Under the pieces are notes generated by a model. That model worked only from the letters and a program-made list of their open reading frames with translations, searched no databases and was not told the origin of the DNA. Below are positions 1-64,000 of a stretch of 64,000 nucleotides of DNA, piece by piece. Within the stretch, counting starts at the first letter, position 1. Each line of letters starts with the position of its first letter. Source of the stretch: Gemmata massiliana (GTDB lineage: Bacteria > Planctomycetota > Planctomycetia > Gemmatales > Gemmataceae); NCBI RefSeq assembly GCF_901538265.1, contig NZ_LR593886.1, forward strand, positions 7,461,738 to 7,525,737, written 5' to 3'. Both the position numbers and the translations under genes were made by a program.

Positions 1-88
1 CGAAGCCGCCCGAACCTCGCGCAGCGACTCGACGGGTGAGTAAGCGCCCCACGACCAAAAATACAGCCAAGCCGAACCGTCCAGCCAC
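1..88 (-). CDS. Possible N-terminal fragment of a membrane protein, cut by window edge
   Basis: The minus strand is open from a GTG at 88 to the window edge and would encode a hydrophobic stretch (AVFLVVGRLL) followed by arginines, as in a first membrane helix. No convincing ribosome binding site precedes the GTG. Only about 29 codons are visible, so both the gene and its start are uncertain; it could equally be noncoding sequence downstream of the next gene. Confidence 0.22.
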   Translation of the reverse strand, partial: MAGRFGLAVFLVVGRLLTRRVAARGSGGF

Positions 89-110
89 CTCGTAAGGCCA
101 GGCCGGTAGC

Positions 111-677
111 TCAAGATGCGTGATTCGACGCGGGCCAAGTGTTTTCGAGGTAATGCTTTACGAGGGCCGCGTGTGAGAGCGGACTCGTCAAATCTTCGAC
201 ATCCGCGTTCGTCTCGTAGTCGAGCAACACAACCGTCCCGTCGTTAACTGCCGCGCGAAGTTGCTCCAGTTCCCGCGTTAATCGGTTCTCCAGTATCCAT
301 CTGTATGCGGGCAAGTAAATCCGGACCCGCGCATCGCGATAATCAATTATTTCATCGCCACTTACGCCGAATCGATGTCCACGAACGGCCCCGCGACTTC
401 TCCCCGCTCGCTTGATGCCGCGCATGGTAGCGATAGCCCACTTTGATGAGTCGATGTCCTCCTTTTCGAACACTTTCAGCCCCTGCCATAACCCTTCCAC
501 CGAGGCGGCAGTTTGTTGAGGGCTGTTCGGAATCGGGATTCCGCCGTGCGGGAAGAACGGGCTGAACCGCACCCACGGCTCCGGCCCCTTCGACGTGACG
601 TCAACAATGCTCGCGCCGGGCCACAACTTCGTGAGAGTGGCAGGCTTCTTTCGGCGGCTCTCCACGATAATGGGCAT
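111..677 (-). CDS. Conserved hypothetical protein (DUF6939-like)
   Basis: The product is about 188 residues when started at the ATG at 677 (MPIIVESRRKK). The first open ATG at 704 would only add a Cys-rich, unlikely leader. The N-terminal half has a strongly patterned segment (SIVDVTSKGPEPWVRFSPF, then PHGGIPIP and VEGLWQGLKVFE) that I recall from bacterial proteins grouped as DUF6939; the family name is from memory. The C-terminal half is helical and charged (YLPAYRWILENRL). There is no signal peptide or membrane segment, so it is probably cytosolic. The function is unknown. It is divergent from the RNase III operon. Confidence 0.75.
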   Translation of the reverse strand: MPIIVESRRKKPATLTKLWPGASIVDVTSKGPEPWVRFSPFFPHGGIPIPNSPQQTAASVEGLWQGLKVFEKEDIDSSKWAIATMRGIKRAGRSRGAVRGHRFGVSGDEIIDYRDARVRIYLPAYRWILENRLTRELEQLRAAVNDGTVVLLDYETNADVEDLTSPLSHAALVKHYLENTWPASNHAS

Positions 678-900
678 TGCACACCTCGCGGGGCAGAAAA
701 ACACTCGAATGTAGTGCCCCGCGACGTGCCCGCAATGTCAGTAGTTATCCCACAAAGACAAAACACATCCGCAACTCAGATAACAAACATCCGAAATAAT
801 AAAGCCGCGCAAGGCCTCTGCGTTGACTCCCCCCGAGCGCGCTGGTAGGCTGTCTGACATCGATCTTTATTTGCCCGCCCGCATTTATGTACCCGTTATC

Positions 901-1635
901 ATGCCTCCTTCGGACACACTCACTAACAACCGGGAACGCACGGTCCTCGAAAACTGCCAGGAAGCGATCGGGTACCGGTTTTTGAAGCCGGAACTGCTCC
1001 GGTCGGCCCTCACGCACACGTCCAGTGCGAATACGCGGGCGGCGTCCAACGAGCGGCTGGAGTTCCTCGGCGACAGCGTGCTGGGGTTGGTCACCTGTGA
1101 GCAACTCTATCAGCGGTTCCCCGAATACCAGGAAGGCGACCTCACGAAAGTGAAGTCGGCCGTCGTCAGCCGTAAAACCTGTGCGCGATTCAGCCAGGAA
1201 ATCGGCCTCGGCGACTTCCTGTTCCTCGGCCGAGGAGTCCACACCCATGGCGAGATGCCGCTAAACATTCTCGCCAACGTCTTCGAGTCGCTCGTCGCGG
1301 CCATCTTCCTTGATGGCGGCTGGGGCGCGGCCCGCGAGTTCATCCTGCGGTTCATCACGCCCGAGGTCGAGCGCGTGGCCCGGGATGCCATCTCCTCGAA
1401 CGCCAAGTCACAGTTGCAAACCGTGACGCAGCGCGAGTACGGCGACACCCCGCGTTACTTCCTCCTCGACGAACAGGGGCCGGACAACAACAAGTGTTTC
1501 AAAGTCGCGGCACAGGTCCACGACGAGCGGTTCCCGGCGGCTTGGGGGAGCACCAAGAAGGAAGCCGAACTCAAGGCCGCAATGAACGCGCTGGCCCACA
1601 TTCACGGCGAACCGCTCCCGTTCCCGCCGGCCTGA
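901..1635 (+). CDS. rnc: Ribonuclease III
   Basis: This is an endonuclease that cleaves double-stranded RNA, used in rRNA processing and mRNA turnover in the cytosol. The protein is 244 residues from the ATG at 901; upstream in-frame codons lack family similarity. An N-terminal RNase III domain holds the signature NERLEFLGDSVLG (E51, E54, D58), and a C-terminal double-stranded RNA-binding domain begins near residue 165 and ends with a WGSTKKEAELKAA helix. The second catalytic cluster reads ANVFES, so Asn126 lies where most RNase III proteins have Asp, while Glu129 is kept. It is the first gene of a tight plus-strand run with 16- and 9-base gaps to the next two genes. Confidence 0.95.
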   Translation: MPPSDTLTNNRERTVLENCQEAIGYRFLKPELLRSALTHTSSANTRAASNERLEFLGDSVLGLVTCEQLYQRFPEYQEGDLTKVKSAVVSRKTCARFSQEIGLGDFLFLGRGVHTHGEMPLNILANVFESLVAAIFLDGGWGAAREFILRFITPEVERVARDAISSNAKSQLQTVTQREYGDTPRYFLLDEQGPDNNKCFKVAAQVHDERFPAAWGSTKKEAELKAAMNALAHIHGEPLPFPPA

Positions 1636-1651
1636 AAGCCCTTCTATGCCA

Positions 1652-1942
1652 ATGTCGCAGTACCCGGTGCTATGTTACGCACCGGGTTGTAACGCCCCCG
1701 CGGTGTACAAGATCGCCGCGAAGTGGAGCGACGGCATCACAAAAGAACTGAAGACGTACAGTCTGGCTTGTGCCGAGTGTTTGCGGCCCCTGCTGGCCCT
1801 CGCGGTCACAAAGCGTACCCAGTGCCGACTCACCGCGGGCGAAACTCTTGAAGCCCCCGGTATTTACGAACTCAACCGCGGCGGGCGCGACCGAGCACTT
1901 GCCCGGCGGACGGATCTCGAAGCCGAACTCCGCCATTCGTAG
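1652..1942 (+). CDS. Small cysteine-containing hypothetical protein
   Basis: This 96-residue protein starts at the ATG at 1652 (MSQYPVLCYAPGC); an ATG two codons upstream is also possible. Cysteines occur as C-x4-C (CYAPGC) and later C-x2-C (CAEC), which could bind a metal as a zinc-ribbon-like fold. The middle part (WSDGITKELKTYSLACAEC) looks like a beta-rich ribbon. It lies 16 bases after rnc and 9 bases before the oxidoreductase, so it is probably cotranscribed with both. I do not recognise a named family. Confidence 0.72.
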   Translation: MSQYPVLCYAPGCNAPAVYKIAAKWSDGITKELKTYSLACAECLRPLLALAVTKRTQCRLTAGETLEAPGIYELNRGGRDRALARRTDLEAELRHS

Positions 1943-1951
1943 TTCATATCT

Positions 1952-3004
1952 GTGCGCGTCGATTTCCTCATCATCGGGCAGGGTCTAGCCGGTACCACAC
2001 TGGCCTGGCGTCTCCTCCAGCGCGGACGCAGCGTGCTCATCGTGGACCGCGAAAGCGGTCATTCGTCGTCGCGCATCGCGGCCGGGTTGATTACCCCCGC
2101 GACCGGCAAGCGCATCGCGAAGTCGTGGCGGTGGGCGGACCTGTTCCCCCACGCGGTCGCGTTCTATCGATCGCGCGAAAGTGAACTCGGCGACCGCTTC
2201 TTCCACCAGCGCCCGGCGTTACGCCTTTTCATCGACGCCCAAGAACAGGCCGAATACCAGCGCCGGTCCGGTGGTCTTCTGCTGGGGCTTGTGGAACCGG
2301 CAACCGACATCAACGCGGAGTGGTACGACGCGCCCCTCGGCGGGTTCTCGATGCCCGACGCAGCACGGCTCGACGTTCCGCGCTACCTCGACGCTTGCCG
2401 CACATACTTTCGCGCCCGGGACGTCTACCGCACCGCGGACCTCTCACCACACGACCTCGAACTCACGGCAACTGGTGTGCGGGTGCCGGCCCTTTCCATT
2501 GAGGCGCAAACGGTCGTCTTCTGTCGCGGGTTCGATGCGGGTACGGACCCGTGGTTCGGGTCCATCAAGTTCAACGCGGCCAAGGGCGAGATCCTTACCG
2601 TGCGCGTCCCCGGACTCGCAGAGAACCGTGTGATTCACCGCGGGATCTGGCTCGCCCCGATTGGTGATGAAGTGTTCCGCGTCGGGGCGACTTACACCTG
2701 GGAACCGCTCGATTCGCACCCCACCGCGGAGGGGCGGGCGGAGATCGAGTCCCGGTTGCGTGCGTTCCTGCGGTTACCGTTTGAAGTGCTCGACCACCAC
2801 GCCGCCGTGCGCCCCGTGATCGATGCGGGGCTTCCCGTGCTGGGCCGGCACCCCGAGTACCCACAACTGGCGTACTTCAACGGACTCGGCTCGAAGGGGT
2901 CGCTGCTCGCCCCGTTCTTTGCCGACCAGTTCGCAGCCCACCTGTGCGGCACGGGCGAAATCGATCCCGAAGTGAACGTGCGGAAGGCGCTACACCGCCT
3001 CTAA
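1952..3004 (+). CDS. FAD-dependent amino-acid-oxidase-like oxidoreductase (DAO family)
   Basis: The product is a 350-residue flavoprotein of the D-amino-acid/glycine oxidase family. A GTG at 1952 starts directly with the dinucleotide-binding motif (FLIIGQGLAGTTLAWRLLQRG, with G-x-G-x2-G inside) and an acidic end of the second strand (VDRE). The C-terminus has FNGLGSKGSLLAPFFA, the FAD-contacting segment also found in the oxidase domain of MnmC. The substrate cannot be told from sequence. The MnmC methyltransferase half is absent, so a tRNA role is possible but unproven. It has no signal peptide and is the third gene of the rnc run. Confidence 0.85.
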   Translation: MRVDFLIIGQGLAGTTLAWRLLQRGRSVLIVDRESGHSSSRIAAGLITPATGKRIAKSWRWADLFPHAVAFYRSRESELGDRFFHQRPALRLFIDAQEQAEYQRRSGGLLLGLVEPATDINAEWYDAPLGGFSMPDAARLDVPRYLDACRTYFRARDVYRTADLSPHDLELTATGVRVPALSIEAQTVVFCRGFDAGTDPWFGSIKFNAAKGEILTVRVPGLAENRVIHRGIWLAPIGDEVFRVGATYTWEPLDSHPTAEGRAEIESRLRAFLRLPFEVLDHHAAVRPVIDAGLPVLGRHPEYPQLAYFNGLGSKGSLLAPFFADQFAAHLCGTGEIDPEVNVRKALHRL

Positions 3005-3055
3005 CCGAACGTGCCCACGGCGTGCCGTAGTTAATGTGGGCGAGAGCCAGCGACG

Positions 3056-3478
3056 TCACATTTTGAGCTGGTCAGATGGAAGTTGCCCCTCGGCACTATC
3101 TTGGCTTCTCGTTTGTTGGTCGTCGACCTGCTTCCCCTTGTAACGCCGCTCGAGCCAAACACATGCACCCACCGTCGCGGCGACGGTAACGGTCAGCCAG
3201 ATCGCTTGCCAACCGGCATCAACCCAGGGCACCCCGCGGTTCGGTGAGTAACTGAGGTCCACCGGCATCCACCGTCGCGCGGTCATCCCATCTGGGAAGA
3301 CGCAGGGCGGACAAAAGACCTGAACAGCCAGGGCCACCGTGCCAACCAGCACCACCAGTTTTTGTCCCGAACGCAGTCCGTTGACAACACACGCTACGGT
3401 GCCCACGGCAGTTACGCACATAACGAGAATCACCGTGTCATAGTTCAAGGCTCGCCCCTTATACGGCAGATTTCGCAT
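3056..3478 (-). CDS. Small membrane protein of unknown function
   Basis: About 140 residues are encoded from the ATG at 3478; a TTG at 3448, just after the plsY stop, is an alternative start. Three hydrophobic segments are visible (TVILVMCVTAVGTVACVV, KLVVLVGTVALAVQVF and AIWLTVTVAATVGACVWL), followed by a charged cytoplasmic tail. A Cys-Pro-Pro-Cys pair sits between helices two and three. With the ATG start the gene overlaps the end of the PlsY fusion gene by 20 bases, which suggests translational coupling. The family is not recognised. Confidence 0.6.
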   Translation of the reverse strand: MRNLPYKGRALNYDTVILVMCVTAVGTVACVVNGLRSGQKLVVLVGTVALAVQVFCPPCVFPDGMTARRWMPVDLSYSPNRGVPWVDAGWQAIWLTVTVAATVGACVWLERRYKGKQVDDQQTRSQDSAEGQLPSDQLKM

Positions 3479-4679
3479 CCGCCGGCAGCCGACCGGCGAG
3501 TGCAAGCGCCACACCCGCAGCGCTCACGGTCACGAAGCTCAGCCCCAAACTGACCAAGTGCCACGACGCGAACCCAGCTTTTGCAGTGTCGGCGATCGCA
3601 CTATCAGGGTTAAAGCGCAACAAGCGCAGCCGGGTCACTTCGTCCGAAATCGGCCACGCTACTGCGACGGTCGCGAGCGCAAACGCAATTACGAGCACGC
3701 GCCAGCGGTGAACGCCGCCGAGTTTCCACCAGCTCAGGGCCGTGAGCAGCGCGATCACACTACACACGGCTTGCATCGCGAAGTACCGCGGGAACACCGG
3801 CCCGACCGCGGACCCGGCCAGCGCACTCGCGAGCGCGTTCTTCTGCTCTTGCGGCGCGTCGGCCGGAATAATGACTTGGTGCGCGGTCCGGTCCGACGGC
3901 CCCGCGTTCACCACGTCTTTGAACGACGCAAAGATGGCCGTCGCGGTGCCGAAGTTGAAGAACGCAGCGCCCCCGAACCAGAGTCCGAGCGCGAGTACGT
4001 GAATGCTCCGCAAAACGGTCTGTCGCATCGAAAACTCCCCCACCGCGTTCTCGGTCCCCGCGAGCAGCCGCTTCGCGTTGGCCCTGTGCTTTACAAAAAC
4101 CAGCGCGGTGCCAATGACGAGATAGAGTGTGCTCGGCAGCGCGTTTTCGCCCAAGGGCGCCGGCGCACTCACGAGGTGCGCGACCACCAGAACCGTGCCC
4201 GCCGCGAGCGACGCGAGCGACACGAAGCGCGATGCGAACAGCACGACCACCCACGTTAGTATCGAGAGCGCGGCCGAGATCGGCACGAGGACGAACACGG
4301 TTCCGGCCCCGGTCGCGACGCCCTTCCCTCCACGGAACCCCAGATACACCGGGAACAGGTGCCCGAGGAACGCGAGTGCTGCGGCCCCCACGCGGACCAC
4401 GTCCGGCGCGCCGAAAGCGGTCGCCGCACCCGCATCGAGCGCGTTCGCCAGCGGCACCGCCGCCGCAACCGGCGCGACGCCCTTCAGGAAATCGAGCACG
4501 AATACGAGCACACCGAACGACCGGCCGAGCACGCGGGCCGCGTTCGTGGCGCCGATGTTCCCGCTCCCGGCGTGAAAGAGGTTCACCCCGCGGGCGCGGC
4601 CCACGAGATAACCGAACGGGAGCGCACCAATCAGATAAGCCACAACGATGGGAACGAGAGCAGCAACGAACGGCGACAT
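3459..4679 (-). CDS. plsY: PlsY acyl-phosphate:glycerol-3-phosphate acyltransferase fused to a DUF4149-like membrane domain
   Basis: The first ~205 residues are a complete PlsY, the integral membrane enzyme that acylates glycerol-3-phosphate with acyl-phosphate to start phospholipid synthesis. All three cytoplasmic motifs are present: SGNIGATNAARVLGR, GHLFPVYLGFRGGKGVA and RHRANAKRLLAGTE. Normal PlsY ends here at about 200 residues. This protein continues for another ~200 with four further membrane segments (starting RSIHVLALGLWFGGAAFFNF), which look like the DUF4149/TMEM205-type domain. No stop or frameshift lies between the parts, so it reads as a true fusion. The start is the ATG at 4679. 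Confidence 0.9.
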   Translation of the reverse strand: MSPFVAALVPIVVAYLIGALPFGYLVGRARGVNLFHAGSGNIGATNAARVLGRSFGVLVFVLDFLKGVAPVAAAVPLANALDAGAATAFGAPDVVRVGAAALAFLGHLFPVYLGFRGGKGVATGAGTVFVLVPISAALSILTWVVVLFASRFVSLASLAAGTVLVVAHLVSAPAPLGENALPSTLYLVIGTALVFVKHRANAKRLLAGTENAVGEFSMRQTVLRSIHVLALGLWFGGAAFFNFGTATAIFASFKDVVNAGPSDRTAHQVIIPADAPQEQKNALASALAGSAVGPVFPRYFAMQAVCSVIALLTALSWWKLGGVHRWRVLVIAFALATVAVAWPISDEVTRLRLLRFNPDSAIADTAKAGFASWHLVSLGLSFVTVSAAGVALALAGRLPADAKSAV

Positions 4680-4745
4680 GGCGGGCCAAACTGCAGTCAG
4701 TGGGATGTTTTAAACGTCACCCTCACTGTAGGAACCATACGCGCA

Positions 4746-4782
4746 CAAAAACAAAGCGGGGCGCACATTTCGTGCGCCCCGC
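4746..4782 (-). terminator. Rho-independent terminator
   Basis: An 11-bp perfect stem (4756-4766 with 4772-4782) and a 5-base loop are followed on the minus strand by a T-rich run (TTTGTTTTTG, 4755-4746). It lies 20 bases past the stop of the Tat-signal gene and would end that transcript before plsY. Confidence 0.85.
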
Positions 4783-4802
4783 TCGCGAAAAGCCTTTACC
4801 AC

Positions 4803-5648
4803 TTACTGGGGAGGTGGTGGGAGCTTCGGCATCGGCCGCCCCACGGCCTTCACAACGGAACTCGTCCGGTAGATCCACTGCTCGGCCGCTCCGTTTGCAT
4901 CGTCCGGGCGGATGTCGGTAATCACCGGCTGCCGGTCGTCGGTCGGGCGGACGAAGTTGATCTGGAGCGTCTTCCGCTTAATCAGAACCTCACCCGTGCG
5001 AAGCTCTTCCTTCGCCAAGCCGTTCGACAGTCCCGTGATGTAAATGCTGAATTTGTTCGTCTTCGGCGCGACCTCGGCCATATCGGTCCAGATCGCGACC
5101 CCGGACACCACGCGCGGGACCGCGTCGGGCAGGGTCGGCGGGATCGGGCGCTTCGAGATCGAGATCGTGGACTGGAGGTTCTGAACGCCGTTGGGGAAGT
5201 CCTTCCCGACGGTCGTGTCCTCGATCTTGCGCACCTGCTCGAAAATGTGCGGTTGCGGCTCGTCGAGGTGCGTGGTGTTCAAGTCCTTGGTGACCAACTC
5301 GAACTCCGGCATGAACGTGACCGGTTCGGCTTTGGCGAGCACGTCGGGCTTGTTCGGGTCGGCCTCGCGCGGCTTGCGCGGCGCGTTGTACACCTGATAC
5401 CACATGTACCAAACGACTTGCTTCGCCCGCTTGCCGTCCTTGTCGAACCCGTCGAGGGTGACGATCCGCGGCGGCTTGTAGCGGAAGTGCAGTGTCCACA
5501 CGTCCGCGTTGTCGAGCGGCAGGTCGAGCGGGACGATTTTCTTTTCGCCCAGGTTCTGTTGAGCGAGTGCGGCGCCCGGCACGCCCACGGCGGAAGCGAT
5601 TGCCGCGCCCAGGAACGCTCGCCGGTCGAGCCGTGTGTGAAACGACAT
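4803..5648 (-). CDS. Tat-exported planctomycete hypothetical protein
   Basis: The 281-residue protein starts at the ATG at 5648 with a twin-arginine-like signal (DRRAFLGAAIASAVG, then an AALAQQ cleavage region), so it is probably exported folded to the periplasm. The mature part is beta-rich with conserved tryptophans and tyrosines (VVWYMWYQVYN) and ends in a proline-rich tail (MPKLPPPPQ). I recall similar secreted proteins only in planctomycetes and know no function. A terminator follows it, and a glycosyltransferase gene lies upstream on the same strand about 210 bases away. Confidence 0.7.
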   Translation of the reverse strand: MSFHTRLDRRAFLGAAIASAVGVPGAALAQQNLGEKKIVPLDLPLDNADVWTLHFRYKPPRIVTLDGFDKDGKRAKQVVWYMWYQVYNAPRKPREADPNKPDVLAKAEPVTFMPEFELVTKDLNTTHLDEPQPHIFEQVRKIEDTTVGKDFPNGVQNLQSTISISKRPIPPTLPDAVPRVVSGVAIWTDMAEVAPKTNKFSIYITGLSNGLAKEELRTGEVLIKRKTLQINFVRPTDDRQPVITDIRPDDANGAAEQWIYRTSSVVKAVGRPMPKLPPPPQ

Positions 5649-5760
5649 AATGTACCCCGAGTGGCGAGAGGTGCCAAAGTTGACCATAACCGCCGGGGGC
5701 TAACGGATCAACCGGACCCGCGCGACTTCGCACCGGTTCACGGACCGGCGACAGCGCACA

Positions 5761-5808
5761 GACGGAACGAGCCGCGCCCCAAACAGTTGGGGAGAAGCCC
5801 GTTCCGTC
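5761..5808 (-). terminator. Hairpin between glycosyltransferase and Tat-signal gene
   Basis: A 9-bp outer stem (5761-5769 with 5800-5808) encloses a smaller CCCC/GGGG stem. It lies 54 bases past the minus-strand stop of the glycosyltransferase. There is no clear T-run, so it may be a weak terminator or a leader structure of the next gene. Confidence 0.45.
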
Positions 5809-5861
5809 TCTTAATGCCGATTCTAACGGGGATCTTTCACAAAACGGGCAATACCCGCACC

Positions 5862-7424
5862 TCACTCCAAGCGGTACAGGAACGCCCCGGCGCCGGGCTT
5901 CTTCACCTCGCGCTCACACGGCCCGCGGCAATCGAGCGCCGTCCGGATGATCGTCTCTTCGTAATTGTGCGGGTGGCTGAACACGACCCACACGCGCCCG
6001 TGCAGGTTCTTCACTTCGGCGAGGTACCCGGCCGAATCGTCCCGGTGCTCCTCTCCCATCACCACAGCGTCCGCGGGGAACGGTTGAGTGCGGGTGTAGA
6101 ACGTGAACGCGGGACCGGCCCCGTAGTACACGTACACGCGATCGCCCGGTTGGAACTCGCTCCGCACCCGATCGAGCACGGGCGCCAGTTGTTCGTGGCG
6201 GAGCGGCCGTTGGAGCACCTCCCACGTTTGCCACGCGCTGGCCCCGACCAGCAGCCCGAGGAGCGCAACCGCGGCAAAGCGGTTCTTGTCCTTCATCGCG
6301 TCGAACGCGGCCCACGCTCCGCGTGCGACGAGCAATCCCCCGATCGGGACCATGAACAGCATCAACCGCCCGCCGATCGGGTACTTGTGCAGGCTGGACG
6401 CGAACAGCACCAGAACAGCCGGCATTACCAGGGCAACGGCCAGGGGCCAGCGCTCGCGTGCGAACTCACGCACCCCAACGAGTGCGAGCACGGCCGCGAA
6501 CCCGCCCAGTGGCACCATCAGCCCGCCGAACCCGCCCGGGACCACGAAGAACGCGACCACGTGGTCCACGAGCCACGCGACGTCGCCCAGACCCTTCGGC
6601 GGGAGCGGCATGAAGTGCCCCGCCCAGTAGTCGGTCAGGTACTTGTTCCCGCCCAGTTGTTTCAAGCAAATCACGTAGCAAATGGCGAAGCTCACCAGCC
6701 ACGTTGCAACAGTCGCACTCGCAGACAGGAACCGCGCCCGGTCGCGCTCGATCGCGGCCCACACCAGGAGCGCGGTGCCGATCCCGCCGAGCACGAACAC
6801 CGACGGGTGCGAGCACCACACAGCCGCGGCCCCGGACACGGCCAGCGCGAACCACCGCCAGAAGCCCCCTTTACCTTCGAGCAGCCCCAGCGACACGGCG
6901 AACAGCCCGATCGCCAGGGTCGCGTCGCTCTGGTACTGCTTGCACTCGCCCGCGTAGCTCACGATGTGCGGGGACAGCGCGAACAGTGCCGCTGCGAACA
7001 CGGCCGCTCCCGGAGAGAGCAGGCGCCGGGACACTACGGAAAACGCGATCAGCCCCACAATCGAGGCGATGAACGGCACCAACCGCAGCGCCCAGGCGCT
7101 CGGTCCGAACGCGCTAATGCCCGCTTTCGCGGCCAGCAGGAACGCCACCGGCGCCCCCTGGTTGTAGTCGAGTTTGTCGAAGAGTTGGGCCGGCGAACGG
7201 TCCACGAGGTTGAGCGCGAGCATCGCCTCGTCGATCCACAAATTCCGATCCGTGAGGAACGACGCCGTCCGTGCCCCGCCGCCCAGAAGGACGAGCGCGA
7301 CCAGCGCGGCCGTCACGCGCGACGCGGGCCGGTTCGCGGGAGCCGGGGCGGTCTCGATAACCGTCATCAGCTTCACGGTGGGCTGAATTCGGTTCTCGAT
7401 TGGTACGTTTTTTGTTAATTCCAC
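5862..7424 (-). CDS. GT39/PMT-like membrane glycosyltransferase
   Basis: The product is a 520-residue integral membrane protein with about ten hydrophobic helices. The first luminal loop carries LWIDEA followed by a Tyr-Asn-Gln-Gly-Ala-Pro segment. This is the acidic catalytic loop of GT-C enzymes such as the protein mannosyl- and ArnT-like families, which use polyprenyl-phosphate sugars as donors. The start is the GTG at 7424 because an exact AGGAGG (7433-7438) stands 8 bases before it; the longer open frame to 7562 is unsupported. The C-terminal ~110 residues are soluble. The acceptor is unknown: protein, lipid or cell-surface glycan are all possible. Confidence 0.8.
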   Translation of the reverse strand: MELTKNVPIENRIQPTVKLMTVIETAPAPANRPASRVTAALVALVLLGGGARTASFLTDRNLWIDEAMLALNLVDRSPAQLFDKLDYNQGAPVAFLLAAKAGISAFGPSAWALRLVPFIASIVGLIAFSVVSRRLLSPGAAVFAAALFALSPHIVSYAGECKQYQSDATLAIGLFAVSLGLLEGKGGFWRWFALAVSGAAAVWCSHPSVFVLGGIGTALLVWAAIERDRARFLSASATVATWLVSFAICYVICLKQLGGNKYLTDYWAGHFMPLPPKGLGDVAWLVDHVVAFFVVPGGFGGLMVPLGGFAAVLALVGVREFARERWPLAVALVMPAVLVLFASSLHKYPIGGRLMLFMVPIGGLLVARGAWAAFDAMKDKNRFAAVALLGLLVGASAWQTWEVLQRPLRHEQLAPVLDRVRSEFQPGDRVYVYYGAGPAFTFYTRTQPFPADAVVMGEEHRDDSAGYLAEVKNLHGRVWVVFSHPHNYEETIIRTALDCRGPCEREVKKPGAGAFLYRLE

Positions 7425-7592
7425 GGGTGCGACCTCCTGTCGGGCGGAACAGGGTAGCCGGCCGACACAACGCATCGCAACCCCAACATCGCGGCCCGAA
7501 CTGGGGCAAATACCCGCACCCGCGCCGTTGTCCCCGGCGCAGCAACCGGGTAGCATCACCACACCTGCCCTTATTCAGGACGCCGGCTCTCC

Positions 7593-8531
7593 GTGAACAT
7601 TCGCACCTTTCAACCCGGCGACGAGGCCACGCAAGCGGCGCTGTTCAACGTCGCCGCGTTCGCGCTGCCCGGTTTCAAGGCCGCTACCGCAGAAGACGTG
7701 AAGCGGCGCACCCGGGCGCGGGGGTTCGATCCCGGGGCGCGGTTCTACGCAGAAGAGGGCGGACAGGTCGTCGGGTACTGCGTGCTCGAACCGGACCAGG
7801 GGCGCGTGAGCGTGCCGTGGTGCCGCAAGGGGTTTGAGTCCGCCGCCGGTCCGCTGCTCGACACGGCCCTGGCCGCCGCCCGCGCACGCGGACTGAACAC
7901 GGTGTTCGCGGCCTACCGCCGGGACTGGGAACCGGTCCTGACGTTCCTCGCGGACCGCGGCTTCGTCGTTGCACGCGAAATTGTGAACTTCTGGGCCGAT
8001 CCGGTCGATCTACCCACGCTCGTGAACCGGAGCAAGTTGCCGATCGACCGGCTGCGCCAAACGGACCTCCCCGCGGTCGCCGCGATGGGCCGGGGGCTTC
8101 TCCGCCTTCCGGACGAGAAGCTCGAAAGTTATTTCTTCGCCAACCCGTACTTCCCTGCGGAGGCGCTTCTGGTTCTCCGTGGGGCGGACGATGCGCCGGT
8201 CGCGATCGGGATCGGCCTCGAAAGCTCCACCTACGCGGACGTCAAGAAAGTGGACCCGAACGCCCCGTGCTTCCGGCTCGGCGCGTTCGGCACCGAAGGA
8301 TTGAACACGAAGCGCGTCAACGGGCTGTTCAGTTTCATGGTCGCGGACCCGGGCCGCGCGCTGACGGCGGGGTTGGCTCTGCTCTCCGAGGCATCGCAGG
8401 AGATGACCGAGGGCACCGTCACCGCACTGGCGGCCCAGTGCCCGTCGGACGCCCCACACCTGACCTCCTTCTACACGCGGTACTTCAAAGAACACGGCCG
8501 CTTCCCGGTGCTGGAGAAGCGATTGGCCTAA
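7593..8531 (+). CDS. GNAT-family acetyltransferase
   Basis: This 312-residue protein from a GTG at 7593 opens with an N-terminal GNAT domain (MNIRTFQPGDEATQAALFN, then VVGYCVLEP as the central strands). A second, more diverged GNAT-like half is likely from about residue 150 (LRQTDLPAVAAMGRGLL). Double-GNAT architectures often have only one active half. The acceptor substrate cannot be inferred. It sits alone between a divergent glycosyltransferase and a long purine-rich repeat block that starts immediately after its stop codon. Confidence 0.75.
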   Translation: MNIRTFQPGDEATQAALFNVAAFALPGFKAATAEDVKRRTRARGFDPGARFYAEEGGQVVGYCVLEPDQGRVSVPWCRKGFESAAGPLLDTALAAARARGLNTVFAAYRRDWEPVLTFLADRGFVVAREIVNFWADPVDLPTLVNRSKLPIDRLRQTDLPAVAAMGRGLLRLPDEKLESYFFANPYFPAEALLVLRGADDAPVAIGIGLESSTYADVKKVDPNAPCFRLGAFGTEGLNTKRVNGLFSFMVADPGRALTAGLALLSEASQEMTEGTVTALAAQCPSDAPHLTSFYTRYFKEHGRFPVLEKRLA

Positions 8532-8853
8532 CCAGAGATCAGAAAGCAGAGAACAGATCAGAAAGCAAAGAACAAAAGACAGAGGGCAGAAGGCAGAGGA
8601 CAGATCAGAAAGCAAAGAACAGAGAACGGTGCAGAGAATTAGGAGACAGAAAGCAGCAAAAAACACAAAACAGAAGACAGCGAACATGAGAGCGACGTAA
8701 AAACGATAACCGTGCGAGTGACTCGCGGTTCCGTTTTACCTCTGCTTGTCTTCTGATCTCTGTCTGCTGACCCCTACTCTGTTTTCTAACCTGACCTCTG
8801 TCTTCTGGCCTCTGACCTCTGGTTCCGGGTCGTGCGCCTCATACGGGTGGCTC
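8532..8853. repeat. Polypurine block followed by polypyrimidine block (degenerate CAGA-type repeats)
   Basis: This 322-base stretch holds no gene. From 8535 to about 8690 the plus strand is an A/G-rich array of degenerate units of the form CAGAAAGCAGAGAA and AGATCAGAAAGCA, broken only by isolated pyrimidines. From about 8740 to 8822 it becomes the opposite, C/T-rich (CTTCTGATCTCTGTCTGCTG). The two arms are imperfectly complementary, so the transcript or single strands could fold into a long imperfect hairpin. Similar CAGA units occur at 19596-19676 and 13425-13440. Confidence 0.85.
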
Positions 8854-9600
8854 ATGCGGGCGATTCTGAGCGACGTTCACGGCAACATTGAGGCGCTCGA
8901 CGCGGTCCTCGCCGACATCGCGCGGCTCCCGGTGTCGTCCGTCACGAGCTTGGGCGACATCGTGGGCTACGGCCCGAACCCGATCGAGTGCGTCGAGCGG
9001 GCGATGACCTGGAACCTCAACATTCTGGGCAACCACGACCACGCGGTCCTGTTCGACCCGTTCGGGTTCAGCCCGACCGCGGAAAAGGCCGCGCTCTGGA
9101 CCCGCGCGGTCCTGGAGAGCGCCCGGCGCGACGACATGTGGGCGTTCCTCTCCGAGCGCCCCAAGCAGTCCCGCGACGGCGCGTTCCTCTTCGTCCACGG
9201 GTCCGCTCGCAGTCCTACCAACGAGTACGTCTTCCCCGAGGACGTTTACAACGTCACGAAGATGACGAAGATCGGCGAGCAGATCGAGCGCTACTGCTTC
9301 GCGGGGCACACGCACGTCCCCGGCGTGTTCATCGAGCCGGAACCGGGCGCCCAGTGGCAGTTCCTCTCCCCGGAAGAGATCGACTACACCTGGCGCCTCG
9401 ACGACCGCAAGACGATCGTGAACGTCGGCTCGGTGGGCCAGCCGCGCGACGCGAACTGGCGCGCGTGCTACGTGACGCTCGACGGGCTCAACTTGGTCTT
9501 CCGGCGCGTACAATACGACGTGGAGAAGACCGTGGCGAAAATCTACTCGGTGCCCGAATTAAACGACTTCCTCGGCGACCGATTGCGCGAGGGTCGGTAA
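8854..9600 (+). CDS. Calcineurin-like metallophosphoesterase (YfcE/ApaH-type)
   Basis: This is a 248-residue dinuclear-metal phosphoesterase. The ATG at 8854 begins directly with the first metal motif SDVHGNIEALDAVL, followed by GDIVGYGPNP, LGNHDHA, a later His in FVHGSARSP and the terminal FAGHTHVPG motif, all characteristic of the family. The longer open frame upstream runs through the repeat block and is not coding. Members hydrolyse phosphodiesters or dinucleoside polyphosphates; the substrate here is unknown. It is 14 bases ahead of ackA, so it is probably cotranscribed with the phosphoketolase pathway genes. Confidence 0.9.
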   Translation: MRAILSDVHGNIEALDAVLADIARLPVSSVTSLGDIVGYGPNPIECVERAMTWNLNILGNHDHAVLFDPFGFSPTAEKAALWTRAVLESARRDDMWAFLSERPKQSRDGAFLFVHGSARSPTNEYVFPEDVYNVTKMTKIGEQIERYCFAGHTHVPGVFIEPEPGAQWQFLSPEEIDYTWRLDDRKTIVNVGSVGQPRDANWRACYVTLDGLNLVFRRVQYDVEKTVAKIYSVPELNDFLGDRLREGR

Positions 9601-9614
9601 GAAAGGCGGTCCGC

Positions 9615-10712
9615 GTGGCGGCACACATCCTCACGATCAACGCCGGCTCGTCGAGCACGAAGTTCGCCACGTTCACCGCGGGTGGAGCGCCCCAAGAAAT
9701 ATCGCACGGAAAACTCGAGCGCCTCGATAGTGCAGGCGCCGTCCTCGACGAACTCGAAGCACGCGGCGCGACGACGCAACTCGCGGGGATCGGGCACCGG
9801 CTCGTTCACGGCGGTTCGGACCGCGTGGCCTCGGAACTGGTCACCCCCGAGTTACTCCGCGACCTGAAACAACTCGAGCCACTCGACCCCACACACCTGC
9901 CCGCGGAACTCGAACTGATCGCGGCCTGCACGGAGCGCTTCCCCGGCGTCCCGCAAGTGGCGTGCTTCGATACCGCGTTCCACCGCGGGCTGCCCACAGT
10001 GGCCCGCACTCTACCGATCCCGCGGCGCTACCAAACTCAGGGCATTCGACGTTACGGCTTCCACGGGATCTCCTACGAGTTCCTGATGGAAGAACTCGCG
10101 CGCACAGCGGGCGCGGAAGTGGCGCGCGGGCGCATCGTACTCGCACACCTCGGCTCCGGCGCGAGCATGGCCGCCGTTCACAACGGGTCGTGCGTCGACA
10201 CCACGATGGGGTTCACGCCCACCGGCGGACTCGTGATGGGTACCCGAACCGGTGATCTCGATCCGGGCGTCTTGGTTCACCTCGCTCGAACCGAAAAACT
10301 GAGCGCGGATCAAATCGATAAGCTCGTGAACCGCGAATCCGGGTTGCGCGGGATCTCCGAAACCAGTTCCGATATCCGCGAGCTACTCGCACACGAGTCC
10401 ACGGACCCGCGTGCGGCCGAAGCGCTCGCCGTGTTCTGCTATCAAGCACGGAAGTGGATCGGCGCGATGGCCGCGGCACTCGGAGGGCTAGACACGCTCG
10501 TGTTTTCGGGCGGCATCGGGGAGAACGCGCCCGAAATTCGCACCCGTATCTGCGCGAACTTGGCGTTCCTCGGAGTGACCCTCGACCCGGTCCGCAACGC
10601 CGCAAGTGCCCCCGTCATTTCCCCGGACGGCTCCTCGACCACAGTGCGAGTCATTCGCACGAACGAAGAAGCCATGATCGCGCGAACCGTCTCGCGACTC
10701 CTCGCCCGCTAA
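9615..10712 (+). CDS. ackA: Acetate kinase
   Basis: It interconverts acetyl-phosphate plus ADP with acetate plus ATP in the cytosol. From the GTG at 9615 it gives 365 residues, somewhat shorter than the usual ~400. Diagnostic motifs appear in order: NAGSSSTKF, GHRLVHGG, CFDTAFHRGLP (catalytic Asp), RYGFHGISYEF (catalytic His), the HLGSGASMA phosphate loop, MGTRTGDLDPG (catalytic Arg), FSGGIGENAPEIR and the C-terminal RTNEEAMIA (Glu). Open sequence upstream of 9615 is an antisense-like frame within the phosphoesterase gene. It lies 99 bases before phosphoketolase, which makes its substrate. Confidence 0.95.
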   Translation: MAAHILTINAGSSSTKFATFTAGGAPQEISHGKLERLDSAGAVLDELEARGATTQLAGIGHRLVHGGSDRVASELVTPELLRDLKQLEPLDPTHLPAELELIAACTERFPGVPQVACFDTAFHRGLPTVARTLPIPRRYQTQGIRRYGFHGISYEFLMEELARTAGAEVARGRIVLAHLGSGASMAAVHNGSCVDTTMGFTPTGGLVMGTRTGDLDPGVLVHLARTEKLSADQIDKLVNRESGLRGISETSSDIRELLAHESTDPRAAEALAVFCYQARKWIGAMAAALGGLDTLVFSGGIGENAPEIRTRICANLAFLGVTLDPVRNAASAPVISPDGSSTTVRVIRTNEEAMIARTVSRLLAR

Positions 10713-10811
10713 TTCGCGCACGATATTTTCTGCCCCGCGGCACGCGCCTCGCATCTGTGCCGCGAAAACGGCCCCAGTCTCCGTCGCGTCGCCCCACCAA
10801 GGAACTTGCTA

Positions 10812-13217
10812 ATGCCTGAGCCGATCTCGGACGCGCTGATTCAGAAGATGGATGCGTACTGGCGGGCCGCGAACTACCTCTCCGTGGGCCAGATTTACCT
10901 ACTCGATAACCCGCTCCTTCGGGAACCGCTCCGGAAAGAGCACGTCAAAGCCCGGTTGCTCGGTCACTGGGGCACCACACCCGGGCTGAACTTCATCTAC
11001 GTCCACTTGAACCGCGTCATCCAGGAACGCGATCTGAACGTGCTGTACGTGTGCGGCCCCGGGCACGGCGGTCCCGGGATCGTGGCGAACGTCTACCTCG
11101 AAGGAACGTACAGCGAGGTATACCCGCAAATCTCCCAAGACGTCGCCGGGATGAAACACCTGTTCAAGCAGTTCAGTTTCCCCGGCGGGATTCCGAGTCA
11201 CGTCGCGCCGGAAACGCCGGGCAGCATCCACGAGGGCGGCGAACTCGGCTACGCGCTCTCACACGCCTACGGCGCGGTCTTCGATAACCCCGACCTCATC
11301 GCGGCCTGCGTGGTCGGCGACGGCGAGGCCGAAACCGGACCACTCGCGACCAGTTGGCACTCGAACAAGTTCCTCGACCCCGTTCGCGACGGTGCGGTTC
11401 TGCCCATCCTGCACCTGAACGGCTACAAGATCGCTAACCCGTGCTTCCTCGCACGCATCCCGGAAGACGAACTCCGCAAGCTGCTCGAGGGCTACGGCTA
11501 CGCGCCGCACTTCGTCACCGGACACGATCCCGTTCCGGTTCACAAACAAATGGCCGTTGCACTTGATGCGTGCGTGACCGAGATCCGGCGCATCCAAACC
11601 GAGGCCCGCACCAACGGCTTCCGCGCGCGCCCGCAATGGCCCATGATCGTGCTGCGCACCCCGAAGGGCTGGACGTGCCCGAAGGAAATCGACGGGAAGG
11701 TGTGCGAAGGCTCGTGGCGCAGTCACCAGGTGCCGATGAGCGAGGCCGGCACGGAGAGCCACTTGCGCGTGCTCGAAGGCTGGATGAAGTCGTACCGCCC
11801 GGAGGAACTGTTCGATGCGACCGGGCGCTTCAAGTCGGAATTAGCGGAACTGGCGCCAAAGGGCACAAAGCGCATGGGCGCGAACCCGCACGCCAACGGC
11901 GGGAAGCTCCTACGTGACCTGGCGCTTCCGGACTTCCGCACCTACGCCGTGGACGTACCCAACCCCGGCGCGGCCACCGCGGAATCGACCCGCGTGCAGG
12001 GCAAGTACCTGCGCGACGTCATGAAACTAAACCTGGACGCGAAGAACTTCCGCCTGTTCTCACCGGACGAACTCGCGTCCAACCGGTGGCAGGACGTGCT
12101 GGACGTAACGAACCGCTGCTACACAGCCGAGATCATCCCCGGCGACGACCACCTCGCGCCCGACGGCCGCGTCATGGAGGTACTCAGTGAGCACCAGTGC
12201 CAGGGGTGGCTCGAAGGTTACCTGCTCACCGGACGGCACGGGTTCTTCAGTTGCTACGAGGCGTTCATTCACATCGTCGATTCGATGTTCAACCAGCACG
12301 CGAAGTGGCTGAAGGTGTGCCGACACATCCCCTGGCGCGCGCCGGTGGCGAGCCTCAACTACTTACTCAGCTCACACGTGTGGCGCCAGGACCACAACGG
12401 CTTCAGTCACCAAGACCCAGGCTTCCTCGACCACGTGGTGAACAAGAAGGCGGAAGTCATCCGCGTGTACCTGCCGCCTGACGCGAACTGCCTCCTGAGC
12501 GTCACCAACCACTGCCTGCGCAGCCGGAACTACGTGAACGTCGTTGTGGCTGGTAAGCAACCCAGTCCGCAGTGGCTCACGATGGACGAGGCCATCAAGC
12601 ACTGCGACGCGGGCGTGGGGATCTGGGAGTGGGCATCGACCGCGGGGACCGGCGAACCAGACGTAGTGCTCGCGTGCTGCGGCGACGTGCCGACGCTGGA
12701 GGTACTCGCCGCGGCCGACCTACTGAGGCACTACATTCCCGACCTGAAAGTGCGTGTCGTAAACGTCGTGAATCTCATGAAACTCCAGCCCACAAAAGAG
12801 CACCCGCACGGACTGTCCGACCCGGAGTTCGACGCGCTATTCACGAAGGACAAGCCGGTCATCTTCAACTTCCACGGGTACCCGTGGCTCATTCACCGGC
12901 TCACCTACCGGCGCACGAATCACAGAAATTTGCACGTGCGGGGTTACAAGGAAGAGGGCACCACCACGACGCCCTTCGATATGTGTGTGCTGAACGAAAT
13001 CGACCGGTTCAAACTGGTAACCGACGTGATCGAGCGCACGCCGGGGCTGGCGGCACGCGCGGCTAGCGTGAAAGCGGCGATGGAAGCCAAACACGCCGAG
13101 CACCGGCGCTACGTGAACGAGCACGGGACCGACATGCCGGAAATAAGCGGGTGGGAGTGGGGCCGCCGCGGACACGCCCCGAGCGGCTCGAGCGATACCG
13201 GCGGGGACAATGCGTGA
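10812..13217 (+). CDS. xfp: Xylulose-5-phosphate/fructose-6-phosphate phosphoketolase
   Basis: This thiamine-diphosphate enzyme cleaves xylulose-5-phosphate (or fructose-6-phosphate) with phosphate to acetyl-phosphate and a sugar phosphate. At 801 residues it has the standard length. Visible features are the N-terminal [24 protein letters not shown], the ThDP/Mg motif region [11 protein letters not shown] and the [14 protein letters not shown] segment of the pyrimidine-binding domain. The ATG at 10812 is preferred because AAGGA lies 8 bases upstream; a TTG at 10806 is also in frame. With ackA directly upstream this gives a pathway yielding one ATP per acetyl-phosphate. Confidence 0.95.
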
Positions 13218-13244
13218 ATTAGTCCCGTTCCTGTTTCCTTGTAG

Positions 13245-13337
13245 CGAGCCGCGACCGCAAGGGAGCGGGAGTGGCTCCCGTTTATCGTCGCGGTTCCACA
13301 CGCACGGGAGGCTCCGCTCCCTTGCGGTCGCGGCTCG
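13245..13337. repeat. Inverted repeat with arm shared with 58634-58730
   Basis: A 24-base arm (13245-13268) pairs perfectly with 13314-13337; an inner CTCCCG/CGGGAG stem (13275-13280 with 13305-13310) extends it. The same arm sequence recurs at 58634-58657. It follows the phosphoketolase stop by 27 bases and could act as a terminator or mRNA 3' stabiliser. Confidence 0.85.
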
Positions 13338-13394
13338 TTCAGATGCTACGTGGATCTCGAAACGAGTCTAGCGTCACGCGGCAAATCAGAAAAC

Positions 13395-13507
13395 AAATCG
13401 GCCACGGATGAACACAGAAGACACGGATCAGAGAATAGAATTCGGATTTGGCCCCGATTCTCTATTCTGTCCGATCCGTGTTTTCTGTGTTCATCCGTGG
13501 CCGATTT
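13395..13507. repeat. Long inverted repeat between convergent genes
   Basis: The left arm from 13395 (about 36 bases, containing CCACGGATGAACACAGAA) is complementary to 13472-13507 with a single G/T-type mismatch. The spacer has further CAGAGAATAGAA-type complementarity. With the preceding inverted repeat it fills the 300 bases between the convergent xfp and DUF1573 genes; no gene is present. The core resembles the GATAAACGCAGAT units at 17769 and 19672. Confidence 0.85.
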
Positions 13508-13518
13508 CTAACCTCGTC

Positions 13519-14625
13519 TCACTTCGTCCCTTCCGCCTCGACGGGGAGTAGCGCGCCACCTTCGCCCGGTTGATCGGTGCGGATACGCAGTTGACGGGCA
13601 ACGGCCCCTGCAGTCTTCGGCGCGAACTTCACCACCAGCACCTGAACCGGGAGCGCGGCGGGAGCGGCGGGGAGGTCGACCGTGATCCCGTCGCCGGCGC
13701 CGTCCACGCCCACGATCTTGAACGGCTTCGCGGCCCGCACCAGAATCCGCTGCGACGCGGACTCTCCCACCTTCGCTTCGAGGCGTGCCTTGCCCGGCGC
13801 GAGTTCGAGCGGCGCCACCACGGTCCCGGTCACCCCGATCTGGATGAGCGGGTTCGTCGGGTCGTTCGTCTTCAGGGTGATCTGCTCGGAGATCGGACCG
13901 GGTGCCGCGCGCACGCTGAGTGTCACGTCCACCTGATATTCCGCTCCCCCGCGGAGCGGCCCGCCGCGGCCCACCTCGGACAGCTTCACCTCGAACGGCC
14001 AGTTCCCCTGCACCACCTCGGTCACCTTCCAGTCGCGCGTGCGGCCGGAGTACTTGATCTGCACGGACTGGTTCAACCGCGTGCCCTGCGGGACGGTACC
14101 GAACCCGATGGCCCCGGGGGTCAGGCTCACGTCCGTGCGGCTCGTCGCGGACACGCGGATCGCGGCCGTGGACACGAACTTGGGACCGAACGTGACGTAA
14201 AAAGTCTGAGAGTTCTGGCCGACGAACTTGGCGGAGTTCATCGTCACCGTGAACTCGCCCGTTTCATTCGGCGCCAGCTCCTTCGTCATGGGGACGTAGT
14301 CGAGGCACGAACAGGTCAAACGCACGTCCGTGATCTGCATCGGAACGTCGTAAATGTTCGTGACCGTGAACTTGTGAACGCAGAGCGTGCCGTGCGGCAC
14401 CTCGCCGAAGTTGTGCGTGATGAGCGCGGGCGCGGCCTGTTCGCGGTTGTTCGCGATATCGGGCAGGAAGAACTTGTTGGCCCACGGCGCCTGCGTGCTC
14501 GGCTGTGCCGCCGCTGCTGGTGCGGGTGTGGGCGACGCGGGCTTGGCCGTTGGCCCGGCGAGCGATACTGTCGTTAAACTCAACCCAATCGCCGAAACCG
14601 TTATCGAGCGTAAAACTCGTTTCAT
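13519..14625 (-). CDS. Secreted DUF1573-domain protein
   Basis: The 368-residue protein has an N-terminal signal peptide (RSITVSAIGLSLTTVSLAGP) followed by a Pro/Ala/Thr linker. Next comes an immunoglobulin-like DUF1573 domain with HNFGEVPHGT, FTVTN and the Cys pair LTCSCLDY. Two more beta-sandwich stretches follow (IGFGTVPQGTRLNQSVQIKY; ITLKTNDPTNPLIQIGVTG). It probably acts in the periplasm or on the surface; the precise role is unknown. The ATG at 14625 is the natural start, with the conserved MKR of the signal peptide. Confidence 0.85.
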   Translation of the reverse strand: MKRVLRSITVSAIGLSLTTVSLAGPTAKPASPTPAPAAAAQPSTQAPWANKFFLPDIANNREQAAPALITHNFGEVPHGTLCVHKFTVTNIYDVPMQITDVRLTCSCLDYVPMTKELAPNETGEFTVTMNSAKFVGQNSQTFYVTFGPKFVSTAAIRVSATSRTDVSLTPGAIGFGTVPQGTRLNQSVQIKYSGRTRDWKVTEVVQGNWPFEVKLSEVGRGGPLRGGAEYQVDVTLSVRAAPGPISEQITLKTNDPTNPLIQIGVTGTVVAPLELAPGKARLEAKVGESASQRILVRAAKPFKIVGVDGAGDGITVDLPAAPAALPVQVLVVKFAPKTAGAVARQLRIRTDQPGEGGALLPVEAEGTK

Positions 14626-14711
14626 TCGCGAACCTCCCGACCGACCGATCCCCGTTGGGCGATCAGTGCAATCCTACATCGGCGGGCAAGGGGTCCGGGG
14701 TAACAACGAAC

Positions 14712-14741
14712 GGAGCCCGCGCGAGTGGTCGCGCGGGCTCC
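14712..14741 (-). terminator. Strong hairpin after the epimerase gene
   Basis: A 13-bp perfect GC-rich stem (14712-14724 with 14729-14741) with a 4-base loop lies 46 bases past the minus-strand stop of the epimerase gene. The following bases are only moderately T-rich (TTCGTTGTT), so it is a likely but not textbook terminator. Confidence 0.65.
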
Positions 14742-14786
14742 GGTGTTGGACATCTGGTGAGTTCGCTACGGCCGCTACACGTGGAC

Positions 14787-15647
14787 CTATCCGCAGCACG
14801 TGCTCGAACCGCTCAACTGTTCCTTGATGAACTTGATGCCCTTCGTGTAAACGTCCTCTGCGGTCGGGAACAGGTCGCGCCATACCTTCGTTGCGGCGGC
14901 GATATCCGGGAGCGCGCGCCCGAACGATTCGATCGTCATCCACCCGTCGTATTTAATGTCGGCCAGCGCACCGAACGTGTCGTCCCAGTTCACCTGTCCC
15001 GTACCCGGGATGCCCCGGTCGTTCTCACTAATGTGAACGTGTGCCAGCACCGGAGCGATCGTGCGGATCGCCGCGGCTGGGTCTTTCTCCTCGATGTGTG
15101 CGTGGAAGCTGTCGTACATCGTGCGGAGGTTCGGGTGGTCCACCATCTTCACCAGTTCGACGGCCTGCGCCGCGGTGTTGATGAGGTAGCACTCGAACCG
15201 GTTGAGGTACTCGACCGCCATCATCAGGTTCGCCTGCTTCGCGAACTCGGCGACCTGTCGGAGCACGTCGGCGGAGTGCTTCTTCTCGTCCGCGGTCGGC
15301 CCGGTCCCGGTGAACTCGCCGATGGCCGAGTGGTACGGGCCGCACACGGTTTCCGCGCCGAGCACGTGGTTGATCTCGACCACCGTTTTGAGCCACTCCA
15401 CCGCCTTCTGGCGCGTGGCCGCGTCCGGGCTGGCGGCGTTCGTTTCCTTCGTCAGAATGGTGACGGTGGTACACTTCAGCCCGAGCCGGTCGAGTTCGGC
15501 GCGAACGGGCTTGTAGTCGCTCGGCGCGCCCCCGAACACCGGCAGTTCGACGCCGTCGAACCCCGCGGCCTTGAGTTTGGCCAGCAGCGGGAAGTGCTCG
15601 GCGGTCACCTGACCGGTCCAGAGGAGCAGGTTCATCCCGAGTTTCAT
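14787..15647 (-). CDS. Sugar phosphate isomerase/epimerase, ketose 3-epimerase-like TIM barrel
   Basis: This 286-residue AP-endonuclease-2/xylose-isomerase-like TIM barrel most resembles D-tagatose/D-psicose 3-epimerases. Metal-ligand segments are present in order: a Glu in VEYLNRFE, Asp/His in YDSFHAHIEE, HVHISENDRGIPGTG and the final Glu in MTIESFGR. The ATG at 15647 is chosen because GGAG stands 6 bases upstream; a TTG at 15659 is also in frame. It is cytosolic with no signal peptide. Which ketose or cyclitol it acts on cannot be decided. Confidence 0.85.
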   Translation of the reverse strand: MKLGMNLLLWTGQVTAEHFPLLAKLKAAGFDGVELPVFGGAPSDYKPVRAELDRLGLKCTTVTILTKETNAASPDAATRQKAVEWLKTVVEINHVLGAETVCGPYHSAIGEFTGTGPTADEKKHSADVLRQVAEFAKQANLMMAVEYLNRFECYLINTAAQAVELVKMVDHPNLRTMYDSFHAHIEEKDPAAAIRTIAPVLAHVHISENDRGIPGTGQVNWDDTFGALADIKYDGWMTIESFGRALPDIAAATKVWRDLFPTAEDVYTKGIKFIKEQLSGSSTCCG

Positions 15648-15771
15648 GTGGATCTCCAACGGGAAAGGTTTGCGGCATTGTCCGGCACGGTGAGCGCCGC
15701 GGCAACGGGCGAGCGGAAAAACATCGCGCCGCGGTATACTGGAGAACGGCCCCGAATCCGGAGGAACGCGA

Positions 15772-16479
15772 ATGCCCCTGCGCGATCATTTTCATCCGCC
15801 TCTGAGCTACGAATTGGAATGGCACTCGTTCCACAACGGTTGGGCCATGGTCCTCGCCGCGAATCTCAATACGCACCTCCCGGACGGGTTTCGGGCAGCG
15901 CCGAACGTTCAGCCCGGGATCGAGATTGATGTGGCAACTTACGGAGGAAGCCATTCGCACGCCCCGGCGGAACCCGCACTCGGTTCATGGCAACCGAGTG
16001 CGGCAACCGTTACGCTCCCGTTCGAGTTAGCCGGCGAATCGACAGAGGTGTTGGTTCACGGCCATAGAGACGGACGATACTTGGCGGGCGCGATCGAACT
16101 CGTGAGTGAGGGAAACAAGGACCGTAAAGAGAGCCGTGAGGCGTTCGTCTCTAAATGCGAAACGCTTCTTCAGCGCGGAGTCGGCGTCGTGATCGTCGAT
16201 CTCGTAACGACGCGCACCGCCAACCTCCACGACGCACTGATGGCGCGCCTCGGGAACCCCGACGCAGCGCGTTCGGGCGAGCGCCTCTACGTTACCTCGT
16301 ACAGCCCGCGCGGTAAAAACGGGAGCGCGCGGTTGTCCGTGTGGTGCGAACCACTTGTACTCGGCTCCCCCCTCCCGAAAATGCCGCTGTGGTTGCTCTA
16401 CGGCCCCTGTGTACCGGTCGAACTCGAAACGACTTACGAGGACACGTTCCGTCAGCTCCGGCTCCCCACCGGGCCCTGA
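15772..16479 (+). CDS. DUF4058-family protein
   Basis: A 235-residue soluble protein opens MPLRDHFHPPLSYELEWHSF, the pattern I associate with DUF4058 proteins of planctomycetes and cyanobacteria. It continues with predicted beta strands around an ExD-type segment (IEIDVATYGG) and VVIVDLVTTRTANLH. The latter resembles the acidic core of restriction-endonuclease-like (PD-(D/E)xK) folds, but I could not confirm a full catalytic set. It lies divergently from the epimerase gene. Function unknown. Confidence 0.7.
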   Translation: MPLRDHFHPPLSYELEWHSFHNGWAMVLAANLNTHLPDGFRAAPNVQPGIEIDVATYGGSHSHAPAEPALGSWQPSAATVTLPFELAGESTEVLVHGHRDGRYLAGAIELVSEGNKDRKESREAFVSKCETLLQRGVGVVIVDLVTTRTANLHDALMARLGNPDAARSGERLYVTSYSPRGKNGSARLSVWCEPLVLGSPLPKMPLWLLYGPCVPVELETTYEDTFRQLRLPTGP

Positions 16480-16786
16480 CCCACCGTTTATGTCTACCCC
16501 TCACGGAACGATCTTCCGCGAGCAAGAAAGTCCGGCACAAAAAAATATCAGTCTCTCGGAAGCAGCGGCGCCCGCACACCACGAGAGACACAACATAAAC
16601 CGTAGGCTCGAGCGCAACTAGGTGCGCGGAGGAGCCGCAGTCGACTTCCGTACCACCGATATGAAACCTTTCGGCCAAACAATATTCAAACCCTAACCTT
16701 TGCCACTCTGTCGAGACGGAACCAAGAGCTTCCAGGGCGCCCCGTGCCGAGCGAGTAAAGCGCGAAAAATCTGTGCGGGAGCGAAA
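16480..16786. other. Intergenic region without a clear gene
   Basis: After the DUF4058 stop this stretch shows only one small open frame, 16490-16621 (43 codons, MSTPHGTIFREQES). It has no ribosome binding site or recognisable similarity and I do not call it a gene. The 16660-16700 part is AT-richer and could hold the promoter of the following secreted-protein gene. Confidence 0.5.
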
Positions 16787-16816
16787 ACGGGAACCAGGAG
16801 GTTCCCGTCTTTTGTT
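16787..16816 (+). terminator. Hairpin with T-rich tail in the leader of the first paralogue
   Basis: A 9-bp stem (16787-16795 with 16800-16808) with an AGGA loop is followed by CTTTTGTTT. It sits 43 bases before the start codon of the first small secreted paralogue, so it could terminate upstream transcription or act as a leader attenuator. Confidence 0.6.
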
Positions 16817-16858
16817 TCGTTGCCAGCACCGCTGCCCATCTCGTACCGAGGAGTACCC

Positions 16859-17269
16859 ATGTTCCGCACCGCATTCACCTTCGCCGCGCTCGCGTTGTTC
16901 GCAGTCCCCACCGCGGCGGACGACAAGAAGCCGGCCACGGGCTGCACCGGGATCGTTGAGGACGCGAAGCTCGCAGAAGACGCGCCCGTGAATGGCGTCA
17001 TTGTGTCCCAAAAGGCGTGGGACAAGTTGATCAAATCGTGGGACATCAAGAACCCACCGAAGGTCGACTTCGACAAGGAATTTCTGATCGTTGGAAAAAC
17101 TATCGGGAGCCGACTTTCCATCACCACCAAACTCGACGAGAACGGTGACCTGAAGGTCACGGCCGATGCTACCACCGACCGCCTCGAGCGGGGCTTCGGC
17201 TACGCAGTCAAGGTTGTGAGCAAGAACGGTGTCAAAACCGTGAACGGAAAGGAACTGCCGAAGGAGTAG
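16859..17269 (+). CDS. Small secreted protein, first of a tandem paralogue pair
   Basis: A 136-residue protein begins at the ATG at 16859, preceded by GAGGAG. It has an Ala-rich signal peptide (FTFAALALFAVPTAADDKK). The mature part follows the pattern DAPVNGVIVSQKAWDKLIKSWDIKNPPKVDFDKEFLIVG and ends KNGVKTVNGKELPKE. The next gene encodes a clear paralogue with the same opening, core and last seven residues (GKELPKE). It contains one Cys near the mature N-terminus. The function is unknown; it is probably periplasmic. Confidence 0.8.
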   Translation: MFRTAFTFAALALFAVPTAADDKKPATGCTGIVEDAKLAEDAPVNGVIVSQKAWDKLIKSWDIKNPPKVDFDKEFLIVGKTIGSRLSITTKLDENGDLKVTADATTDRLERGFGYAVKVVSKNGVKTVNGKELPKE

Positions 17270-17293
17270 CGCACAAAATCGCCGCACGCGAAA

Positions 17294-17315
17294 ACGGGAG
17301 CCACGTGGCTCCCGT
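17294..17315 (+). terminator. Hairpin between the tandem paralogues
   Basis: An 11-bp perfect palindromic stem (17294-17304 with 17305-17315) lies 25 bases past the stop of the first paralogue and 36 bases before the second. Its outer stem matches that of the hairpin at 16787 apart from compensating base changes. Confidence 0.6.
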
Positions 17316-17350
17316 CTGTATGGTGTCGCCGCCACTCACCGGAACCCGTC

Positions 17351-17764
17351 ATGCTCCGCGTCACATTTGCACCGATTGCCGTCGCACTGCTGCTCACTCC
17401 CGCTTGGGCTGCGGAACCACGGAAGGAAAAGCCCACGGTCGAACTGGCCGGGGACATCAAGGACGAAGCGCTTCAAAAAGAAGCCCCCGCGGACGGAGTA
17501 ATCATCTCCGAGAAAGGCTGGGAGAAACTTGTCAAGGCGTGGGGCATCAAGGACGCGCCGAAGGTGGATTTCACGAAAGAGCTTCTGGTCGTCGGCACCT
17601 GGCGCGGCAGCACGTTCAACATCACCCCGACTGTAAAAGACGGCGACCTTACCGTATCCGCGTTCGGCACGAAAGATCTGCGCGAGGGGTTCCGGTGGAA
17701 GATCGCGTCCGTCAAATGCGACGGGATCAAAAGCGTGAAGGGGAAAGAACTCCCGAAGGAGTAA
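17351..17764 (+). CDS. Small secreted protein, second of the tandem paralogue pair
   Basis: The 137-residue protein has a signal peptide (VTFAPIAVALLLTPAWAAEP). Its mature region parallels the preceding gene: EAPADGVIISEKGWEKLVKAWGIKDAPKVDFTKELLVVG and the same GKELPKE ending. The pair therefore arose by local duplication and then diverged, especially near the mature N-terminus. No catalytic motif is evident. It converges on the UPF0261 gene, with a 37-bp perfect inverted repeat between them. Confidence 0.8.
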   Translation: MLRVTFAPIAVALLLTPAWAAEPRKEKPTVELAGDIKDEALQKEAPADGVIISEKGWEKLVKAWGIKDAPKVDFTKELLVVGTWRGSTFNITPTVKDGDLTVSAFGTKDLREGFRWKIASVKCDGIKSVKGKELPKE

Positions 17765-17768
17765 AAGG

Positions 17769-17909
17769 AAAGCCGCCGCAGATAAACGCAGATGGAAGGC
17801 ACGATTCAAACAACAGCAACGCGATCTCGCAAACCAACTGCAATCACTCTTGATTGATATTCTGCTGTTCGGATCGTGCCTTCCATCTGCGTTTATCTGC
17901 GGCGGCTTT
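17769..17909. repeat. 37-bp perfect inverted repeat between convergent genes
   Basis: The arm 17769-17805 is the exact reverse complement of 17873-17909, with a 67-base AT-richer spacer that itself has a CAACAGCA/TGCTGTT pair. The arm contains GCAGATAAACGCAGATGG, a unit echoed at 19672. The position suggests a bidirectional terminator, but the length is unusual for one. Confidence 0.9.
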
Positions 17910-17929
17910 ATCTAGCACCTCCACCGCGA

Positions 17930-19138
17930 CTAACCCTTCCCCATCATTGATAACAGCTTCCGCGCACAGGCTTCTGCGAAGACCGGGTCGTTAATGTGCT
18001 GGTCGAGTTCGATCAGCTCCACGTAGGGCGCGATCCAGTTGCGCAGACTCTGGAAGAGGGCCGCGTCCGCGTCCGGCCACCAGAACGGCTTCCCCTCGGC
18101 GTCGATCGCGGACACCCCTCGAAGCGGCATCAGCACACACGTCGGGCTGCTCGACGCGCTCGTTCGCTCCGCGATGTCCTTCCCCAAGCGGTCCATTTCT
18201 TCGGGCGTGGTGCGCATCAGCGTGACGGTCGGGTTGTGCTGGTAGAACAGCCGCTCCTTGTACCGCTCGGGCACAGTGTCTCGCGGGCCGAAGTTCACCA
18301 TGTCCAGCGCGCCGAGCGAGACGACTTGCGGTACCCCTGCAATCGCCGCTGCCGTCAGACGGTCCGGACCCGCAGAAAGCACGCCGCCCACCAGTTCGTC
18401 CGCCAACTCCGTCGTGGTGATGTCGAGCACGCCCGCGATGAGCCCGTCGCGAATCAGCCCCTCCATCGTGCGCCCGCCGGTGCCGGTCGCGTGGAACACG
18501 AGTACCTCGTACCCCGCCGATTCGAGCACCTTCCGCGCGGCTTCCACGCACGGGGTGGTCACGCCAAACATCGTGGCCGCAACGACCGGTTTGTCGGGGG
18601 TAGGTTGCTTTTGTTCCCCGTCCACCATCCCCGCCATTGCCCCCACTGCGTTGTCGAGCACCGCGCGGCTGATGCGATTCAGCCCCGCGATGTCCACGAC
18701 GGAATACATCATCATCACGTCGCGTGTGCCGACGTAGTGCTGGACCTGCCCGCTCGCGAGCGTGCTGACCATCAGCTTCGGCACTCCCACCGGGAGCGCC
18801 CGCATTGCGGCAGTGGCGATCGTCGTACCCGCGGACCCGCCCAAGCCGAGCACGCCGGAGAGTTTTCCCTGCTTGTGCAGATCAGTAGCGAGTTTCGCAA
18901 CTCCTTTCGCAGCAAGTTCGACCGCCTTCCCTCGGTCCGCGGTCGCCTTGACCTGTGCGTGCGTAATCCCGGCCGCAGCAAAGACCGTTTCTCGCGAAAT
19001 ATCCGGGGTAAACGCGGGCGGAGCCAGCACACTGGCGTCGGCTACGAGCACAGAAGCACCAGCCGCCCGAAGTTGATCGCGAACGTATGCGAACTCGGTT
19101 CCCTTGGTGTCCAGGGTGCCGATAAGCAGTACGGACAT
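17930..19138 (-). CDS. UPF0261 / Tm-1-like ATP-binding protein
   Basis: A 402-residue protein opens SVLLIGTLDTKGTEFAYVRD and continues LGLGGSAGTTIATAAMRALP, then DIAGLNRISRAVLDNAVGAMAGM and FHATGTGGRTMEG. These are the hallmarks of the UPF0261 family, which includes the ATP-binding half of the tomato virus-resistance protein Tm-1. The bacterial role is not established. The divergently oriented gene at 19844 encodes the PEP-hydrolase-like TIM barrel that accompanies or is fused to this domain in other genomes, so the two probably act together. Confidence 0.9.
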   Translation of the reverse strand: MSVLLIGTLDTKGTEFAYVRDQLRAAGASVLVADASVLAPPAFTPDISRETVFAAAGITHAQVKATADRGKAVELAAKGVAKLATDLHKQGKLSGVLGLGGSAGTTIATAAMRALPVGVPKLMVSTLASGQVQHYVGTRDVMMMYSVVDIAGLNRISRAVLDNAVGAMAGMVDGEQKQPTPDKPVVAATMFGVTTPCVEAARKVLESAGYEVLVFHATGTGGRTMEGLIRDGLIAGVLDITTTELADELVGGVLSAGPDRLTAAAIAGVPQVVSLGALDMVNFGPRDTVPERYKERLFYQHNPTVTLMRTTPEEMDRLGKDIAERTSASSSPTCVLMPLRGVSAIDAEGKPFWWPDADAALFQSLRNWIAPYVELIELDQHINDPVFAEACARKLLSMMGKG

Positions 19139-19193
19139 GGAACGCCCTCCCGTGATTCCGCGTCTGACCGGTTAAGTTTAAATCGCGTGATAT

Positions 19194-19205
19194 GTTACAT
19201 GTAAC
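19194..19205. promoter_or_regulatory. 12-bp perfect palindrome in a divergent promoter region
   Basis: GTTACATGTAAC is a perfect palindrome lying 56 bases before the UPF0261 start and 22 bases before the GTG of the next plus-strand gene, in a locally AT-rich stretch. It has the form of a homodimeric repressor operator. No regulator gene is adjacent. Confidence 0.45.
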
Positions 19206-19226
19206 GAGTACCCGGCGACGAGGGCG

Positions 19227-19676
19227 GTGAAAATGCACCCGGTATTGCGGCGCATCCTGTTACACGGTGGGCTAACCGCGGGGGCTCTCGCGCTCATCGG
19301 AATGATGTTCGCCGAACTCGCCGGCCTGTGGTTAACCGGTAGTGCCACCCGTAGCAGCGCCGATTCGGACGAAGAAATCAACACGTCCCTCCGCTCTCGC
19401 ATCCCGCTCACAATGGCCCTCTGGGGGTTCGGATTCGTCGCAGTGAGCGAACTCGTCATTTGGCGCGTTCGCGGGAACCGTGCCCCGGAATCACAGAAGG
19501 CCAGCCAACAGACCGAGCAGTCCCAGGACGAGGCCGAAAAACTCCTGAACGAATTACTCGCCCAGGCCGAAGCGAAAATGGCTCTGGAAGCCGAAAGTCA
19601 GAAGGCAGAGAACAAAGAGCAGAAAACAGAAAGCGAAGAGCAGAAGGCAGAAGACAAAGAGCAGAACCGCGGATAA
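19227..19676 (+). CDS. Small membrane protein with repeat-encoded Gln/Glu/Lys tail
   Basis: The 149-residue protein starts at the GTG at 19227 with AGGGCG just upstream. It has two membrane segments (GGLTAGALALIGMMFAELAGLWL and IPLTMALWGFGFVAVSELVIW) and then a soluble, coiled-coil-prone tail (EAEKLLNELLAQAEAKMALEAE). The last ~27 residues (SQKAENKEQKTESEEQKAED...) are encoded by the same A/G-rich CAGA repeats that fill intergenic space at 8532. The repeat therefore appears to have extended or replaced the original C-terminus. Function unknown. Confidence 0.65.
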   Translation: MKMHPVLRRILLHGGLTAGALALIGMMFAELAGLWLTGSATRSSADSDEEINTSLRSRIPLTMALWGFGFVAVSELVIWRVRGNRAPESQKASQQTEQSQDEAEKLLNELLAQAEAKMALEAESQKAENKEQKTESEEQKAEDKEQNRG

Positions 19677-19715
19677 ACGCAGGTCACGCGGATCAGAATC
19701 GAGAAGCAGATTGAG
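19596..19715. repeat. CAGA-type purine-rich repeat inside and after a coding region
   Basis: From 19596 to 19676 the sequence is a tandem of degenerate CAGAAGGCAGAGAACAAAGAG-like units read in frame. Directly after the stop follows CGGATAAACGCAGGTCACG, related to the repeat unit at 17780. The combination of the two repeat kinds matches the intergenic blocks elsewhere in the window. Confidence 0.75.
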
Positions 19716-19843
19716 CTTAGTTTTCGTGACCCTGAAATGACAGTAACGCGAAGCGTTCGCGCCCGGCTTCGCAATCGTCCGCATCTCATCTCGTCCGTAT
19801 CCTGTCATTCGGGCCTTACCTCTTCCCGAACCCCCAGTCCTCA

Positions 19844-20671
19844 ATGCAATCGCGTTCCGATATTCTCGCGCGGTTCCGCGCCCAGGTCGCAGCCGGTGTT
19901 CCAATCGTCGGCGGCGGGGCCGGTACCGGTCTCTCGGCCAAGTGCGCCGAGATGGGCGGGATCGATCTCATCATCATTTACAACTCGGGCCGGTTCCGCA
20001 TGGCGGGGCGCGGATCGCTCGCCGGGCTGCTCCCGTATGGCGACGCGAACCAGATCGTCATGGACATGGCCCGCGAGGTGCTGCCGATCGTGCAGCGCAC
20101 GCCGGTCCTCGCGGGCGTTTGTGGTACCGACCCGTTCCGCGTGATGAAGCGGTTCCTCCTCGACGTAAAGGACGCCGGGTTCAGCGGCGTGCAGAACTTC
20201 CCCACGGTCGGCCTGTTCGACGGCACGCTTCGCGTCGGGCTGGAAGAAACCGGCATGGGTTACGCGCTCGAAGTGGACATGATTAAGGCCGCGCGCGACC
20301 TCGATCTGCTCACGTGCCCCTACGTCTTCACGCCCGAAGAAGCAGAGCAGATGGCGCGAGCCGGGGCGGACGTTCTCATCCCACACATGGGGCTGACCAC
20401 GAAGGGTGCGATCGGCGCAAAAACGGCCCTTTCACTCGAAGAGTCCACGAAGCGCGTGCAGGAACTCGCGAACGCGGCGAAAGCCGTGAACCCGGAGATC
20501 CTGGTGCTGTGTCACGGCGGGCCGATTTCCGAACCCGAAGACGTGCGCTACGTCCTCGATCACACGACGGGTATCGTTGGTTTCTTCGGCGCGTCGAGCA
20601 TCGAGCGCTTACCAACCGAAGTGGCGATCACGGGATGCGTGAAGCAGTTCAAATCGCTGAAGCTGGTGTGA
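19844..20671 (+). CDS. Phosphoenolpyruvate-hydrolase-family TIM barrel protein
   Basis: This 275-residue protein matches the PEP_hydrolase (Tm-1 C-terminal-like) family. Key segments are [66 protein letters not shown] and the closing [16 protein letters not shown]. It is cytosolic. The enzymatic reaction is inferred from distant isocitrate-lyase-like proteins and is not secure. It pairs with the UPF0261 gene at 17930, which is divergent with one small membrane-protein gene between. The downstream TIGR02996 gene begins 4 bases after its stop. Confidence 0.88.
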
Positions 20672-20675
20672 AACC

Positions 20676-21389
20676 GTGTCCGACGAAGACGCATTCCTGA
20701 CGGGCATCGCGAGCGACCGGGCCGACCGCACGCGGTTGCTCGTGTTCGCGGACTGGCTCGCCGACCAAGACGACCCGCGCGAGGAGTTCGTGCGCGTTCA
20801 CGCGCGGTTGCTCGACATGGACGGGACCGAACCGGAGTTCGTGGAACTCGACAAGGTTTGGAACCGCTGGGTTCGTGGCCACCCGTCCTCACGAACCCGG
20901 CACCCACGTATCTACGACCGGTGGCTCGACGCGATGTGCCGCGTCTGCACCATCGCGGACGTGAATCAGTACACACTCCACGGACGCGGCACGCTCCTCG
21001 CGCTCACCCAGGCGACGATATTCGGGCCGCACGATCACGTGTACCCCGATTATGAATGCTCGCTCAACTTGTACCGCGGGCGCGCTGGCGATTTTGATTC
21101 CCCGTTCGATTTCGTCGCACAGACGGTGCTTGCCGATCTCCAGGAAGATCCGTTCCTGACGCGCGAAATCGCCGCGATTGATGCGTGCTACCCGATCACG
21201 CGGGGGCGGTTCTGGAAGCACTGGCGGGGCTACGCGCAGCAGCTTCGAGAGCCGCCCGCGCTACCGGCACTTGAAGCGGACAACCCATTCCTGGCCGCAC
21301 AGTACATCGACGGCGGTGACAACAACTACGGCCTCGTGGCCACCTACGCGAACGATTACTTCGCGCTCACCGGGTCCATGAGGGAGTGA
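20676..21389 (+). CDS. TIGR02996-domain hypothetical protein
   Basis: The 237-residue protein starts at a GTG at 20676, four bases after the preceding stop, so it is translationally coupled. The first ~45 residues form a TIGR02996 domain (EDAFLTGIASDRADRTRLLVFADWLADQDDPREEFVRVHARLL), a short module expanded in Gemmata-like planctomycetes. The rest (residues 60-237) is rich in Tyr, Trp and Asp and has no recognised domain. There is no signal peptide. Function unknown. Confidence 0.75.
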   Translation: MSDEDAFLTGIASDRADRTRLLVFADWLADQDDPREEFVRVHARLLDMDGTEPEFVELDKVWNRWVRGHPSSRTRHPRIYDRWLDAMCRVCTIADVNQYTLHGRGTLLALTQATIFGPHDHVYPDYECSLNLYRGRAGDFDSPFDFVAQTVLADLQEDPFLTREIAAIDACYPITRGRFWKHWRGYAQQLREPPALPALEADNPFLAAQYIDGGDNNYGLVATYANDYFALTGSMRE

Positions 21390-21459
21390 AGGATCGATGG
21401 AAGTGACGAAAAGCGCGGCCGCGAAACAATCGTGATCGGCGCCCGGGTACCACCACGGG

Positions 21460-22548
21460 TTACTGATCGTAAAGTTTGGTGTCCGGTAGAGCGGTCTTCA
21501 TCTCGGCAACCCGATCTGGTGTGACCTTTGTTTCCCGAAGGGTTAACTCACGCAGCCCTTTCATCCGAATTAGGTGCCCGATCGCGTCGTCCCCGATCTC
21601 GGTGTTCCCGAGGTGCAGCCAGCCGAGTGTCTTGATGCCGGTCAGAGGTTCCAAATCGGCACCCCGGACGTTGGTACCCGTCAGGTCCAGGAGTTTGAGT
21701 TGCGGGAGCCGAGCGAGCGGTTTTAATCCGCCTTCGGGAATGGATTTCGTCGAGCCCAGGTAGAGGGATTGGAGGCTCGGGACATCGGCCAGGTGCTTCA
21801 GACCTTCGTCACCCAGGGGAGTACCGCAAAGGGAGAGCCGACGGAGGTGCTGTAAGCCGGCCAGGTGCTTCAGACCCTTACCCGTCACCTTGGTTCCGGT
21901 CAGCACGAGTGTGTCCAGATTTTTCACCTTCGCCAAGTGGCTCATTCCTTCGTCTGTCACGCTGGTTCCGATCAAGTCGAGGGTACCCAGCTGCACTTGG
22001 CCGATCAGGTGCCGGAGCCCCGCGTCGGTGACGTCCCACCCCTTAAGGCTGAGCACCGTCGGCCGCAGGATCTCCACATAGTGCTTCAACCCCTCGTCCG
22101 TCATCGCCCGCTGCGGTAGGTCCAGGGAGTGCAGTTTCGTCAGACCGCCCAGATGTTTCAGACCGGCCGCGCTGACTGGAGTGTCGCTCAGGCCCAGTCG
22201 CATGAGGTGTTTCATGCCGGCGAGGTGCTTCAACCCGTCATCCGTCACGAACGTACCGGCGAGGCCGACCGAGCGGAGCTTGGAAAGCCCTGCGAGGTAC
22301 TTGAGGCCGTCATCCCCGATCCGAGTCCGGGTCAGGTAGATCGTCTCCAGTTCCGGTAAGCCCGACAGGATTTCGAGATCCCGGTCGGCGATTCCCACAG
22401 CGGTACTGAGGTCGACTTCGGTTACGGGGGTGCCGGTCACCTTGCCCCCGAGTTTGACGATCTGCTTGACCGTCACGGCCTCGTCCGTCTGTGCGGATGC
22501 GACGGTCGGGAACCCAATCATGGTGACTACGAACAGTAATCGGAGCAC
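21460..22548 (-). CDS. Secreted leucine-rich-repeat protein
   Basis: From the GTG at 22548 (GAGGG lies 7 bases upstream) the 362-residue product starts with a signal peptide (LRLLFVVTMIGFPTVASAQ). The rest is about eleven leucine-rich repeats of ~24 residues with the consensus LKHLAGLxxLxxLxLxGTxVTDEG, the bacterial type common in planctomycetes. The longer frame from an ATG at 22602 would hide the signal peptide. It is probably periplasmic or surface exposed and binds a protein or ligand; the partner is unknown. Confidence 0.85.
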   Translation of the reverse strand: MLRLLFVVTMIGFPTVASAQTDEAVTVKQIVKLGGKVTGTPVTEVDLSTAVGIADRDLEILSGLPELETIYLTRTRIGDDGLKYLAGLSKLRSVGLAGTFVTDDGLKHLAGMKHLMRLGLSDTPVSAAGLKHLGGLTKLHSLDLPQRAMTDEGLKHYVEILRPTVLSLKGWDVTDAGLRHLIGQVQLGTLDLIGTSVTDEGMSHLAKVKNLDTLVLTGTKVTGKGLKHLAGLQHLRRLSLCGTPLGDEGLKHLADVPSLQSLYLGSTKSIPEGGLKPLARLPQLKLLDLTGTNVRGADLEPLTGIKTLGWLHLGNTEIGDDAIGHLIRMKGLRELTLRETKVTPDRVAEMKTALPDTKLYDQ

Positions 22549-22743
22549 GACTCGGCCCTCTTGAGCGCTTCTAGCAAGACCCAGTCCCTGCACGTCAAAC
22601 ACCGATCATCGCCGATTGTGAGAAATAATCCCGGGCCGAGTGACGTCAGGAAAGCGAGTAACGTATCGCCAATACCACAGGCACACGCTTCGCAACACGC
22701 CTCGTCGCGAATTGCAGCGCGACGAGGCGATCGTAATAACAGC

Positions 22744-24795
22744 TCACTTCTTCAGGTACTTCTCGAACCACGCCAGATCCCATTCCATCTTCGCGGTGCG
22801 GAACGAGAGCGTGCCCAGCCCGTGCGGTTGCCCCGGGTACACGCACAGTTCCGTCGGCACCTTCTTGTACTCCTTCAGCGCCCGGTACAGCATCCGGCTG
22901 TGCCCCGGCGGGCAGCGGTCGTCGTTCCCGCCGACGTGGATCAGCGTCGGTGTCGTCACGTTGCCGATGCCATAGGTCGGCGAGGTCTGCTTGTACATAT
23001 CGGCCTGTTCCCACGGCAGCCCCTTCTTGAACACGATCGGGTACGCCGGTTCGTCGTTGAAGCCCCACTCCGCGACCGTGTCCAGAATGCCCGCTCCGCT
23101 GCTCGCGGCCTTGATCTTCACCGGCGGGTTCTTCATCGTGATGAGGCAGTTCGTGAGGTACCCGCCATTGCTCCAGCCCATCACCGCGACGCGCTCCGGG
23201 TCCGCGATGCCCTCTTTAATGAGGTGCTGAATCCCCGCGACGATGTCCTTCACGTCGAGATCGTTCTCGTTGCCGATCAGGTCCGTCACGAACTTGTCGC
23301 CGTAGCCGGTGGACCCGCGGTAGTTCGGGCACAGCACCGCGTAGCCCTTCGCTGCGAAGTACAGCCGGCCGTTGTGCGCGTCGAAGCGCAGGTCGTTACA
23401 GCTCGACGTGGTCGGCCCGCCGTGGATCGCGACCACCAGCGGCAGCGGCTTGTCGCCCTTCTTGTACCCGTGGGGCAGTTCGAGCGGCCCGCCGACGCGC
23501 GCGCCGTCCGGCGCCTTCCAGGTGACGTGTTCGACGCTCGGGAGCTTCCAGGACGCGGTGTGCGGGTTCGGGTCCACGAGCGTTTCAAGTTTGCGGGTCG
23601 TTGCGGAGCGGACCTTCAAGACGGGAAAACTGGTTCCGTCCCCGACTAGCACGGCCCGCACACGCGGCTCGGGCCTGTAGTGGACCGCGTACACGACCTC
23701 CTTCTCCGGGAACTGCGCGGACGCGGCGTGTGTGGCCTGGTCTTTCAGCACGTAAGTACGAGAGGCGTTGTACCCCCCGTACTCGTGGAGGTACGAGAAC
23801 GAATCATCGCTGATCCACAGCAACGGGCTGCCGTACCCGCGCACGTGAACCTGTTGCTCTCGCACCGAAGGGGCTGCAACCTGGTTGCGGTTCGCCCGGA
23901 TCGTGGTCCACTTGCCGTCTTTCTCTTCGCCGATGATGAGTTCGGTCGGGTACGCATCGTGAATCGCGCAGAAGGCGTAGCGCGTGCCGGCCGGGTTCCA
24001 GGTCAATCCTTCGAGCCACGCATAGGGGCTCGAAGCCTTCGCGCGGTAGATGTCCGTCGGCGGGGTGGTGATCTTCCCGCCCTCCCACACGTCCACGCGC
24101 GACTCGCCCTCGGATTTCACTATCGTGTCGTCGAACGCGCTCACCATCGCGATCCGCTTGCCGTCGTCCGTCACCGCGAACTCGCGGATGTAGCGGTTGT
24201 CGGCCAGCACCTTCTCCGGCTCCGAGCCCGGCTTATTCACAGAGAACAGTTCGCTCACCGTGCGCGAGCCGTGCCCGTAATCGACCTTGCCGAACTTCTC
24301 GCGGAGCGTGCTGAAGTCGTCCTTGTCGGTCGCACTCGCGTCGGTGGTGAAGTACACGGTGTCGGTTTTCGGAGCGTAGTCGAAGCCGACGACCCCCGAC
24401 TTTGCGTTGGTGACCACTTCGGGCTTACCGTCGACCGGCACCTTCCACACCTGCGACTTGGCGTCTTTACCGCGATTCGCTACGACGTAGATCGCCTTGC
24501 CGTCGCCGGCCCATTTCAGGTGCCGGTCGTTGGCACGGTCGCTGGTGAGTTGCGTCGGTTTCCCCTTGCCGTCGGTGTCCACGACCCACAGTTCCGAGGC
24601 GCGCCGGTCGCTCTTTTTGTCCCACGTCGCGAGCGCGTAAGCGACCTGCGTACCGTCGGGCGAGACCGCGATTTCGTTGATGGTGTTGACGGTCGCGTAG
24701 TCGGCGGGAACGATATCGTGCGTGCGCTCGGGCGGCGCAGCGGCCAACCTCCCGACGGCAACAAACAACACGACGAGGGGAATGAGTCGGCGCAT
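22744..24795 (-). CDS. S9 family prolyl-oligopeptidase-like serine peptidase
   Basis: The 683-residue exported peptidase has a signal peptide (IPLVVLFVAVGRLAAAPPE), a WD40-like beta-propeller over residues ~40-420 and a C-terminal alpha/beta-hydrolase domain. The nucleophile motif GWSNGG carries Ser542. It is followed by the acid in VGGNDDRCPPGHS and the His in YPGQPHGLG, completing the triad. The HGGPTTS oxyanion segment is also present. Such enzymes release dipeptides or acyl-amino acids from peptides in the periplasm. It is preceded by the regulator gene on the same strand. Confidence 0.92.
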   Translation of the reverse strand: MRRLIPLVVLFVAVGRLAAAPPERTHDIVPADYATVNTINEIAVSPDGTQVAYALATWDKKSDRRASELWVVDTDGKGKPTQLTSDRANDRHLKWAGDGKAIYVVANRGKDAKSQVWKVPVDGKPEVVTNAKSGVVGFDYAPKTDTVYFTTDASATDKDDFSTLREKFGKVDYGHGSRTVSELFSVNKPGSEPEKVLADNRYIREFAVTDDGKRIAMVSAFDDTIVKSEGESRVDVWEGGKITTPPTDIYRAKASSPYAWLEGLTWNPAGTRYAFCAIHDAYPTELIIGEEKDGKWTTIRANRNQVAAPSVREQQVHVRGYGSPLLWISDDSFSYLHEYGGYNASRTYVLKDQATHAASAQFPEKEVVYAVHYRPEPRVRAVLVGDGTSFPVLKVRSATTRKLETLVDPNPHTASWKLPSVEHVTWKAPDGARVGGPLELPHGYKKGDKPLPLVVAIHGGPTTSSCNDLRFDAHNGRLYFAAKGYAVLCPNYRGSTGYGDKFVTDLIGNENDLDVKDIVAGIQHLIKEGIADPERVAVMGWSNGGYLTNCLITMKNPPVKIKAASSGAGILDTVAEWGFNDEPAYPIVFKKGLPWEQADMYKQTSPTYGIGNVTTPTLIHVGGNDDRCPPGHSRMLYRALKEYKKVPTELCVYPGQPHGLGTLSFRTAKMEWDLAWFEKYLKK

Positions 24796-24858
24796 GGACG
24801 GCTCCGTGAGTGGATGAACGGAGCCAGTATACCGACGAGACTACCGCACCCGCGACAC

Positions 24859-26292
24859 TCAATCTTCGTCCGGTTCGGCAGTGTCCGGGTGGTACTTGCG
24901 GATGAGTTTGCGCACCGTTGCACGGGCCAGACCGAGCCACCGCGCGGCGACGAGGCGGTTGCCGTCCACTTGACGCAGCACCTCGTCGAGCACCGCCGGT
25001 TCGATGGCATCGATCAGTGTTTGGTGCAGGTCGGCTGGCTCGCGCCCTTCGAGCGCCTGAACCTGTTCGCGCACCCACTCCGTGACGAGCGATCGCAGGC
25101 GCTCGGGAGTAGATGCTGGCCCAGCCGCGGTACTCGGGTCCGGGAAGTGTTCCGGCCGAAGTGCAGCCCCGCGTGCTTCGATCGCGGCGTGTTCGAGCGC
25201 GTTGCGAAGCTCACGCACATTACCCGGCCAGGGACGCGATTTCAGGAACGCGAGCGTTTCCGCGGGCACCGCGCTGCCGGGGTTCGGCACGCCGAACTTG
25301 CGAAGGAAGTGCTCTGCGAGCAGTGGAATGTCGTCCACGCGGTCCCGCAGCGGCGGGAGGTGAATGGGGTAAACGTTCAGCCGGAAAAAGAGGTCGTGCC
25401 GGAACTTCCCCTCGCGAACGGCCGCAGAGAGGTCCGCGTGCGTGGCCGAAACGACGCGCACGTCCACGACCTGCGACTCGCTGCCGCCGACGGGCTGCAC
25501 CTCTTGGCGCTCCAGCACGCGGAGCAACTTCGCCTGGACCGGTAACGGGATGTCCGCGAGTTCGTCGAGGAACACGGTACCACCGTCGGCGAGCTTCATC
25601 AGCCCGTCGCGTGCCCGTTCTGCACCGGTAAAAGCACCTTTGATGTGCCCGAACAGTTCGCTCTCGACCAGGTTTGTGTTGTACGCCGCTACGTGCGCCG
25701 CAAGGAGCGGCTTGTGCCGGCGCGGGCTGTTCGCGTGGATCGCCCGAGCCACGAGTTCCTTCCCGGTCCCGCTCTCGCCCGTAACGAGCACGCACGCATT
25801 CGTCGGTGCGACCATCGCGATCCGTTTGAACACGGTCTGCATGGTCGGGCTGCGGCCGATGATCGCGTCGGGGCTGGAATCCACCTCGGCGAGCGCGGAA
25901 CCCAAGATCCCCGAGTTCCCGGGGGTGTCACGATCGACCAGCGCGCGATTCGCGGCATCGAGCGCTTGAGCTAACTCGAACGGCTTCGCGAGGTAGTCGA
26001 ACGCCCCGCCCTCCACGGCCTTCACCGCGGTGTTCAGGTTCCCGTGCGCGGTGATGACCACGACCGCGGCGCTCGGGGCCACTTTCTTGATCTCACCGAG
26101 TGCGGTGAGGCCATCCATTCCGGGCAGCCGAACGTCGAGGAAAACAAGGTCGGGCGCGCTCTGGCGCGCCTTCATCAGCCCGTCTTCCGCAGTGGCCGCG
26201 ACCGAAACGCGGTGCTTTTCCCGCTCAAACGCCCGCCGTAGCGTCCACGCGATCGGTTCCTCGTCGTCGATGATGAGCACGGAATGAGGCAT
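24859..26292 (-). CDS. NtrC-family sigma-54-dependent response regulator
   Basis: The 477-residue regulator has three parts. A receiver domain covers residues 4-115, with the phosphoacceptor Asp53 in FLDVRLPGMDG. An AAA+ domain has Walker A GESGTGKE (172-179), the sigma-54 contact loop GAFTGAE, Walker B GGTVFLDEL and the arginine-finger region. A C-terminal Fis-type helix-turn-helix (VDGNRLVAARWLGLARATVRKLI) binds enhancer sites. The ATG at 26292 is used because it starts the receiver fold. No histidine kinase is adjacent, so it is an orphan here. It needs RpoN to activate targets. Confidence 0.93.
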   Translation of the reverse strand: MPHSVLIIDDEEPIAWTLRRAFEREKHRVSVAATAEDGLMKARQSAPDLVFLDVRLPGMDGLTALGEIKKVAPSAAVVVITAHGNLNTAVKAVEGGAFDYLAKPFELAQALDAANRALVDRDTPGNSGILGSALAEVDSSPDAIIGRSPTMQTVFKRIAMVAPTNACVLVTGESGTGKELVARAIHANSPRRHKPLLAAHVAAYNTNLVESELFGHIKGAFTGAERARDGLMKLADGGTVFLDELADIPLPVQAKLLRVLERQEVQPVGGSESQVVDVRVVSATHADLSAAVREGKFRHDLFFRLNVYPIHLPPLRDRVDDIPLLAEHFLRKFGVPNPGSAVPAETLAFLKSRPWPGNVRELRNALEHAAIEARGAALRPEHFPDPSTAAGPASTPERLRSLVTEWVREQVQALEGREPADLHQTLIDAIEPAVLDEVLRQVDGNRLVAARWLGLARATVRKLIRKYHPDTAEPDED

Positions 26293-26418
26293 GGGGGTCC
26301 GCCGCAAAGCGGTGTTGAGGCCGTAACTTTCTTCAATCTTACACGAAACTCCGGGTGCCGCTCTACCACCCGACCTTTAGTACAACGACCGACAGCACCA
26401 GAACCTAACGGAGCCGCC

Positions 26419-27222
26419 ATGACCCGCACGCTCGCCACCCTCATGACCCTACTCGCCGCCGGATTTGTTAACGCCGCCGAACCGAAAGTGGAAATCGTGG
26501 GGCACCGCGGGGCGTCGTTCGACGCGCCGGAGAACACAGTGGCCGCGATCAAGCTCGCGTGGGAGCAAAAAGCGGACGCCTCCGAGTTCGACATTTACCT
26601 CACGAAAGACGGAAAACTCGTCGTGATCCACGACGCGACCACCAAGCGCACCGCGGGCGAGGACAAGAAGGTGGCCGATTCGACGCTCGAAGAACTGCGG
26701 ACGCTCGACGCGGGTAAGTGGAAGGGCGCGAAGTTCGCGGGCGAGAAGTTGCCGACCCTGGACGAGATGCTCGCCACCGTACCGGCCGGTAAGCGGGCGT
26801 TCATTGAAGTGAAGTGTGGTCCCGAAGCGGTACCGGAAATGGACCGCGTCATCAAAGCGAGCAAGCTGAAGCCCGAACAAACGTGCGTCATCAGCTTCAA
26901 CGCGGACGTGATCGCGGCCACCAAGAAGGCCCGCCCGGACCTGCAAGCGCTGTGGCTCGTGAGCCTGAACACAAAAGGCAAGTCGCGCACCGTGGACGAA
27001 CTGATCGCGAAGGCGAAGGAGATCAAGGCCGACGGCCTCGACCTCTCCGCGACGCCCGCGGTGCTGGACAAGGCGTTCGCCGCGAAGATCAAATCCGCGG
27101 GCCTGAAGCTCTACGTGTGGACCGTGAACGACGCGGACCTGGCGAAAAAGATGATCGAAGTGGGTGCGGAGAGCATCACGACGGACAAACCAGGCTGGCT
27201 GCGCGAGCAACTGGCGAAGTGA
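26419..27222 (+). CDS. Secreted glycerophosphodiester phosphodiesterase
   Basis: The 267-residue protein has a short signal peptide (LATLMTLLAAGFVNAAEP). The GDPD TIM barrel follows: VGHRGASFDAPENT with the catalytic His-Arg, the metal-binding Glu and Asp in SEFDIYLTKDGKLVVIHD with the second His, and FIEVKCG. Such enzymes hydrolyse glycerophosphodiesters from phospholipid turnover to glycerol-3-phosphate and an alcohol in the periplasm. The start is the ATG at 26419 with GGAG 5 bases upstream. It is divergent from the sigma-54 regulator. Confidence 0.92.
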   Translation: MTRTLATLMTLLAAGFVNAAEPKVEIVGHRGASFDAPENTVAAIKLAWEQKADASEFDIYLTKDGKLVVIHDATTKRTAGEDKKVADSTLEELRTLDAGKWKGAKFAGEKLPTLDEMLATVPAGKRAFIEVKCGPEAVPEMDRVIKASKLKPEQTCVISFNADVIAATKKARPDLQALWLVSLNTKGKSRTVDELIAKAKEIKADGLDLSATPAVLDKAFAAKIKSAGLKLYVWTVNDADLAKKMIEVGAESITTDKPGWLREQLAK

Positions 27223-27232
27223 GGAGGGAAAG

Positions 27233-27937
27233 TCATTGGCGAACTACTAACTCGAAGCAGGCTTCGAGTTGCCTTGTTGCTTCATCGGGATTGCAGTCAG
27301 CTCTCTCTGGGAACGAAATCCGCAGTTCTCGCAAGTCGCGAAGTGCGTCGGGTAGGAGTAACGCTTTGACCATCGCCTGTCGCATGCTCATGTGCGACAG
27401 GTCTAAAACTCGTATTTTCTGGGTAAACGCCGAGTGAACGAATTTGTCCAAACACTGATCGTCGCTATCTTGCCATTCCGAATCGGCACCGAGTGATAAA
27501 GACACCTTGCGAAGTTGTTTCGATATGGGCGACTCGGCCAACCAAGCCAGATCACTGACATTTAACAAGCGCACTTCACCTATCAAGAACCCGGCCCAAT
27601 AATTTGCGATTTCCTCAATTTGCTGATCTCCAAGAACCACATCTGTTCTTAGGAAACCTCGTTCAAAGTGAATCACATCTATCCAATTCAATTCAAGTGA
27701 ACTCGCTAGCGACCAGTCATCGTATAGCCGGTTCCACACGCGACCGATCTCTTCCCACAGCCGATTTGCTTCGTCGCTCCACAGCTTTTCGTGGGCCGCA
27801 GCACACTGTAATCGGATGAACTGCGCGTAATCTTCTTGTCCGTGCTCTTCGAGCCAGTCCGCGTACACCAGTCGCGGAGTATCGTCGCCGGGGTTGTCGA
27901 AGATCGCGTCGAGGAACGCATCGGCTTCGGGGTGCAT
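27233..27937 (-). CDS. TIGR02996-domain hypothetical protein (LRR-like C-terminus)
   Basis: From the ATG at 27937 the protein has 234 residues. Its first ~45 residues are a TIGR02996 domain (ADAFLDAIFDNPGDDTPRLVYADWLEEHGQED). The rest has Leu-rich stretches reminiscent of irregular leucine-rich repeats (IRVLDLSHMSMRQAMVKALLL, DLRELRISF). Its base composition is clearly more AT-rich than its neighbours, which may mark recent acquisition. The open frame extending upstream to 28057 runs through a remnant of an acetyltransferase gene and is not part of it. Confidence 0.7.
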   Translation of the reverse strand: MHPEADAFLDAIFDNPGDDTPRLVYADWLEEHGQEDYAQFIRLQCAAAHEKLWSDEANRLWEEIGRVWNRLYDDWSLASSLELNWIDVIHFERGFLRTDVVLGDQQIEEIANYWAGFLIGEVRLLNVSDLAWLAESPISKQLRKVSLSLGADSEWQDSDDQCLDKFVHSAFTQKIRVLDLSHMSMRQAMVKALLLPDALRDLRELRISFPERADCNPDEATRQLEACFELVVRQ

Positions 27938-27950
27938 TGCGGGCTCCGAT

Positions 27951-28025
27951 GCATCACACTTCCACGGTGCGGCGGCAGGTTCGGTGCTGGCAAACGTACC
28001 GGAAGCCAATGCGATCGTAAACCGG
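27951..28025 (-). pseudogene. Remnant of the 3' end of a GNAT acetyltransferase gene
   Basis: Read on the minus strand this stretch gives VYDRIGFRYVCQHRT and a stop, matching the last residues of the intact GNAT protein at 30201 (VYERIGFRYVCQHRT). At DNA level 27977-28025 matches 30224-30272 at 47 of 49 positions in direct orientation. Weaker similarity continues past the stop codon. Only this fragment is present; the rest of the gene is missing. Confidence 0.8.
27977..28025. repeat. Left copy of 49-bp direct repeat flanking the AlkB-like pair
   Basis: This 49-base segment is 47/49 identical and in the same orientation as 30224-30272. The two copies bracket 2.2 kb containing both AlkB-like genes. 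The copy is the displaced 3' end of the GNAT gene. Confidence 0.85.
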
Positions 28026-28053
28026 CCTGAGCCGTCCACCCGCCGCTCGGGCT

Positions 28054-28911
28054 TCAATCATTCCCTTCCGTCACGGTCGCTTGGCCACGGTCAAGGTTTT
28101 CGTGCATGACGACTGGCGCGGAGCGCAAATTCTCAACGGTTTCGGGTGGCATCAGATCACTCTCGCTGATGGTGTACGTAACCCGAGGATAAGTGAAGTC
28201 CGTTTCATTGTTCTCTCGGCGCCGCAGGTGGTAAAACTCGCGCTGTTGTTCGTCGTCGGCCAACGTCAGTCGCACGTCACCTGGGAAGTACACATGCTCG
28301 CCGCGAAACCGCACAAAGGTCTTCGATGTTCGGAAGGTGATGCCCAGCCACTGGTTCTCGGGCGTTCGAGTGGATGTATCCAGCACGATCTTGTGCTTGA
28401 GCCACCGATTCGCATCAACGGAGAACACGATGGCACTGTTGTGAGTGAGGGGGATCTCGATACTATCAGCGCCGCCCTCCTTCAATTCGACGATCAGCTT
28501 CCTCGACGGGTGCGCGGGCTCGGGGTGTTTGTAGCAGGAAAAAAGAGCGATGAACGACCCGTCGGCCAGGTCCAGGGCTTGGTCGGAATGACTGCCCATA
28601 GTGGTGTAAGCACTCGTGTAGGTTTCGATGAGCGCGTTGTTGAAGCCGACCGGAAGCGCCGCACGTTGTTGAATCTGCTGTGCCAACCACTCGTGTACTG
28701 ACCGGAAGTGCTGTGCCGGGGCGCTGTACCGGGTGGTGGTGCGTACCAGAGGGATGCCACCCGTCTCGTCGGTCATTACCAACACGGCCCCCTGCCGGCC
28801 CTTTCCCACCACTTCAAACTGAACCGATCCGAGCAGTTCCTCAAACAGATTGCCTTCGGTATGCAAGGCATACGAGCAGACCTCGTCCGTCAGTTTAGAT
28901 CCGGGGGGCAA
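28054..28911 (-). CDS. AlkB-like 2OG-Fe(II) oxygenase, second of a tandem pair
   Basis: This 285-residue protein starts at a TTG at 28911, overlapping the preceding gene by 17 bases, with GGGAG upstream. It shows the AlkB-type oxygenase signature: FNNALIETYTSAYTTMGSHSD with iron ligands H108 and D110, the third ligand H173 in NRWLKHKIV, and R194 in LGITFRTSK for 2-oxoglutarate. AlkB-family enzymes oxidatively remove alkyl groups from nucleic acids or proteins. The substrate here is unknown. The same pattern and spacing (H to R +21) occur in the upstream gene, so they are paralogues. Confidence 0.72.
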   Translation of the reverse strand: MPPGSKLTDEVCSYALHTEGNLFEELLGSVQFEVVGKGRQGAVLVMTDETGGIPLVRTTTRYSAPAQHFRSVHEWLAQQIQQRAALPVGFNNALIETYTSAYTTMGSHSDQALDLADGSFIALFSCYKHPEPAHPSRKLIVELKEGGADSIEIPLTHNSAIVFSVDANRWLKHKIVLDTSTRTPENQWLGITFRTSKTFVRFRGEHVYFPGDVRLTLADDEQQREFYHLRRRENNETDFTYPRVTYTISESDLMPPETVENLRSAPVVMHENLDRGQATVTEGND

Positions 28912-30118
28912 GGTAATCTCCCGTGTTCATGCTGAAGGGGAACCGGTCGCCGTAATCGATGAAGGCCTGGGTTCTGTTCTCCTCGGCGTACAACGTGCGT
29001 AGTTCGTTCATGCCCTCGGGCGTGGGCGGTTCCAGTTGTGTCAGCTTCCCGTCCGTTTTGAGGAACGTGTTCCCGTCCTTGTGGACCGTCTCGGTACTCG
29101 AACAGCGGACCACGTACCCCAGTCGGGTCGGGAGCAACCCGGCGTCCAGCGTCGAGGACCGGATCTCGTGCGTGTACAGCCGGTTCGTGGACAGTGGCAT
29201 GAAGAACACGGAGCCGGGGTACAGAGTCAGGGTGAACTGAGGGGGGAAAGCCACCCCAGAGTGTTCCGTGATCGGCTCTTTGAGACGGAAGTGGAGCTTG
29301 GTCAGCCCGCTGACGCCTTTGTAGCCGTAATCAAATGGGTCTTCGGTCAGGGGGCACAACTTGTCGAGTCGGTCGTAGAAGGTGCAGAAGGCCATGATGC
29401 CGTTGACCGGCATGTCCTTGGTCTTGTCCGCGTGCGCCGAGATCCGGGCCTTGGACTGCTTCCGCTCCGCGTCCGCGGGGGTATTGTGGTAGACCTGCGC
29501 CAGAACGTGGTTCAGCGGCGCTTGTCCCTCGAAGATAACAGCCGCCTCCCGATTCAGGGCGTCGACGATGCTCCGGTCGGTCGCGCGAAAGTTCTCGGTC
29601 GGCCCCGAGAGGTTCGTGGAGCACCGGAGCAGGCGGAAGTGCAACCCGTCGCAGTCCCGCTCGACGGGCGTCAGATAAATCCCGGTGCGGTGAGCCGTCC
29701 CGGGCTTAGTGGATTCCGTGAGGGACTGGAATGTGTGCTCCGCGCAGATCCGGTTGAAATGATCGGCGCCCGGGTCGAAAAAGCGCCGGTAGTACACCCC
29801 GGCGCCATACACGCGGACTGGTACCCGACCTCGGTCCGCGAGCGACCAGATCTTGCCGTCGTCACCCTCGCTGTACCCGTGCGAAAGCTCCCTGACAACG
29901 AACACCCGCTCGGCCGCACTGAGGTCGTGGCCATTGACTTGGGACACATCACCGCACAGGTAAACGGTCTTCTGGGAAAGTTTGAGCAAGCCAGACGAAA
30001 GATCGGCGGCGGTGATCACAGACCCGCAAAAATCCCTGATCGAGCCTTCGTCTTTTAACGTGGATGGTGCGGCCAGGATGTTATTTGCACCGAGGATGCG
30101 AGCTTCCGTTGTTTGCAT
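28895..30118 (-). CDS. AlkB-like 2OG-Fe(II) oxygenase, first of a tandem pair
   Basis: About 407 residues are encoded from the ATG at 30118. The C-terminal half has PLNHVLAQVYHN, then ISAHADKTKD with ligands H229 and D231, a third ligand H317 in NRLYTHEIRS and R338 in RLGYVVRCS, the same order and spacing as the downstream gene. The first ~150 residues have no match I recognise and could be a substrate-recognition domain. The open frame upstream of 30118 overlaps the GNAT gene and is not used. The gene lies inside a 49-bp direct-repeat pair, and its overlap with the next gene implies coupled expression. Confidence 0.68.
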   Translation of the reverse strand: MQTTEARILGANNILAAPSTLKDEGSIRDFCGSVITAADLSSGLLKLSQKTVYLCGDVSQVNGHDLSAAERVFVVRELSHGYSEGDDGKIWSLADRGRVPVRVYGAGVYYRRFFDPGADHFNRICAEHTFQSLTESTKPGTAHRTGIYLTPVERDCDGLHFRLLRCSTNLSGPTENFRATDRSIVDALNREAAVIFEGQAPLNHVLAQVYHNTPADAERKQSKARISAHADKTKDMPVNGIMAFCTFYDRLDKLCPLTEDPFDYGYKGVSGLTKLHFRLKEPITEHSGVAFPPQFTLTLYPGSVFFMPLSTNRLYTHEIRSSTLDAGLLPTRLGYVVRCSSTETVHKDGNTFLKTDGKLTQLEPPTPEGMNELRTLYAEENRTQAFIDYGDRFPFSMNTGDYLAPRI

Positions 30119-30200
30119 TGGGATGCACCCGCGCTCAGTTGGACCCGTCCGATTAGAAATAACGACATCCCCGGAGATTCGCTGAATCGCTTTCCGCGCG

Positions 30201-30983
30201 TCACGCTTCCGTGGGTGCGGCGTAGGTTCGGTGCTGGCAAACGTACCGGAAGCCGATGCGCTCGTAAACCGGGATGCTCTTCGGGCCGGACCGCAGGGTC
30301 GCGTTCGTGCAGCCCCGCGTGGCAGCGTGAGCGAGAGCCGCACGCGACACCGCTTCGCCGTAGCGCCGACCGCGATACCCTTCCAGCGTCGCGACGCCCC
30401 ACAACACCGCCGTGGTGCCGTTCCGCGAGTAGCCGGCCGCAGTCACGTCGACGCCGTCAACCGAACCGACGAACAGCGCGATGTCCGAATCGAGCGCGAA
30501 CTCGAGCGACGGAACCATGAGGTCCGCCATCTCGGGCGGCGCCTGAAACGCGGCAGAGGTAATCGTTTTGTACGCCGTGGCGTCGGGCAAATTTTGAGCG
30601 AAGCGAACGACCAACTCCGGTCTCTCGGCAGCACGCGCATCGATTTCCTTCAGCACGTAAGCCGGCTCGTCTTCGGCAACGGTCCAGCCGCGTGCGCGTA
30701 ACTCCGCTTCCATTGGGTGCTCGGCGTCGCCCTCAACGAGAATCCCCCACCCCTGTTCACTCCCCGCAAAAAACGCGCGAGCAACCGGAAGGAGTTCGTC
30801 CAGCGCCGGCGCGGCGCTGTGCAACACAGAAGCGAAGTTGAACCCGGGACCGGGTAGTACACTCGCCACGAACGAGACGCCGTTCCACTCTCGGAAACGC
30901 CCCTGCGCGAAGTGTTTCAGGTAGGGCGGCTCGGCGAGACACAGAGCCGTGTGCGCGATGTCCCGGTCCGTTGGCTGCGGCAT
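30201..30983 (-). CDS. GNAT-family N-acetyltransferase
   Basis: The 260-residue protein has a C-terminal GNAT domain. The acetyl-CoA-binding motif A is VATLEGYRGRRYGEAVSRAAL, and the last strand-helix is VYERIGFRYVCQHRTY. The N-terminal ~120 residues are a less conserved domain (FVASVLPGPGFNFASVLH) seen in two-domain GNAT proteins. The acceptor is unknown. It starts 37 bases after the helicase stop on the same strand, so the two are probably cotranscribed. Its 3' end is duplicated downstream of the AlkB-like pair. Confidence 0.85.
   Translation of the reverse strand: MPQPTDRDIAHTALCLAEPPYLKHFAQGRFREWNGVSFVASVLPGPGFNFASVLHSAAPALDELLPVARAFFAGSEQGWGILVEGDAEHPMEAELRARGWTVAEDEPAYVLKEIDARAAERPELVVRFAQNLPDATAYKTITSAAFQAPPEMADLMVPSLEFALDSDIALFVGSVDGVDVTAAGYSRNGTTAVLWGVATLEGYRGRRYGEAVSRAALAHAATRGCTNATLRSGPKSIPVYERIGFRYVCQHRTYAAPTEA
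30224..30272. repeat. Right copy of 49-bp direct repeat, inside the intact GNAT gene
   Basis: This copy lies within the last codons of the intact GNAT gene, ending 23 bases before its terminal base at 30201. It differs from the left copy at two positions. Confidence 0.85.
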
Positions 30984-31020
30984 GTCGTTGTCCGTTTGTT
31001 TTTCGGCGCGGTGGGGAGCG

Positions 31021-33342
31021 TCACTCCGTCTCTTCCCACACGCTGCTCATCGCACCGATCTCTTCAAAGTACGTCAGCATTCGCTGGTAGAACGGGTCGT
31101 TCGCGAGGGTCGCGCTGTCGCCGATGACGAGTAACTTTCGGCGCGCGCGGGTGAGGGCGACGTTCGTGCGCCGGGTGTCCGCCAGGAAGCCGATTTCGCC
31201 CTCGTTGTTGGACCGCACGAGCGAAACGACGATCGCTTCCTTCTCGCGCCCCTGGAAGCCGTCTACGCTATCGATCTCCAGACCCGGCACGTCGCCGATA
31301 CGTTCGCGCAATAATCGAACTTGTGCCCGATACGGCGTAATAATGCCGATTTGGGACGCTTCTACCCCCGCGGCGAGCAGCGCGCGGACCTTTTTCACCG
31401 CGAGGGAGGCTTCTTGCACGTTGCGCCGACTGCCGGTGTCCTCTTCGAGTTCCTCGTCGTAACTCGCGCCGGCCGTGTCAATGAACTGCACCGGCGTTTC
31501 GGTGAGCGGATCGGTGGTCACGTTCGGCAAATCGCACAAGCGGTGCCCCGCGACGCTCTCGTGCGCGATCAAGTTACCGTCGTAGAACTCCTGATTCGAG
31601 AAGCCCATAATCGCGGCGTTCATCCGGTGCTGCACGGTGAGCAGGCGCGACACGTCCGGCCCGAACTGCCGCACGAGCCGTTCCATGAGGCTGATCGCGA
31701 GTCCGCGTTCGGCTGCCTCCGGTGAAATGATCGTCGGGGGAAGCTGGCAATGATCCCCCGCCAGAATGAGCTTGTTCGCGCGCAGGAGCGGCACCCACGC
31801 CGCCGGCTCGGTGGACTGGCACGCTTCGTCAATCACCGCGATATCGAACCGGCGCTGGCCCAAAAGCTGGCTGTCCAACCCGGTGAGCGTGGCGCAGATG
31901 ATTTTGGCCTCGTCCAGCACGCGCTCGACCGCGAGTGCTTCGAGTTTACGTGCTTCGCCGAGCATGTCGCGTGCTTCGCGCCGGAGCGCGGCCTTTTCCC
32001 CCGGTTGCGGTTTCTCGCGCGTCCACTTATCGGCCTGCCGGAATAGCGCGAACGCATCGCGTGCGATTTTGCGCGCTTGCCGCGCGTCGGGATGTTTCTC
32101 CGCGAGGATGTCGATGGCCCGCGCACGCAGCTCCGGCATCACGCGGGCCGGGTGCCCGAGCCGGACCGGGAGTTCGCCCACCGCGAGCAGCTTTTCGAGC
32201 AGGTTATCGACCGCGTGGTTACTCGGCGCGCACGCCAGAACGGTATCCCCGCGCGCCACTGCTTCGCGAATGAACTCCACAACGGTCGTGGTTTTGCCCG
32301 TTCCCGGCGGACCGTGAATGATCGCGAAATCCTTCGCCGCCAACGCGAACTCGACCGCAGCACGCTGAGGCGGGTTGAGAGCGAGGGCGGAATCTCCCCC
32401 CGTCCCCTCCCCTTCAAGGAAGGGGGAGTCATTGGCAGAACCTACCCCCCCGTCCCCCCTCCCTGAAGGGAAGGGGGAGAAGAACCCCTCCCCAACCCCT
32501 CCCCCAAGGGGAGAGGGGCTTAATACAGGCACTGACAGATTTGTGTTTTCTGTATTTGGTTCTGTTCCCCCTTCCTTTTTAGGGAAGGGGGTTAGGGGGT
32601 TAGGTTGCCTTTGCTCCCCCAACAGCACGTCGCGCAACTCCGCCAGCCGATCGCCGGTCGCGCTGGCAGCCCGGCGCAGGGCGTCTTGCTGTCGCAGACG
32701 CGAAACTTCGTCCGGTGACAGGTCGAGGCGCCAAACGGCTTCGTCGGAAAGTTCGTCGTCGGGCGGGTCGATGGCGACGCCGATGGTCGCGGTGTCGCGG
32801 TCGTAGATCACGCCTCGGTACGACGGCATCCGGCGGTTTACGTTCGTCTGATTGAGTACGACGGGTGAACCCGGTCCGAGGCGCGAGGGTGGAAGCGCTT
32901 CGTTTAGCGTTTTGCGGCCGAACGTGAGCAAGAGCCGCCCGCCGAGTCCGAATTCAGAGTCGCGCAGCACCAGCTTGGTGAGCGTGGTCCCGTCGCCAAC
33001 AGGCGATCCCTCTTCGGCTTGCGCGCGGCGCCGAGCCTCTTCCTGTTCGGCCTTCGCTTCGAGATCGAGGAGGTTGGAGAGATTCGCGAGGTGGTTCGCG
33101 TCGGTAAAGTCGGCCTTGCCCGCGAAGCGAACCCGCACCGGTTTGGCTTGGAGCGTGGCCCCATCAAGGGCGTTCACGAGCGCGGCGGCCTTCGCGTCCG
33201 GCACTTCGACCGTGGCCCCGCGCCCGACGAACGCGATCTTGCCGATGTGCTTGCTATCGAGCTTCCCGCCCGTGCAAACAAACGAAAGCACCACGCCGGG
33301 AGAGCAGCGTGGTGGAACGGGATCAATGTGAATCAGGGCCAT
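31021..33342 (-). CDS. SF1 helicase (Upf1/IGHMBP2-like) with DbpA-like RNA-binding N-terminus and repeat-derived linker
   Basis: This 773-residue protein starts with a domain resembling the DbpA RNA-binding fold (HIGKIAFVGRGATVEVPDAKAAALVNAL, residues ~10-75). The helicase core has Walker A GPPGTGKTTT near residue 345, Walker B VIDEACQSTEPAAW, GDHCQLPPT, VQHRMN, IGIITPYRAQVRLLRERI and the closing DGFQGREKEAIVVSLVRSN/NVALTRARRKL. This order is typical of Upf1-like SF1B helicases, which unwind RNA or DNA 5' to 3'. Residues ~244-314 are low-complexity Pro/Gly-rich sequence encoded by intergenic-type repeats, inserted before the core without breaking the frame. Confidence 0.9.
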   Translation of the reverse strand: MALIHIDPVPPRCSPGVVLSFVCTGGKLDSKHIGKIAFVGRGATVEVPDAKAAALVNALDGATLQAKPVRVRFAGKADFTDANHLANLSNLLDLEAKAEQEEARRRAQAEEGSPVGDGTTLTKLVLRDSEFGLGGRLLLTFGRKTLNEALPPSRLGPGSPVVLNQTNVNRRMPSYRGVIYDRDTATIGVAIDPPDDELSDEAVWRLDLSPDEVSRLRQQDALRRAASATGDRLAELRDVLLGEQRQPNPLTPFPKKEGGTEPNTENTNLSVPVLSPSPLGGGVGEGFFSPFPSGRGDGGVGSANDSPFLEGEGTGGDSALALNPPQRAAVEFALAAKDFAIIHGPPGTGKTTTVVEFIREAVARGDTVLACAPSNHAVDNLLEKLLAVGELPVRLGHPARVMPELRARAIDILAEKHPDARQARKIARDAFALFRQADKWTREKPQPGEKAALRREARDMLGEARKLEALAVERVLDEAKIICATLTGLDSQLLGQRRFDIAVIDEACQSTEPAAWVPLLRANKLILAGDHCQLPPTIISPEAAERGLAISLMERLVRQFGPDVSRLLTVQHRMNAAIMGFSNQEFYDGNLIAHESVAGHRLCDLPNVTTDPLTETPVQFIDTAGASYDEELEEDTGSRRNVQEASLAVKKVRALLAAGVEASQIGIITPYRAQVRLLRERIGDVPGLEIDSVDGFQGREKEAIVVSLVRSNNEGEIGFLADTRRTNVALTRARRKLLVIGDSATLANDPFYQRMLTYFEEIGAMSSVWEETE
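32390..32612. repeat. Palindromic intergenic-type repeats inserted in the helicase reading frame
   Basis: Within the gene lie three GC-rich palindromic modules: CCCCTTCAAGGAAGGGGG, CCCTCCCTGAAGGGAAGGGGG, and CCTCCCCCAAGGGGAGAGG, followed by CTTCCTTTTTAGGGAAGGGGG. They resemble dispersed palindromic units usually found between genes in planctomycetes and cyanobacteria. The middle part (32525-32565) is AT-rich, unlike the gene. The array is translated as a Pro/Gly/Ser-rich linker. Confidence 0.8.
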
Positions 33343-33409
33343 GTGCGGAACCGGCTCGTGACGCGGAGTTGTCTCGCGTCATGATACCAGCCGCACGAAG
33401 AGTAGTCGG

Positions 33410-33637
33410 TCAGTGGCTCGTGGCCGTACCGATCGCGAGCTGGCGCCAGTGCCGCGCCTGGTTCGTGCGGTACCGGGCCGCGGCCTCGTCGTGGTTCCCG
33501 TTTTCGTCCTCTTCGGTCTCACTCGGAACCGCGTTGGCCCCCTGCGCGGACGCCGGTTCCACGTTCGAGCGCGCGAACCCCCACACGCACAAGCCGCACA
33601 CCAGCGCCACCGCCATTAATACGCGCCGCAGATTCAT
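33410..33637 (-). CDS. Small exported or membrane-anchored hypothetical protein
   Basis: A 75-residue product begins at the ATG at 33637, with GGGGGA upstream. It has one hydrophobic N-terminal segment (VLMAVALVCGLCVWGFA), then an acidic stretch (SETEEDENGNHDEAA) and a positively charged tail. The hydrophobic segment could be a signal peptide or an anchor. The family is not recognised. Confidence 0.5.
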   Translation of the reverse strand: MNLRRVLMAVALVCGLCVWGFARSNVEPASAQGANAVPSETEEDENGNHDEAAARYRTNQARHWRQLAIGTATSH

Positions 33638-33802
33638 TCTGATCCCCCCACAGCGTCCTTGCGTGGTCGCGGGGTGATAACGTCGCGCGGGACCGAAGTC
33701 AACCATTGAAGTGAGAATTTCGGAGTCCCGCGCGCAAGTCGGAAACCGGCGAGCTGTCGGCAGTTATTGCCGCGTTCTTCACTCCAATTTCTGCGTTTCG
33801 GG

Positions 33803-34903
33803 CTACACACTTTGGAGCGGGTCTCGCTCAGCCTGACTCGCCCACGCTGTCACTCCAGCCCAGTCGGAAGCGAGCTTCGTGGCCAGGTCTTCGACGGCCG
33901 GGCGCTCGGTCGCGTAGTGCCCCGGAAGAATGAGCGCGACGTTCGCTCCGCGTGCGGTCAGCGCGTCGTGGAACCGCACTTCTCCCGTGAGAAATACGTC
34001 CGCCTTCCGTTTGATCGCGTCGGATAAAAACTCCCCCGCCGCCCCGCACGCGAGCGCGACTGTTCGTACCGTGCGGTTCACATCGCCCACCACTTGCAAC
34101 GCGGACGCCTTCAGCAAGGTCTTGGTGCGTTTCGCAAGTTCGCCCAGCGTCGTAGGTTGCTCCAGTTCGCCGATGCGCCCCTCACCGCCACTGGTGCCCG
34201 GTTTCAGTGGGTACACGTCGAACGCCGGCTCCTCGTAACTGTGAGCCCGGCGCATGGCCGCGATCGCCCCGGAGACGAGCGATTCCGGCACAACCACTTC
34301 CAGGCGCCACTCGCTCACGTCCTCGCGACGGCCCTTCTGCCCGACGGTCGGGTTGGTCGAGTCGGTCCCGAAAAAGGTGCCCGTGCCCGCGAGCCGGAAG
34401 CTGCACTCGTTGTACTGCCCGATGACGCCTGCACCGGCCGCAAAAAGGGCGTCTGACACCTTCGACAGATCGGCTTCCGGCACGAAGACGACGAGCTTGC
34501 ACTGACGCCGGGCCTCGCGCGGGCGCAGCGGGGTCGCATTCACCACGCCGAGCTTTTGACACAAGCCGTCGTTGATCCCACCCGCGCAGTTATCGAACGC
34601 GGTGTGCGGCGAGTACACCGCGATCCCCGCCCGTAACAGCGGCACCACGACCTGGCCGTCGGGCGTAGCGGTAGTGAGCTTCTTCGCGCCGCGGAACAGC
34701 ACTGGGTGGTGCGAAACGATCAGATTCGCGCGCTCGCGGACAGCTTCTTCGGCCACGTCGGGCGTGAGCGTGAGGCACGTCATCACGCGCTGAACGGCCG
34801 AACTCGGGTCGCCCAACAATAGCCCGACGTTGTCCCAATCCGCAGCGGTACCGCACGGAGCGAATCGATCGAGGTGAGCCGCGCACTCAGCAACCGTAGG
34901 CAT
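33803..34903 (-). CDS. NIF3-like dinuclear metal-centre protein
   Basis: The 366-residue protein belongs to the NIF3/DUF34 family. It opens with TADWDNVGLLLGD, then LIVSHHPVLFRG and VYSPHTAFDNCAGGIND (metal-binding His residues), and ends LPGHYATERPAVEDLATKL. As in YqfO-type members, a CutA/PII-like insertion (KLVVFVPEADLSKVSDALFAAGAGVIGQY) separates the two halves of the family fold, which explains the length. The biochemical role is debated; cyclohydrolase-like activity or metal handling have been proposed. The start is the ATG at 34903. Confidence 0.9.
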   Translation of the reverse strand: MPTVAECAAHLDRFAPCGTAADWDNVGLLLGDPSSAVQRVMTCLTLTPDVAEEAVRERANLIVSHHPVLFRGAKKLTTATPDGQVVVPLLRAGIAVYSPHTAFDNCAGGINDGLCQKLGVVNATPLRPREARRQCKLVVFVPEADLSKVSDALFAAGAGVIGQYNECSFRLAGTGTFFGTDSTNPTVGQKGRREDVSEWRLEVVVPESLVSGAIAAMRRAHSYEEPAFDVYPLKPGTSGGEGRIGELEQPTTLGELAKRTKTLLKASALQVVGDVNRTVRTVALACGAAGEFLSDAIKRKADVFLTGEVRFHDALTARGANVALILPGHYATERPAVEDLATKLASDWAGVTAWASQAERDPLQSV

Positions 34904-35136
34904 GGATGAAGTAACCCGTTGTGGAGATACGAAGACCGCGCTTCGGACTCAGAATAACAGGGCCGGCCACCCCGAACACCATACCGTTCACAAGTACCAA
35001 GATTTCAACACATTACCCCCAACGTGGGCTGTCGAATTCCACGTTTTTGTGGTGAAATCATCTATTCCAAAAATTTACCGACGCGCTGGGGCGGTTCGTC
35101 CCAGTACATGGTGTTCGCGGTTTACCGGGAGACCTG

Positions 35137-36867
35137 ATGCCAATCGAGTCGCCGCGTCCGCTTACCCAACAGTTGCTCCGCGTCGTGCTCGGCACGTCCG
35201 ACGTGTCCGATCGCGATTTGCTCGCTCGCTTCGTCGCCGCCCGCGACGAGGAGGCGTTCGCGGAGATCGTGCGCCGGCACGGGCCAATGGTTCTGGCCGC
35301 GTGTCGACGGGTAACCGGGCGCCCGCACGACGCAGAGGATGCGTTCCAGGCGGCGTTCTTAGTGTTAGCTCGCCGGGCCGGGCACCTGACCCGGCCGGAG
35401 CTACTCGCCAACTGGCTTTACGGCGTCGCGTGCCGCACCGCGCTGGATGCCCGCGCCTCGCGCCGCCGGGCCGAGGAGCACGTTGTGTCTTCCGCACCTG
35501 AACCGGCCGCGCCGCACTCGCGGGACGATAGCGCGGACCTGCGGCACGTGATCGACGAGGAACTGGCGAAACTGCCGGACAAGTACCGCACGGCGGTCGT
35601 GCTGTGCGACCTCGAAGGGCTCCCCCGGAACGCCGCGGCCACGCAACTGGGCATCCCCGAAGGAACGCTATCGAGCCGACTGGCGCACGCACGCAAGGTG
35701 CTGGCCGACCGGCTCGCCCGGCGCGGCGTTACGGCGAGCCTCACCGCGATCAGCGCCGTCATCGGGCGCGACTCGCTGGCGACCGTTATCCCGCACACCC
35801 TGAGTCACACAACCGTTTACGCGGCCACGCGATTCGTACCCGGCGGGGTCGTCCCACCGGGAGTATCCCCGGCCGTTTCTTCCCTCACCGACGGAGTGCT
35901 GAAGACCATGCTCGCAACTCGTTTACGACAAGCATTCGGAATCGGCCTGCTGGCCTGCGGGCTGATCGGCGTCGGCGGCGCGCTGGCCCAACAGCTCCGC
36001 GTGCCCGTGCAAGACCAAGATCCCCTGGTCGCACCCGTGCTCGACGACCGGGAAGTGGACGTGGCCCAGCCGAAGACCGCACCGAAGAAGATCGCGGCGA
36101 AGGGCGTCGAGGACGACGACGTGCCCTACGCCACGTTCCCGACGCAAGCGGTTGTGCGCCTCGAAGAGGGCAAACTGATCGTGCGCCAGCGCGTGTCCTC
36201 ATACGGTGCGGTCGCCGAAAGGACCGACAACGGGGGGTACGTGACGGTCTATCAGCACAAATCCGGTGTGCACGCTAAAACCCACGACCCGGCCGACATC
36301 GCTGTGTTCGACATGAAGGGCAACCGGCTCGCGCAAAAAGTGTGGAAAGAAACGCTCAAAAATGACGTTCACGCACTCATCACCAACGACGGGAAACTCC
36401 CGAACCCGCGCGAACTGGCGCTCTTCAAGCAGGACACGCTGCTGATCGTACTCCCGGCGCCGACGGGCTACTACCCGATGTCGGGCAGCGGGGCAGCCAC
36501 TTACGCCCCCGCCGAGGGCTTCGCTCCTCCGGTGGCCCGCCCCGGAACGATTCTCCCACCGACGCCGTCGCGCCAGCCGGTTCGCCCCACACGGCCGTCG
36601 ACACCGGCACCGGATAGCGCCCCGCCTTCGACGACTCTGCCCGCTCCGACGATCCCCGCAGGGGGCCAGGATCTGATCCCGTCCTCAAATACCCCGGTGT
36701 TCCCAGTGCCGACGGGAAACTCGGTGCCCGCGGGGAACCCGGTTCCGGCAGGGAATCCGGCGCCGATCGGGAACCCGGACCGAATCCCGCCCTCGAACAT
36801 CCCCCCGAGCATGACCCCAGGCGAGGGGCAAGACCTGTTGCCGACGACCACGCCGACCTCGATGTAA
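35137..36867 (+). CDS. ECF sigma factor with membrane segment and proline-rich C-terminal extension
   Basis: The first ~190 residues of this 576-residue protein are an ECF sigma factor. Region 2 is AFAEIVRRHGPMVLAACRRVTG...DAEDAFQAAFLVLARRA, and region 4 is LPDKYRTAVVLCDLEGLPRNAAATQLGIPEGTLSSRLAHARKVL. A membrane helix follows at ~263-283 (FGIGLLACGLIGVGGALAQQ), then a ~190-residue beta-rich domain, and a Pro-rich tail with repeated PxGNPxP units. This is the membrane-tethered type found in Gemmata relatives, in which the C-terminal part may sense the envelope. No anti-sigma gene is adjacent. GGGAG precedes the ATG at 35137. Confidence 0.9.
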   Translation: MPIESPRPLTQQLLRVVLGTSDVSDRDLLARFVAARDEEAFAEIVRRHGPMVLAACRRVTGRPHDAEDAFQAAFLVLARRAGHLTRPELLANWLYGVACRTALDARASRRRAEEHVVSSAPEPAAPHSRDDSADLRHVIDEELAKLPDKYRTAVVLCDLEGLPRNAAATQLGIPEGTLSSRLAHARKVLADRLARRGVTASLTAISAVIGRDSLATVIPHTLSHTTVYAATRFVPGGVVPPGVSPAVSSLTDGVLKTMLATRLRQAFGIGLLACGLIGVGGALAQQLRVPVQDQDPLVAPVLDDREVDVAQPKTAPKKIAAKGVEDDDVPYATFPTQAVVRLEEGKLIVRQRVSSYGAVAERTDNGGYVTVYQHKSGVHAKTHDPADIAVFDMKGNRLAQKVWKETLKNDVHALITNDGKLPNPRELALFKQDTLLIVLPAPTGYYPMSGSGAATYAPAEGFAPPVARPGTILPPTPSRQPVRPTRPSTPAPDSAPPSTTLPAPTIPAGGQDLIPSSNTPVFPVPTGNSVPAGNPVPAGNPAPIGNPDRIPPSNIPPSMTPGEGQDLLPTTTPTSM

Positions 36868-36886
36868 ATGGCACCCCTGAAATGAC

Positions 36887-36924
36887 GAACCCGCGGGCAC
36901 TTCCGGTGCCCGCGGGTTCTTTTC
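36887..36924 (+). terminator. Rho-independent terminator after the sigma factor gene
   Basis: A 14-bp perfect stem (36887-36900 with 36906-36919) with a 5-base loop is followed by TTTTC. It lies 20 bases past the sigma factor stop and 20 bases before the convergent peptidase gene. Confidence 0.85.
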
Positions 36925-36943
36925 GTTGACCTCGACTCACACG

Positions 36944-38575
36944 TTACTTACGCGGGAGCAGTTCCGGCAGGTTCGCGACGCGGACCGCGGTCACGGCCAT
37001 CACCTGAGCGCCTTGGAGCAAGTTCGGCTCTTTCGCCTTGTCGAACGTATCCGACTGCGTGTGGTGCGTGAACCGGTACTCGTCCATGTCCTGCTTGCAC
37101 GCGAACCCCGGTACGCCGGCGCTCTCGAACGGCAGGTGGTCAGTGCCGCCCATGCCGGCGGTATCCAGTCCCTTCCAGCCGTCAATCGCCTTCAGCGATT
37201 CGAGTTGCGGTTCCAGGATCGGGATGATGTTCTTGCGCCCCTGCGTGCCGAACCCGAGCACCTTACCGGTGCCAGTGTCGTGAACCAGCGCCACCGAGTG
37301 CTTCGGCATGTCTTCCTTGTGCTTCTCGACGTACTTCTTCGAGCCGTACAGCCCCTGCTCCTCGCCGGTAAACAGGCAGAACCGGATCGTGCGTTTCGGC
37401 TGCTGACCGTCCTTGGCGAGTTTCGCGACCGTGCGGGCCGTTTCGAGAACGACGCAGCTCCCGGTGCCGTTGTCGGTGGTGCCGCTGCCCAGTTCCCACG
37501 AGTCGAGGTGCGCGCCGACGACCACGATTTCGTCCGGCTTCTCGCTCCCGCGGACCTCACCGATCGTGTTGTAAACGACGATCGGGCCGGGGATGAACTT
37601 GTTCTCGATCTCCACCTCGACGCGGGTCGTTTCCTTCTCACGGGACGCGAGCCGGTACAGGAGGGCGTAGTGCTCGTGGGCCATGAACACGCGGGCCATG
37701 CCGCTCTCGGCCGTGGCCCGGTCCCCGCGCCACCCGCCGGTGGTCACGAGCAACCCGTGCGGCTTGGCCGAATCGGTGATTTCGCACGCCGCGCCCTCTT
37801 CCTTCGCGAACGCGCGCATCTCGCCCGCGAACCCGAAGCCGGGCTGTTGCTCTTCGCGAATCCACGAACCGGCGCCGATGTCCTCGCTCGTCGAAGCCGA
37901 GTCCTTTTTCGGGTCTTCCTTCTTGAGTTCCTCTTTCTTCGGTTCGTCTTTCTTCGGCTCATCCTTCTTCGGAGCGTCCTTGGACGGCTCTTTGCGTGGA
38001 GCGCCTGCACCGTAGCTGAGGTCGGTGATCGGCTTCACGTTCGCGGGGGGTGAGACCATGACAATCGCGTTCTTCAGCTTGCCCTTGTACGCCTGGAGGT
38101 CGGCCTTGTTGCGACCCTTGAGGATCACCACGTCGCCGGTCACCTTGCCCTTCGTGCCGGGCGCCCAGCCGTAGGACGCGATCATCAGCGTGCGCCCGTT
38201 GTTGGGTTCGACGATTTTCATCTCGGCCTTGCCGCGCTGCCAGCCGTAGGGGATCTCCCACGGTTCCAGGCGCACGTTCTCCAGGCCGTACTCCTTCATC
38301 TTCTCCGCGGTCCACTTGTTCGCTCTTTCCAGGCTCGCGGACCCGGTCAACCGGCCGCCGATCTGGTCGGAGAGGTACTGGAGGTTCTTCATGATCTCGG
38401 AGCGCGCTTTGATCTCCGAAATGAGCGCCTGATCCACATCGGCCGCCGCCATGCGCGGGGCCGGCGCCTCTTCGACCGGAGCCGCGGACCGGGCATCGGT
38501 CTTCAAGAGAAGGAAACACAACCCACCGATTACGGCGGGTAACAAAGCGCGGGCAGACGGGGCGCGCAGTGCCAT
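36944..38575 (-). CDS. Secreted M28-family zinc aminopeptidase with PA domain and Lys-rich insert
   Basis: From the ATG at 38575 the protein has 543 residues and an N-terminal hydrophobic signal (LLPAVIGGLCFLLL). The C-terminal M28 domain shows all two-zinc ligands: VVGAHLDSWELGSGTTDNGTG (His, Asp), FTGEEQGLYGSKKY (Glu-Glu), LVHDTGTG (Asp) and GGTDHLPF (His). A PA-type domain precedes it and is interrupted at about 197-227 by a charged KKDEPKK-like repeat. It probably removes N-terminal amino acids from peptides outside the cytoplasm. Confidence 0.92.
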   Translation of the reverse strand: MALRAPSARALLPAVIGGLCFLLLKTDARSAAPVEEAPAPRMAAADVDQALISEIKARSEIMKNLQYLSDQIGGRLTGSASLERANKWTAEKMKEYGLENVRLEPWEIPYGWQRGKAEMKIVEPNNGRTLMIASYGWAPGTKGKVTGDVVILKGRNKADLQAYKGKLKNAIVMVSPPANVKPITDLSYGAGAPRKEPSKDAPKKDEPKKDEPKKEELKKEDPKKDSASTSEDIGAGSWIREEQQPGFGFAGEMRAFAKEEGAACEITDSAKPHGLLVTTGGWRGDRATAESGMARVFMAHEHYALLYRLASREKETTRVEVEIENKFIPGPIVVYNTIGEVRGSEKPDEIVVVGAHLDSWELGSGTTDNGTGSCVVLETARTVAKLAKDGQQPKRTIRFCLFTGEEQGLYGSKKYVEKHKEDMPKHSVALVHDTGTGKVLGFGTQGRKNIIPILEPQLESLKAIDGWKGLDTAGMGGTDHLPFESAGVPGFACKQDMDEYRFTHHTQSDTFDKAKEPNLLQGAQVMAVTAVRVANLPELLPRK

Positions 38576-38698
38576 GAGATAACTCCAGTGCAAATATTGA
38601 TGCGAGTCTGACGAAATGGGGAGGAGTGCCCATTGTGCCCCTGCCCGGTCCGGGAAACAATGGGTTAAGTCTTAAATTAAAATTAGAGGAGGAACCGT

Positions 38699-39691
38699 AT
38701 GACGGCACTCATCGCTTCACTCGCGATCACGATTGCGGCCCCGGTTCCTCCGGACAAGGGGCGGGATGCGGAACTCGAGAAGAAGGTCGCTCCCGCTCGC
38801 GCAAAAGCCATCAAATATTTAAAAGACTCGCAGCAACCCAACGGCAGTTGGGAGGGCGAGGTACTCAAGTCGCTCGCCGATATCGACGGCGGTGCCACCG
38901 CTCTCGCCGTGCTGGGCCTCCTCGAAGCCGGCGTCCCAGCAAAAGACCCGGCAGTAGCTAAGGCGGTCGAATACCTGCTCGCGCTCAAACCGAGCCGGAC
39001 TTACGTTGTGAGCCTGCGTACCCAAGCTCTCGCCCGGGTCGACGCAACGAAATACGCGCAGGAACTCCAGGCGGGCGCCGACTGGTTGCTCGGGAAAGCG
39101 ATCACGCGGCGGGGCAAACTGGTCGGTTGGAGCTACCCGGGTGGCGAGATCGCGGACAACTCCAACACGCACTTCGCGGTAATGGCCCTCCACGCCGCAG
39201 CGCAATCCGGAGCGAAGGTCGATGCAGACATCTGGCTCAAGGTCCGCGATTTGTACACGGACACGCAGCACAAAGGCGGCGGTTGGATGTACTGCACCAC
39301 TGGTGGCGACGCCCCGAGCCACAGTATGACGCTGGTGGCGCTGCTCAGTTTGGCGGTGGCGGTGAAGTACGACGAGAAGGCCGCCGGCCCCGGCCCGGCG
39401 TTCGAGAAGGGCATGGCCGCATTTCTCGGTGAAAAGGTGGGCAAGTTCGGCGACGGACAGAGTTCCGCCTGCTTCTGGATGACCGCTGCCGAACTCGGCC
39501 ACACGCTCGGTTCAACCGAGTTCAAATCGGGCCAGCACGCGAGGGCGTGGTACCGCGAGGGGGCCGAGAAGATACTGAAGGAACAACAAGCGGACGGGTC
39601 GTGGAAGCCGGGCGCGGCAGTCATCGACAAGAACTACCCCGTCGTCACTACCGCGTGCGGGCTGTACCTCCTCGGTCGGCCGCTCAAGTAG
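38699..39691 (+). CDS. Secreted prenyltransferase/squalene-cyclase-repeat protein
   Basis: A 330-residue protein starts at the ATG at 38699, preceded by a strong GAGGAGG. The N-terminus is a short signal-like stretch (LIASLAITIAAPVPP). The rest folds as alpha-alpha-toroid repeats with QQPNGSWEG, NTHFAVMALHAA, KGGGWMYC and QADGSWKPGAAV motifs, as in the prenyltransferase and squalene oxidase repeat superfamily. The DxDD-type catalytic motif of cyclases is not seen, so it is probably a binding or scaffold protein, a type common in planctomycetes. Confidence 0.8.
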   Translation: MTALIASLAITIAAPVPPDKGRDAELEKKVAPARAKAIKYLKDSQQPNGSWEGEVLKSLADIDGGATALAVLGLLEAGVPAKDPAVAKAVEYLLALKPSRTYVVSLRTQALARVDATKYAQELQAGADWLLGKAITRRGKLVGWSYPGGEIADNSNTHFAVMALHAAAQSGAKVDADIWLKVRDLYTDTQHKGGGWMYCTTGGDAPSHSMTLVALLSLAVAVKYDEKAAGPGPAFEKGMAAFLGEKVGKFGDGQSSACFWMTAAELGHTLGSTEFKSGQHARAWYREGAEKILKEQQADGSWKPGAAVIDKNYPVVTTACGLYLLGRPLK

Positions 39692-39786
39692 TGCGAAGTA
39701 GTGCGGTGAGAGGTCTTGGCGCGGGGAGGTGGCAACGTTATGAGAACCGACCCGCGTTGCTCCGCGGGCAGGTTCGAGGGTCACGG

Positions 39787-40770
39787 ATGCCCGGTCGTCG
39801 GCCGCTTCTCGCGCTCGTCGCATGTTACGCGATTTCTCTCCAGGCGTGCCTGCACGTCAGCAGTACGCCGAGTACCTCTACACCCGCCCCCGAACCGACT
39901 ACCAAAATTACGGCAAAAGCGCCGGTCGAAGTCGAAACGAGTACCAACACAGCCACGCGCAAGGACTTCGCGATTCTGCCGAAGGTTCCCGGCGCGGTCA
40001 TGCCCAAAACACCCAGCGGTAATTCCGCGGCCATGAAGACGGTCCCGATTCTCACGAACCCACCGGGGGGAGTGCAGACAGCGAGTGGAGAACCCCAACC
40101 GTTCCCACCGTTCACCCCGCCACCCGAACCACCGCTGCTGGCTGCGGTCCGGGCTTATATTGAGAGCCGCCCGGATCAGGCGATCGAAATCATCCGGACG
40201 ATGGACAAGAACAATCAGGATTTCGTGCTCGCAGTGCTGCCGATTCTCGCACGCGGCGCGAGTGCCGACCTGATGAACGATCAAATCACCACCGCGGCGC
40301 TCGTGGAGCAACTGCGAGGCGCCATCGCACGGCTCGAACCACGTGCCGCTCTCAAGATCGAAAAATTCGTGTTCTGCAGTAAAGTGGACGGGTTCGGGCG
40401 GTACACCCCCCGCTCTATGGCGGAACCCTATAAGCCCAATGATCGAGTCAACCTGTACCTCGAATTGCGGAACCTCAGCAACCAAATTACGAGCGACGGG
40501 TACCGCGTACACGTTCGCGCCGAAGTCGAAATCCGCGATGCGAAAGAGAACCTCGTCCCGCAATTCCAATCAACCGAGCAGCGCGTACCAGTGGTGCGGT
40601 TCGAGCAGGATCTCGTCACCCGGTCGCCGCTGTCCGACTTCCACGTGCTCTACGGGTTCGCCGCCCCGGCCGTGCCAGGTGTGTACACCGTCACCGTGAA
40701 ACTCAGCGACGCCACGGGGCGCCGGGTAGTGAAAAGCCAGCCCGCGGAGTTCCGGGTCGCGGGGCCGTGA
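39787..40770 (+). CDS. Putative lipoprotein of unknown function
   Basis: From the ATG at 39787 the protein has 327 residues. Its N-terminus is a lipoprotein signal with lipobox-like LQAC around residue 21. A ~90-residue Thr/Pro-rich linker follows, then a helical segment (AVRAYIESRPDQAIEIIRTMD), and a C-terminal beta-sandwich domain (DRVNLYLELRNLSNQ... VRAEVEIRDAKENLV... VTVKLSDATGRRVVKSQP). Upstream open sequence from 39547 overlaps the previous gene in another frame and is unlikely to be used. It is probably attached to a membrane and faces the periplasm. Confidence 0.72.
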   Translation: MPGRRPLLALVACYAISLQACLHVSSTPSTSTPAPEPTTKITAKAPVEVETSTNTATRKDFAILPKVPGAVMPKTPSGNSAAMKTVPILTNPPGGVQTASGEPQPFPPFTPPPEPPLLAAVRAYIESRPDQAIEIIRTMDKNNQDFVLAVLPILARGASADLMNDQITTAALVEQLRGAIARLEPRAALKIEKFVFCSKVDGFGRYTPRSMAEPYKPNDRVNLYLELRNLSNQITSDGYRVHVRAEVEIRDAKENLVPQFQSTEQRVPVVRFEQDLVTRSPLSDFHVLYGFAAPAVPGVYTVTVKLSDATGRRVVKSQPAEFRVAGP

Positions 40771-40908
40771 CCGGCTTTGAGGTGTTGGGGCGGAAACCCT
40801 CGCGCTGACTCCGTGTTTCCGACTCCGTAACTTGTACCGGATAGCGAAGCGCGAATGTTCACAACTGATAGCTGAAATCTGCACGCGGAAGGCTGAGAAC
40901 GCAACACG

Positions 40909-41589
40909 ATGTCCAACATTTTCTTCCACGGCGGCACGGTCACCCGCGAGGAGCGGTCCAAGCTCCTGCGACAGACCGGCGCGACGTTGTGGTTCACGGG
41001 GTTGTCGGGTTCTGGTAAGTCCACGCTGGCGATGGCGCTAGAGCAGGTGCTCATTCAACGCGGACACGCGGCGTACACCCTGGACGGCGACAACGTCCGG
41101 CTCGGGTTGAACGCCGGGCCGAAAGTTTTGGCCGAAACACGCGGGTACGGCGAAGAACAATCGCAGCGATTCGGTTTGGGATTCTCGGCTGCGGACCGCG
41201 AGGAAAACGTTCGCCGCATCGGGGAAGTCGCGAAACTGTTCGCGGACGCAGGGCTGTTCGCGCTCACGAGCTTCATTAGCCCGTACCGCAAAGACCGCGA
41301 CGCAGCTCGCAAAGCCCACGAGCAGAACAAGACTGGGCCGATTCCGTTCATCGAGGTATACGTGAACACCCCGATCGAGGTTTGCGAACAGCGCGACCCG
41401 AAGGGGCTGTACAAGCAGGCCCGGGCCGCGGTCGGGGCCGGTAAAACTGTAGGGTTCACGGGCATCGACGATCCTTACGAACCGCCGGTGAAGCCGGAAC
41501 TCGTATTCGACGCGGCCGCGCAACCGGTAGAACAGGGCGTCGCGCTCGTGTTGAGGTACTTGGAAGAGAGGGGGCTGGCGAAGGCGTAA
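40909..41589 (+). CDS. cysC: Adenylylsulfate (APS) kinase
   Basis: It phosphorylates adenylylsulfate to PAPS in sulfate activation. The 226-residue protein has the P-loop GLSGSGKST at 31-39, the APS-binding [10 protein letters not shown], the [26 protein letters not shown] segment, [10 protein letters not shown] with the conserved Ser, and the GLYKQARA lid. Between [10 protein letters not shown] and LGFSAADR there is an extra ~22-residue stretch ([20 protein letters not shown]) absent from the usual enzyme. No ATP sulfurylase gene is adjacent, so other sulfate genes must lie elsewhere. Confidence 0.93.
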
Positions 41590-42020
41590 GACCGTGCGAG
41601 TTTCAGAATGTGAGAGAAAAAGGAGTGGCATCTGCCCGGAGTTTGCACCCTCGAACCCGGGACGCGCACGTTTATGACGCGCTGCGCGGATGCGCCATCC
41701 TGCGCGAGTGGCGCGAATGCGCCGCGCTGCGCGGGAGCTTTCGGAACGGATTTTCTTTCTTACATTGACCTGCCTGTTGACCTGACCCAGATTCCCTATT
41801 CCACTGCATATAGCGCAGCCGGAGCAACCGCGCGGCGAACCTGAAAAACTCGCCATTTTGACTCAACTCGGCCGCGAGGGCCGCTTGAATGTGCTCCGCA
41901 ACGAACGTAGAGTTGTCGCGAATCGACTCGCGGGTCCATCAAATTCGGACCCGCGGTGTGTTCGGCTCCCGAGCGGTCCCAAGCCCCTCGGGACCACCCA
42001 ACCGGATCATTGGATTGACC
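41590..42020. other. 431-base noncoding region with GC-rich hairpins
   Basis: No gene is supported here. Positions 41680-41745 hold three related GC-rich units of the type CTGCGCGGATGCGCC / CTGCGCGAGTGGCGCGAATGCGCC. A clean hairpin occurs at 41929-41955 (9-bp stem, 9-base loop), and a weaker GGTCCC/GGGACC stem lies near 41977-41997, shortly before the hydrolase-like gene. The tail may contain its promoter and leader. Confidence 0.5.
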
Positions 42021-42722
42021 ATGCCGGCTACCAAACCAAACCGCACCGCCGAGCACCCGACCGAAGGGTTCCGCTCGGCCGTTCTGGCGCCGGCGACGGA
42101 TCGCCCGGTCCGCGTGTATTTACCGACCGACTACCAGCCGAAGTACGCATACCCCCTCGTGGTGTTGTTCCACGCCGAAGGTGAGTGCGAAGAGCACTCG
42201 GTTCGGTTGGTCCCTCAACTCAGTCGGCGCAATTACATCGTGTTGTGTCTCCGCGGACCGGTCAATCTCGGTTGCCGCGCGGACGGACGCCCGGCGTTCG
42301 GTTGGGGGGAGGGGCAGCCGGACCGGGGAACGAAGGCCGCACTCGCTTACGCGACGAGCCAGTTCAGCGTTCACCCCGACCGCGTGTTCCTCATGGGGAT
42401 CGGCGAAGGCGCCACCGCCGCGTACCGGCTGGGCTTATCAATGGGCACCTGTGCGGCCGGTGTTGTCGCACTAAACGGCCGGCTGCCGAAGGGCCGCGTG
42501 CGCGCGAACCAGCTCCGCGTCCTGATTGGCCACGGCAGCGCGAACCCGGTTGTGCCGGTTACAGAAGCCCGGCGCGCGGCGACTCAACTCACGCGAGCGG
42601 GATCGGACGTGAGTATGAACCGCTACGCGACCGCGCACCGCGTTCACCCTGACATGCTCGGCGACGCGAACCGCTGGATCATGGAACAAATTACCGGTAA
42701 GTCGCTGGCTCACGGTCACTAA
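42021..42722 (+). CDS. Alpha/beta-hydrolase-fold protein with degenerate catalytic triad
   Basis: The 233-residue protein has the esterase/phospholipase-like fold: YPLVVLFHAEGECEEH (strand and oxyanion region), HPDRVFLMGIGEGATAAYRLGL (nucleophile elbow) and LRVLIGHGSANPVVPV (acid strand), followed by His-containing YATAHRVHPD. In the elbow the expected Ser is Gly128 (G-I-G-E-G), and the acidic residue of HGxxDxxVP is Asn175. It is therefore unlikely to be a standard serine hydrolase and may be a binding protein. There is no signal peptide. The ATG at 42021 begins a plausible soluble protein. Confidence 0.75.
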   Translation: MPATKPNRTAEHPTEGFRSAVLAPATDRPVRVYLPTDYQPKYAYPLVVLFHAEGECEEHSVRLVPQLSRRNYIVLCLRGPVNLGCRADGRPAFGWGEGQPDRGTKAALAYATSQFSVHPDRVFLMGIGEGATAAYRLGLSMGTCAAGVVALNGRLPKGRVRANQLRVLIGHGSANPVVPVTEARRAATQLTRAGSDVSMNRYATAHRVHPDMLGDANRWIMEQITGKSLAHGH

Positions 42723-42792
42723 AGCGGCCGGTCTCGCACGAAGTGTCGTCCGCTCGCGCCGTGAGCGGCAGTTACGCACCAAATCCTCTCAG

Positions 42793-43458
42793 CTACTCCT
42801 TCCCCAAAACCAGATCAACGACCCAGCACCCGCGCACGTGCGGTCCAAGACCGCGGCAGTGGTCGAGCACATCGGCGTTGTCGCAGCCTGCCTCCTGGAG
42901 TGCGTCAGCCAAGATCGGCATTGCGCCGAAATCCCGCGACTCGTACATCTGCGCCGCCAGAGCGAGAACGGTGGGGGTGAACCACGCGCGGGAGAAGGGC
43001 GCGGCGCGGAACGGGTTTCCGAAAATGTCGCGCGTCAGATCGCAGTACACGCGGCCGATGCCCTCAAATGCCGGGGGCCAGCGGCCACGACGAAACACGT
43101 TGGAAATCAGGTGCGGCGGATTCGGCCAGTGCCACTGGCGCTCTGGGTCGTCGGCCAACAGCTCCGCAAGTGTGATTTCCCCATCGGCAAAGCGTTCCTC
43201 AAGAGCGAGGGACGAAGGAAGCGTGTCGCCGTTGCGCGCCTTCCAGAACACGCGATTAACGGCACAGGCTAGAAGATAGAGTTGACGCGGTGTGAAGAAT
43301 GGGCGCCGATCGTCCAGGAGTGGCGCCTTTGGTGTGAACCAGCGAACGAGGCGCCACGACCGCATAATCCGGGCTTTAGCGCGAAGGTGTACTTCAAGTT
43401 CAAGGGCTTCCAACATCTCCATCGGTTCTTCGCACGCCTGCCATTCCGCTTCGGTCAT
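42793..43458 (-). CDS. Gemmata-type MTEAEW-family hypothetical protein
   Basis: From the ATG at 43458 (GGAG upstream) the protein has 221 residues. It begins MTEAEWQACEEPMEMLEALE and ends GNPFRAAPFSRAWF...MPILADALQEAGCDNADVLDHCRGLGPHVRGCWVVDLVLGKE. This beginning and ending recur in a large family I know only from Gemmata and related planctomycetes, present in dozens of copies per genome. The central RQLYLLACAVNRVFW corresponds to the family's usual 'LFACACCRR' segment. The function is unknown. The upstream open frame to 43869 is antisense-like extension within the methyltransferase gene. Confidence 0.8.
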   Translation of the reverse strand: MTEAEWQACEEPMEMLEALELEVHLRAKARIMRSWRLVRWFTPKAPLLDDRRPFFTPRQLYLLACAVNRVFWKARNGDTLPSSLALEERFADGEITLAELLADDPERQWHWPNPPHLISNVFRRGRWPPAFEGIGRVYCDLTRDIFGNPFRAAPFSRAWFTPTVLALAAQMYESRDFGAMPILADALQEAGCDNADVLDHCRGLGPHVRGCWVVDLVLGKE

Positions 43459-43568
43459 CGATCGCTCCCTGGGGTCGCCTCCAGAATGACCGATCCAGCG
43501 CCCGGTGCAAGCGGTCGCGCCCTTAAACGAGCCCGCGGATTGCTCTCGGCACCGTCGTACCATTTCCC

Positions 43569-44336
43569 CTATTGAGCGTTCCGTAAGAGGATGACCGCAT
43601 AGCGGCACCAGTTCCCCAAAGCGGGTAAAGCGCGGAGTAAGTGTGTATCGGCCGTGTCGAGGAGCCCCAGCGCGTGACGATTGCGCCACACCCGCCGCAC
43701 CATCCCGAGTAGCTGAAACCCGCGGACCTCGACCGACGGGAAGATGTCGCGGAGTGGTTGCAGGTCGCGGTGCGTGAGCGGGTGTTCGTCCGGCGTGCGG
43801 TCCTTGCCGGGGTACGGGAGCGATCCGCGTGCGAAGCCCAAGAGCGGGTTCCCGCCCCACGGTTCGCAAAACACGGCGATTCCGCCCGGTTTGAGAACGC
43901 GGCGCAGTTCCGTTCCGGCTTTAGCCATGTCGAGGTGGTGCAGGATCGCGTTACCCCAAACCGCGTCGAACGAGGCGTCCGGGAACGGCAAGTCTTCGCC
44001 GTCGGCTGCGACACACTCGATACGCACACCGTTCGCAACGGCCCGGGCGCGGGCCTCGTTCACATACCCAGGCGACAGGTCAAACGCGGTCACTGTCGCG
44101 CCGGCGCGGGCCATCGCAACGGCGGCCATACCGTGCCCGCACCCGTAGTCGAGCGCGTGCTTCCCACGCAGCGGGCCGAGCGCCTCGAACGCGGGCCGCA
44201 CCCAGGTTTCGTGATCGAGGTAGGAATCCGTATCGAACCGGAGGTCGGCCCGGCCCGCGCGGAACGCCTCAGCGCGCTCCGCGGCCTGCCGGTCGTGAAA
44301 CAGTTGTTCGCTGAGTCGGCGCTCCGTGCCGTGCAT
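43569..44336 (-). CDS. Class I SAM-dependent methyltransferase
   Basis: This 255-residue enzyme uses the ATG at 44336. The Rossmann core has motif I ALDYGCGHGMAAVAMARAG, the acidic VTAFDLSPGYV, VAADGEDLPFPDASFDAVWGNAILHHL (motifs II and III) and RVLKPGGIAVFCEPWGGN. This is the UbiE/type-11 pattern. The C-terminal part has basic residues and a hydrophobic end that may touch membranes or lipid substrates. Its substrate is not identifiable. It lies 110 bases upstream of the MTEAEW gene on the same strand. Confidence 0.88.
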   Translation of the reverse strand: MHGTERRLSEQLFHDRQAAERAEAFRAGRADLRFDTDSYLDHETWVRPAFEALGPLRGKHALDYGCGHGMAAVAMARAGATVTAFDLSPGYVNEARARAVANGVRIECVAADGEDLPFPDASFDAVWGNAILHHLDMAKAGTELRRVLKPGGIAVFCEPWGGNPLLGFARGSLPYPGKDRTPDEHPLTHRDLQPLRDIFPSVEVRGFQLLGMVRRVWRNRHALGLLDTADTHLLRALPALGNWCRYAVILLRNAQ

Positions 44337-44387
44337 GGGAAGCCTTTCCGTTATGGGGCGAGCACGCGACCCGCCCCGTAACACGAA

Positions 44388-45353
44388 TCAGAACGGGAGC
44401 AACGCGGGCGGGATAAAAGCGTACCCGCCAACGACGACGGAGACCAGCCCGACCATCGCGGCGAACAGCCACAGCACGTTCTTCTGCTTGCGGGCCAGCG
44501 CCAGAGACGACGCGACCGCCCCGATTTGGGCCACGAGCATCGCGTAAGAGAGGAACTCGCTCTTCTTGCGGTGCTTGTCGCTCTCGGCCGCGCTCACCTT
44601 CGTGCGGATCTCGTACAGGAACCCGATCCCCTGGTTCAACCGTGACTCGGCCCGGTACCGGCGCTCTTCGAGGTCGAAGCCCGCGGCTTGTGCGGCGGTC
44701 GCGCTCGCGGATTTCTTGGCCGCGTCCGGGTCGTCCGGATTGAACGCGAGTTGCGCCCGCACCCACCCGTTCGCCAGATTCAGGGTCGGGGTCCACGCTT
44801 TGTCGGTGTCTTCGGTGAACTTCTCGGCGGCGTCGATCGCCTTGGTGATCTTCGCCATCTCGACGCGCCCGGCCTTTTTGAGCAAGTCGTGCTCGGGTTC
44901 GCGGTGCTCGATCGCGTCGCGCAGTTCCTTGATCTTCTCGTCCTCAATGTCGGGCAGTTTAACGGGTGGCGGCCCGCCTTTTTCGCCGCGTTCAGTGAGC
45001 CACGCACGAGCCTTTTGAAGCTCCTCGGGGGTGGCAACGTCTTTTAGCGTGACATCGAACTTGGCGGGAGCGTAGCCGGACGAGGCGCGCAACTGAACCG
45101 CGGTCGTCTGCATAATCAGTGCGCGGTCCCGTTTGAAACCGGCGAGCGACCACTGGTTCGTCGATTTCGACTGGTCCTGGGCCGCCTGGGACTTCCAGTA
45201 CATCGCTTCCTGAAGCGCGCCGTTGGACATAGACGCGAACACCGTTGCGAGCGCGGTCAGTGCGATCGGGAGTGCTGCACCGGCCTTTTCGATGAGGCTC
45301 TTCGGCTCCTCGGGCTTGTCGTTCGGGGGCGTCGCGGGGGCGTCGTCGGCCAT
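44388..45353 (-). CDS. DUF4337-like membrane protein
   Basis: The 321-residue protein starts at the ATG at 45353 (MADDAPATPPND). It has a Pro-rich cytosolic start, one membrane segment (AALPIALTALATVFASMSNG), then ALQEAMYWKSQAAQDQSKSTNQWSLAGFKRDR, which resembles the DUF4337 pattern. A long charged helical domain follows, with two closing membrane helices (LSYAMLVAQIGAVASSLALA; VLWLFAAMVGLVSVVVGGYAF). It is larger than typical DUF4337 proteins. Function unknown. It follows the HEAT-repeat gene on the same strand. Confidence 0.65.
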   Translation of the reverse strand: MADDAPATPPNDKPEEPKSLIEKAGAALPIALTALATVFASMSNGALQEAMYWKSQAAQDQSKSTNQWSLAGFKRDRALIMQTTAVQLRASSGYAPAKFDVTLKDVATPEELQKARAWLTERGEKGGPPPVKLPDIEDEKIKELRDAIEHREPEHDLLKKAGRVEMAKITKAIDAAEKFTEDTDKAWTPTLNLANGWVRAQLAFNPDDPDAAKKSASATAAQAAGFDLEERRYRAESRLNQGIGFLYEIRTKVSAAESDKHRKKSEFLSYAMLVAQIGAVASSLALARKQKNVLWLFAAMVGLVSVVVGGYAFIPPALLPF

Positions 45354-45430
45354 GATGAGCGTCTCCGTGGTGAAGTAGTTGGACCAGTGTACCCACCCGT
45401 TCGGCACCGGTCACCGACCGAGCGGGAACT

Positions 45431-47992
45431 TCATTGGGGCTTCTTCTTTTCCCTCGGCCGACGCAGGCCCCCTTTGGGGTTCGTCGGCGCCGGTGGTTTC
45501 TTGGCTCGCGCGGGCTTTGATTCTTTCGGGGCCAGTTTCCGGAACGCGATCGCGGCGCGCTCGGCCGCCTTTTTGTCACCATCACTCGTCGCGGCGGAGA
45601 GTGCCGCGAGAACCGCGTCGGTGCTCACGTTCAACTTGCCCAGCGCATCGATCGCCGCTCGGCGCACTTTCACCGCGTGGTCCTCGACCGCGTGAACCAG
45701 CGCGGCAATCGTTTCAGTTGAGGTATCGTTGCGTCGGACCAATACTTCGATCGCACGCAGGCGTACCGTCTCTGCACTGTCGCCGAGCAGTCGCCGAAGG
45801 AACGGGAGAACGGCCGGTGTGTTGAGTCGATTCAGTTCGTAGGCGATGGCCGCGCGGATATCGGCTTCGGGATCGTTAACCAACTGTGCAAGTTCCGGCA
45901 ATAGCGCCGCGTCGTTCAACGCGAACAACGCACTCGCGCAGATTTGCCGGGTGGACTTTTTGACTCGACGCAGGGCACTGTTGTCTGTTTCATCCGGTGC
46001 GGCCGCACGCAGGAATTCGCGCAGTGGATCTTTGACCTGCGGTTCACACGGGGCGAAATGCGATACGATCGTGGCGATCGTATCGAGATCATTCGTGAAC
46101 TCGGGCCGACGGGCGAACTCGATCAACCGCGGTAGGTATGGAAGGAACGCCGTACCGAACTGCTGGAGCGCGCGGAGCGTGTTGGTTCTGGTGTGCCTCG
46201 ATTGCGTTGTTTCGAGGGCCGCCATCAGGTCCGGAATCGCGGCGTCCGCCTCGGGACCAAGGGCGCGGATCAGTTCTACGATGAGTGCCCGGTGCCGCTC
46301 GTCGGTCGTGTGGTGGTAGAGGCGGAGCACGGCAGGCAGGAACGGTAGCGCGGCGGTTCCCTGGTCTCGTAAGCCCTGAAGGATGATCGTGCGTGTGTCG
46401 TCACTCTCGGTATCGAGCAACGCAACGAGCTGGTCGCGCCCGCGTTCGCCGACGCGAACGAGTGCCGTTACCGCGAACGAATGCGCGTAGTAGTTCACGG
46501 GCTGATCGTCGCGAGTGAACAGGGCAACGAGATCCGGAATTGCCGGAACTGCTGCCGGTCCCAGCGCGGCAAGCGCCTCGATTGCGCTCAGTTGACCGTA
46601 CCCGACGGGGGGAGTGCGCACGGCCTCGCGGAGTGCTTCGATCACCTCGGCGGGTGGCGCCTCGAATCGGCCGAGGGCAACCAAAACACCCGCGATCGCG
46701 TGTACCTGTTGATCAGCGTCTCGCAGCCGAGAGAGTCGCTCGAGAAGTGGGACCGCAACCGAAGCCGGAAGTTTCTCCCAGTTGCCGATGGCGCTGGTCG
46801 CTTCATACGCCACCTCCTCGACCGGATCGCCGAAGAGCGGCATGAGTGCAGTGAGAGCGCCCGAATCATTTCGCCCAACTATTCCGATAGCGTTAACAGC
46901 AAGTTGGCGGTGCTTGGGATCGAGGTTATTGAGTTGCGCGGTCAGAGCTTGGAGTGCGGCCTTATTACCTCTGGCGATGCCGCCGAGCGTGCCGATCGCG
47001 CTTTGCTGGACTTCGGTGCTGAGGTCATCAAGCAACGCAACGACGCACGGGATTAGAGGAGGCACTAGCGGGCTATCGAATCGAGCGATTGCCGCACACG
47101 CCGCTGCGCGCACATCGGGTACCGGATCATCGAGCAAGGCGACAAGTGCCGCGACCACTTCCGGTGTGAGGGCCGCGTAGCGACCGCCGCTCCCGAGTTG
47201 CCGGGCCGCGCTCTTGCGGATTGTCGCGACGCGGTCCTTCGTCGCGCGGCACAGTGCGCCCGACGCGTCCGCAAATTTCAACCGGCCGAGTGCCTGAACC
47301 GCAACTTCGCGCACCGCCACTTCGGGATCATCGAGCGCGCGATCAAACGCGGGTACCGCATCCGCGGTGCCGAGCTGCATCAGCCCACGAACCGCCTCCT
47401 GACGGTCGTTGGGATCGGGACTGTCGAGTTGTTCAACGAACTCTTGGAGCACGCTCCCCTTCGCGCGCATCGAACCGAGTACCTGGCTCGCGGCGTGGCG
47501 CACGCCCCAGTCGTCGTCGGTGAGCGCGGCTTTCAGTTGATCAATGTCCGTGATTCCGACCGCTCCGATGTCCTTGAGGGCCTTCGCGGCCTGCTCGCGC
47601 ACGTCGCGTTCGGGATCGCCGAGCACTTCGAGAAGCGCGGGAACGGCTTCTTTTGCGCGCTTGCCGATGTTCCGCAAGCACATGCACGCCTGCCGCCGAA
47701 CGCGCGGCTTCTCGTGCTTGAGTAACTCGATCAGCCCCGGGACGATCGGGGAACCGATCACTTCGGCGGCCCGCCGCACGTCGATCACGCGCTTATCCGC
47801 CGCGAGCGCGGCAAGTAACTTCGGGATCGGGTTCTCGTAGTTGGGTGGCATCCAGAGAGAAACAGCGGGGTGGCGAATCCACGCCCCGCGCGGATCTCCG
47901 CGGTCGTCGAGCCAGTCCGCGAAGACCAGCGGCAGGTGCCGGTCGTCGGGCGCGGCCGCGATCGCCGCGATGAGTGCCGCTTCGTCGTTCAT
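45431..47992 (-). CDS. TIGR02996-domain HEAT-repeat protein
   Basis: The 853-residue protein begins with a TIGR02996 module (ALIAAIAAAPDDRHLPLVFADWLDDRGDPRGAWIR) and then carries some twenty HEAT/PBS-lyase-like helical repeats (patterns such as VPALLEVLGDPERDVREQAAKALKDIG and VPDVRAAACAAIARF) up to about residue 810. It ends in a basic Lys/Pro tail (SKPARAKKPPAPTNPKG...REKKKPQ). Such solenoids bind proteins or nucleic acids. There is no signal peptide. The basic tail suggests an acidic partner. Its exact role is unknown. Confidence 0.85.
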   Translation of the reverse strand: MNDEAALIAAIAAAPDDRHLPLVFADWLDDRGDPRGAWIRHPAVSLWMPPNYENPIPKLLAALAADKRVIDVRRAAEVIGSPIVPGLIELLKHEKPRVRRQACMCLRNIGKRAKEAVPALLEVLGDPERDVREQAAKALKDIGAVGITDIDQLKAALTDDDWGVRHAASQVLGSMRAKGSVLQEFVEQLDSPDPNDRQEAVRGLMQLGTADAVPAFDRALDDPEVAVREVAVQALGRLKFADASGALCRATKDRVATIRKSAARQLGSGGRYAALTPEVVAALVALLDDPVPDVRAAACAAIARFDSPLVPPLIPCVVALLDDLSTEVQQSAIGTLGGIARGNKAALQALTAQLNNLDPKHRQLAVNAIGIVGRNDSGALTALMPLFGDPVEEVAYEATSAIGNWEKLPASVAVPLLERLSRLRDADQQVHAIAGVLVALGRFEAPPAEVIEALREAVRTPPVGYGQLSAIEALAALGPAAVPAIPDLVALFTRDDQPVNYYAHSFAVTALVRVGERGRDQLVALLDTESDDTRTIILQGLRDQGTAALPFLPAVLRLYHHTTDERHRALIVELIRALGPEADAAIPDLMAALETTQSRHTRTNTLRALQQFGTAFLPYLPRLIEFARRPEFTNDLDTIATIVSHFAPCEPQVKDPLREFLRAAAPDETDNSALRRVKKSTRQICASALFALNDAALLPELAQLVNDPEADIRAAIAYELNRLNTPAVLPFLRRLLGDSAETVRLRAIEVLVRRNDTSTETIAALVHAVEDHAVKVRRAAIDALGKLNVSTDAVLAALSAATSDGDKKAAERAAIAFRKLAPKESKPARAKKPPAPTNPKGGLRRPREKKKPQ

Positions 47993-48141
47993 CGCACAGC
48001 CCCGTAATGAGTGGGGTTACGATACCCGTTGCGCGGGCGCCGTGCCACGTCGGGGCGAACACCGAACGGACGTCGGGTGTCCTTGATTCTTACTAGCGGA
48101 TAAAACGCCTCTAACGTTACTCACACAACGGAACACCACCC

Positions 48142-49707
48142 GTGCCCGAAGAAACATCCGACCTCGCCGAAGTCCGGCTCCAAAAGCTCCAGCAGATCGA
48201 GGCGCTCGGCCTCGACCCGTGGGGCCAGCGGTTCGACAACGCCCAGCCGATCGAGCAAGTCATCGCTTTACCGGCCGACTTGCCAGAAGACCAGCGCCCG
48301 CGCGTCCGTATAGCGGGCCGGATCACGAGCCGCCGTAGCAAGGGGAAGCTCCACTTCCTCGACATCAGTGACGCTTCAGGGCACCCGGTGACCCGGCGAA
48401 CCAAGGGCGACCAGTCGGGCAAGTACGAGGCCACCGAATACATCGGTTTGTCGAGTACCGTCCAGGTGATGATCGGTCAGAATCAAGTCGGTGAAACCGG
48501 CTGGGCACTCGCTCAGTTGTTCGATCTTGGTGACTTGATTGGGGTCGAGGGGGTGTTCGGGAAGACGCGGATGGGCGAACTGACGATCTTCGCAGACAAG
48601 CTCACCTTCCTGACGAAGTCGCTCGAACCGCACCCGGACAAGTGGGCCGGGATGCAGGACATCGAATTCGTGCTCCGGCACCGGTACCTGGATCTGACTT
48701 ACAATCCGCTCACGCTCGATCGGGCGAAGAAGCGCGTGAAGATCATCCGCACGATCCGCACCCACCTCGACGCCCAGGGCTACATGGAGGTGGAAACGCC
48801 CACGCTGCACGCGATCGCGGGCGGGGCGGCCGCGCGCCCGTTCGAGACGCACCACAACGCGCTCGACATCGATCTGTTCGTGCGCATCGCGCTCGAACTG
48901 CCCCTGAAGCGCCTACTGGTCGGCGGGATCGAAAAGGTGTACGAACTCGGCCGGGTGTTCCGCAACGAGGGCATCAGCCCGCGGCACAACCCCGAGTTCA
49001 CCATGCTCGAACTGTACCAGGCTTACGGCGACTACCGCAGCATGATGGACCTGACCGAGGGGCTGATCGTGGCCTGCGTTGATATCCTGGGGGGCGGGCG
49101 CACGATCCCGTTCGGCGAGAAGACGGTGAACTTCGAGCCGCCGTTCCAGCGCGCGAAGTACGCGGACCTGTTCCGCGAACACGTCGGCTGCGACATGACC
49201 GACGAGGTCGCGGTGCGGGCCGCGGCACGCGCGGAGAACATCGAACTCGAAATGGCCCCGACGAAGGGCGCCCCGAAGGTCGCGAAGGCGCACGTTGTTC
49301 TCGTACAGGAACTGTTCGAGGACTTGGTGGAAGAGAAGCTAGTCGGGCCAGTGTTCGTGTACGACTACCCCTCTCCGCTGTGCCCGCTGACCAAGCGGAA
49401 GCGCGAAAACCCCGCGATCGCGGAGCGGTTCGAGTTGTACGTTCACGGCATGGAACTGGCGAACGCCTACACCGAACTGAACGACCCGATCACGCAGGAG
49501 CAGACGTTCACGCAGCAACTGGCCGGGCTGTCCGACGAAGATTCGATGGCCAAGATGGACCACGATTTCATTCGCGCGCTGCGCCACGGGATGCCGCCCG
49601 CGGGCGGTTTGGGTATCGGTATCGACCGGCTCGTGATGCTGCTCACCAACACGCAGACCATCCGCGACGTGATCCTGTTCCCGCTGCTGCGCCCCGAAGC
49701 GAAGTGA
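48142..49707 (+). CDS. lysS: Lysyl-tRNA synthetase, class II
   Basis: This 521-residue enzyme charges tRNA(Lys). The start is a GTG at 48142. An N-terminal OB-fold anticodon-binding domain ([23 protein letters not shown]) precedes the class II catalytic core. Motif 1 lies around [20 protein letters not shown], motif 2 is [25 protein letters not shown] and motif 3 is [19 protein letters not shown]. The length and order are standard. It is divergent from the HEAT-repeat gene across 149 bases and is followed by a 31-bp perfect inverted repeat. Confidence 0.96.
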
Positions 49708-49719
49708 CCGGTAAACACA

Positions 49720-49793
49720 ACCACCCGCTCGTTAGCACTCGCGGTTCGCCCAGAAAGCTCCAGGCGAACCGCGAGTGCTAACGAGCGGGTGGT
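49720..49793. repeat. 31-bp perfect inverted repeat between convergent genes
   Basis: The arm 49720-49750 is the exact reverse complement of 49763-49793, with a 12-base loop. It lies 12 bases after the lysS stop and 54 bases before the end of the convergent SMP-30-like gene. A bidirectional terminator role is likely. Confidence 0.92.
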
Positions 49794-49847
49794 GTTACGC
49801 ACCTCAATCGGAGCACCCGCCACCGCTTACGCGGCGGGTCACATCGC

Positions 49848-50897
49848 TTACCACCCCAAGCCCTTCGTGGTCGTCTTGATGCGGGTGAGCTTATCGTTCG
49901 TGGCCAAGTACAGCACGGTCCCGTCGTCACCCCATGCACAGTTCGCGGTCTTGTCGTTGGTGAGGATGCGACCGATCAGCGCGCCTTCGGGAGAGCAGAC
50001 GTACACACCGTTCACCGCGGTGGCGAAGATGTTCCCCTTCGCGTCCACCTTCAGGCCGTCGGGCAAGCCCTTGTTCGGGTTGGCCTTCACGTCGGCCGTC
50101 GCGTCGAAGATCACCTTGCCCTTGCCGAGCGTGCCGTCCGCGTTGATCGGGAACGCCATCAGGATCGCCTTGTCCGGGTCGGAGTTGGCGACGTAGAGCG
50201 TCTTCTCGTCTGGCGCCAGCGCGATCCCGTTGGGGCGCGACATCTCTTTCGTCAGGAGCGTGACCTCGCCCTTCGGCGAGAGGCGGTAGACGCCCTGGAA
50301 GTCGAGTTCCTTCTTGGGGTCTTTCATCTGCTCGGGCAGACCGTAGGGCGGGTCGGTAAAGTACAGGTCACCACTCTTCGCGAACACGAGGTCGTTCGGG
50401 CTGTTGAACCGCTTCCCCATGTACTTGTCGGCGAGCGTCTCGAACTTGCCGTCCTTGCCGAACCGGGCGATCCGGCGGTCACCGTGCTGGCAGAGGATGA
50501 GGTTGCCGTCTTTATCGAATGCGAGGCCGTTGGCGCCCGGTTCGTACCCCTTGAACTCGTCCTTGCCCGTGTACCCGCTGGGCTTGATGAAATCTTCCTT
50601 CACCCCGTCCTTCGCGGACCAGCGCACGACGCGGTTGTTCGGAATATCGGTGAAGAGCAGCGCGTTGTTCTTTTTGTCCCACACCGGCCCCTCGGTCCAC
50701 TTGAACCCGCCGGCCAGAACTTCGATTTTCGCGTCCTTGGGGATAAGGGCGTCGAGTTTCGCGTCCTTGCGTTCGACGGAGCCGATGGTCATCGGCAGTT
50801 TCGGATCGTCGGCGGCCGTGCTGCGCGCGGGGCGCAGCGCCCCGGTAGCGACAATGGTGGCAAGGGCGACTGTGGTCACAGCCAGGCAACGGAACAT
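49848..50897 (-). CDS. Secreted SMP-30/gluconolactonase-like beta-propeller protein
   Basis: From the ATG at 50897 the protein has 349 residues with a signal peptide (CLAVTTVALATIVATGALRPARSTAADD). The six-bladed propeller has family motifs: GFKWTEGPVWDKKNNALLFTDI, ANGLAFDKDGNLILCQHGDRRI, SPNDLVFAKSGDLYFTDPPYGLP, RPNGIALAPDEKTLYVANSD and LPDGLKVDAKGNIFATAVNGVYV. The Glu, Asn and Asp metal ligands fall in these motifs. It probably hydrolyses sugar lactones in the periplasm, but the substrate is unproven. Confidence 0.9.
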   Translation of the reverse strand: MFRCLAVTTVALATIVATGALRPARSTAADDPKLPMTIGSVERKDAKLDALIPKDAKIEVLAGGFKWTEGPVWDKKNNALLFTDIPNNRVVRWSAKDGVKEDFIKPSGYTGKDEFKGYEPGANGLAFDKDGNLILCQHGDRRIARFGKDGKFETLADKYMGKRFNSPNDLVFAKSGDLYFTDPPYGLPEQMKDPKKELDFQGVYRLSPKGEVTLLTKEMSRPNGIALAPDEKTLYVANSDPDKAILMAFPINADGTLGKGKVIFDATADVKANPNKGLPDGLKVDAKGNIFATAVNGVYVCSPEGALIGRILTNDKTANCAWGDDGTVLYLATNDKLTRIKTTTKGLGW

Positions 50898-51140
50898 GGG
50901 GTGAGATCTCCGAATGGACGGGCCGGCGGGTGAGGAGGCGGAGTGGGTGCGTAGCCCGCACGTCGACATCGTACCCGCTGGCGGCGCGCAAGCAAGCGGC
51001 TAGAAAAATCTGCGCGTGCGCGATTCGCTCCCCCGGGCCATTCCGTGAAGAATGCGCTATCCCGCGCACGGGTAAATCATTAGGATTTGCCCATCCTCCC
51101 CCAGTAGCTCCACAAGTCCGATCAATCCGAGGTTCGGTTC

Positions 51141-52679
51141 ATGCGCCAAGAATACTGGATCATGGCGATTGCCTGGCTGTTTGTGTTCGCTTGGATTCCG
51201 ATCGTCATCGCGACCAACCGGAAGGTTCACCCCAAGGTTCTGTTCTTCCTGTTCATGGTCGAGTTGTGGGAGCGCTTTAGCTACTACGGGATGCGGGCGT
51301 TTTTGGTGCTGTACCTCGGCGCCCAGGTGATGAACGGCGGGTTCGGGATGGACAAGGAGACACGGTACGCCGTGTACGCGGCGTTCGGCGCGCTAGTGTA
51401 CCTGACGCCACTGGCCGGTGGGTTCCTCGCGGACAAGATCCTGGGGTTCCGGCGAGCCATCATCTGGGGGGCGATCCTGATGGCGGCCGGGCAGTTTACC
51501 CTCTCCGCCGGCCAGGGCAACGAGTACGCGCTGTACCTCGGGTTGGCCCTGTTGGTGACCGGTAACGGGTTCTTCAAGCCGAACATTTCGAGCATGATCG
51601 GCAAGTTCTACCCGCAGGGCGACCCGCGGCGCGATCAGGCGTTCACCATCTTCTACATGGGGATCAACACCGGGGCGTTTATCAGCCCGCTCACGTGCGG
51701 GGCGGTGGCCCAAATCGAGGGCTGGAGCTACGGGTTCTTGCTCGCGGGGATCGGGATGAGCGTCGGGCTCGCGATCTTCCTCTACACCTCGTCGCGCGGG
51801 TTCCTTGAGCAGCACGCGGACCCGCCCGCGGAAGGGATCAAAACGTTCCGCGGCTTGCCGGTCGGACCGGCGGTGTACATCGGCACCTTGCTGTTCGTTC
51901 TCCTCGCGGCCGGCCTGATCTACAAGAACAGCATTGTGACGTACATACTGATCGCGCTCGGTCTCGCGGCGATCGCGTACATGCTGGTCCTCTCGTTCCT
52001 GTACCCGGTCGCCGAGCGGCAGCGGATCTGGGTGCTCATCACGCTCCTGTTCTTCACGAGCGTGTTTTGGGGGTTCTTCGAGCTCGCCGGCAGCGCGCTG
52101 AACGTGTTCACCGACGAGAACGTGGACAAGACCGTGTTCGGCAGCCCGATCCCCGCGAGCGTGTTTCAGGCGGTGAACGCTCTGTTCATTGTGCTCCTGG
52201 CGCCGCTGTTCACCCTGATGTGGGGGCAACTGGCCAAGAAGGGGCTGGAACCCGCGGCCCCGGTGAAATTCGCCTTTGGCCTGCTCCTCCTCGGGGTCGG
52301 GTTCTTGATTCTGAACCTGGGCCGTGGGGCCGCCGTGGACGGGGTGATGCCGCTGATGTTCCTCATTTTGTGTTACCTGTTCCACACGCTCGGGGAACTC
52401 GCTTTGTCGCCGGTCGGTCTGTCGCTAGTGACCAAACTGGCCCCGGCACGAGTGGTCGGGTTCATGATGGGGTTCTGGTTCCTCTCGTCCGCGATCGGCT
52501 TCCAGGCCGGTGGGTGGATCGCTGGTAAGTCGGCCACGTCCGGGACCGCGACCCGCGAGGAAACGATGAACCAGGCGCTGGACGTGTTCAACAACGTCGG
52601 CCTGTTCGCACTCGGATCAGGGGCGCTGCTGTTACTGCTCTCGCCGATCTTGAAGAAGTGGATGCACGGCGTGAGGTAA
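51141..52679 (+). CDS. POT/PTR family proton-coupled oligopeptide transporter
   Basis: The 512-residue membrane protein has about 13-14 helices. Helix 1 carries the family signature ELWERFSYYGMRAFLVLYL (the ExxER-type motif), followed by the loop LAGGFLADKILGFRRAI and the second signature FTIFYMGINTGAFISPLTCG. It imports di- and tripeptides with protons. The ATG at 51141 is the first in frame. The window also encodes exported peptidases of the S9 and M28 families whose products such a transporter could take up, though they are far away. Confidence 0.93.
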   Translation: MRQEYWIMAIAWLFVFAWIPIVIATNRKVHPKVLFFLFMVELWERFSYYGMRAFLVLYLGAQVMNGGFGMDKETRYAVYAAFGALVYLTPLAGGFLADKILGFRRAIIWGAILMAAGQFTLSAGQGNEYALYLGLALLVTGNGFFKPNISSMIGKFYPQGDPRRDQAFTIFYMGINTGAFISPLTCGAVAQIEGWSYGFLLAGIGMSVGLAIFLYTSSRGFLEQHADPPAEGIKTFRGLPVGPAVYIGTLLFVLLAAGLIYKNSIVTYILIALGLAAIAYMLVLSFLYPVAERQRIWVLITLLFFTSVFWGFFELAGSALNVFTDENVDKTVFGSPIPASVFQAVNALFIVLLAPLFTLMWGQLAKKGLEPAAPVKFAFGLLLLGVGFLILNLGRGAAVDGVMPLMFLILCYLFHTLGELALSPVGLSLVTKLAPARVVGFMMGFWFLSSAIGFQAGGWIAGKSATSGTATREETMNQALDVFNNVGLFALGSGALLLLLSPILKKWMHGVR

Positions 52680-52716
52680 AACCGCGGTCCGCGCTCATTT
52701 GAGAGCGCGGAGCAAC

Positions 52717-53040
52717 TCAATACCGCGGCACACTCGGATCGACCGTGAGCGTCCAGCGGTCGATCCCGCCGGCCAACGAAAAGGCTTCGATTCCCGCGCT
52801 GCGAAGGATCGCGGCGCCGGTCAAACTGCGAACCCCGTGGTGACAGTACACGATCACGGGCGCGTCTCCCGGTTGCACTTCTTCAACGCGCGCGGCGAGT
52901 TCACCCAGTGGAATGAGCACACTTCCCGGTAGCGCGCAAAAGGCGTGCTCGTCCGGTTGGCGCACGTCGAGCAGCACGACCGGCTGGCCCGCGTCGAGGA
53001 TGCGCTTCAATTCGGTCGGTTGGATTTGTGGAATCATCAT
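52717..53040 (-). CDS. Single-domain rhodanese-like protein
   Basis: A 107-residue cytosolic rhodanese fold has QPVVLLDVRQPDEHAFCALPGSVLIPLGEL and the active-site loop VIVYCHHGVRS with the nucleophilic Cys, ending in a conserved AGGIDRW. It can transfer sulfane sulfur, for example for tRNA thiolation or cyanide detoxification. It is the last gene of the minus-strand run DUF1559 - CxxCH protein - miaA - ybeY, 23 bases after ybeY; linkage to tRNA modification is suggestive only. Confidence 0.92.
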   Translation of the reverse strand: MMIPQIQPTELKRILDAGQPVVLLDVRQPDEHAFCALPGSVLIPLGELAARVEEVQPGDAPVIVYCHHGVRSLTGAAILRSAGIEAFSLAGGIDRWTLTVDPSVPRY

Positions 53041-53063
53041 CGAAACGCAACTCGCGATTCAGT

Positions 53064-53504
53064 TCACCCGCCGGCAATATCCGGCAGTCCCAATTTCGTG
53101 AGGTACTCGCGCTCCTTCGCTCGCATCTCGCGCTCGCCCTTGTCGTCGGTATCGGTGTACCCGCACAGGTGCAGGCACCCGTGGACGACGTAGAGCAGTA
53201 GTTCCAGGTTGGTCTCGTGGTTGCGATCGGCCGCGTACTCTTTGGCGACCTCGTAACCGATCACTACCTCACCCTCGAGGGTCTTCGCCCCCGGGTCCGT
53301 GTACGGGAAGGTGAGGACGTCGGTCGGCTCGTCGTGGTCGAGGAATTGCTTGTTCAGCCGGTGAATGTGCGGGTTGTCGACGAACGCGAGCGTGACCTTG
53401 CCCGCCTTCGTGCCCTCGCCCTCCAGGACCGTGCGTGCGGCGTCCTTGAGCTGCTGGAACTCGAGCGGGTATTCGTAAGGATTGGCGACGGATACGCGGA
53501 TCAT
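53064..53504 (-). CDS. ybeY: Endoribonuclease YbeY (rRNA maturation)
   Basis: The 146-residue metal-dependent RNase is involved in 16S rRNA 3' maturation and ribosome quality control. It has LAFVDNPHIHRLNKQFLDHDEPTDVLTFPY and the metal motif VHGCLHLCGYTDTDD. The classic motif has three His (H-x3-H-x5-H); here the third ligand position is Asp. The C-terminal MRAKEREYLTKLGLP is typical. Its start codon overlaps the end of miaA by four bases, so the two are translationally coupled. Confidence 0.93.
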   Translation of the reverse strand: MIRVSVANPYEYPLEFQQLKDAARTVLEGEGTKAGKVTLAFVDNPHIHRLNKQFLDHDEPTDVLTFPYTDPGAKTLEGEVVIGYEVAKEYAADRNHETNLELLLYVVHGCLHLCGYTDTDDKGEREMRAKEREYLTKLGLPDIAGG

Positions 53505-54463
53505 GGGGACATCATATTAGCGCCCCACGCTTTCAGCACGCGGTCGGCCAGGTCGGGCGCATCCGCCGGAACCGCCACGCACGCGGACATCCCGCGGAAC
53601 CACGTGAGTTGCCGCTTCGCGAACTGCCGCGTGTGCGTGCGGATCAGGTCGACGGTTTCGTTCCAATCCCCGCCGGACGCTAGGTATTCGAGCAGTTCGC
53701 GGTACCCGAGCGCTTGTCGGGCCTCGCGGCTGAGCGGGTGCGGCAATTCGCACAATCGCCGGACTTCGTCCAGCCAGCCAGCTTCGAGCATCACCGTGAC
53801 GCGCTGATTAATGCGGTCGTAGAGCGTTTCTCGTGGGATATCGAGTTTGACGGTCGGAATGCGGGCCGGTGGAGGAGCGGCGTGCGGCTCCTCGGTGAAC
53901 GCGGGGGTGTCCCAGGTCTGCTGCCAACTCGAAATCGGCTTCCCCGTCAGTGCGTGGACCTCGAGTGCTCGCACCACACGGCGCACGTCGTTCGGGTGGA
54001 GGCGTGCGGCAGTCTTGGCGTCTACTGCTGCGAGCCGTGCATGGAGTGCAGGGTTACCGTCGCGTGCGGCTTCGGCTTCGAGCGTCCGGCGCAGCTCCTC
54101 GTCCGCGGGCGGCCCCGGGAACAGCCCGTGTAAGAGCGCTTTGAGGTAGAACGGCGTGCCGCCCACGAAGATCGGTCGTTTGCCGCGTGCGGTGATGTCG
54201 GCACACGCGACTTCCGCGCGTTCGAGCCACGACGCGACCGTGAGCGACTCCCACGGATCGAGCACATCGATGAGATGGTGCGGGACGCGCGCACGATCGG
54301 CCGCGGAGGGCTTCGCGGTACCGATGTCCATTCCGCGGTAAACGGTCATGGAATCGATCGCAACAATCTCGCCGCCAATGCGTTCGGCGAGATCGAGCGC
54401 GAGGGCGGATTTCCCGCACGCGGTCGGGCCGGTCAATATGAATGCTTGCTCGAACACAGACAT
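53501..54463 (-). CDS. miaA: tRNA dimethylallyltransferase
   Basis: It adds a dimethylallyl group to A37 of tRNAs that read U-starting codons. The 320-residue protein has the P-loop GPTACGKSALALDLAERIGG, the substrate segment DSMTVYRGMDIGTAKPS, the HHLIDV motif, GGTPFYLKALLHGLF and the C-terminal REARQALGYRELLEYL, all standard. The ATG at 54463 is the natural start. It lies 17 bases downstream of the CxxCH gene and overlaps ybeY by 4 bases, forming a tRNA/rRNA maturation operon. Confidence 0.95.
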   Translation of the reverse strand: MSVFEQAFILTGPTACGKSALALDLAERIGGEIVAIDSMTVYRGMDIGTAKPSAADRARVPHHLIDVLDPWESLTVASWLERAEVACADITARGKRPIFVGGTPFYLKALLHGLFPGPPADEELRRTLEAEAARDGNPALHARLAAVDAKTAARLHPNDVRRVVRALEVHALTGKPISSWQQTWDTPAFTEEPHAAPPPARIPTVKLDIPRETLYDRINQRVTVMLEAGWLDEVRRLCELPHPLSREARQALGYRELLEYLASGGDWNETVDLIRTHTRQFAKRQLTWFRGMSACVAVPADAPDLADRVLKAWGANMMSP

Positions 54464-54480
54464 TGGGACATTCTACCGAG

Positions 54481-55848
54481 CTACTTGCTTTTGGGATCGA
54501 GCCGGAACCGGAGTCGCTCGGCCACGGACTTCATTTCCTCTTCGGCCAGTCGGAACCGGGCCTCCGGCTTATCGAGGACGCGCGGTCGGGCGCCCGGGTT
54601 CAAACTGCTGATCCCCATCGGGGCCGAGAGAGTGTTGATCTCGGCCCGGTGGCACAATGCACACTGAGCGGCAAACGTGGTGTGTTTGGCCGATCCGTAT
54701 TCCAGAAACAACCCCTGCGTTGTGTCGGGAATGAACCGGAACGGCTGCCTGCCGAGCAGCGAACCTGATCGGCTCCGGAAGTACACCCAGTGATCGATTC
54801 CGTCGTGCGAACTGGTCGAATTGTCCGCGCCGAGACGGAACGGGCCGGTCACGCGCCGCACCCGAACCTCGTCCACGACGGGCGTTGCAACAGGAATCAG
54901 CCCGTCGTCGAAGCCGACCAGAGTCAGTATTAGACCGACTTGCGTGCCGCTCGGAACTTCCGGACGGGCTGCCTTTGGTGCATTCGCAGCTTCGATCAGT
55001 TCGACGGAGCGTGTGCGGGTGCCGGCATCGAGAAACACGCGACTGGTTCGTAGTGTGGTGTCTCCGCGGAATAGTCGCGTGGACTTGCGCTCGATTTCGA
55101 CCCATGCCGGTTTCGGGCTTTGGTCAAACAGAGTGGGCGGGAGGAACGGTTCGGATGGCGACTTCGCTTCCGTGCGCCCGGCGAACTGTTTGGTGAGTTC
55201 GGCCGTCCCGGAGGGAAGCCCTTCGAGAACCCGCTTGGGCTGGGCAAGTGCGCGAACCGCTTTGGCCATTGCGGTGAGTAGCTCCGGATCGTCGTGTTTC
55301 CACTTTCGATCCGATTCGAGCCGCCACCACACGCTGAGTACGTCCCACTGAAGCAGCAGGCGGGCGAGCGGCTCTTTCAGTTCGGGCACGGCCGCGACCC
55401 GATCCGCAGACGAAAGTCGATCAAGTAATGCGAGCAACCGTTCGCGCCGGTTCGCGTCCACGACGACAACGGCAGACACGCGAACGTCGCCCCCGAATGT
55501 CGTGCGATCGACCTCTGCGCCCTTGCGCTTCCCGAACTGCCAGCCCTTTACGAAGAAGTCTGCGTCGGTCCGGCTGGTCCGCTCGGAGGGCAGAACTGCA
55601 GCCACTTCTTCGGGAACGAGCGATTGGGTGAAAAGGAGCGCGTGCAGTTCGTTTAGCCAGTGGTCCGCGTCGCGTGTGTAGGTCGGTACCGGGGTGCCCG
55701 AGATCGGTAACCCTTCGCGGGAATGCCCCGCTGCGAACCGCTCCACAACGCGCGGGGCGGGCGCGACGGGTCCGGCCGAGTGACTCGAACCGGCCAGAAC
55801 CGCAACCGCCCCGGCGACAAACACGACCACAACAGCACTAATTCTCAC
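54481..55848 (-). CDS. Exported protein with a C-terminal CxxCH haem-binding motif
   Basis: From the GTG at 55848 (GGAGAA 8 bases upstream) the protein has 455 residues and a signal peptide ([20 protein letters not shown]). The large middle part has no recognised domain but is tryptophan-rich ([15 protein letters not shown]). Near residue 400, [13 protein letters not shown] is a CxxCH motif, as in c-type cytochromes, so it may bind one haem in the periplasm. Its start overlaps the end of the DUF1559 gene by 11 bases, and miaA follows after 17 bases. Confidence 0.7.
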
Positions 55849-56785
55849 TGACGATTTCTCCGCCCGCACGAGTGATGAGCGCGGCCACGGTCGTGGCACT
55901 GACCGACGACCGCAGGAACCGAACGGAGCCGTCGCCGTAAAGGATGTTGGCGCCGCCGGTGTGGAACGCATACAGCGACAGATTGTTGTTGCAGTTGACC
56001 ATGCACGGCCCGCCGCCCCCGCTCGAAGTCGAGGCCGTGCCATCGGTCATGAACCCGCGGACGATGAAGCCGTTGTACTCGGCCCACCCACCGAGTGTGA
56101 CGGTCGTTGCGCTGTTCACCTTCCCCGCGACCCAGTTCTCCGGGCGCCCGCCGGCTTCGGCGATCAGCACCGTGTTCGAGGTGCCGTCGGTGATGTCCCC
56201 GAACCGGGCCGGATTGTTGACCCCCGAGCCGATAATGCCCGGCGGGATCCCCGTCCCGTTCGGGTTCGCGTTGGTCACGAACCCGTTTGTGTACTGGGCC
56301 GTGGCGACCCCCACGGTAGCCGCATAGTCCGTGGCCGCGCCCGTAAACGCCGGGCTGGAACCCGGGATCGTGGTTTGGCGGTTTTGTGTCGGGACCGACG
56401 GGCAGACCATAATCGTGATCGGGATTGCGACCACGTCCTTGTTCCCCTGTTCGCGGTTGTTCAGATCGAAGTTGTACGCCTTGCGGACGTTGTCCTGTTC
56501 GATGAACGGCAACACCTGAACGCCCCAATAGGCGTTGACCGTGCGTGCTGGTGACCCTACGCTGCGCTGCAAGGTGGTGATCGGGAAATACCCGTAGTTG
56601 CTCTCGTGGTTGTGAAACGCCAGTCCGAGCTGTTTCAGATTATTTTGGCACTTCATGCGTGCGGCGGCTTCGCGCACCTTTTGGACCGCGGGCAGAAGCA
56701 AACCGATGAGGATTGCAATAATCGCGATCACGACCAACAGTTCGATCAGGGTAAACCCGCGCGGGGGTAAGTGTGTGCGACGCAT
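55838..56785 (-). CDS. DUF1559 prepilin-like protein
   Basis: The 315-residue protein uses the ATG at 56785, with AGGAGG 9 bases upstream. It begins with a type IV prepilin leader ([25 protein letters not shown]); cleavage is expected after Gly before FTLIELL. Next come [27 protein letters not shown], and the C-terminal [21 protein letters not shown] typical of the DUF1559 (SBP_bac_10-like) family expanded in planctomycetes. It is likely a pseudopilin-like envelope protein; individual functions are unknown. Confidence 0.93.
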
Positions 56786-57625
56786 GGCGCGGCACCTCCT
56801 CAATGGGTGAGATGGCCGCGAGACGCATGGCTGAACGCAGAGCGGTTCGGGTGCGGAACCGGAAGTCCTACGGAGGCTGAGCGGCTCGCTGGTGTGCTGT
56901 TGAGAATCAATCTCATCAATGCACAGTTTATCCTACCGGTGGTGGAGGTAAGGTCAACCGCGGCCCTCGGTGATTTTGTGATAATGACCTCACAATGTGC
57001 AACACAGATCACGAATGCGACCCGCGAGTTCACTCCGCTTTCGCACCCAGCCACAGGAGCGGGCAGTCGCGCGGCTAACAATTGCTAACATTTCCGGCCC
57101 ACGAAGTTCGAGACGAGCGAAAAGCGCGGCGATTACTTATATTTCATGATGAAATACGGACCAATACGCCACATTTTTTGGCCGGTAAAGACTAACACCC
57201 TCACCATTTTGTCGCCCCAAAACGGTGAGCGCTCTTCCGCGTTCACTCTGCACGCACGTGCCCCGTCCTCGCCCCGCTCCCAATCATCAATATTTATACG
57301 GTAAATTTTACCACTATGGACAAAAGATTACAATCAAAAATACCAGTTTTGCCCACTACGGAGCAACCCTAAGTACGCTCGCTCGCAGACCGCAGGACTG
57401 AGACCTTATCTCAGACAACTAAACCGCCACCGTTCACCCATCTCCAATCATCGACCGCTGCGATCGCCCGCGATTTTTGCACACCCAAGCCCCACAGAGG
57501 CCGAGAGTTGCGCAATATCTCTTTATTAAATCAAGTTATCCTGTGGAATATTTAGTTTTATTATTTATAACTAACGTCACCGACCTGCTGTCTTCACGGT
57601 CCCAATTCCCAATCGAGGAGCCTTA
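56786..57625. promoter_or_regulatory. 840-base AT-rich divergent region between two DUF1559 genes
   Basis: No gene is supported. From about 57110 the GC content drops sharply relative to the window. The region has near-palindromes TATTTCAT-G-ATGAAATA (57140-57156) and GGTAAA-T-TTTACC (57300-57312) and an AT tract at 57515-57575 just before the second DUF1559 gene. It probably holds the promoters and operators for both DUF1559 genes. Confidence 0.6.
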
Positions 57626-58606
57626 ATGGGCGCTCTACCGTCACGCCGTTCGGCGTTCACCTTGATCGAGTTGCTGGTGGTGATCGCGATTATTGCGATC
57701 CTCATCGGTTTACTTCTGCCCGCGGTCCAAAAGGTCCGCGAAGCTGCCGCACGCATGAGCAGTCAGAACAATTTGAAGCAGATCGGACTGGCGACGCACA
57801 ATTTCCTGGGCGTGAACAACTCGTTCCCGCTGGCCAACTACTACCCGCAGACCACGAACCCCGACGGCACGTACACGTCGGTCGATCCGAATTTCCACGT
57901 CATCAGCAGCGGGTGGTCCGTGATCCTCCCGTACATCGAGCAGGACAACATGGCCCGCCGGTACAACCCGAAACTGCACCCGTTCGATACCACCGATCCG
58001 GACGGCGACGGGTTCACCAATCAGATGATCTCGAACATGCCACTGAAGACCTTCGTGGCTCCCGCCGACCCTCAACCCGTCGCGGTGCAGTACCCGGGCT
58101 GGTCGAGCTACTACTGGTGCTCGGGCAACCGCCGGTACCTGGGCGTCGGGCAACCGGGTACGGGGGCCGACGGGTTCACGCCCTCCGACGGGGTTATCCT
58201 CCCCGGAAAAGAAGGCGCTCGCGTTACCCTGTTGAGCATCACCGACGGCACGTCGAACACATTTCTCGCCGGCGAGGGGCACCACACGCTCAAGGGATAT
58301 TCGTTCACGAGCGGCCCGCTCGCGGGGCAAGCGCGGACCGGCGACACGACGTGGAACTACGGCCACATCTACTTCAGTTACCAGTACACCGAAGCCCCGA
58401 TGAACACCCAGCAGGTCGCGAGCTGGGCTTACGACCCGGCCCGCACCGCAGAAGACGGCAAGTACAGCTTCCGCAGCTCCCACGTCGGCGGCGTGAACTT
58501 TCTCCTCTGCGACGGCTCGGTTCGGTTCATCAGCCAATCGATCCCGATGGCGACGTACAAGGCACTCGGAAGCCGCGCGGGTGGGGAAGTGATCGGCAAC
58601 TACTAG
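57626..58606 (+). CDS. DUF1559 prepilin-like protein
   Basis: A 326-residue DUF1559 protein begins with the prepilin leader [22 protein letters not shown], followed by [25 protein letters not shown]. It ends [23 protein letters not shown], the family's hallmark. GAGG precedes the ATG at 57626 by about 8 bases. It is divergent from the other DUF1559 gene and differs strongly from it in the middle domain. It is followed by an inverted repeat whose arm is shared with 13245. Confidence 0.93.
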
Positions 58607-58633
58607 TCGCGTTTCGGGATCGTAGCGGGTTGG

Positions 58634-58730
58634 ACGAGCCGCGACCGCAAGGGAGCGGGAGACTTCCAGTGCTAAATCGCGACCACGCGACACGTGTCGC
58701 GCCTCCCGCTCCCTTGCGGTCGCGGCTCGT
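58634..58730. repeat. 28-bp perfect inverted repeat, second copy of the 13245 arm
   Basis: The arm 58634-58661 is the exact reverse complement of 58703-58730, with a 41-base spacer containing CGACACGTGTCG, itself palindromic. Twenty-four consecutive arm bases are the same as those at 13245-13268. It follows the DUF1559 gene by 27 bases, the same distance as the first copy from its gene. Confidence 0.92.
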
Positions 58731-58768
58731 TGCGAAGGAGGCTGAAACCGGATTAGCGGAGTGCGTGC

Positions 58769-58975
58769 GTGAAACGATTCGCGTTGCTGGCAATCGCCCT
58801 CGTATCGGCCGGGTGCGGGCCGTCCGCCCCCGCGACGGGCGAACCGGCCAAGAAGATCACCTGGTCCGAGTACCAGAAGATGGACGCCGAGCAGAAAGAC
58901 GACCCCTACGTCGTGGACAACCTCGACAACGAGGCCAAGAAGAAGCGGGCCGAAAGCGCCCGCAAGAAAAAGTGA
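58769..58975 (+). CDS. Small lipoprotein
   Basis: A 68-residue protein from a GTG at 58769 has a lipoprotein signal (LLAIALVSAGC, lipobox SAGC). A short acidic-basic mature part follows (YQKMDAEQKDDPYVVDNLDNEAKKK) and the last ~15 residues are very Lys/Arg-rich. Similar tiny lipoproteins often follow DUF1559 genes in planctomycetes, which supports the call. Function unknown. Confidence 0.75.
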   Translation: MKRFALLAIALVSAGCGPSAPATGEPAKKITWSEYQKMDAEQKDDPYVVDNLDNEAKKKRAESARKKK

Positions 58976-59026
58976 CATTCGCCCCGATTTTGTTTCCAAC
59001 TACCAACCGACCGAAAGGACCGACCC

Positions 59027-59695
59027 ATGATCCGCTCTCTACTCGTTCTCACAGCGCTCGTCGCGGCTCCGTTCGTGGCAACCGCCCACATGGTTTACGT
59101 CGTGCCCGGCGCCGACGGGAAGGCCATCGTTGTCGTGTTCAGTGACACGCTCGATCCCGACACGAAGGTGACGACCGACAAACTCACCGGGCTGAAACTG
59201 ACCGGCCACACGGCCGATGGCAAGAGCGTCGCGGTTGAAGCCAAGCGGGAACCGCACCAGTTCACGGCCGCCCTACCCGCCGGGACCGCGGTTGTTTCTG
59301 GCGACGTCATTTACGGCCTCATGACCAAGAGCGAGAAGCCGACGCTGCTCGTGTACCACCCGAAAGCGGTGACGGGCGGGGCGACCGGCACCAAGGCGAC
59401 TGTGGGGGAATCCGCGGCGCTGGAAGTGGTGCCGGTCACGGAAGGTGGGAAGATCCGGTTCCGGCTGCTCGCGAAAGGAAAGCCGGTTGCCGGTTCAGAG
59501 GGGACTGTGCTGCTGCCGGACGGGAAGAAGGAAAAGGTGACGACCGACAAGGACGGTTACACGACCGCTTTTGAAGGGAGCGGGCGATTCGCCGCGTGGT
59601 TCCGTCACGCCGAAACCCGAGCGGGAGAACACGACGGCAAGAAGTTCGAGGAAGTTCGCCACTACGCCACGCTCGTCGCCGACGTCGCCAAGTAA
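59027..59695 (+). CDS. Secreted DUF4198-like (NikM-type) protein
   Basis: The 222-residue protein has a signal peptide (LLVLTALVAAPFVATAHMVYV) whose mature N-terminus begins with His. The fold appears as two beta-sandwich parts: residues 25-110 (AIVVVFSDTLDPDTKVTTDKL) and a C-terminal carboxypeptidase-regulatory-like module (LAKGKPVAGSEGTVLLPDGKKEKVTTDKDGYTTAF). This resembles DUF4198/NikM-type periplasmic domains implicated in metal uptake. The metal link is inference. GAAAGGA precedes the ATG at 59027. Confidence 0.75.
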   Translation: MIRSLLVLTALVAAPFVATAHMVYVVPGADGKAIVVVFSDTLDPDTKVTTDKLTGLKLTGHTADGKSVAVEAKREPHQFTAALPAGTAVVSGDVIYGLMTKSEKPTLLVYHPKAVTGGATGTKATVGESAALEVVPVTEGGKIRFRLLAKGKPVAGSEGTVLLPDGKKEKVTTDKDGYTTAFEGSGRFAAWFRHAETRAGEHDGKKFEEVRHYATLVADVAK

Positions 59696-59735
59696 CCACC
59701 TCCATCTCATTCGGAATCGTGTCGCTTTGATTGAC

Positions 59736-59811
59736 TTCTGTAGCCGGCCTCTGCGAGGCCGGTGAGCCACAAACAGTGGACATCCCGGCCTCGCAGAGGC
59801 CGGCTACAGAA
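59736..59811. repeat. 27-bp perfect inverted repeat
   Basis: The arm 59736-59762 (TGTAGCCGGCCTCTGCGAGG core) is the exact reverse complement of 59785-59811, with a 22-base spacer. Each arm also contains an internal palindrome (GGCCTCTGCGAGGCC), so alternative foldings are possible. It lies 40 bases after the DUF4198-like gene. Confidence 0.92.
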
Positions 59812-59853
59812 AACGACCCGCCCGCGCGGGTCAACACCCCACGAGGACCAAAG

Positions 59854-61422
59854 ATGACCCGTGAACCCGTGTGGGACGTGTCGGCCGCGTCCCACTTACT
59901 CAGCCGCACCAGTTTCGGTGGCACCCCGCAGCAAGCCGAGCGACTGGCCGCGCGCCCGCTCAAGGACGCGGTTTCCGCACTCATCGAAGACGCTCAGCGT
60001 GCCCCCGCGCCGCAGAAGCCCGCGTGGGTGAAAGAACCGTGGGTGAACACCGAGCGCGTGTACCCGGAGACGACCAACGAAGAGCGGATGGAGAACCACC
60101 GCAAGGCGGGCGAGCGCCAGTCCCGCGAGCGGAACGAACTCCGGTGCTGGTGGATCGATCACGCGATCCGCACGCCCGCGCCGCTCCGCGAGGTGATGAC
60201 GCTGTTCTGGCACGGGCACTTCACCACCGAAGCGCGCCGGATGTCCGTCGCCCAGCCGCTCTACACTCAAAACGCGGCACTCCGGGCGCACGCACTGGGC
60301 AACTTCCGCGATCTGCTTGAAGCGGTCGCGCTCGACGCCGCGATGATGATGTACCTCAACATGGAGGACAGCGACGCGAAGAAGCCGAACGAGAACTTCG
60401 CCCGCGAACTCCTCGAACTGTTCACGCTCGGGATCGGCAACTATTCCGAAACCGACATCAAGGAGATCGCACGGGCACTCACTGGTTGGACGCTCAGCGC
60501 TCCGTTCGGGACCAAAACGCGACCACTCGTTGAGGGAGCGCCGCGTGCCTTCTGCCGCGATGGGCTGGTGCCGACGTTCGTGAAGGATAAGCACGACGCG
60601 GGCGAAAAGACCGTTCTCGGCAAGACCGGTCGGTTCGGGGCAAAGGAGGTTCTCGATATCGTTGCGACCCACCCCGCGACCGCGAAGTTCGTAGCGGGCA
60701 AGCTGGTCGCGTTCTTCGGCGCCGCGGACCCGAAGAACGAACTCCGGGACCGTGTCTCCGAAGCGTTCACCGCGTCGAAGGGGAATATCGCTTCAGCACT
60801 GGCCGTGTTGCTAACGGCGCCGGAGTTCTTCGCGAAGGAGAGCCGCGGAACGCTCATCAAGTCGCCGGTGCATTTGCTCGTCGGCACCTGCCGATTGCTC
60901 GATCTCGATGTCACGGCCACGCCGAGCCTGGCACAAGTCACAGCCGCGATGGGGCAGGAACTGTTCAACCCGCCGAACGTGAAGGGCTGGCCGGGCGGTC
61001 GGGATTGGATCAGTTCGGGAACGCTGGCCGTCCGCTATCACCTGCCGGAAGCGCTGTTCGATGGCACGGAGCCGGGCGGATTCGAGCCACTCGCGACTGA
61101 CCGGTTCTTCGCACTCCCGGCCGACGAAACCGCGCGCCGCGATCTCATCAAGCGCATCCAAGCGGCTGACCAGTTGCGAAAGACCGAGCGCAAAAAAGAC
61201 GGGTTCAAAGTGACTTTCACCCCCGCAAAAGCAATTGGCGAGAAGGTTCCAGAGAAGGCCGAAGTGCTGGTCGACGTGCTTCTGGCCCGGCTCCTCGCGG
61301 TTCCCTCGCGCCCCGACACGAAGGCCGCGCTCGTCGATGCCGTCAACCAAGTCGAACCGGCCGAGCGCGTGAAGCTCGCGTGCCGGCTGATCCTCATGAC
61401 CCCCGAATACCAACTCGCCTAA
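59854..61422 (+). CDS. DUF1800-family protein
   Basis: The 522-residue protein is started at the ATG at 59854 (GAGG 8 bases upstream). Family features are AASHLLSRTSFGGTPQQAERL, LREVMTLFWHGHFTT, NENFARELLELFTLGIGNYSETDIKEIARALTGW, the FVAGKLVAFF segment and LFNPPNVKGWPGGRDWISSGTL near the end. DUF1800 proteins are nearly always paired with DUF1501 proteins, as here. The function is not established; they are abundant in planctomycetes. The DUF1501 gene follows after 11 bases. Confidence 0.93.
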   Translation: MTREPVWDVSAASHLLSRTSFGGTPQQAERLAARPLKDAVSALIEDAQRAPAPQKPAWVKEPWVNTERVYPETTNEERMENHRKAGERQSRERNELRCWWIDHAIRTPAPLREVMTLFWHGHFTTEARRMSVAQPLYTQNAALRAHALGNFRDLLEAVALDAAMMMYLNMEDSDAKKPNENFARELLELFTLGIGNYSETDIKEIARALTGWTLSAPFGTKTRPLVEGAPRAFCRDGLVPTFVKDKHDAGEKTVLGKTGRFGAKEVLDIVATHPATAKFVAGKLVAFFGAADPKNELRDRVSEAFTASKGNIASALAVLLTAPEFFAKESRGTLIKSPVHLLVGTCRLLDLDVTATPSLAQVTAAMGQELFNPPNVKGWPGGRDWISSGTLAVRYHLPEALFDGTEPGGFEPLATDRFFALPADETARRDLIKRIQAADQLRKTERKKDGFKVTFTPAKAIGEKVPEKAEVLVDVLLARLLAVPSRPDTKAALVDAVNQVEPAERVKLACRLILMTPEYQLA

Positions 61423-61433
61423 CGGAGATTTTC

Positions 61434-62648
61434 ATGTTTCCCTCAATTGACCGCCGGCGGCTCTTGAGTGTCGGGGCGCTCACCGCGACCGTGCCCGGCT
61501 TCCTGTCCGAAACCGGCCGACTGATCGCGGGCGATCGAACCCCGTCACTCGCTGCGAACAAGGACCGCGTGCTGGTGGTGATTCAACTGGCGGGCGGGAA
61601 CGACGGGCTGAACACGCTCGTGCCGTTCCGCGACGATGCGTACTACAAGGCGCGCCCCAAAATCGCGATCGCGCGGGACAAAGCGCTGAAGGTGACTGAC
61701 GAGTTCGCACTGCACCCTGAAATGAAGGAACTGCGTGCGCTTCACGATGATGGGCGACTCGGCATCGTCAGTAACGTAGGGTACCCGAACCCGAATCGTT
61801 CGCACTTCCGCGCCACCGAAATCTGGGAAACCGCGACCCCGGAGAAGGACGTACTAACGGGCTGGGTCGGGCGGTACTTCGACGCGGAGTGCCGCGGGGT
61901 CGCGTCGCCGATGCTCGGGCTACAACTGGGCGAAAAGGCCGCGCTGACGTTCGCGCATACCAAGAGCCGGGCCGTTACGCTCACCAATCCGCGATTGTTC
62001 CAGTGGGACACTGGCACCACCGGCTACGCGATGGACCGGCTGAACCGCGTGCGCGCGACGGGGAACGATCAGCTCGATTTCCTCCAGCGCACGGCGAACG
62101 ACACGCTCACACTCTCGAAGAAGATTCAGGACGCACTGAAGGACACGCGGACCGCGACCGAGTACGCACCGTTCAATTTCTCGCAGTCGCTCAAAGTGGT
62201 CGCGCAGATGATCGCCGCGGACGTACCGACGCGGGTGTATTACGTCTCGCTCGGCGGGTTCGATACGCACGTCACGCAGGTCGGCCGGCACGCCGGGCTG
62301 CTCCAGGAACTGAGTCAGGGACTCGGCAGCTTCGTCAAGGACTTGAAGGCTCTGGGGCACCTCGATCGCACACTGGTAATGACGTTCAGTGAGTTCGGCC
62401 GGCGGGTCGCGGAGAACGAGCAGCAAGGAACCGACCACGGCACCGCGGGCGTGATGTTCCTGGCTGGCGGGAACGTGAAAGCCGGTATTCACGGCGCTCG
62501 ACCGAATCTGACCGATCTCGATGAAGGCGACTTAAAGTTCGGAACGGACTTCCGCCGCGTGTACGCGACCGTTCTCGCGAACTGGTTCAAGGCGGACCCG
62601 AAGTCGATTCTAGGCGGGGAGTTCCAGCCGCTCCCGTGCCTCGCGTGA
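61434..62648 (+). CDS. DUF1501-family (sulfatase-like fold) protein
   Basis: From the ATG at 61434 (GGAGA upstream) the protein has 404 residues. It has a Tat-like leader ([19 protein letters not shown]), then [47 protein letters not shown] and, near the end, [33 protein letters not shown]. These are the DUF1501 hallmarks, distantly related to sulfatases and alkaline phosphatases. It is likely exported. It is operonic with the DUF1800 gene; the pair's role is unknown. Confidence 0.93.
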
Positions 62649-62659
62649 CAACGAATTGT

Positions 62660-62699
62660 ACGGACGTAGCACAGGGCGGAAGCCCTGTGCTACGTCCGT
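62660..62699. repeat. 18-bp perfect hairpin
   Basis: Arms 62660-62677 and 62682-62699 pair perfectly around a GGAA tetraloop, 12 bases after the DUF1501 stop. The core GTAGCACAGGGC recalls hairpins I remember as dispersed in Gemmata genomes. It is a probable terminator, although no T-run follows. Confidence 0.85.
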
Positions 62700-62782
62700 C
62701 GGCCCCTCCGGGGCGAAAACAACAAACCACCTGCCATCAAGCTAAACGCACACGTCCATTCAACGAATTGTGGGACTGCAAT

Positions 62783-64000
62783 ATGACAGTGGCGTCGAGC
62801 TCGAATCGGCGAACGAAGCTGCCAGTGACAGTCCTTTCGGGCTTTTTGGGCGCCGGGAAGACGACTCTGTTGAATCACGTTCTCGCGAACCGCGAAGGCT
62901 TGAGGGTCGCGGTGATCGTCAACGACGTGTCCGAAGTGAACATCGATGGCACACTGGTCAAAACTGGTGGGGCGGCGCTCTCGCGTACCGACGAGAAGCT
63001 GGTGGAAATGCAGAACGGGTGTATCTGCTGCACACTCCGCGAGGACTTGCTACAGGAGGTAGCGCGATTGGCCAAGGAGGGCCGCTTCGATTATCTGTTG
63101 ATCGAATCTACGGGCGTTTCGGAACCGCTCCCGGTCGCCGAGACGTTCACATTCGAGGACGAAACCGGGAGCGCACTTTCGGCAGTCGCCCGACTCGACA
63201 CGATGGTCACCGTGGTGGACGCGGCCAACTTCCTCGACGACTATTTCTCGCCCGCGTCACTAACGGACCGGAATCTCGCCCTCAGCGCGGAAGACGATCG
63301 AGATGTGGTGAACCTGCTAGTCGATCAGGTCGAATTCGCTGACGTGATTATTTTGAACAAGACCGATCTCGTCTCTTCCGAGAAGCTCGACCAACTCGAA
63401 GCCGTGGTCCGCGCGCTGAACGGGTCTGCGAAGATCATTCGCTCGGAACGAGGGCGCGTTCCGCTAAACGAAGTCCTCAACACCAAGCGCTTCGATCTCG
63501 AGCGTGCGGCGAACGCGCCGGGCTGGATGGCCGTGATGCGCGGTGACGAGCGGTCAGAGACAGTCGAATACGGCATCAGCAGCTTCGTTTACCGCGCCCG
63601 GAAACCGTTTCATCCCGAGCGCCTGCACCAGTTTATGGTGAACGACGAGTTGACCGGTTCGTTGCTTCGTTCAAAGGGGCTGATGTGGATTGCGACCCGG
63701 CCTCAATGGGCGGCCCTGTGGTCGCAGGCCGGGCGCGTGGTGGAGTTGTCGCCGCAAGCCGTGTGGTGGGCCGATGTCCCGCGCGACCAATGGCCGACTG
63801 ATCCCGACGAGCGAGCCGAGATCCTGGCAACCTTTGAGGGCGAATACGGCGACCGGCGACAAGAGTTGGTCTTCATCGGGCAAGCGCTCGATCCGGTCGC
63901 TATTCGCACCGCTCTCGACGCCGCGCTGATGACGGAAGCCGAGATGCGCGGCGGACCGGTCGCGTGGGCACACATCAACGACCCACTCCCCGAATGGCTC
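62783..64000 (+). CDS. CobW/COG0523-family GTPase (metallochaperone), truncated by window end
   Basis: The frame is open from the ATG at 62783 to the window end (406 codons without stop). The G3E GTPase domain has Walker [10 protein letters not shown] (residues 20-28), the metal-binding CxCC motif NGCICCTL (C80-C83), the ESTGVSEP switch region and NKTDL for guanine specificity. The CobW C-terminal domain begins near [18 protein letters not shown]. Such proteins deliver zinc, cobalt or other metals to target proteins using GTP. Subfamily members of this length resemble zinc-limitation-induced types; no Zur-like site is evident upstream. Confidence 0.92.

Follow-up and report, generated by a model that had tools for sequence, protein, structure and literature searches.

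The window, a 64,000-nucleotide stretch of the Gemmata massiliana genome, carries two overlapping genes, here called A and B, set between direct repeats made from the 3' end of a GNAT acetyltransferase gene (Table 1). The two ORFs occupy the space between the repeats by themselves, as the initial annotation had stated.

Table 1. Features of the A-B locus and their positions in the window.
Feature	Position	Strand	Remarks
TIGR02996-domain gene	27233..27937	-	immediately 3' of GNAT in empty-site relatives
Left 75-bp repeat	27951..28025	-	GNAT 3' end remnant adjoining the TIGR02996 gene; 67/76 to G009
Inserted segment, 2,172 bp	28026..30197	.	missing from five relatives
Gene B, 285-aa AlkB-fold protein (predicted)	28054..28911	-	TTG start within the 3' end of A; H108/D110/H173/R194, Trp188
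Gene A, 407-aa putative AlkB-like Fe(II)/2OG oxygenase paralogue	28895..30118	-	H229/D231/H317, R332-x5-R338
Right 75-bp repeat	30198..30272	-	3' end of the intact GNAT gene; 73/75 to G009
Intact GNAT acetyltransferase gene (insertion target)	30201..30983	-	PF00583 above cut-off

Insertion with duplication of a gene end

The 49-bp direct repeats first noticed on either side of the pair (27977-28025 and 30224-30272) have 2 mismatches (47/49 identity), and form the core of longer repeats of 75 nt that are 83% identical without gaps. Their description as an amputated GNAT 3' end on the left and the end of the intact gene on the right proved correct, and a GNAT search of the window genome picks up the left copy as its second, weak match. 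In relatives, this sequence of about 75 bp is present once, at an uninterrupted GNAT site, so the repeats are not a product of chance. The search for empty sites that had been suggested gave a positive answer. In the five other members of the genus having a full-length GNAT match (G009, G012, G016, G002, and G006), GNAT is followed directly by the TIGR02996 gene, and blastn of the window against G009 and G012 shows 2,172 bp cleanly inserted, with an overlap of 75 bp. The window differs from the empty site by this insertion and by the duplicated GNAT 3' end, and these comparisons support the 2,172-bp segment as an insertion at the end of the GNAT gene. The repeat-to-repeat segment matched the window's own genome at this place alone. 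As already observed in the initial annotation, no integrase is visible: neither an integrase nor a transposase was found in the insert, which is filled by A and B only. An inverted pair across the insert (72%) does not lie in register at its ends, and was taken as chance.

Motifs, folds, and pairing of A and B

A and B were initially proposed to be tandem paralogues, and this holds at the level of both motifs and profiles. Each has HxD...H...R (H229-x-D231, H317, and R338 in A; H108-x-D110, H173, and R194 in B) with an H-to-R spacing of 21, the N-x2-L-x3-Y and LGxxxR segments are common to both, and the two families align profile to profile (Prob 96, E 4e-9). Residues H229, D231, H317, R332, and R338 of A and H108, D110, H173, R194, and W188 of B are each invariant in 83/83 aligned rows, the B rows having been cut at the first stop before alignment (including at one place in gene B of L082). 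In AlkB enzymes, the first Arg of an R-x5-R motif binds the 2OG C5-carboxylate and the second is adjacent to the Fe (PMC3985658, in excerpt). This motif is kept in A (R332 and R338, 83/83). In B, W188, which is aligned to R332 of A in the profile comparison, replaces the first Arg in 83/83 rows, and only R194 remains. Neither protein has an acid at position H+4; the residue there is T233 for A and A112 for B (83/83 each). The acid near the active site is Asp135 in AlkB, Glu175 in ALKBH2, and Glu195 in ALKBH3, and m1A activity is lost in AlkB Asp135Ala, according to the same partial source (PMC3985658).

The single window proteins fall below the Pfam gathering cut-off. For PF13532 (2OG-FeII_Oxy_2; gathering score 31.2), B reaches 24.6 bits and A 14.9 bits, the Pfam E of A being only 0.032, and a natural fusion of the two (P0005) scores 46. 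NCBIfam has no family for A or B. The AF2 model of B (pLDDT 83, pTM 0.83) has a double-stranded beta-helix, and the structure-prediction check proposed at the outset thereby returned an AlkB fold for this gene. Its best PDB matches are ALKBH2 and ALKBH3 (E 3e-10), and it aligns to ALKBH2 with a Z of 16.9 and an rmsd of 2.7 over 176 residues. Because W188 breaks the R-x5-R motif, B is filed as a predicted AlkB-fold homologue and not as a canonical AlkB enzyme. Protein A has an extra region of about 100 residues at its N-terminus. Its AF2 model (pLDDT 43, pTM 0.33) is poor except for residues ~10-90, the 43 input rows being too alike. A VIA search with this model touched the N-terminal part alone (best Z 5.7, receiver domains), and comparison of the A profile with structures found no AlkB chain. 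The placement of A in the AlkB family would come from its weak Pfam matches and its profile match to B only.

The two genes go together. A is followed by B in 80/80 of the loci fetched from the 166 confirmed A-encoding stretches in GTDB genomes, and both occur in the same 4/59 planctomycete genomes. The ORFs overlap by 17 nt in the window, stop included (14 nt by the alignment-based figure), and B is read in the +1 frame at 82/83 loci, the remaining one (L077) being a fusion. By alignment (n=83), the first codon of B is TTG in 62, GTG in 15, ATG in 4, CTG in 1, and ATC in 1, the last of these in the fusion. Programmed frameshifting from A into B was considered and rejected: the B frame is open for just 5-7 codons upstream in 41/42 loci, the other being a fusion. 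Ahead of the B start are purines resembling GGGAGA. Natural A-B fusions exist in three genomes (L077, L171, and L172). As to selection, dN/dS is 0.17-0.40 in 8 chosen pairs.

Spread and genomic contexts

The pair is a widely scattered two-gene unit, special neither to the GNAT site nor to the genus. It is found in actinobacteria, cyanobacteria, and planctomycetes with no visible transfer machinery, and its distribution is patchy, with 4/19 genomes of the genus and 14/199 Streptomyces. In the three other carriers in the genus (G005, G008, and G014), GNAT gives no match at all, and the pair is sited elsewhere. Carriers are large-genome, often multicellular bacteria, and many antibiotic-producing genera are among them.

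Comparison of 83 loci gave about 68 contexts. Eight of these loci have <2 kb on one side and might hide a shared context; the other 75 fall into 61 contexts, before the merging of L069 and L080, which have 6 kb of left flank in common and are the only pair lost when edges >700 bp are left out of the comparison. Homology stops near the end of B: in 654/654 different-context pairs of >84% identity, the right edge is ≤38 bp from B codon 256. Such sharp edges could reflect fast intergenic divergence, and the 25 pairs of >90% identity are the safer subset. In same-context pairs (n=15), homology edges reach up to 5,239 bp. The GC content of the pair is lower than that of its flanks in 79/83 loci, and higher in the three cyanobacteria and the Obscuribacterales locus. 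The widest-spread flanking ORF family among those listed is present at 12/83 loci, and no substrate-indicating neighbour or context was seen among the flanking ORF families listed.

Flanking-repeat scores were 99 in L001, 86 in L096, and 73 in L060, against a control maximum of 37. Long target duplications were nevertheless rejected as a feature typical of the unit, the repeat of L096 being of a dispersed, palindromic type and that of L060 a gapped non-coding match. The 75-bp duplication is a single case, these two being the only other loci of the 83 with strong flanking repeats. Two further candidates were set aside. L041 is not a bare insertion: it differs by ~3 kb from the empty-type G110 and G138, and ~0.9 kb of its extra DNA, lying upstream of the pair, has no match among the compared loci. 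G106 is not a simple empty site, and its left flank fails to align with G110 there. In open-licence PMC full text (preprints outside), no paper recognisable by title or abstract describes the pair, which is not proof of absence.

Interpretation and known systems

The recurrence of the overlapping pair across phyla points to an uncharacterised two-part enzyme. We give about even chances to a model in which a single AlkB-type iron oxygenase has A and B as its two subunits, is made by coupled translation, acts on nucleic acid, and has spread as a bare operon. With the start of B inside the end of A, both proteins would be made together. The canonical Fe(II)/2-oxoglutarate site would be that of A. 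B keeps the Fe ligands but has lost the Arg for the far carboxylate of 2-oxoglutarate, and for that reason it may be a regulatory or substrate-holding partner, or make different use of its pocket. A nucleic-acid base carrying a modification is the likely substrate; since the H+4 acid is missing from A and B, it would be read in a way other than that of classical AlkB. The operon would bring a conditional advantage and spread horizontally as a bare transcription unit. In the window genome, it has been inserted at the GNAT 3' end, and 75 bp were duplicated; end-joining at a staggered break may have been the route. A stricter form of the model is doubtful, though worth stating: an obligate, asymmetric A:B AlkB oxygenase, with one subunit canonical and the other binding Fe but lacking the 2OG Arg, whose substrate differs from those of the AlkB enzymes known so far, and whose bare operon has a sharp right end and crosses phyla without a recombinase of its own.

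Other explanations can be considered against the same data. A and B might be independent, ordinary AlkB repair enzymes (m1A/m3C type) that are neighbours by chance and help against the alkylating natural products of soil bacteria. The fold of B is nearest to ALKBH2/ALKBH3, the Fe triad is kept in both proteins, many antibiotic-producing genera carry the pair, and glycosylases are known to give self-resistance to alkylating products through DNA repair (excerpts of PMC9040887 and PMC8626424). Classical repair is nonetheless unlikely, as the acid whose removal costs AlkB its m1A activity (PMC3985658, partial source) is replaced by Thr in A and by Ala in B (83/83 rows), B is without the 2OG-binding Arg, and pairing and fusion contradict independence. 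The acid of ALKBH5 sits elsewhere, so one at another position in A or B is possible. The missing nucleotide-reading acid would suit a small-molecule oxygenase pair on an AlkB-like scaffold, used for natural-product tailoring or for resistance by modification, and actinobacterial secondary metabolism commonly employs 2OG oxygenases. This is quite unlikely: there are no recurrent biosynthetic neighbours, the widest flanking family listed being so limited, and B groups by fold with nucleic-acid oxygenases, although fold does not show function.

An anti-phage or conflict system, in which the pair would act on invading nucleic acid by oxidising or unmasking its modified bases, would account for a patchy, often-transferred two-gene unit with varying neighbours in large-genome, often multicellular bacteria. 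It has an equally low probability in our estimation. With A, B, and P0003, PADLOC matched 0 families (E up to 1), PHROGs and phage records had no match for the pair, viral contigs held no sequence relative of A or B, and no conserved defence neighbours appeared among the flanking neighbours listed. As to the insertion itself, a small element might have been placed into the GNAT gene end by a site-specific integrase acting in trans, with the repeats as att sites. An intact gene end on one side and a remnant on the other, with a 47/49 core, would fit this. We consider such an event very improbable, as the insert has no integrase, a GNAT match is lacking in the remaining carriers of the genus, loci elsewhere are in different contexts, other insertions are without the 49-bp core, and the segment has no second match in its own genome. 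The original reading of integration into a gene end therefore survives as an insertion, on account of the empty sites, and is abandoned as an integrase/att-type element. A conserved pair in which one partner is without the 2-oxoglutarate Arg in all copies examined would offer a natural way to test regulation or labour division in AlkB-type enzymes, and the spread of this nearly bare unit of two genes over about 68 contexts is a compact case for how single operons cross phyla.

Compared with integrative elements at gene 3' ends, the window has the same intact gene end and displaced remnant; it differs in that the insert holds only two enzyme genes and no integrase, and that other carriers do not share its site. 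The B model also aligns to FTO (Z ~15, rmsd 2.8, 184 aligned of 440), but FTO is one chain and has 12% sequence identity to B. The best BFVD matches of the B fold come from giant viruses and are predicted 2OG-Fe(II) oxygenases (Sylvanvirus A0A3G5AH29 and A0A3G5AH08; Klosneuvirus A0A1V0SK01), with a TM (query) of 0.58-0.64, but these are predicted proteins with just 17-18% identity to B; the ALKBH2 rows heading the PDB list have a TM (query) of 0.49-0.51 with the B model. AlkB-type oxygenases are usually single proteins, and we know of no second subunit of such a kind for AlkB enzymes. With ALKBH2, ALKBH3, and E. coli AlkB, B has in common the predicted double-stranded beta-helix, HxD...H, an Arg after the distal His, and the N-x2-L-x3-Y strand, and A has the same motif set plus R-x5-R. 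Unlike these enzymes, A and B are without the H+4 acid, B has a Trp for the 2OG-binding Arg, A has its extra N-terminal region, and the whole is a two-gene unit with overlapping reading frames and natural fusions.

An insertion at the end of an acetyltransferase gene

The overlapping genes A and B, which encode AlkB-like proteins of 407 and 285 residues, are the sole content of a 2,172-bp segment lying between 75-bp direct repeats. These repeats are 83% alike when ungapped and match at 67/76 positions with gaps. The 49-bp repeat core described in the initial annotation is borne out, with two mismatches, and each of the AlkB-type motifs it had reported in A and B was found as stated.

Layout of the locus in the window, in minus-strand order
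Feature	Coordinates	Strand	Order
GNAT acetyltransferase gene	30983-30201	minus	first
Gene A	30118-28895	minus	after GNAT
Gene B	28911-28054	minus	after A
75-bp remnant of the GNAT 3' end	28025-27951	minus	after B
TIGR02996-domain gene	27937-27233	minus	last

The A-B segment is a real and well defined insertion. The initial annotation had offered this as one possible reading, to be checked by looking for empty sites in related genomes, and five relatives do carry an uninterrupted GNAT-TIGR02996 arrangement. GNAT matches occur in seven of the 19 genus genomes: the window, five further full-length copies (G009, G012, G016, G002, and G006), and one partial copy (G004); the search gave no match in the other 12. 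In all five full-length relatives the TIGR02996 gene begins about 20-35 bp after GNAT. When the window region is compared by blastn with G009 and G012, two collinear blocks are obtained that share exactly 75 bp of the relative's sequence and lie 2,172 bp apart in the window (28026-30197). The same pattern is seen against G016, G002, and G006, with shorter overlaps of 59-61 bp. The right repeat closely resembles the empty site (73/75 against G009; 609/711 for the GNAT body), and the left remnant is more diverged (67/76 to G009), as expected for a copy without function. The 75-bp duplication may have arisen by filling of a staggered break followed by end joining. In the other genus carriers (G005, G008, and G014), the pair sits in different surroundings, and the genus search found no GNAT match. 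The TIGR02996-domain family is large, with 76 matches in the window's genome.

An obligate gene pair

A and B form an unnamed, widespread, and obligate unit of two AlkB-like genes. The A profile, run against GTDB genomes, identified 166 confirmed stretches, and in the best 80 of these, which were fetched, B follows A every time. The carriers among these 80 are mainly Streptomyces, Actinomadura, Kitasatospora, and their relatives, together with cyanobacteria (L039, L044, and L091), an Obscuribacterales bin (L077), and the planctomycete G005 (L038). With G008, G014, and the window, they make up the 83 loci compared. B is in the +1 frame in 82 loci and fused to A in one. By alignment, B begins with TTG in 62, GTG in 15, ATG in four, CTG in one, and ATC in one. 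A GGGAGA-like stretch immediately precedes the B start, and the B frame is open for only 5-7 codons upstream (41 of 42 inspected loci); this fits coupled translation rather than frameshifting from A into B. A single A-B protein is found in three genomes (L077, L171, and L172); of 386 cyanobacteria, three carry the pair, L171 and L172 among them. A B-profile search of six carriers found one B apiece. With dN/dS of 0.17-0.40 in eight chosen pairs, both genes are under purifying selection.

The last ~29 codons of B in the window (28054-28135) are not conserved, and at several other loci (e.g., L061, L052, and L080) the B stop also falls outside the conserved end. Among the compared loci, only G008 and G005 have a third gene upstream of A (165 aa, 89% identity; L034:5853-6350(+) and L035:6032-6529(-)), which has no match in Pfam, PADLOC, or PHROG.

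Spread of the pair between genomes

The pair is present in four of 19 genus genomes, in none of the 40 other genomes of the same planctomycete search, in one of 392 planctomycetes searched (the window's own), in 14 of 199 Streptomyces, and in three of 386 cyanobacteria. Three plasmid records match it (two Embleya and one 11.9-Mb Nonomuraea). A tree covering 45 of the 83 loci places Actinomycetota together on one side of a branch, and the window copy groups with those of the other planctomycetes, cyanobacteria, and Obscuribacterales (100/99). A clade of the G005, G008, Obscuribacterales, and cyanobacterial copies excludes the window and G014 (100/99), so the Gemmata copies do not form a single clade. 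The pair is lower in GC than its flanks in 79 of 83 loci, the exceptions being three cyanobacteria and L077.

By shared flanks, the 83 loci fall into about 68 contexts; of the flanking ORF families listed, the one found most often occurs at 12 loci. In all 654 different-context pairs above 84% identity, homology ends on the right at most 38 bp past B codon 256, and the median left edge lies 29 bp ahead of A; above 90% identity, the right edge is within 32 bp in 25/25. In same-context pairs above 84% (n = 15), the edge extends up to 5,239 bp. A DNA search of 392 Streptomyces with locus L041 found the pair in at least 33 other genomes; each listed match covers no more than the stretch from roughly 28 bp ahead of A through the end of B, limits set by L041's own junctions. 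When eight close copies are aligned, most share ~190 bp upstream, and divergence begins soon past the B stop, in several inside a GAGGG...CCCTC stem, so the unit would seem to comprise a promoter region followed by A, B, and a stem resembling a terminator. No recombinase was found in the unit at the compared loci, nor any general terminal repeats or target duplication in the flanks of the 83.

L041 and L169 (G106) have the pair in neighboring intergenic places ~4 kb apart in the same Streptomyces chromosomal region, which may be an insertion hotspot. At L096 (Catellatospora), a palindrome-bearing 65-bp repeat of dispersed type flanks the pair (5693-5757 and 8933-8996).

Fold, active site, and likeness to known oxygenases

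Against PF13532, genes B (E 3.5e-5) and A (E 0.032) are both under the Pfam cut-off, and the fusion protein P0005 is above it (46 bits). Matches at E ≤ 1 are found for 41 of 43 B family rows (best 2.8e-9) and 30 of 43 A family rows (best 1.8e-4). In the PDB, the B profile matches ALKBH2 (E 0.0014), and the A profile has no AlkB match. Since A is modeled poorly (pLDDT 43, with only residues ~10-90 near 80), its fold assignment depends on how its profile aligns with that of B (Prob 96, E 4e-9). Residues 10-90 of A weakly resemble receiver-like alpha/beta domains (Z ≤ 5.7).

All 83 rows retain H229, D231, H317, R332, and R338 in A, and H108, D110, H173, and R194 in B. In the R-x5-R of ALKBH5, the first arginine is described as binding the 2OG C5 carboxylate and the second as adjoining the iron (PMC3985658). 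The first position in B is Trp188 in 83/83, opposite R332 of A in the profile alignment. An acid near the active site is described for AlkB (Asp135), ALKBH2 (Glu175), ALKBH3 (Glu195), and FTO (Glu234), and AlkB Asp135Ala loses m1A activity and gains m1G activity (PMC3985658). By our own counting, this position (H+4) holds Thr233 in A and Ala112 in B, 83/83 each. The absence of this acid speaks against standard m1A/m3C repair; a nucleic-acid substrate would be suggested by the fold only. We favor reading A and B as a single asymmetric oxygenase, in which A would be catalytic and B a modified partner, a view supported by the fusions and the 1:1 operon. The B subunit and the transfer pattern give the pair more than ordinary interest.

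B is modeled well (pLDDT 83, pTM 0.83). Its best matches in the PDB are ALKBH2 and ALKBH3 (E 3e-10 by Foldseek; Z 16.9, rmsd 2.7, 176 aligned in a separate structural comparison), and FTO and E. coli AlkB score Z ~15 and ~14.4, respectively. The best matches to viral models are Sylvanvirus and Klosneuvirus oxygenases.
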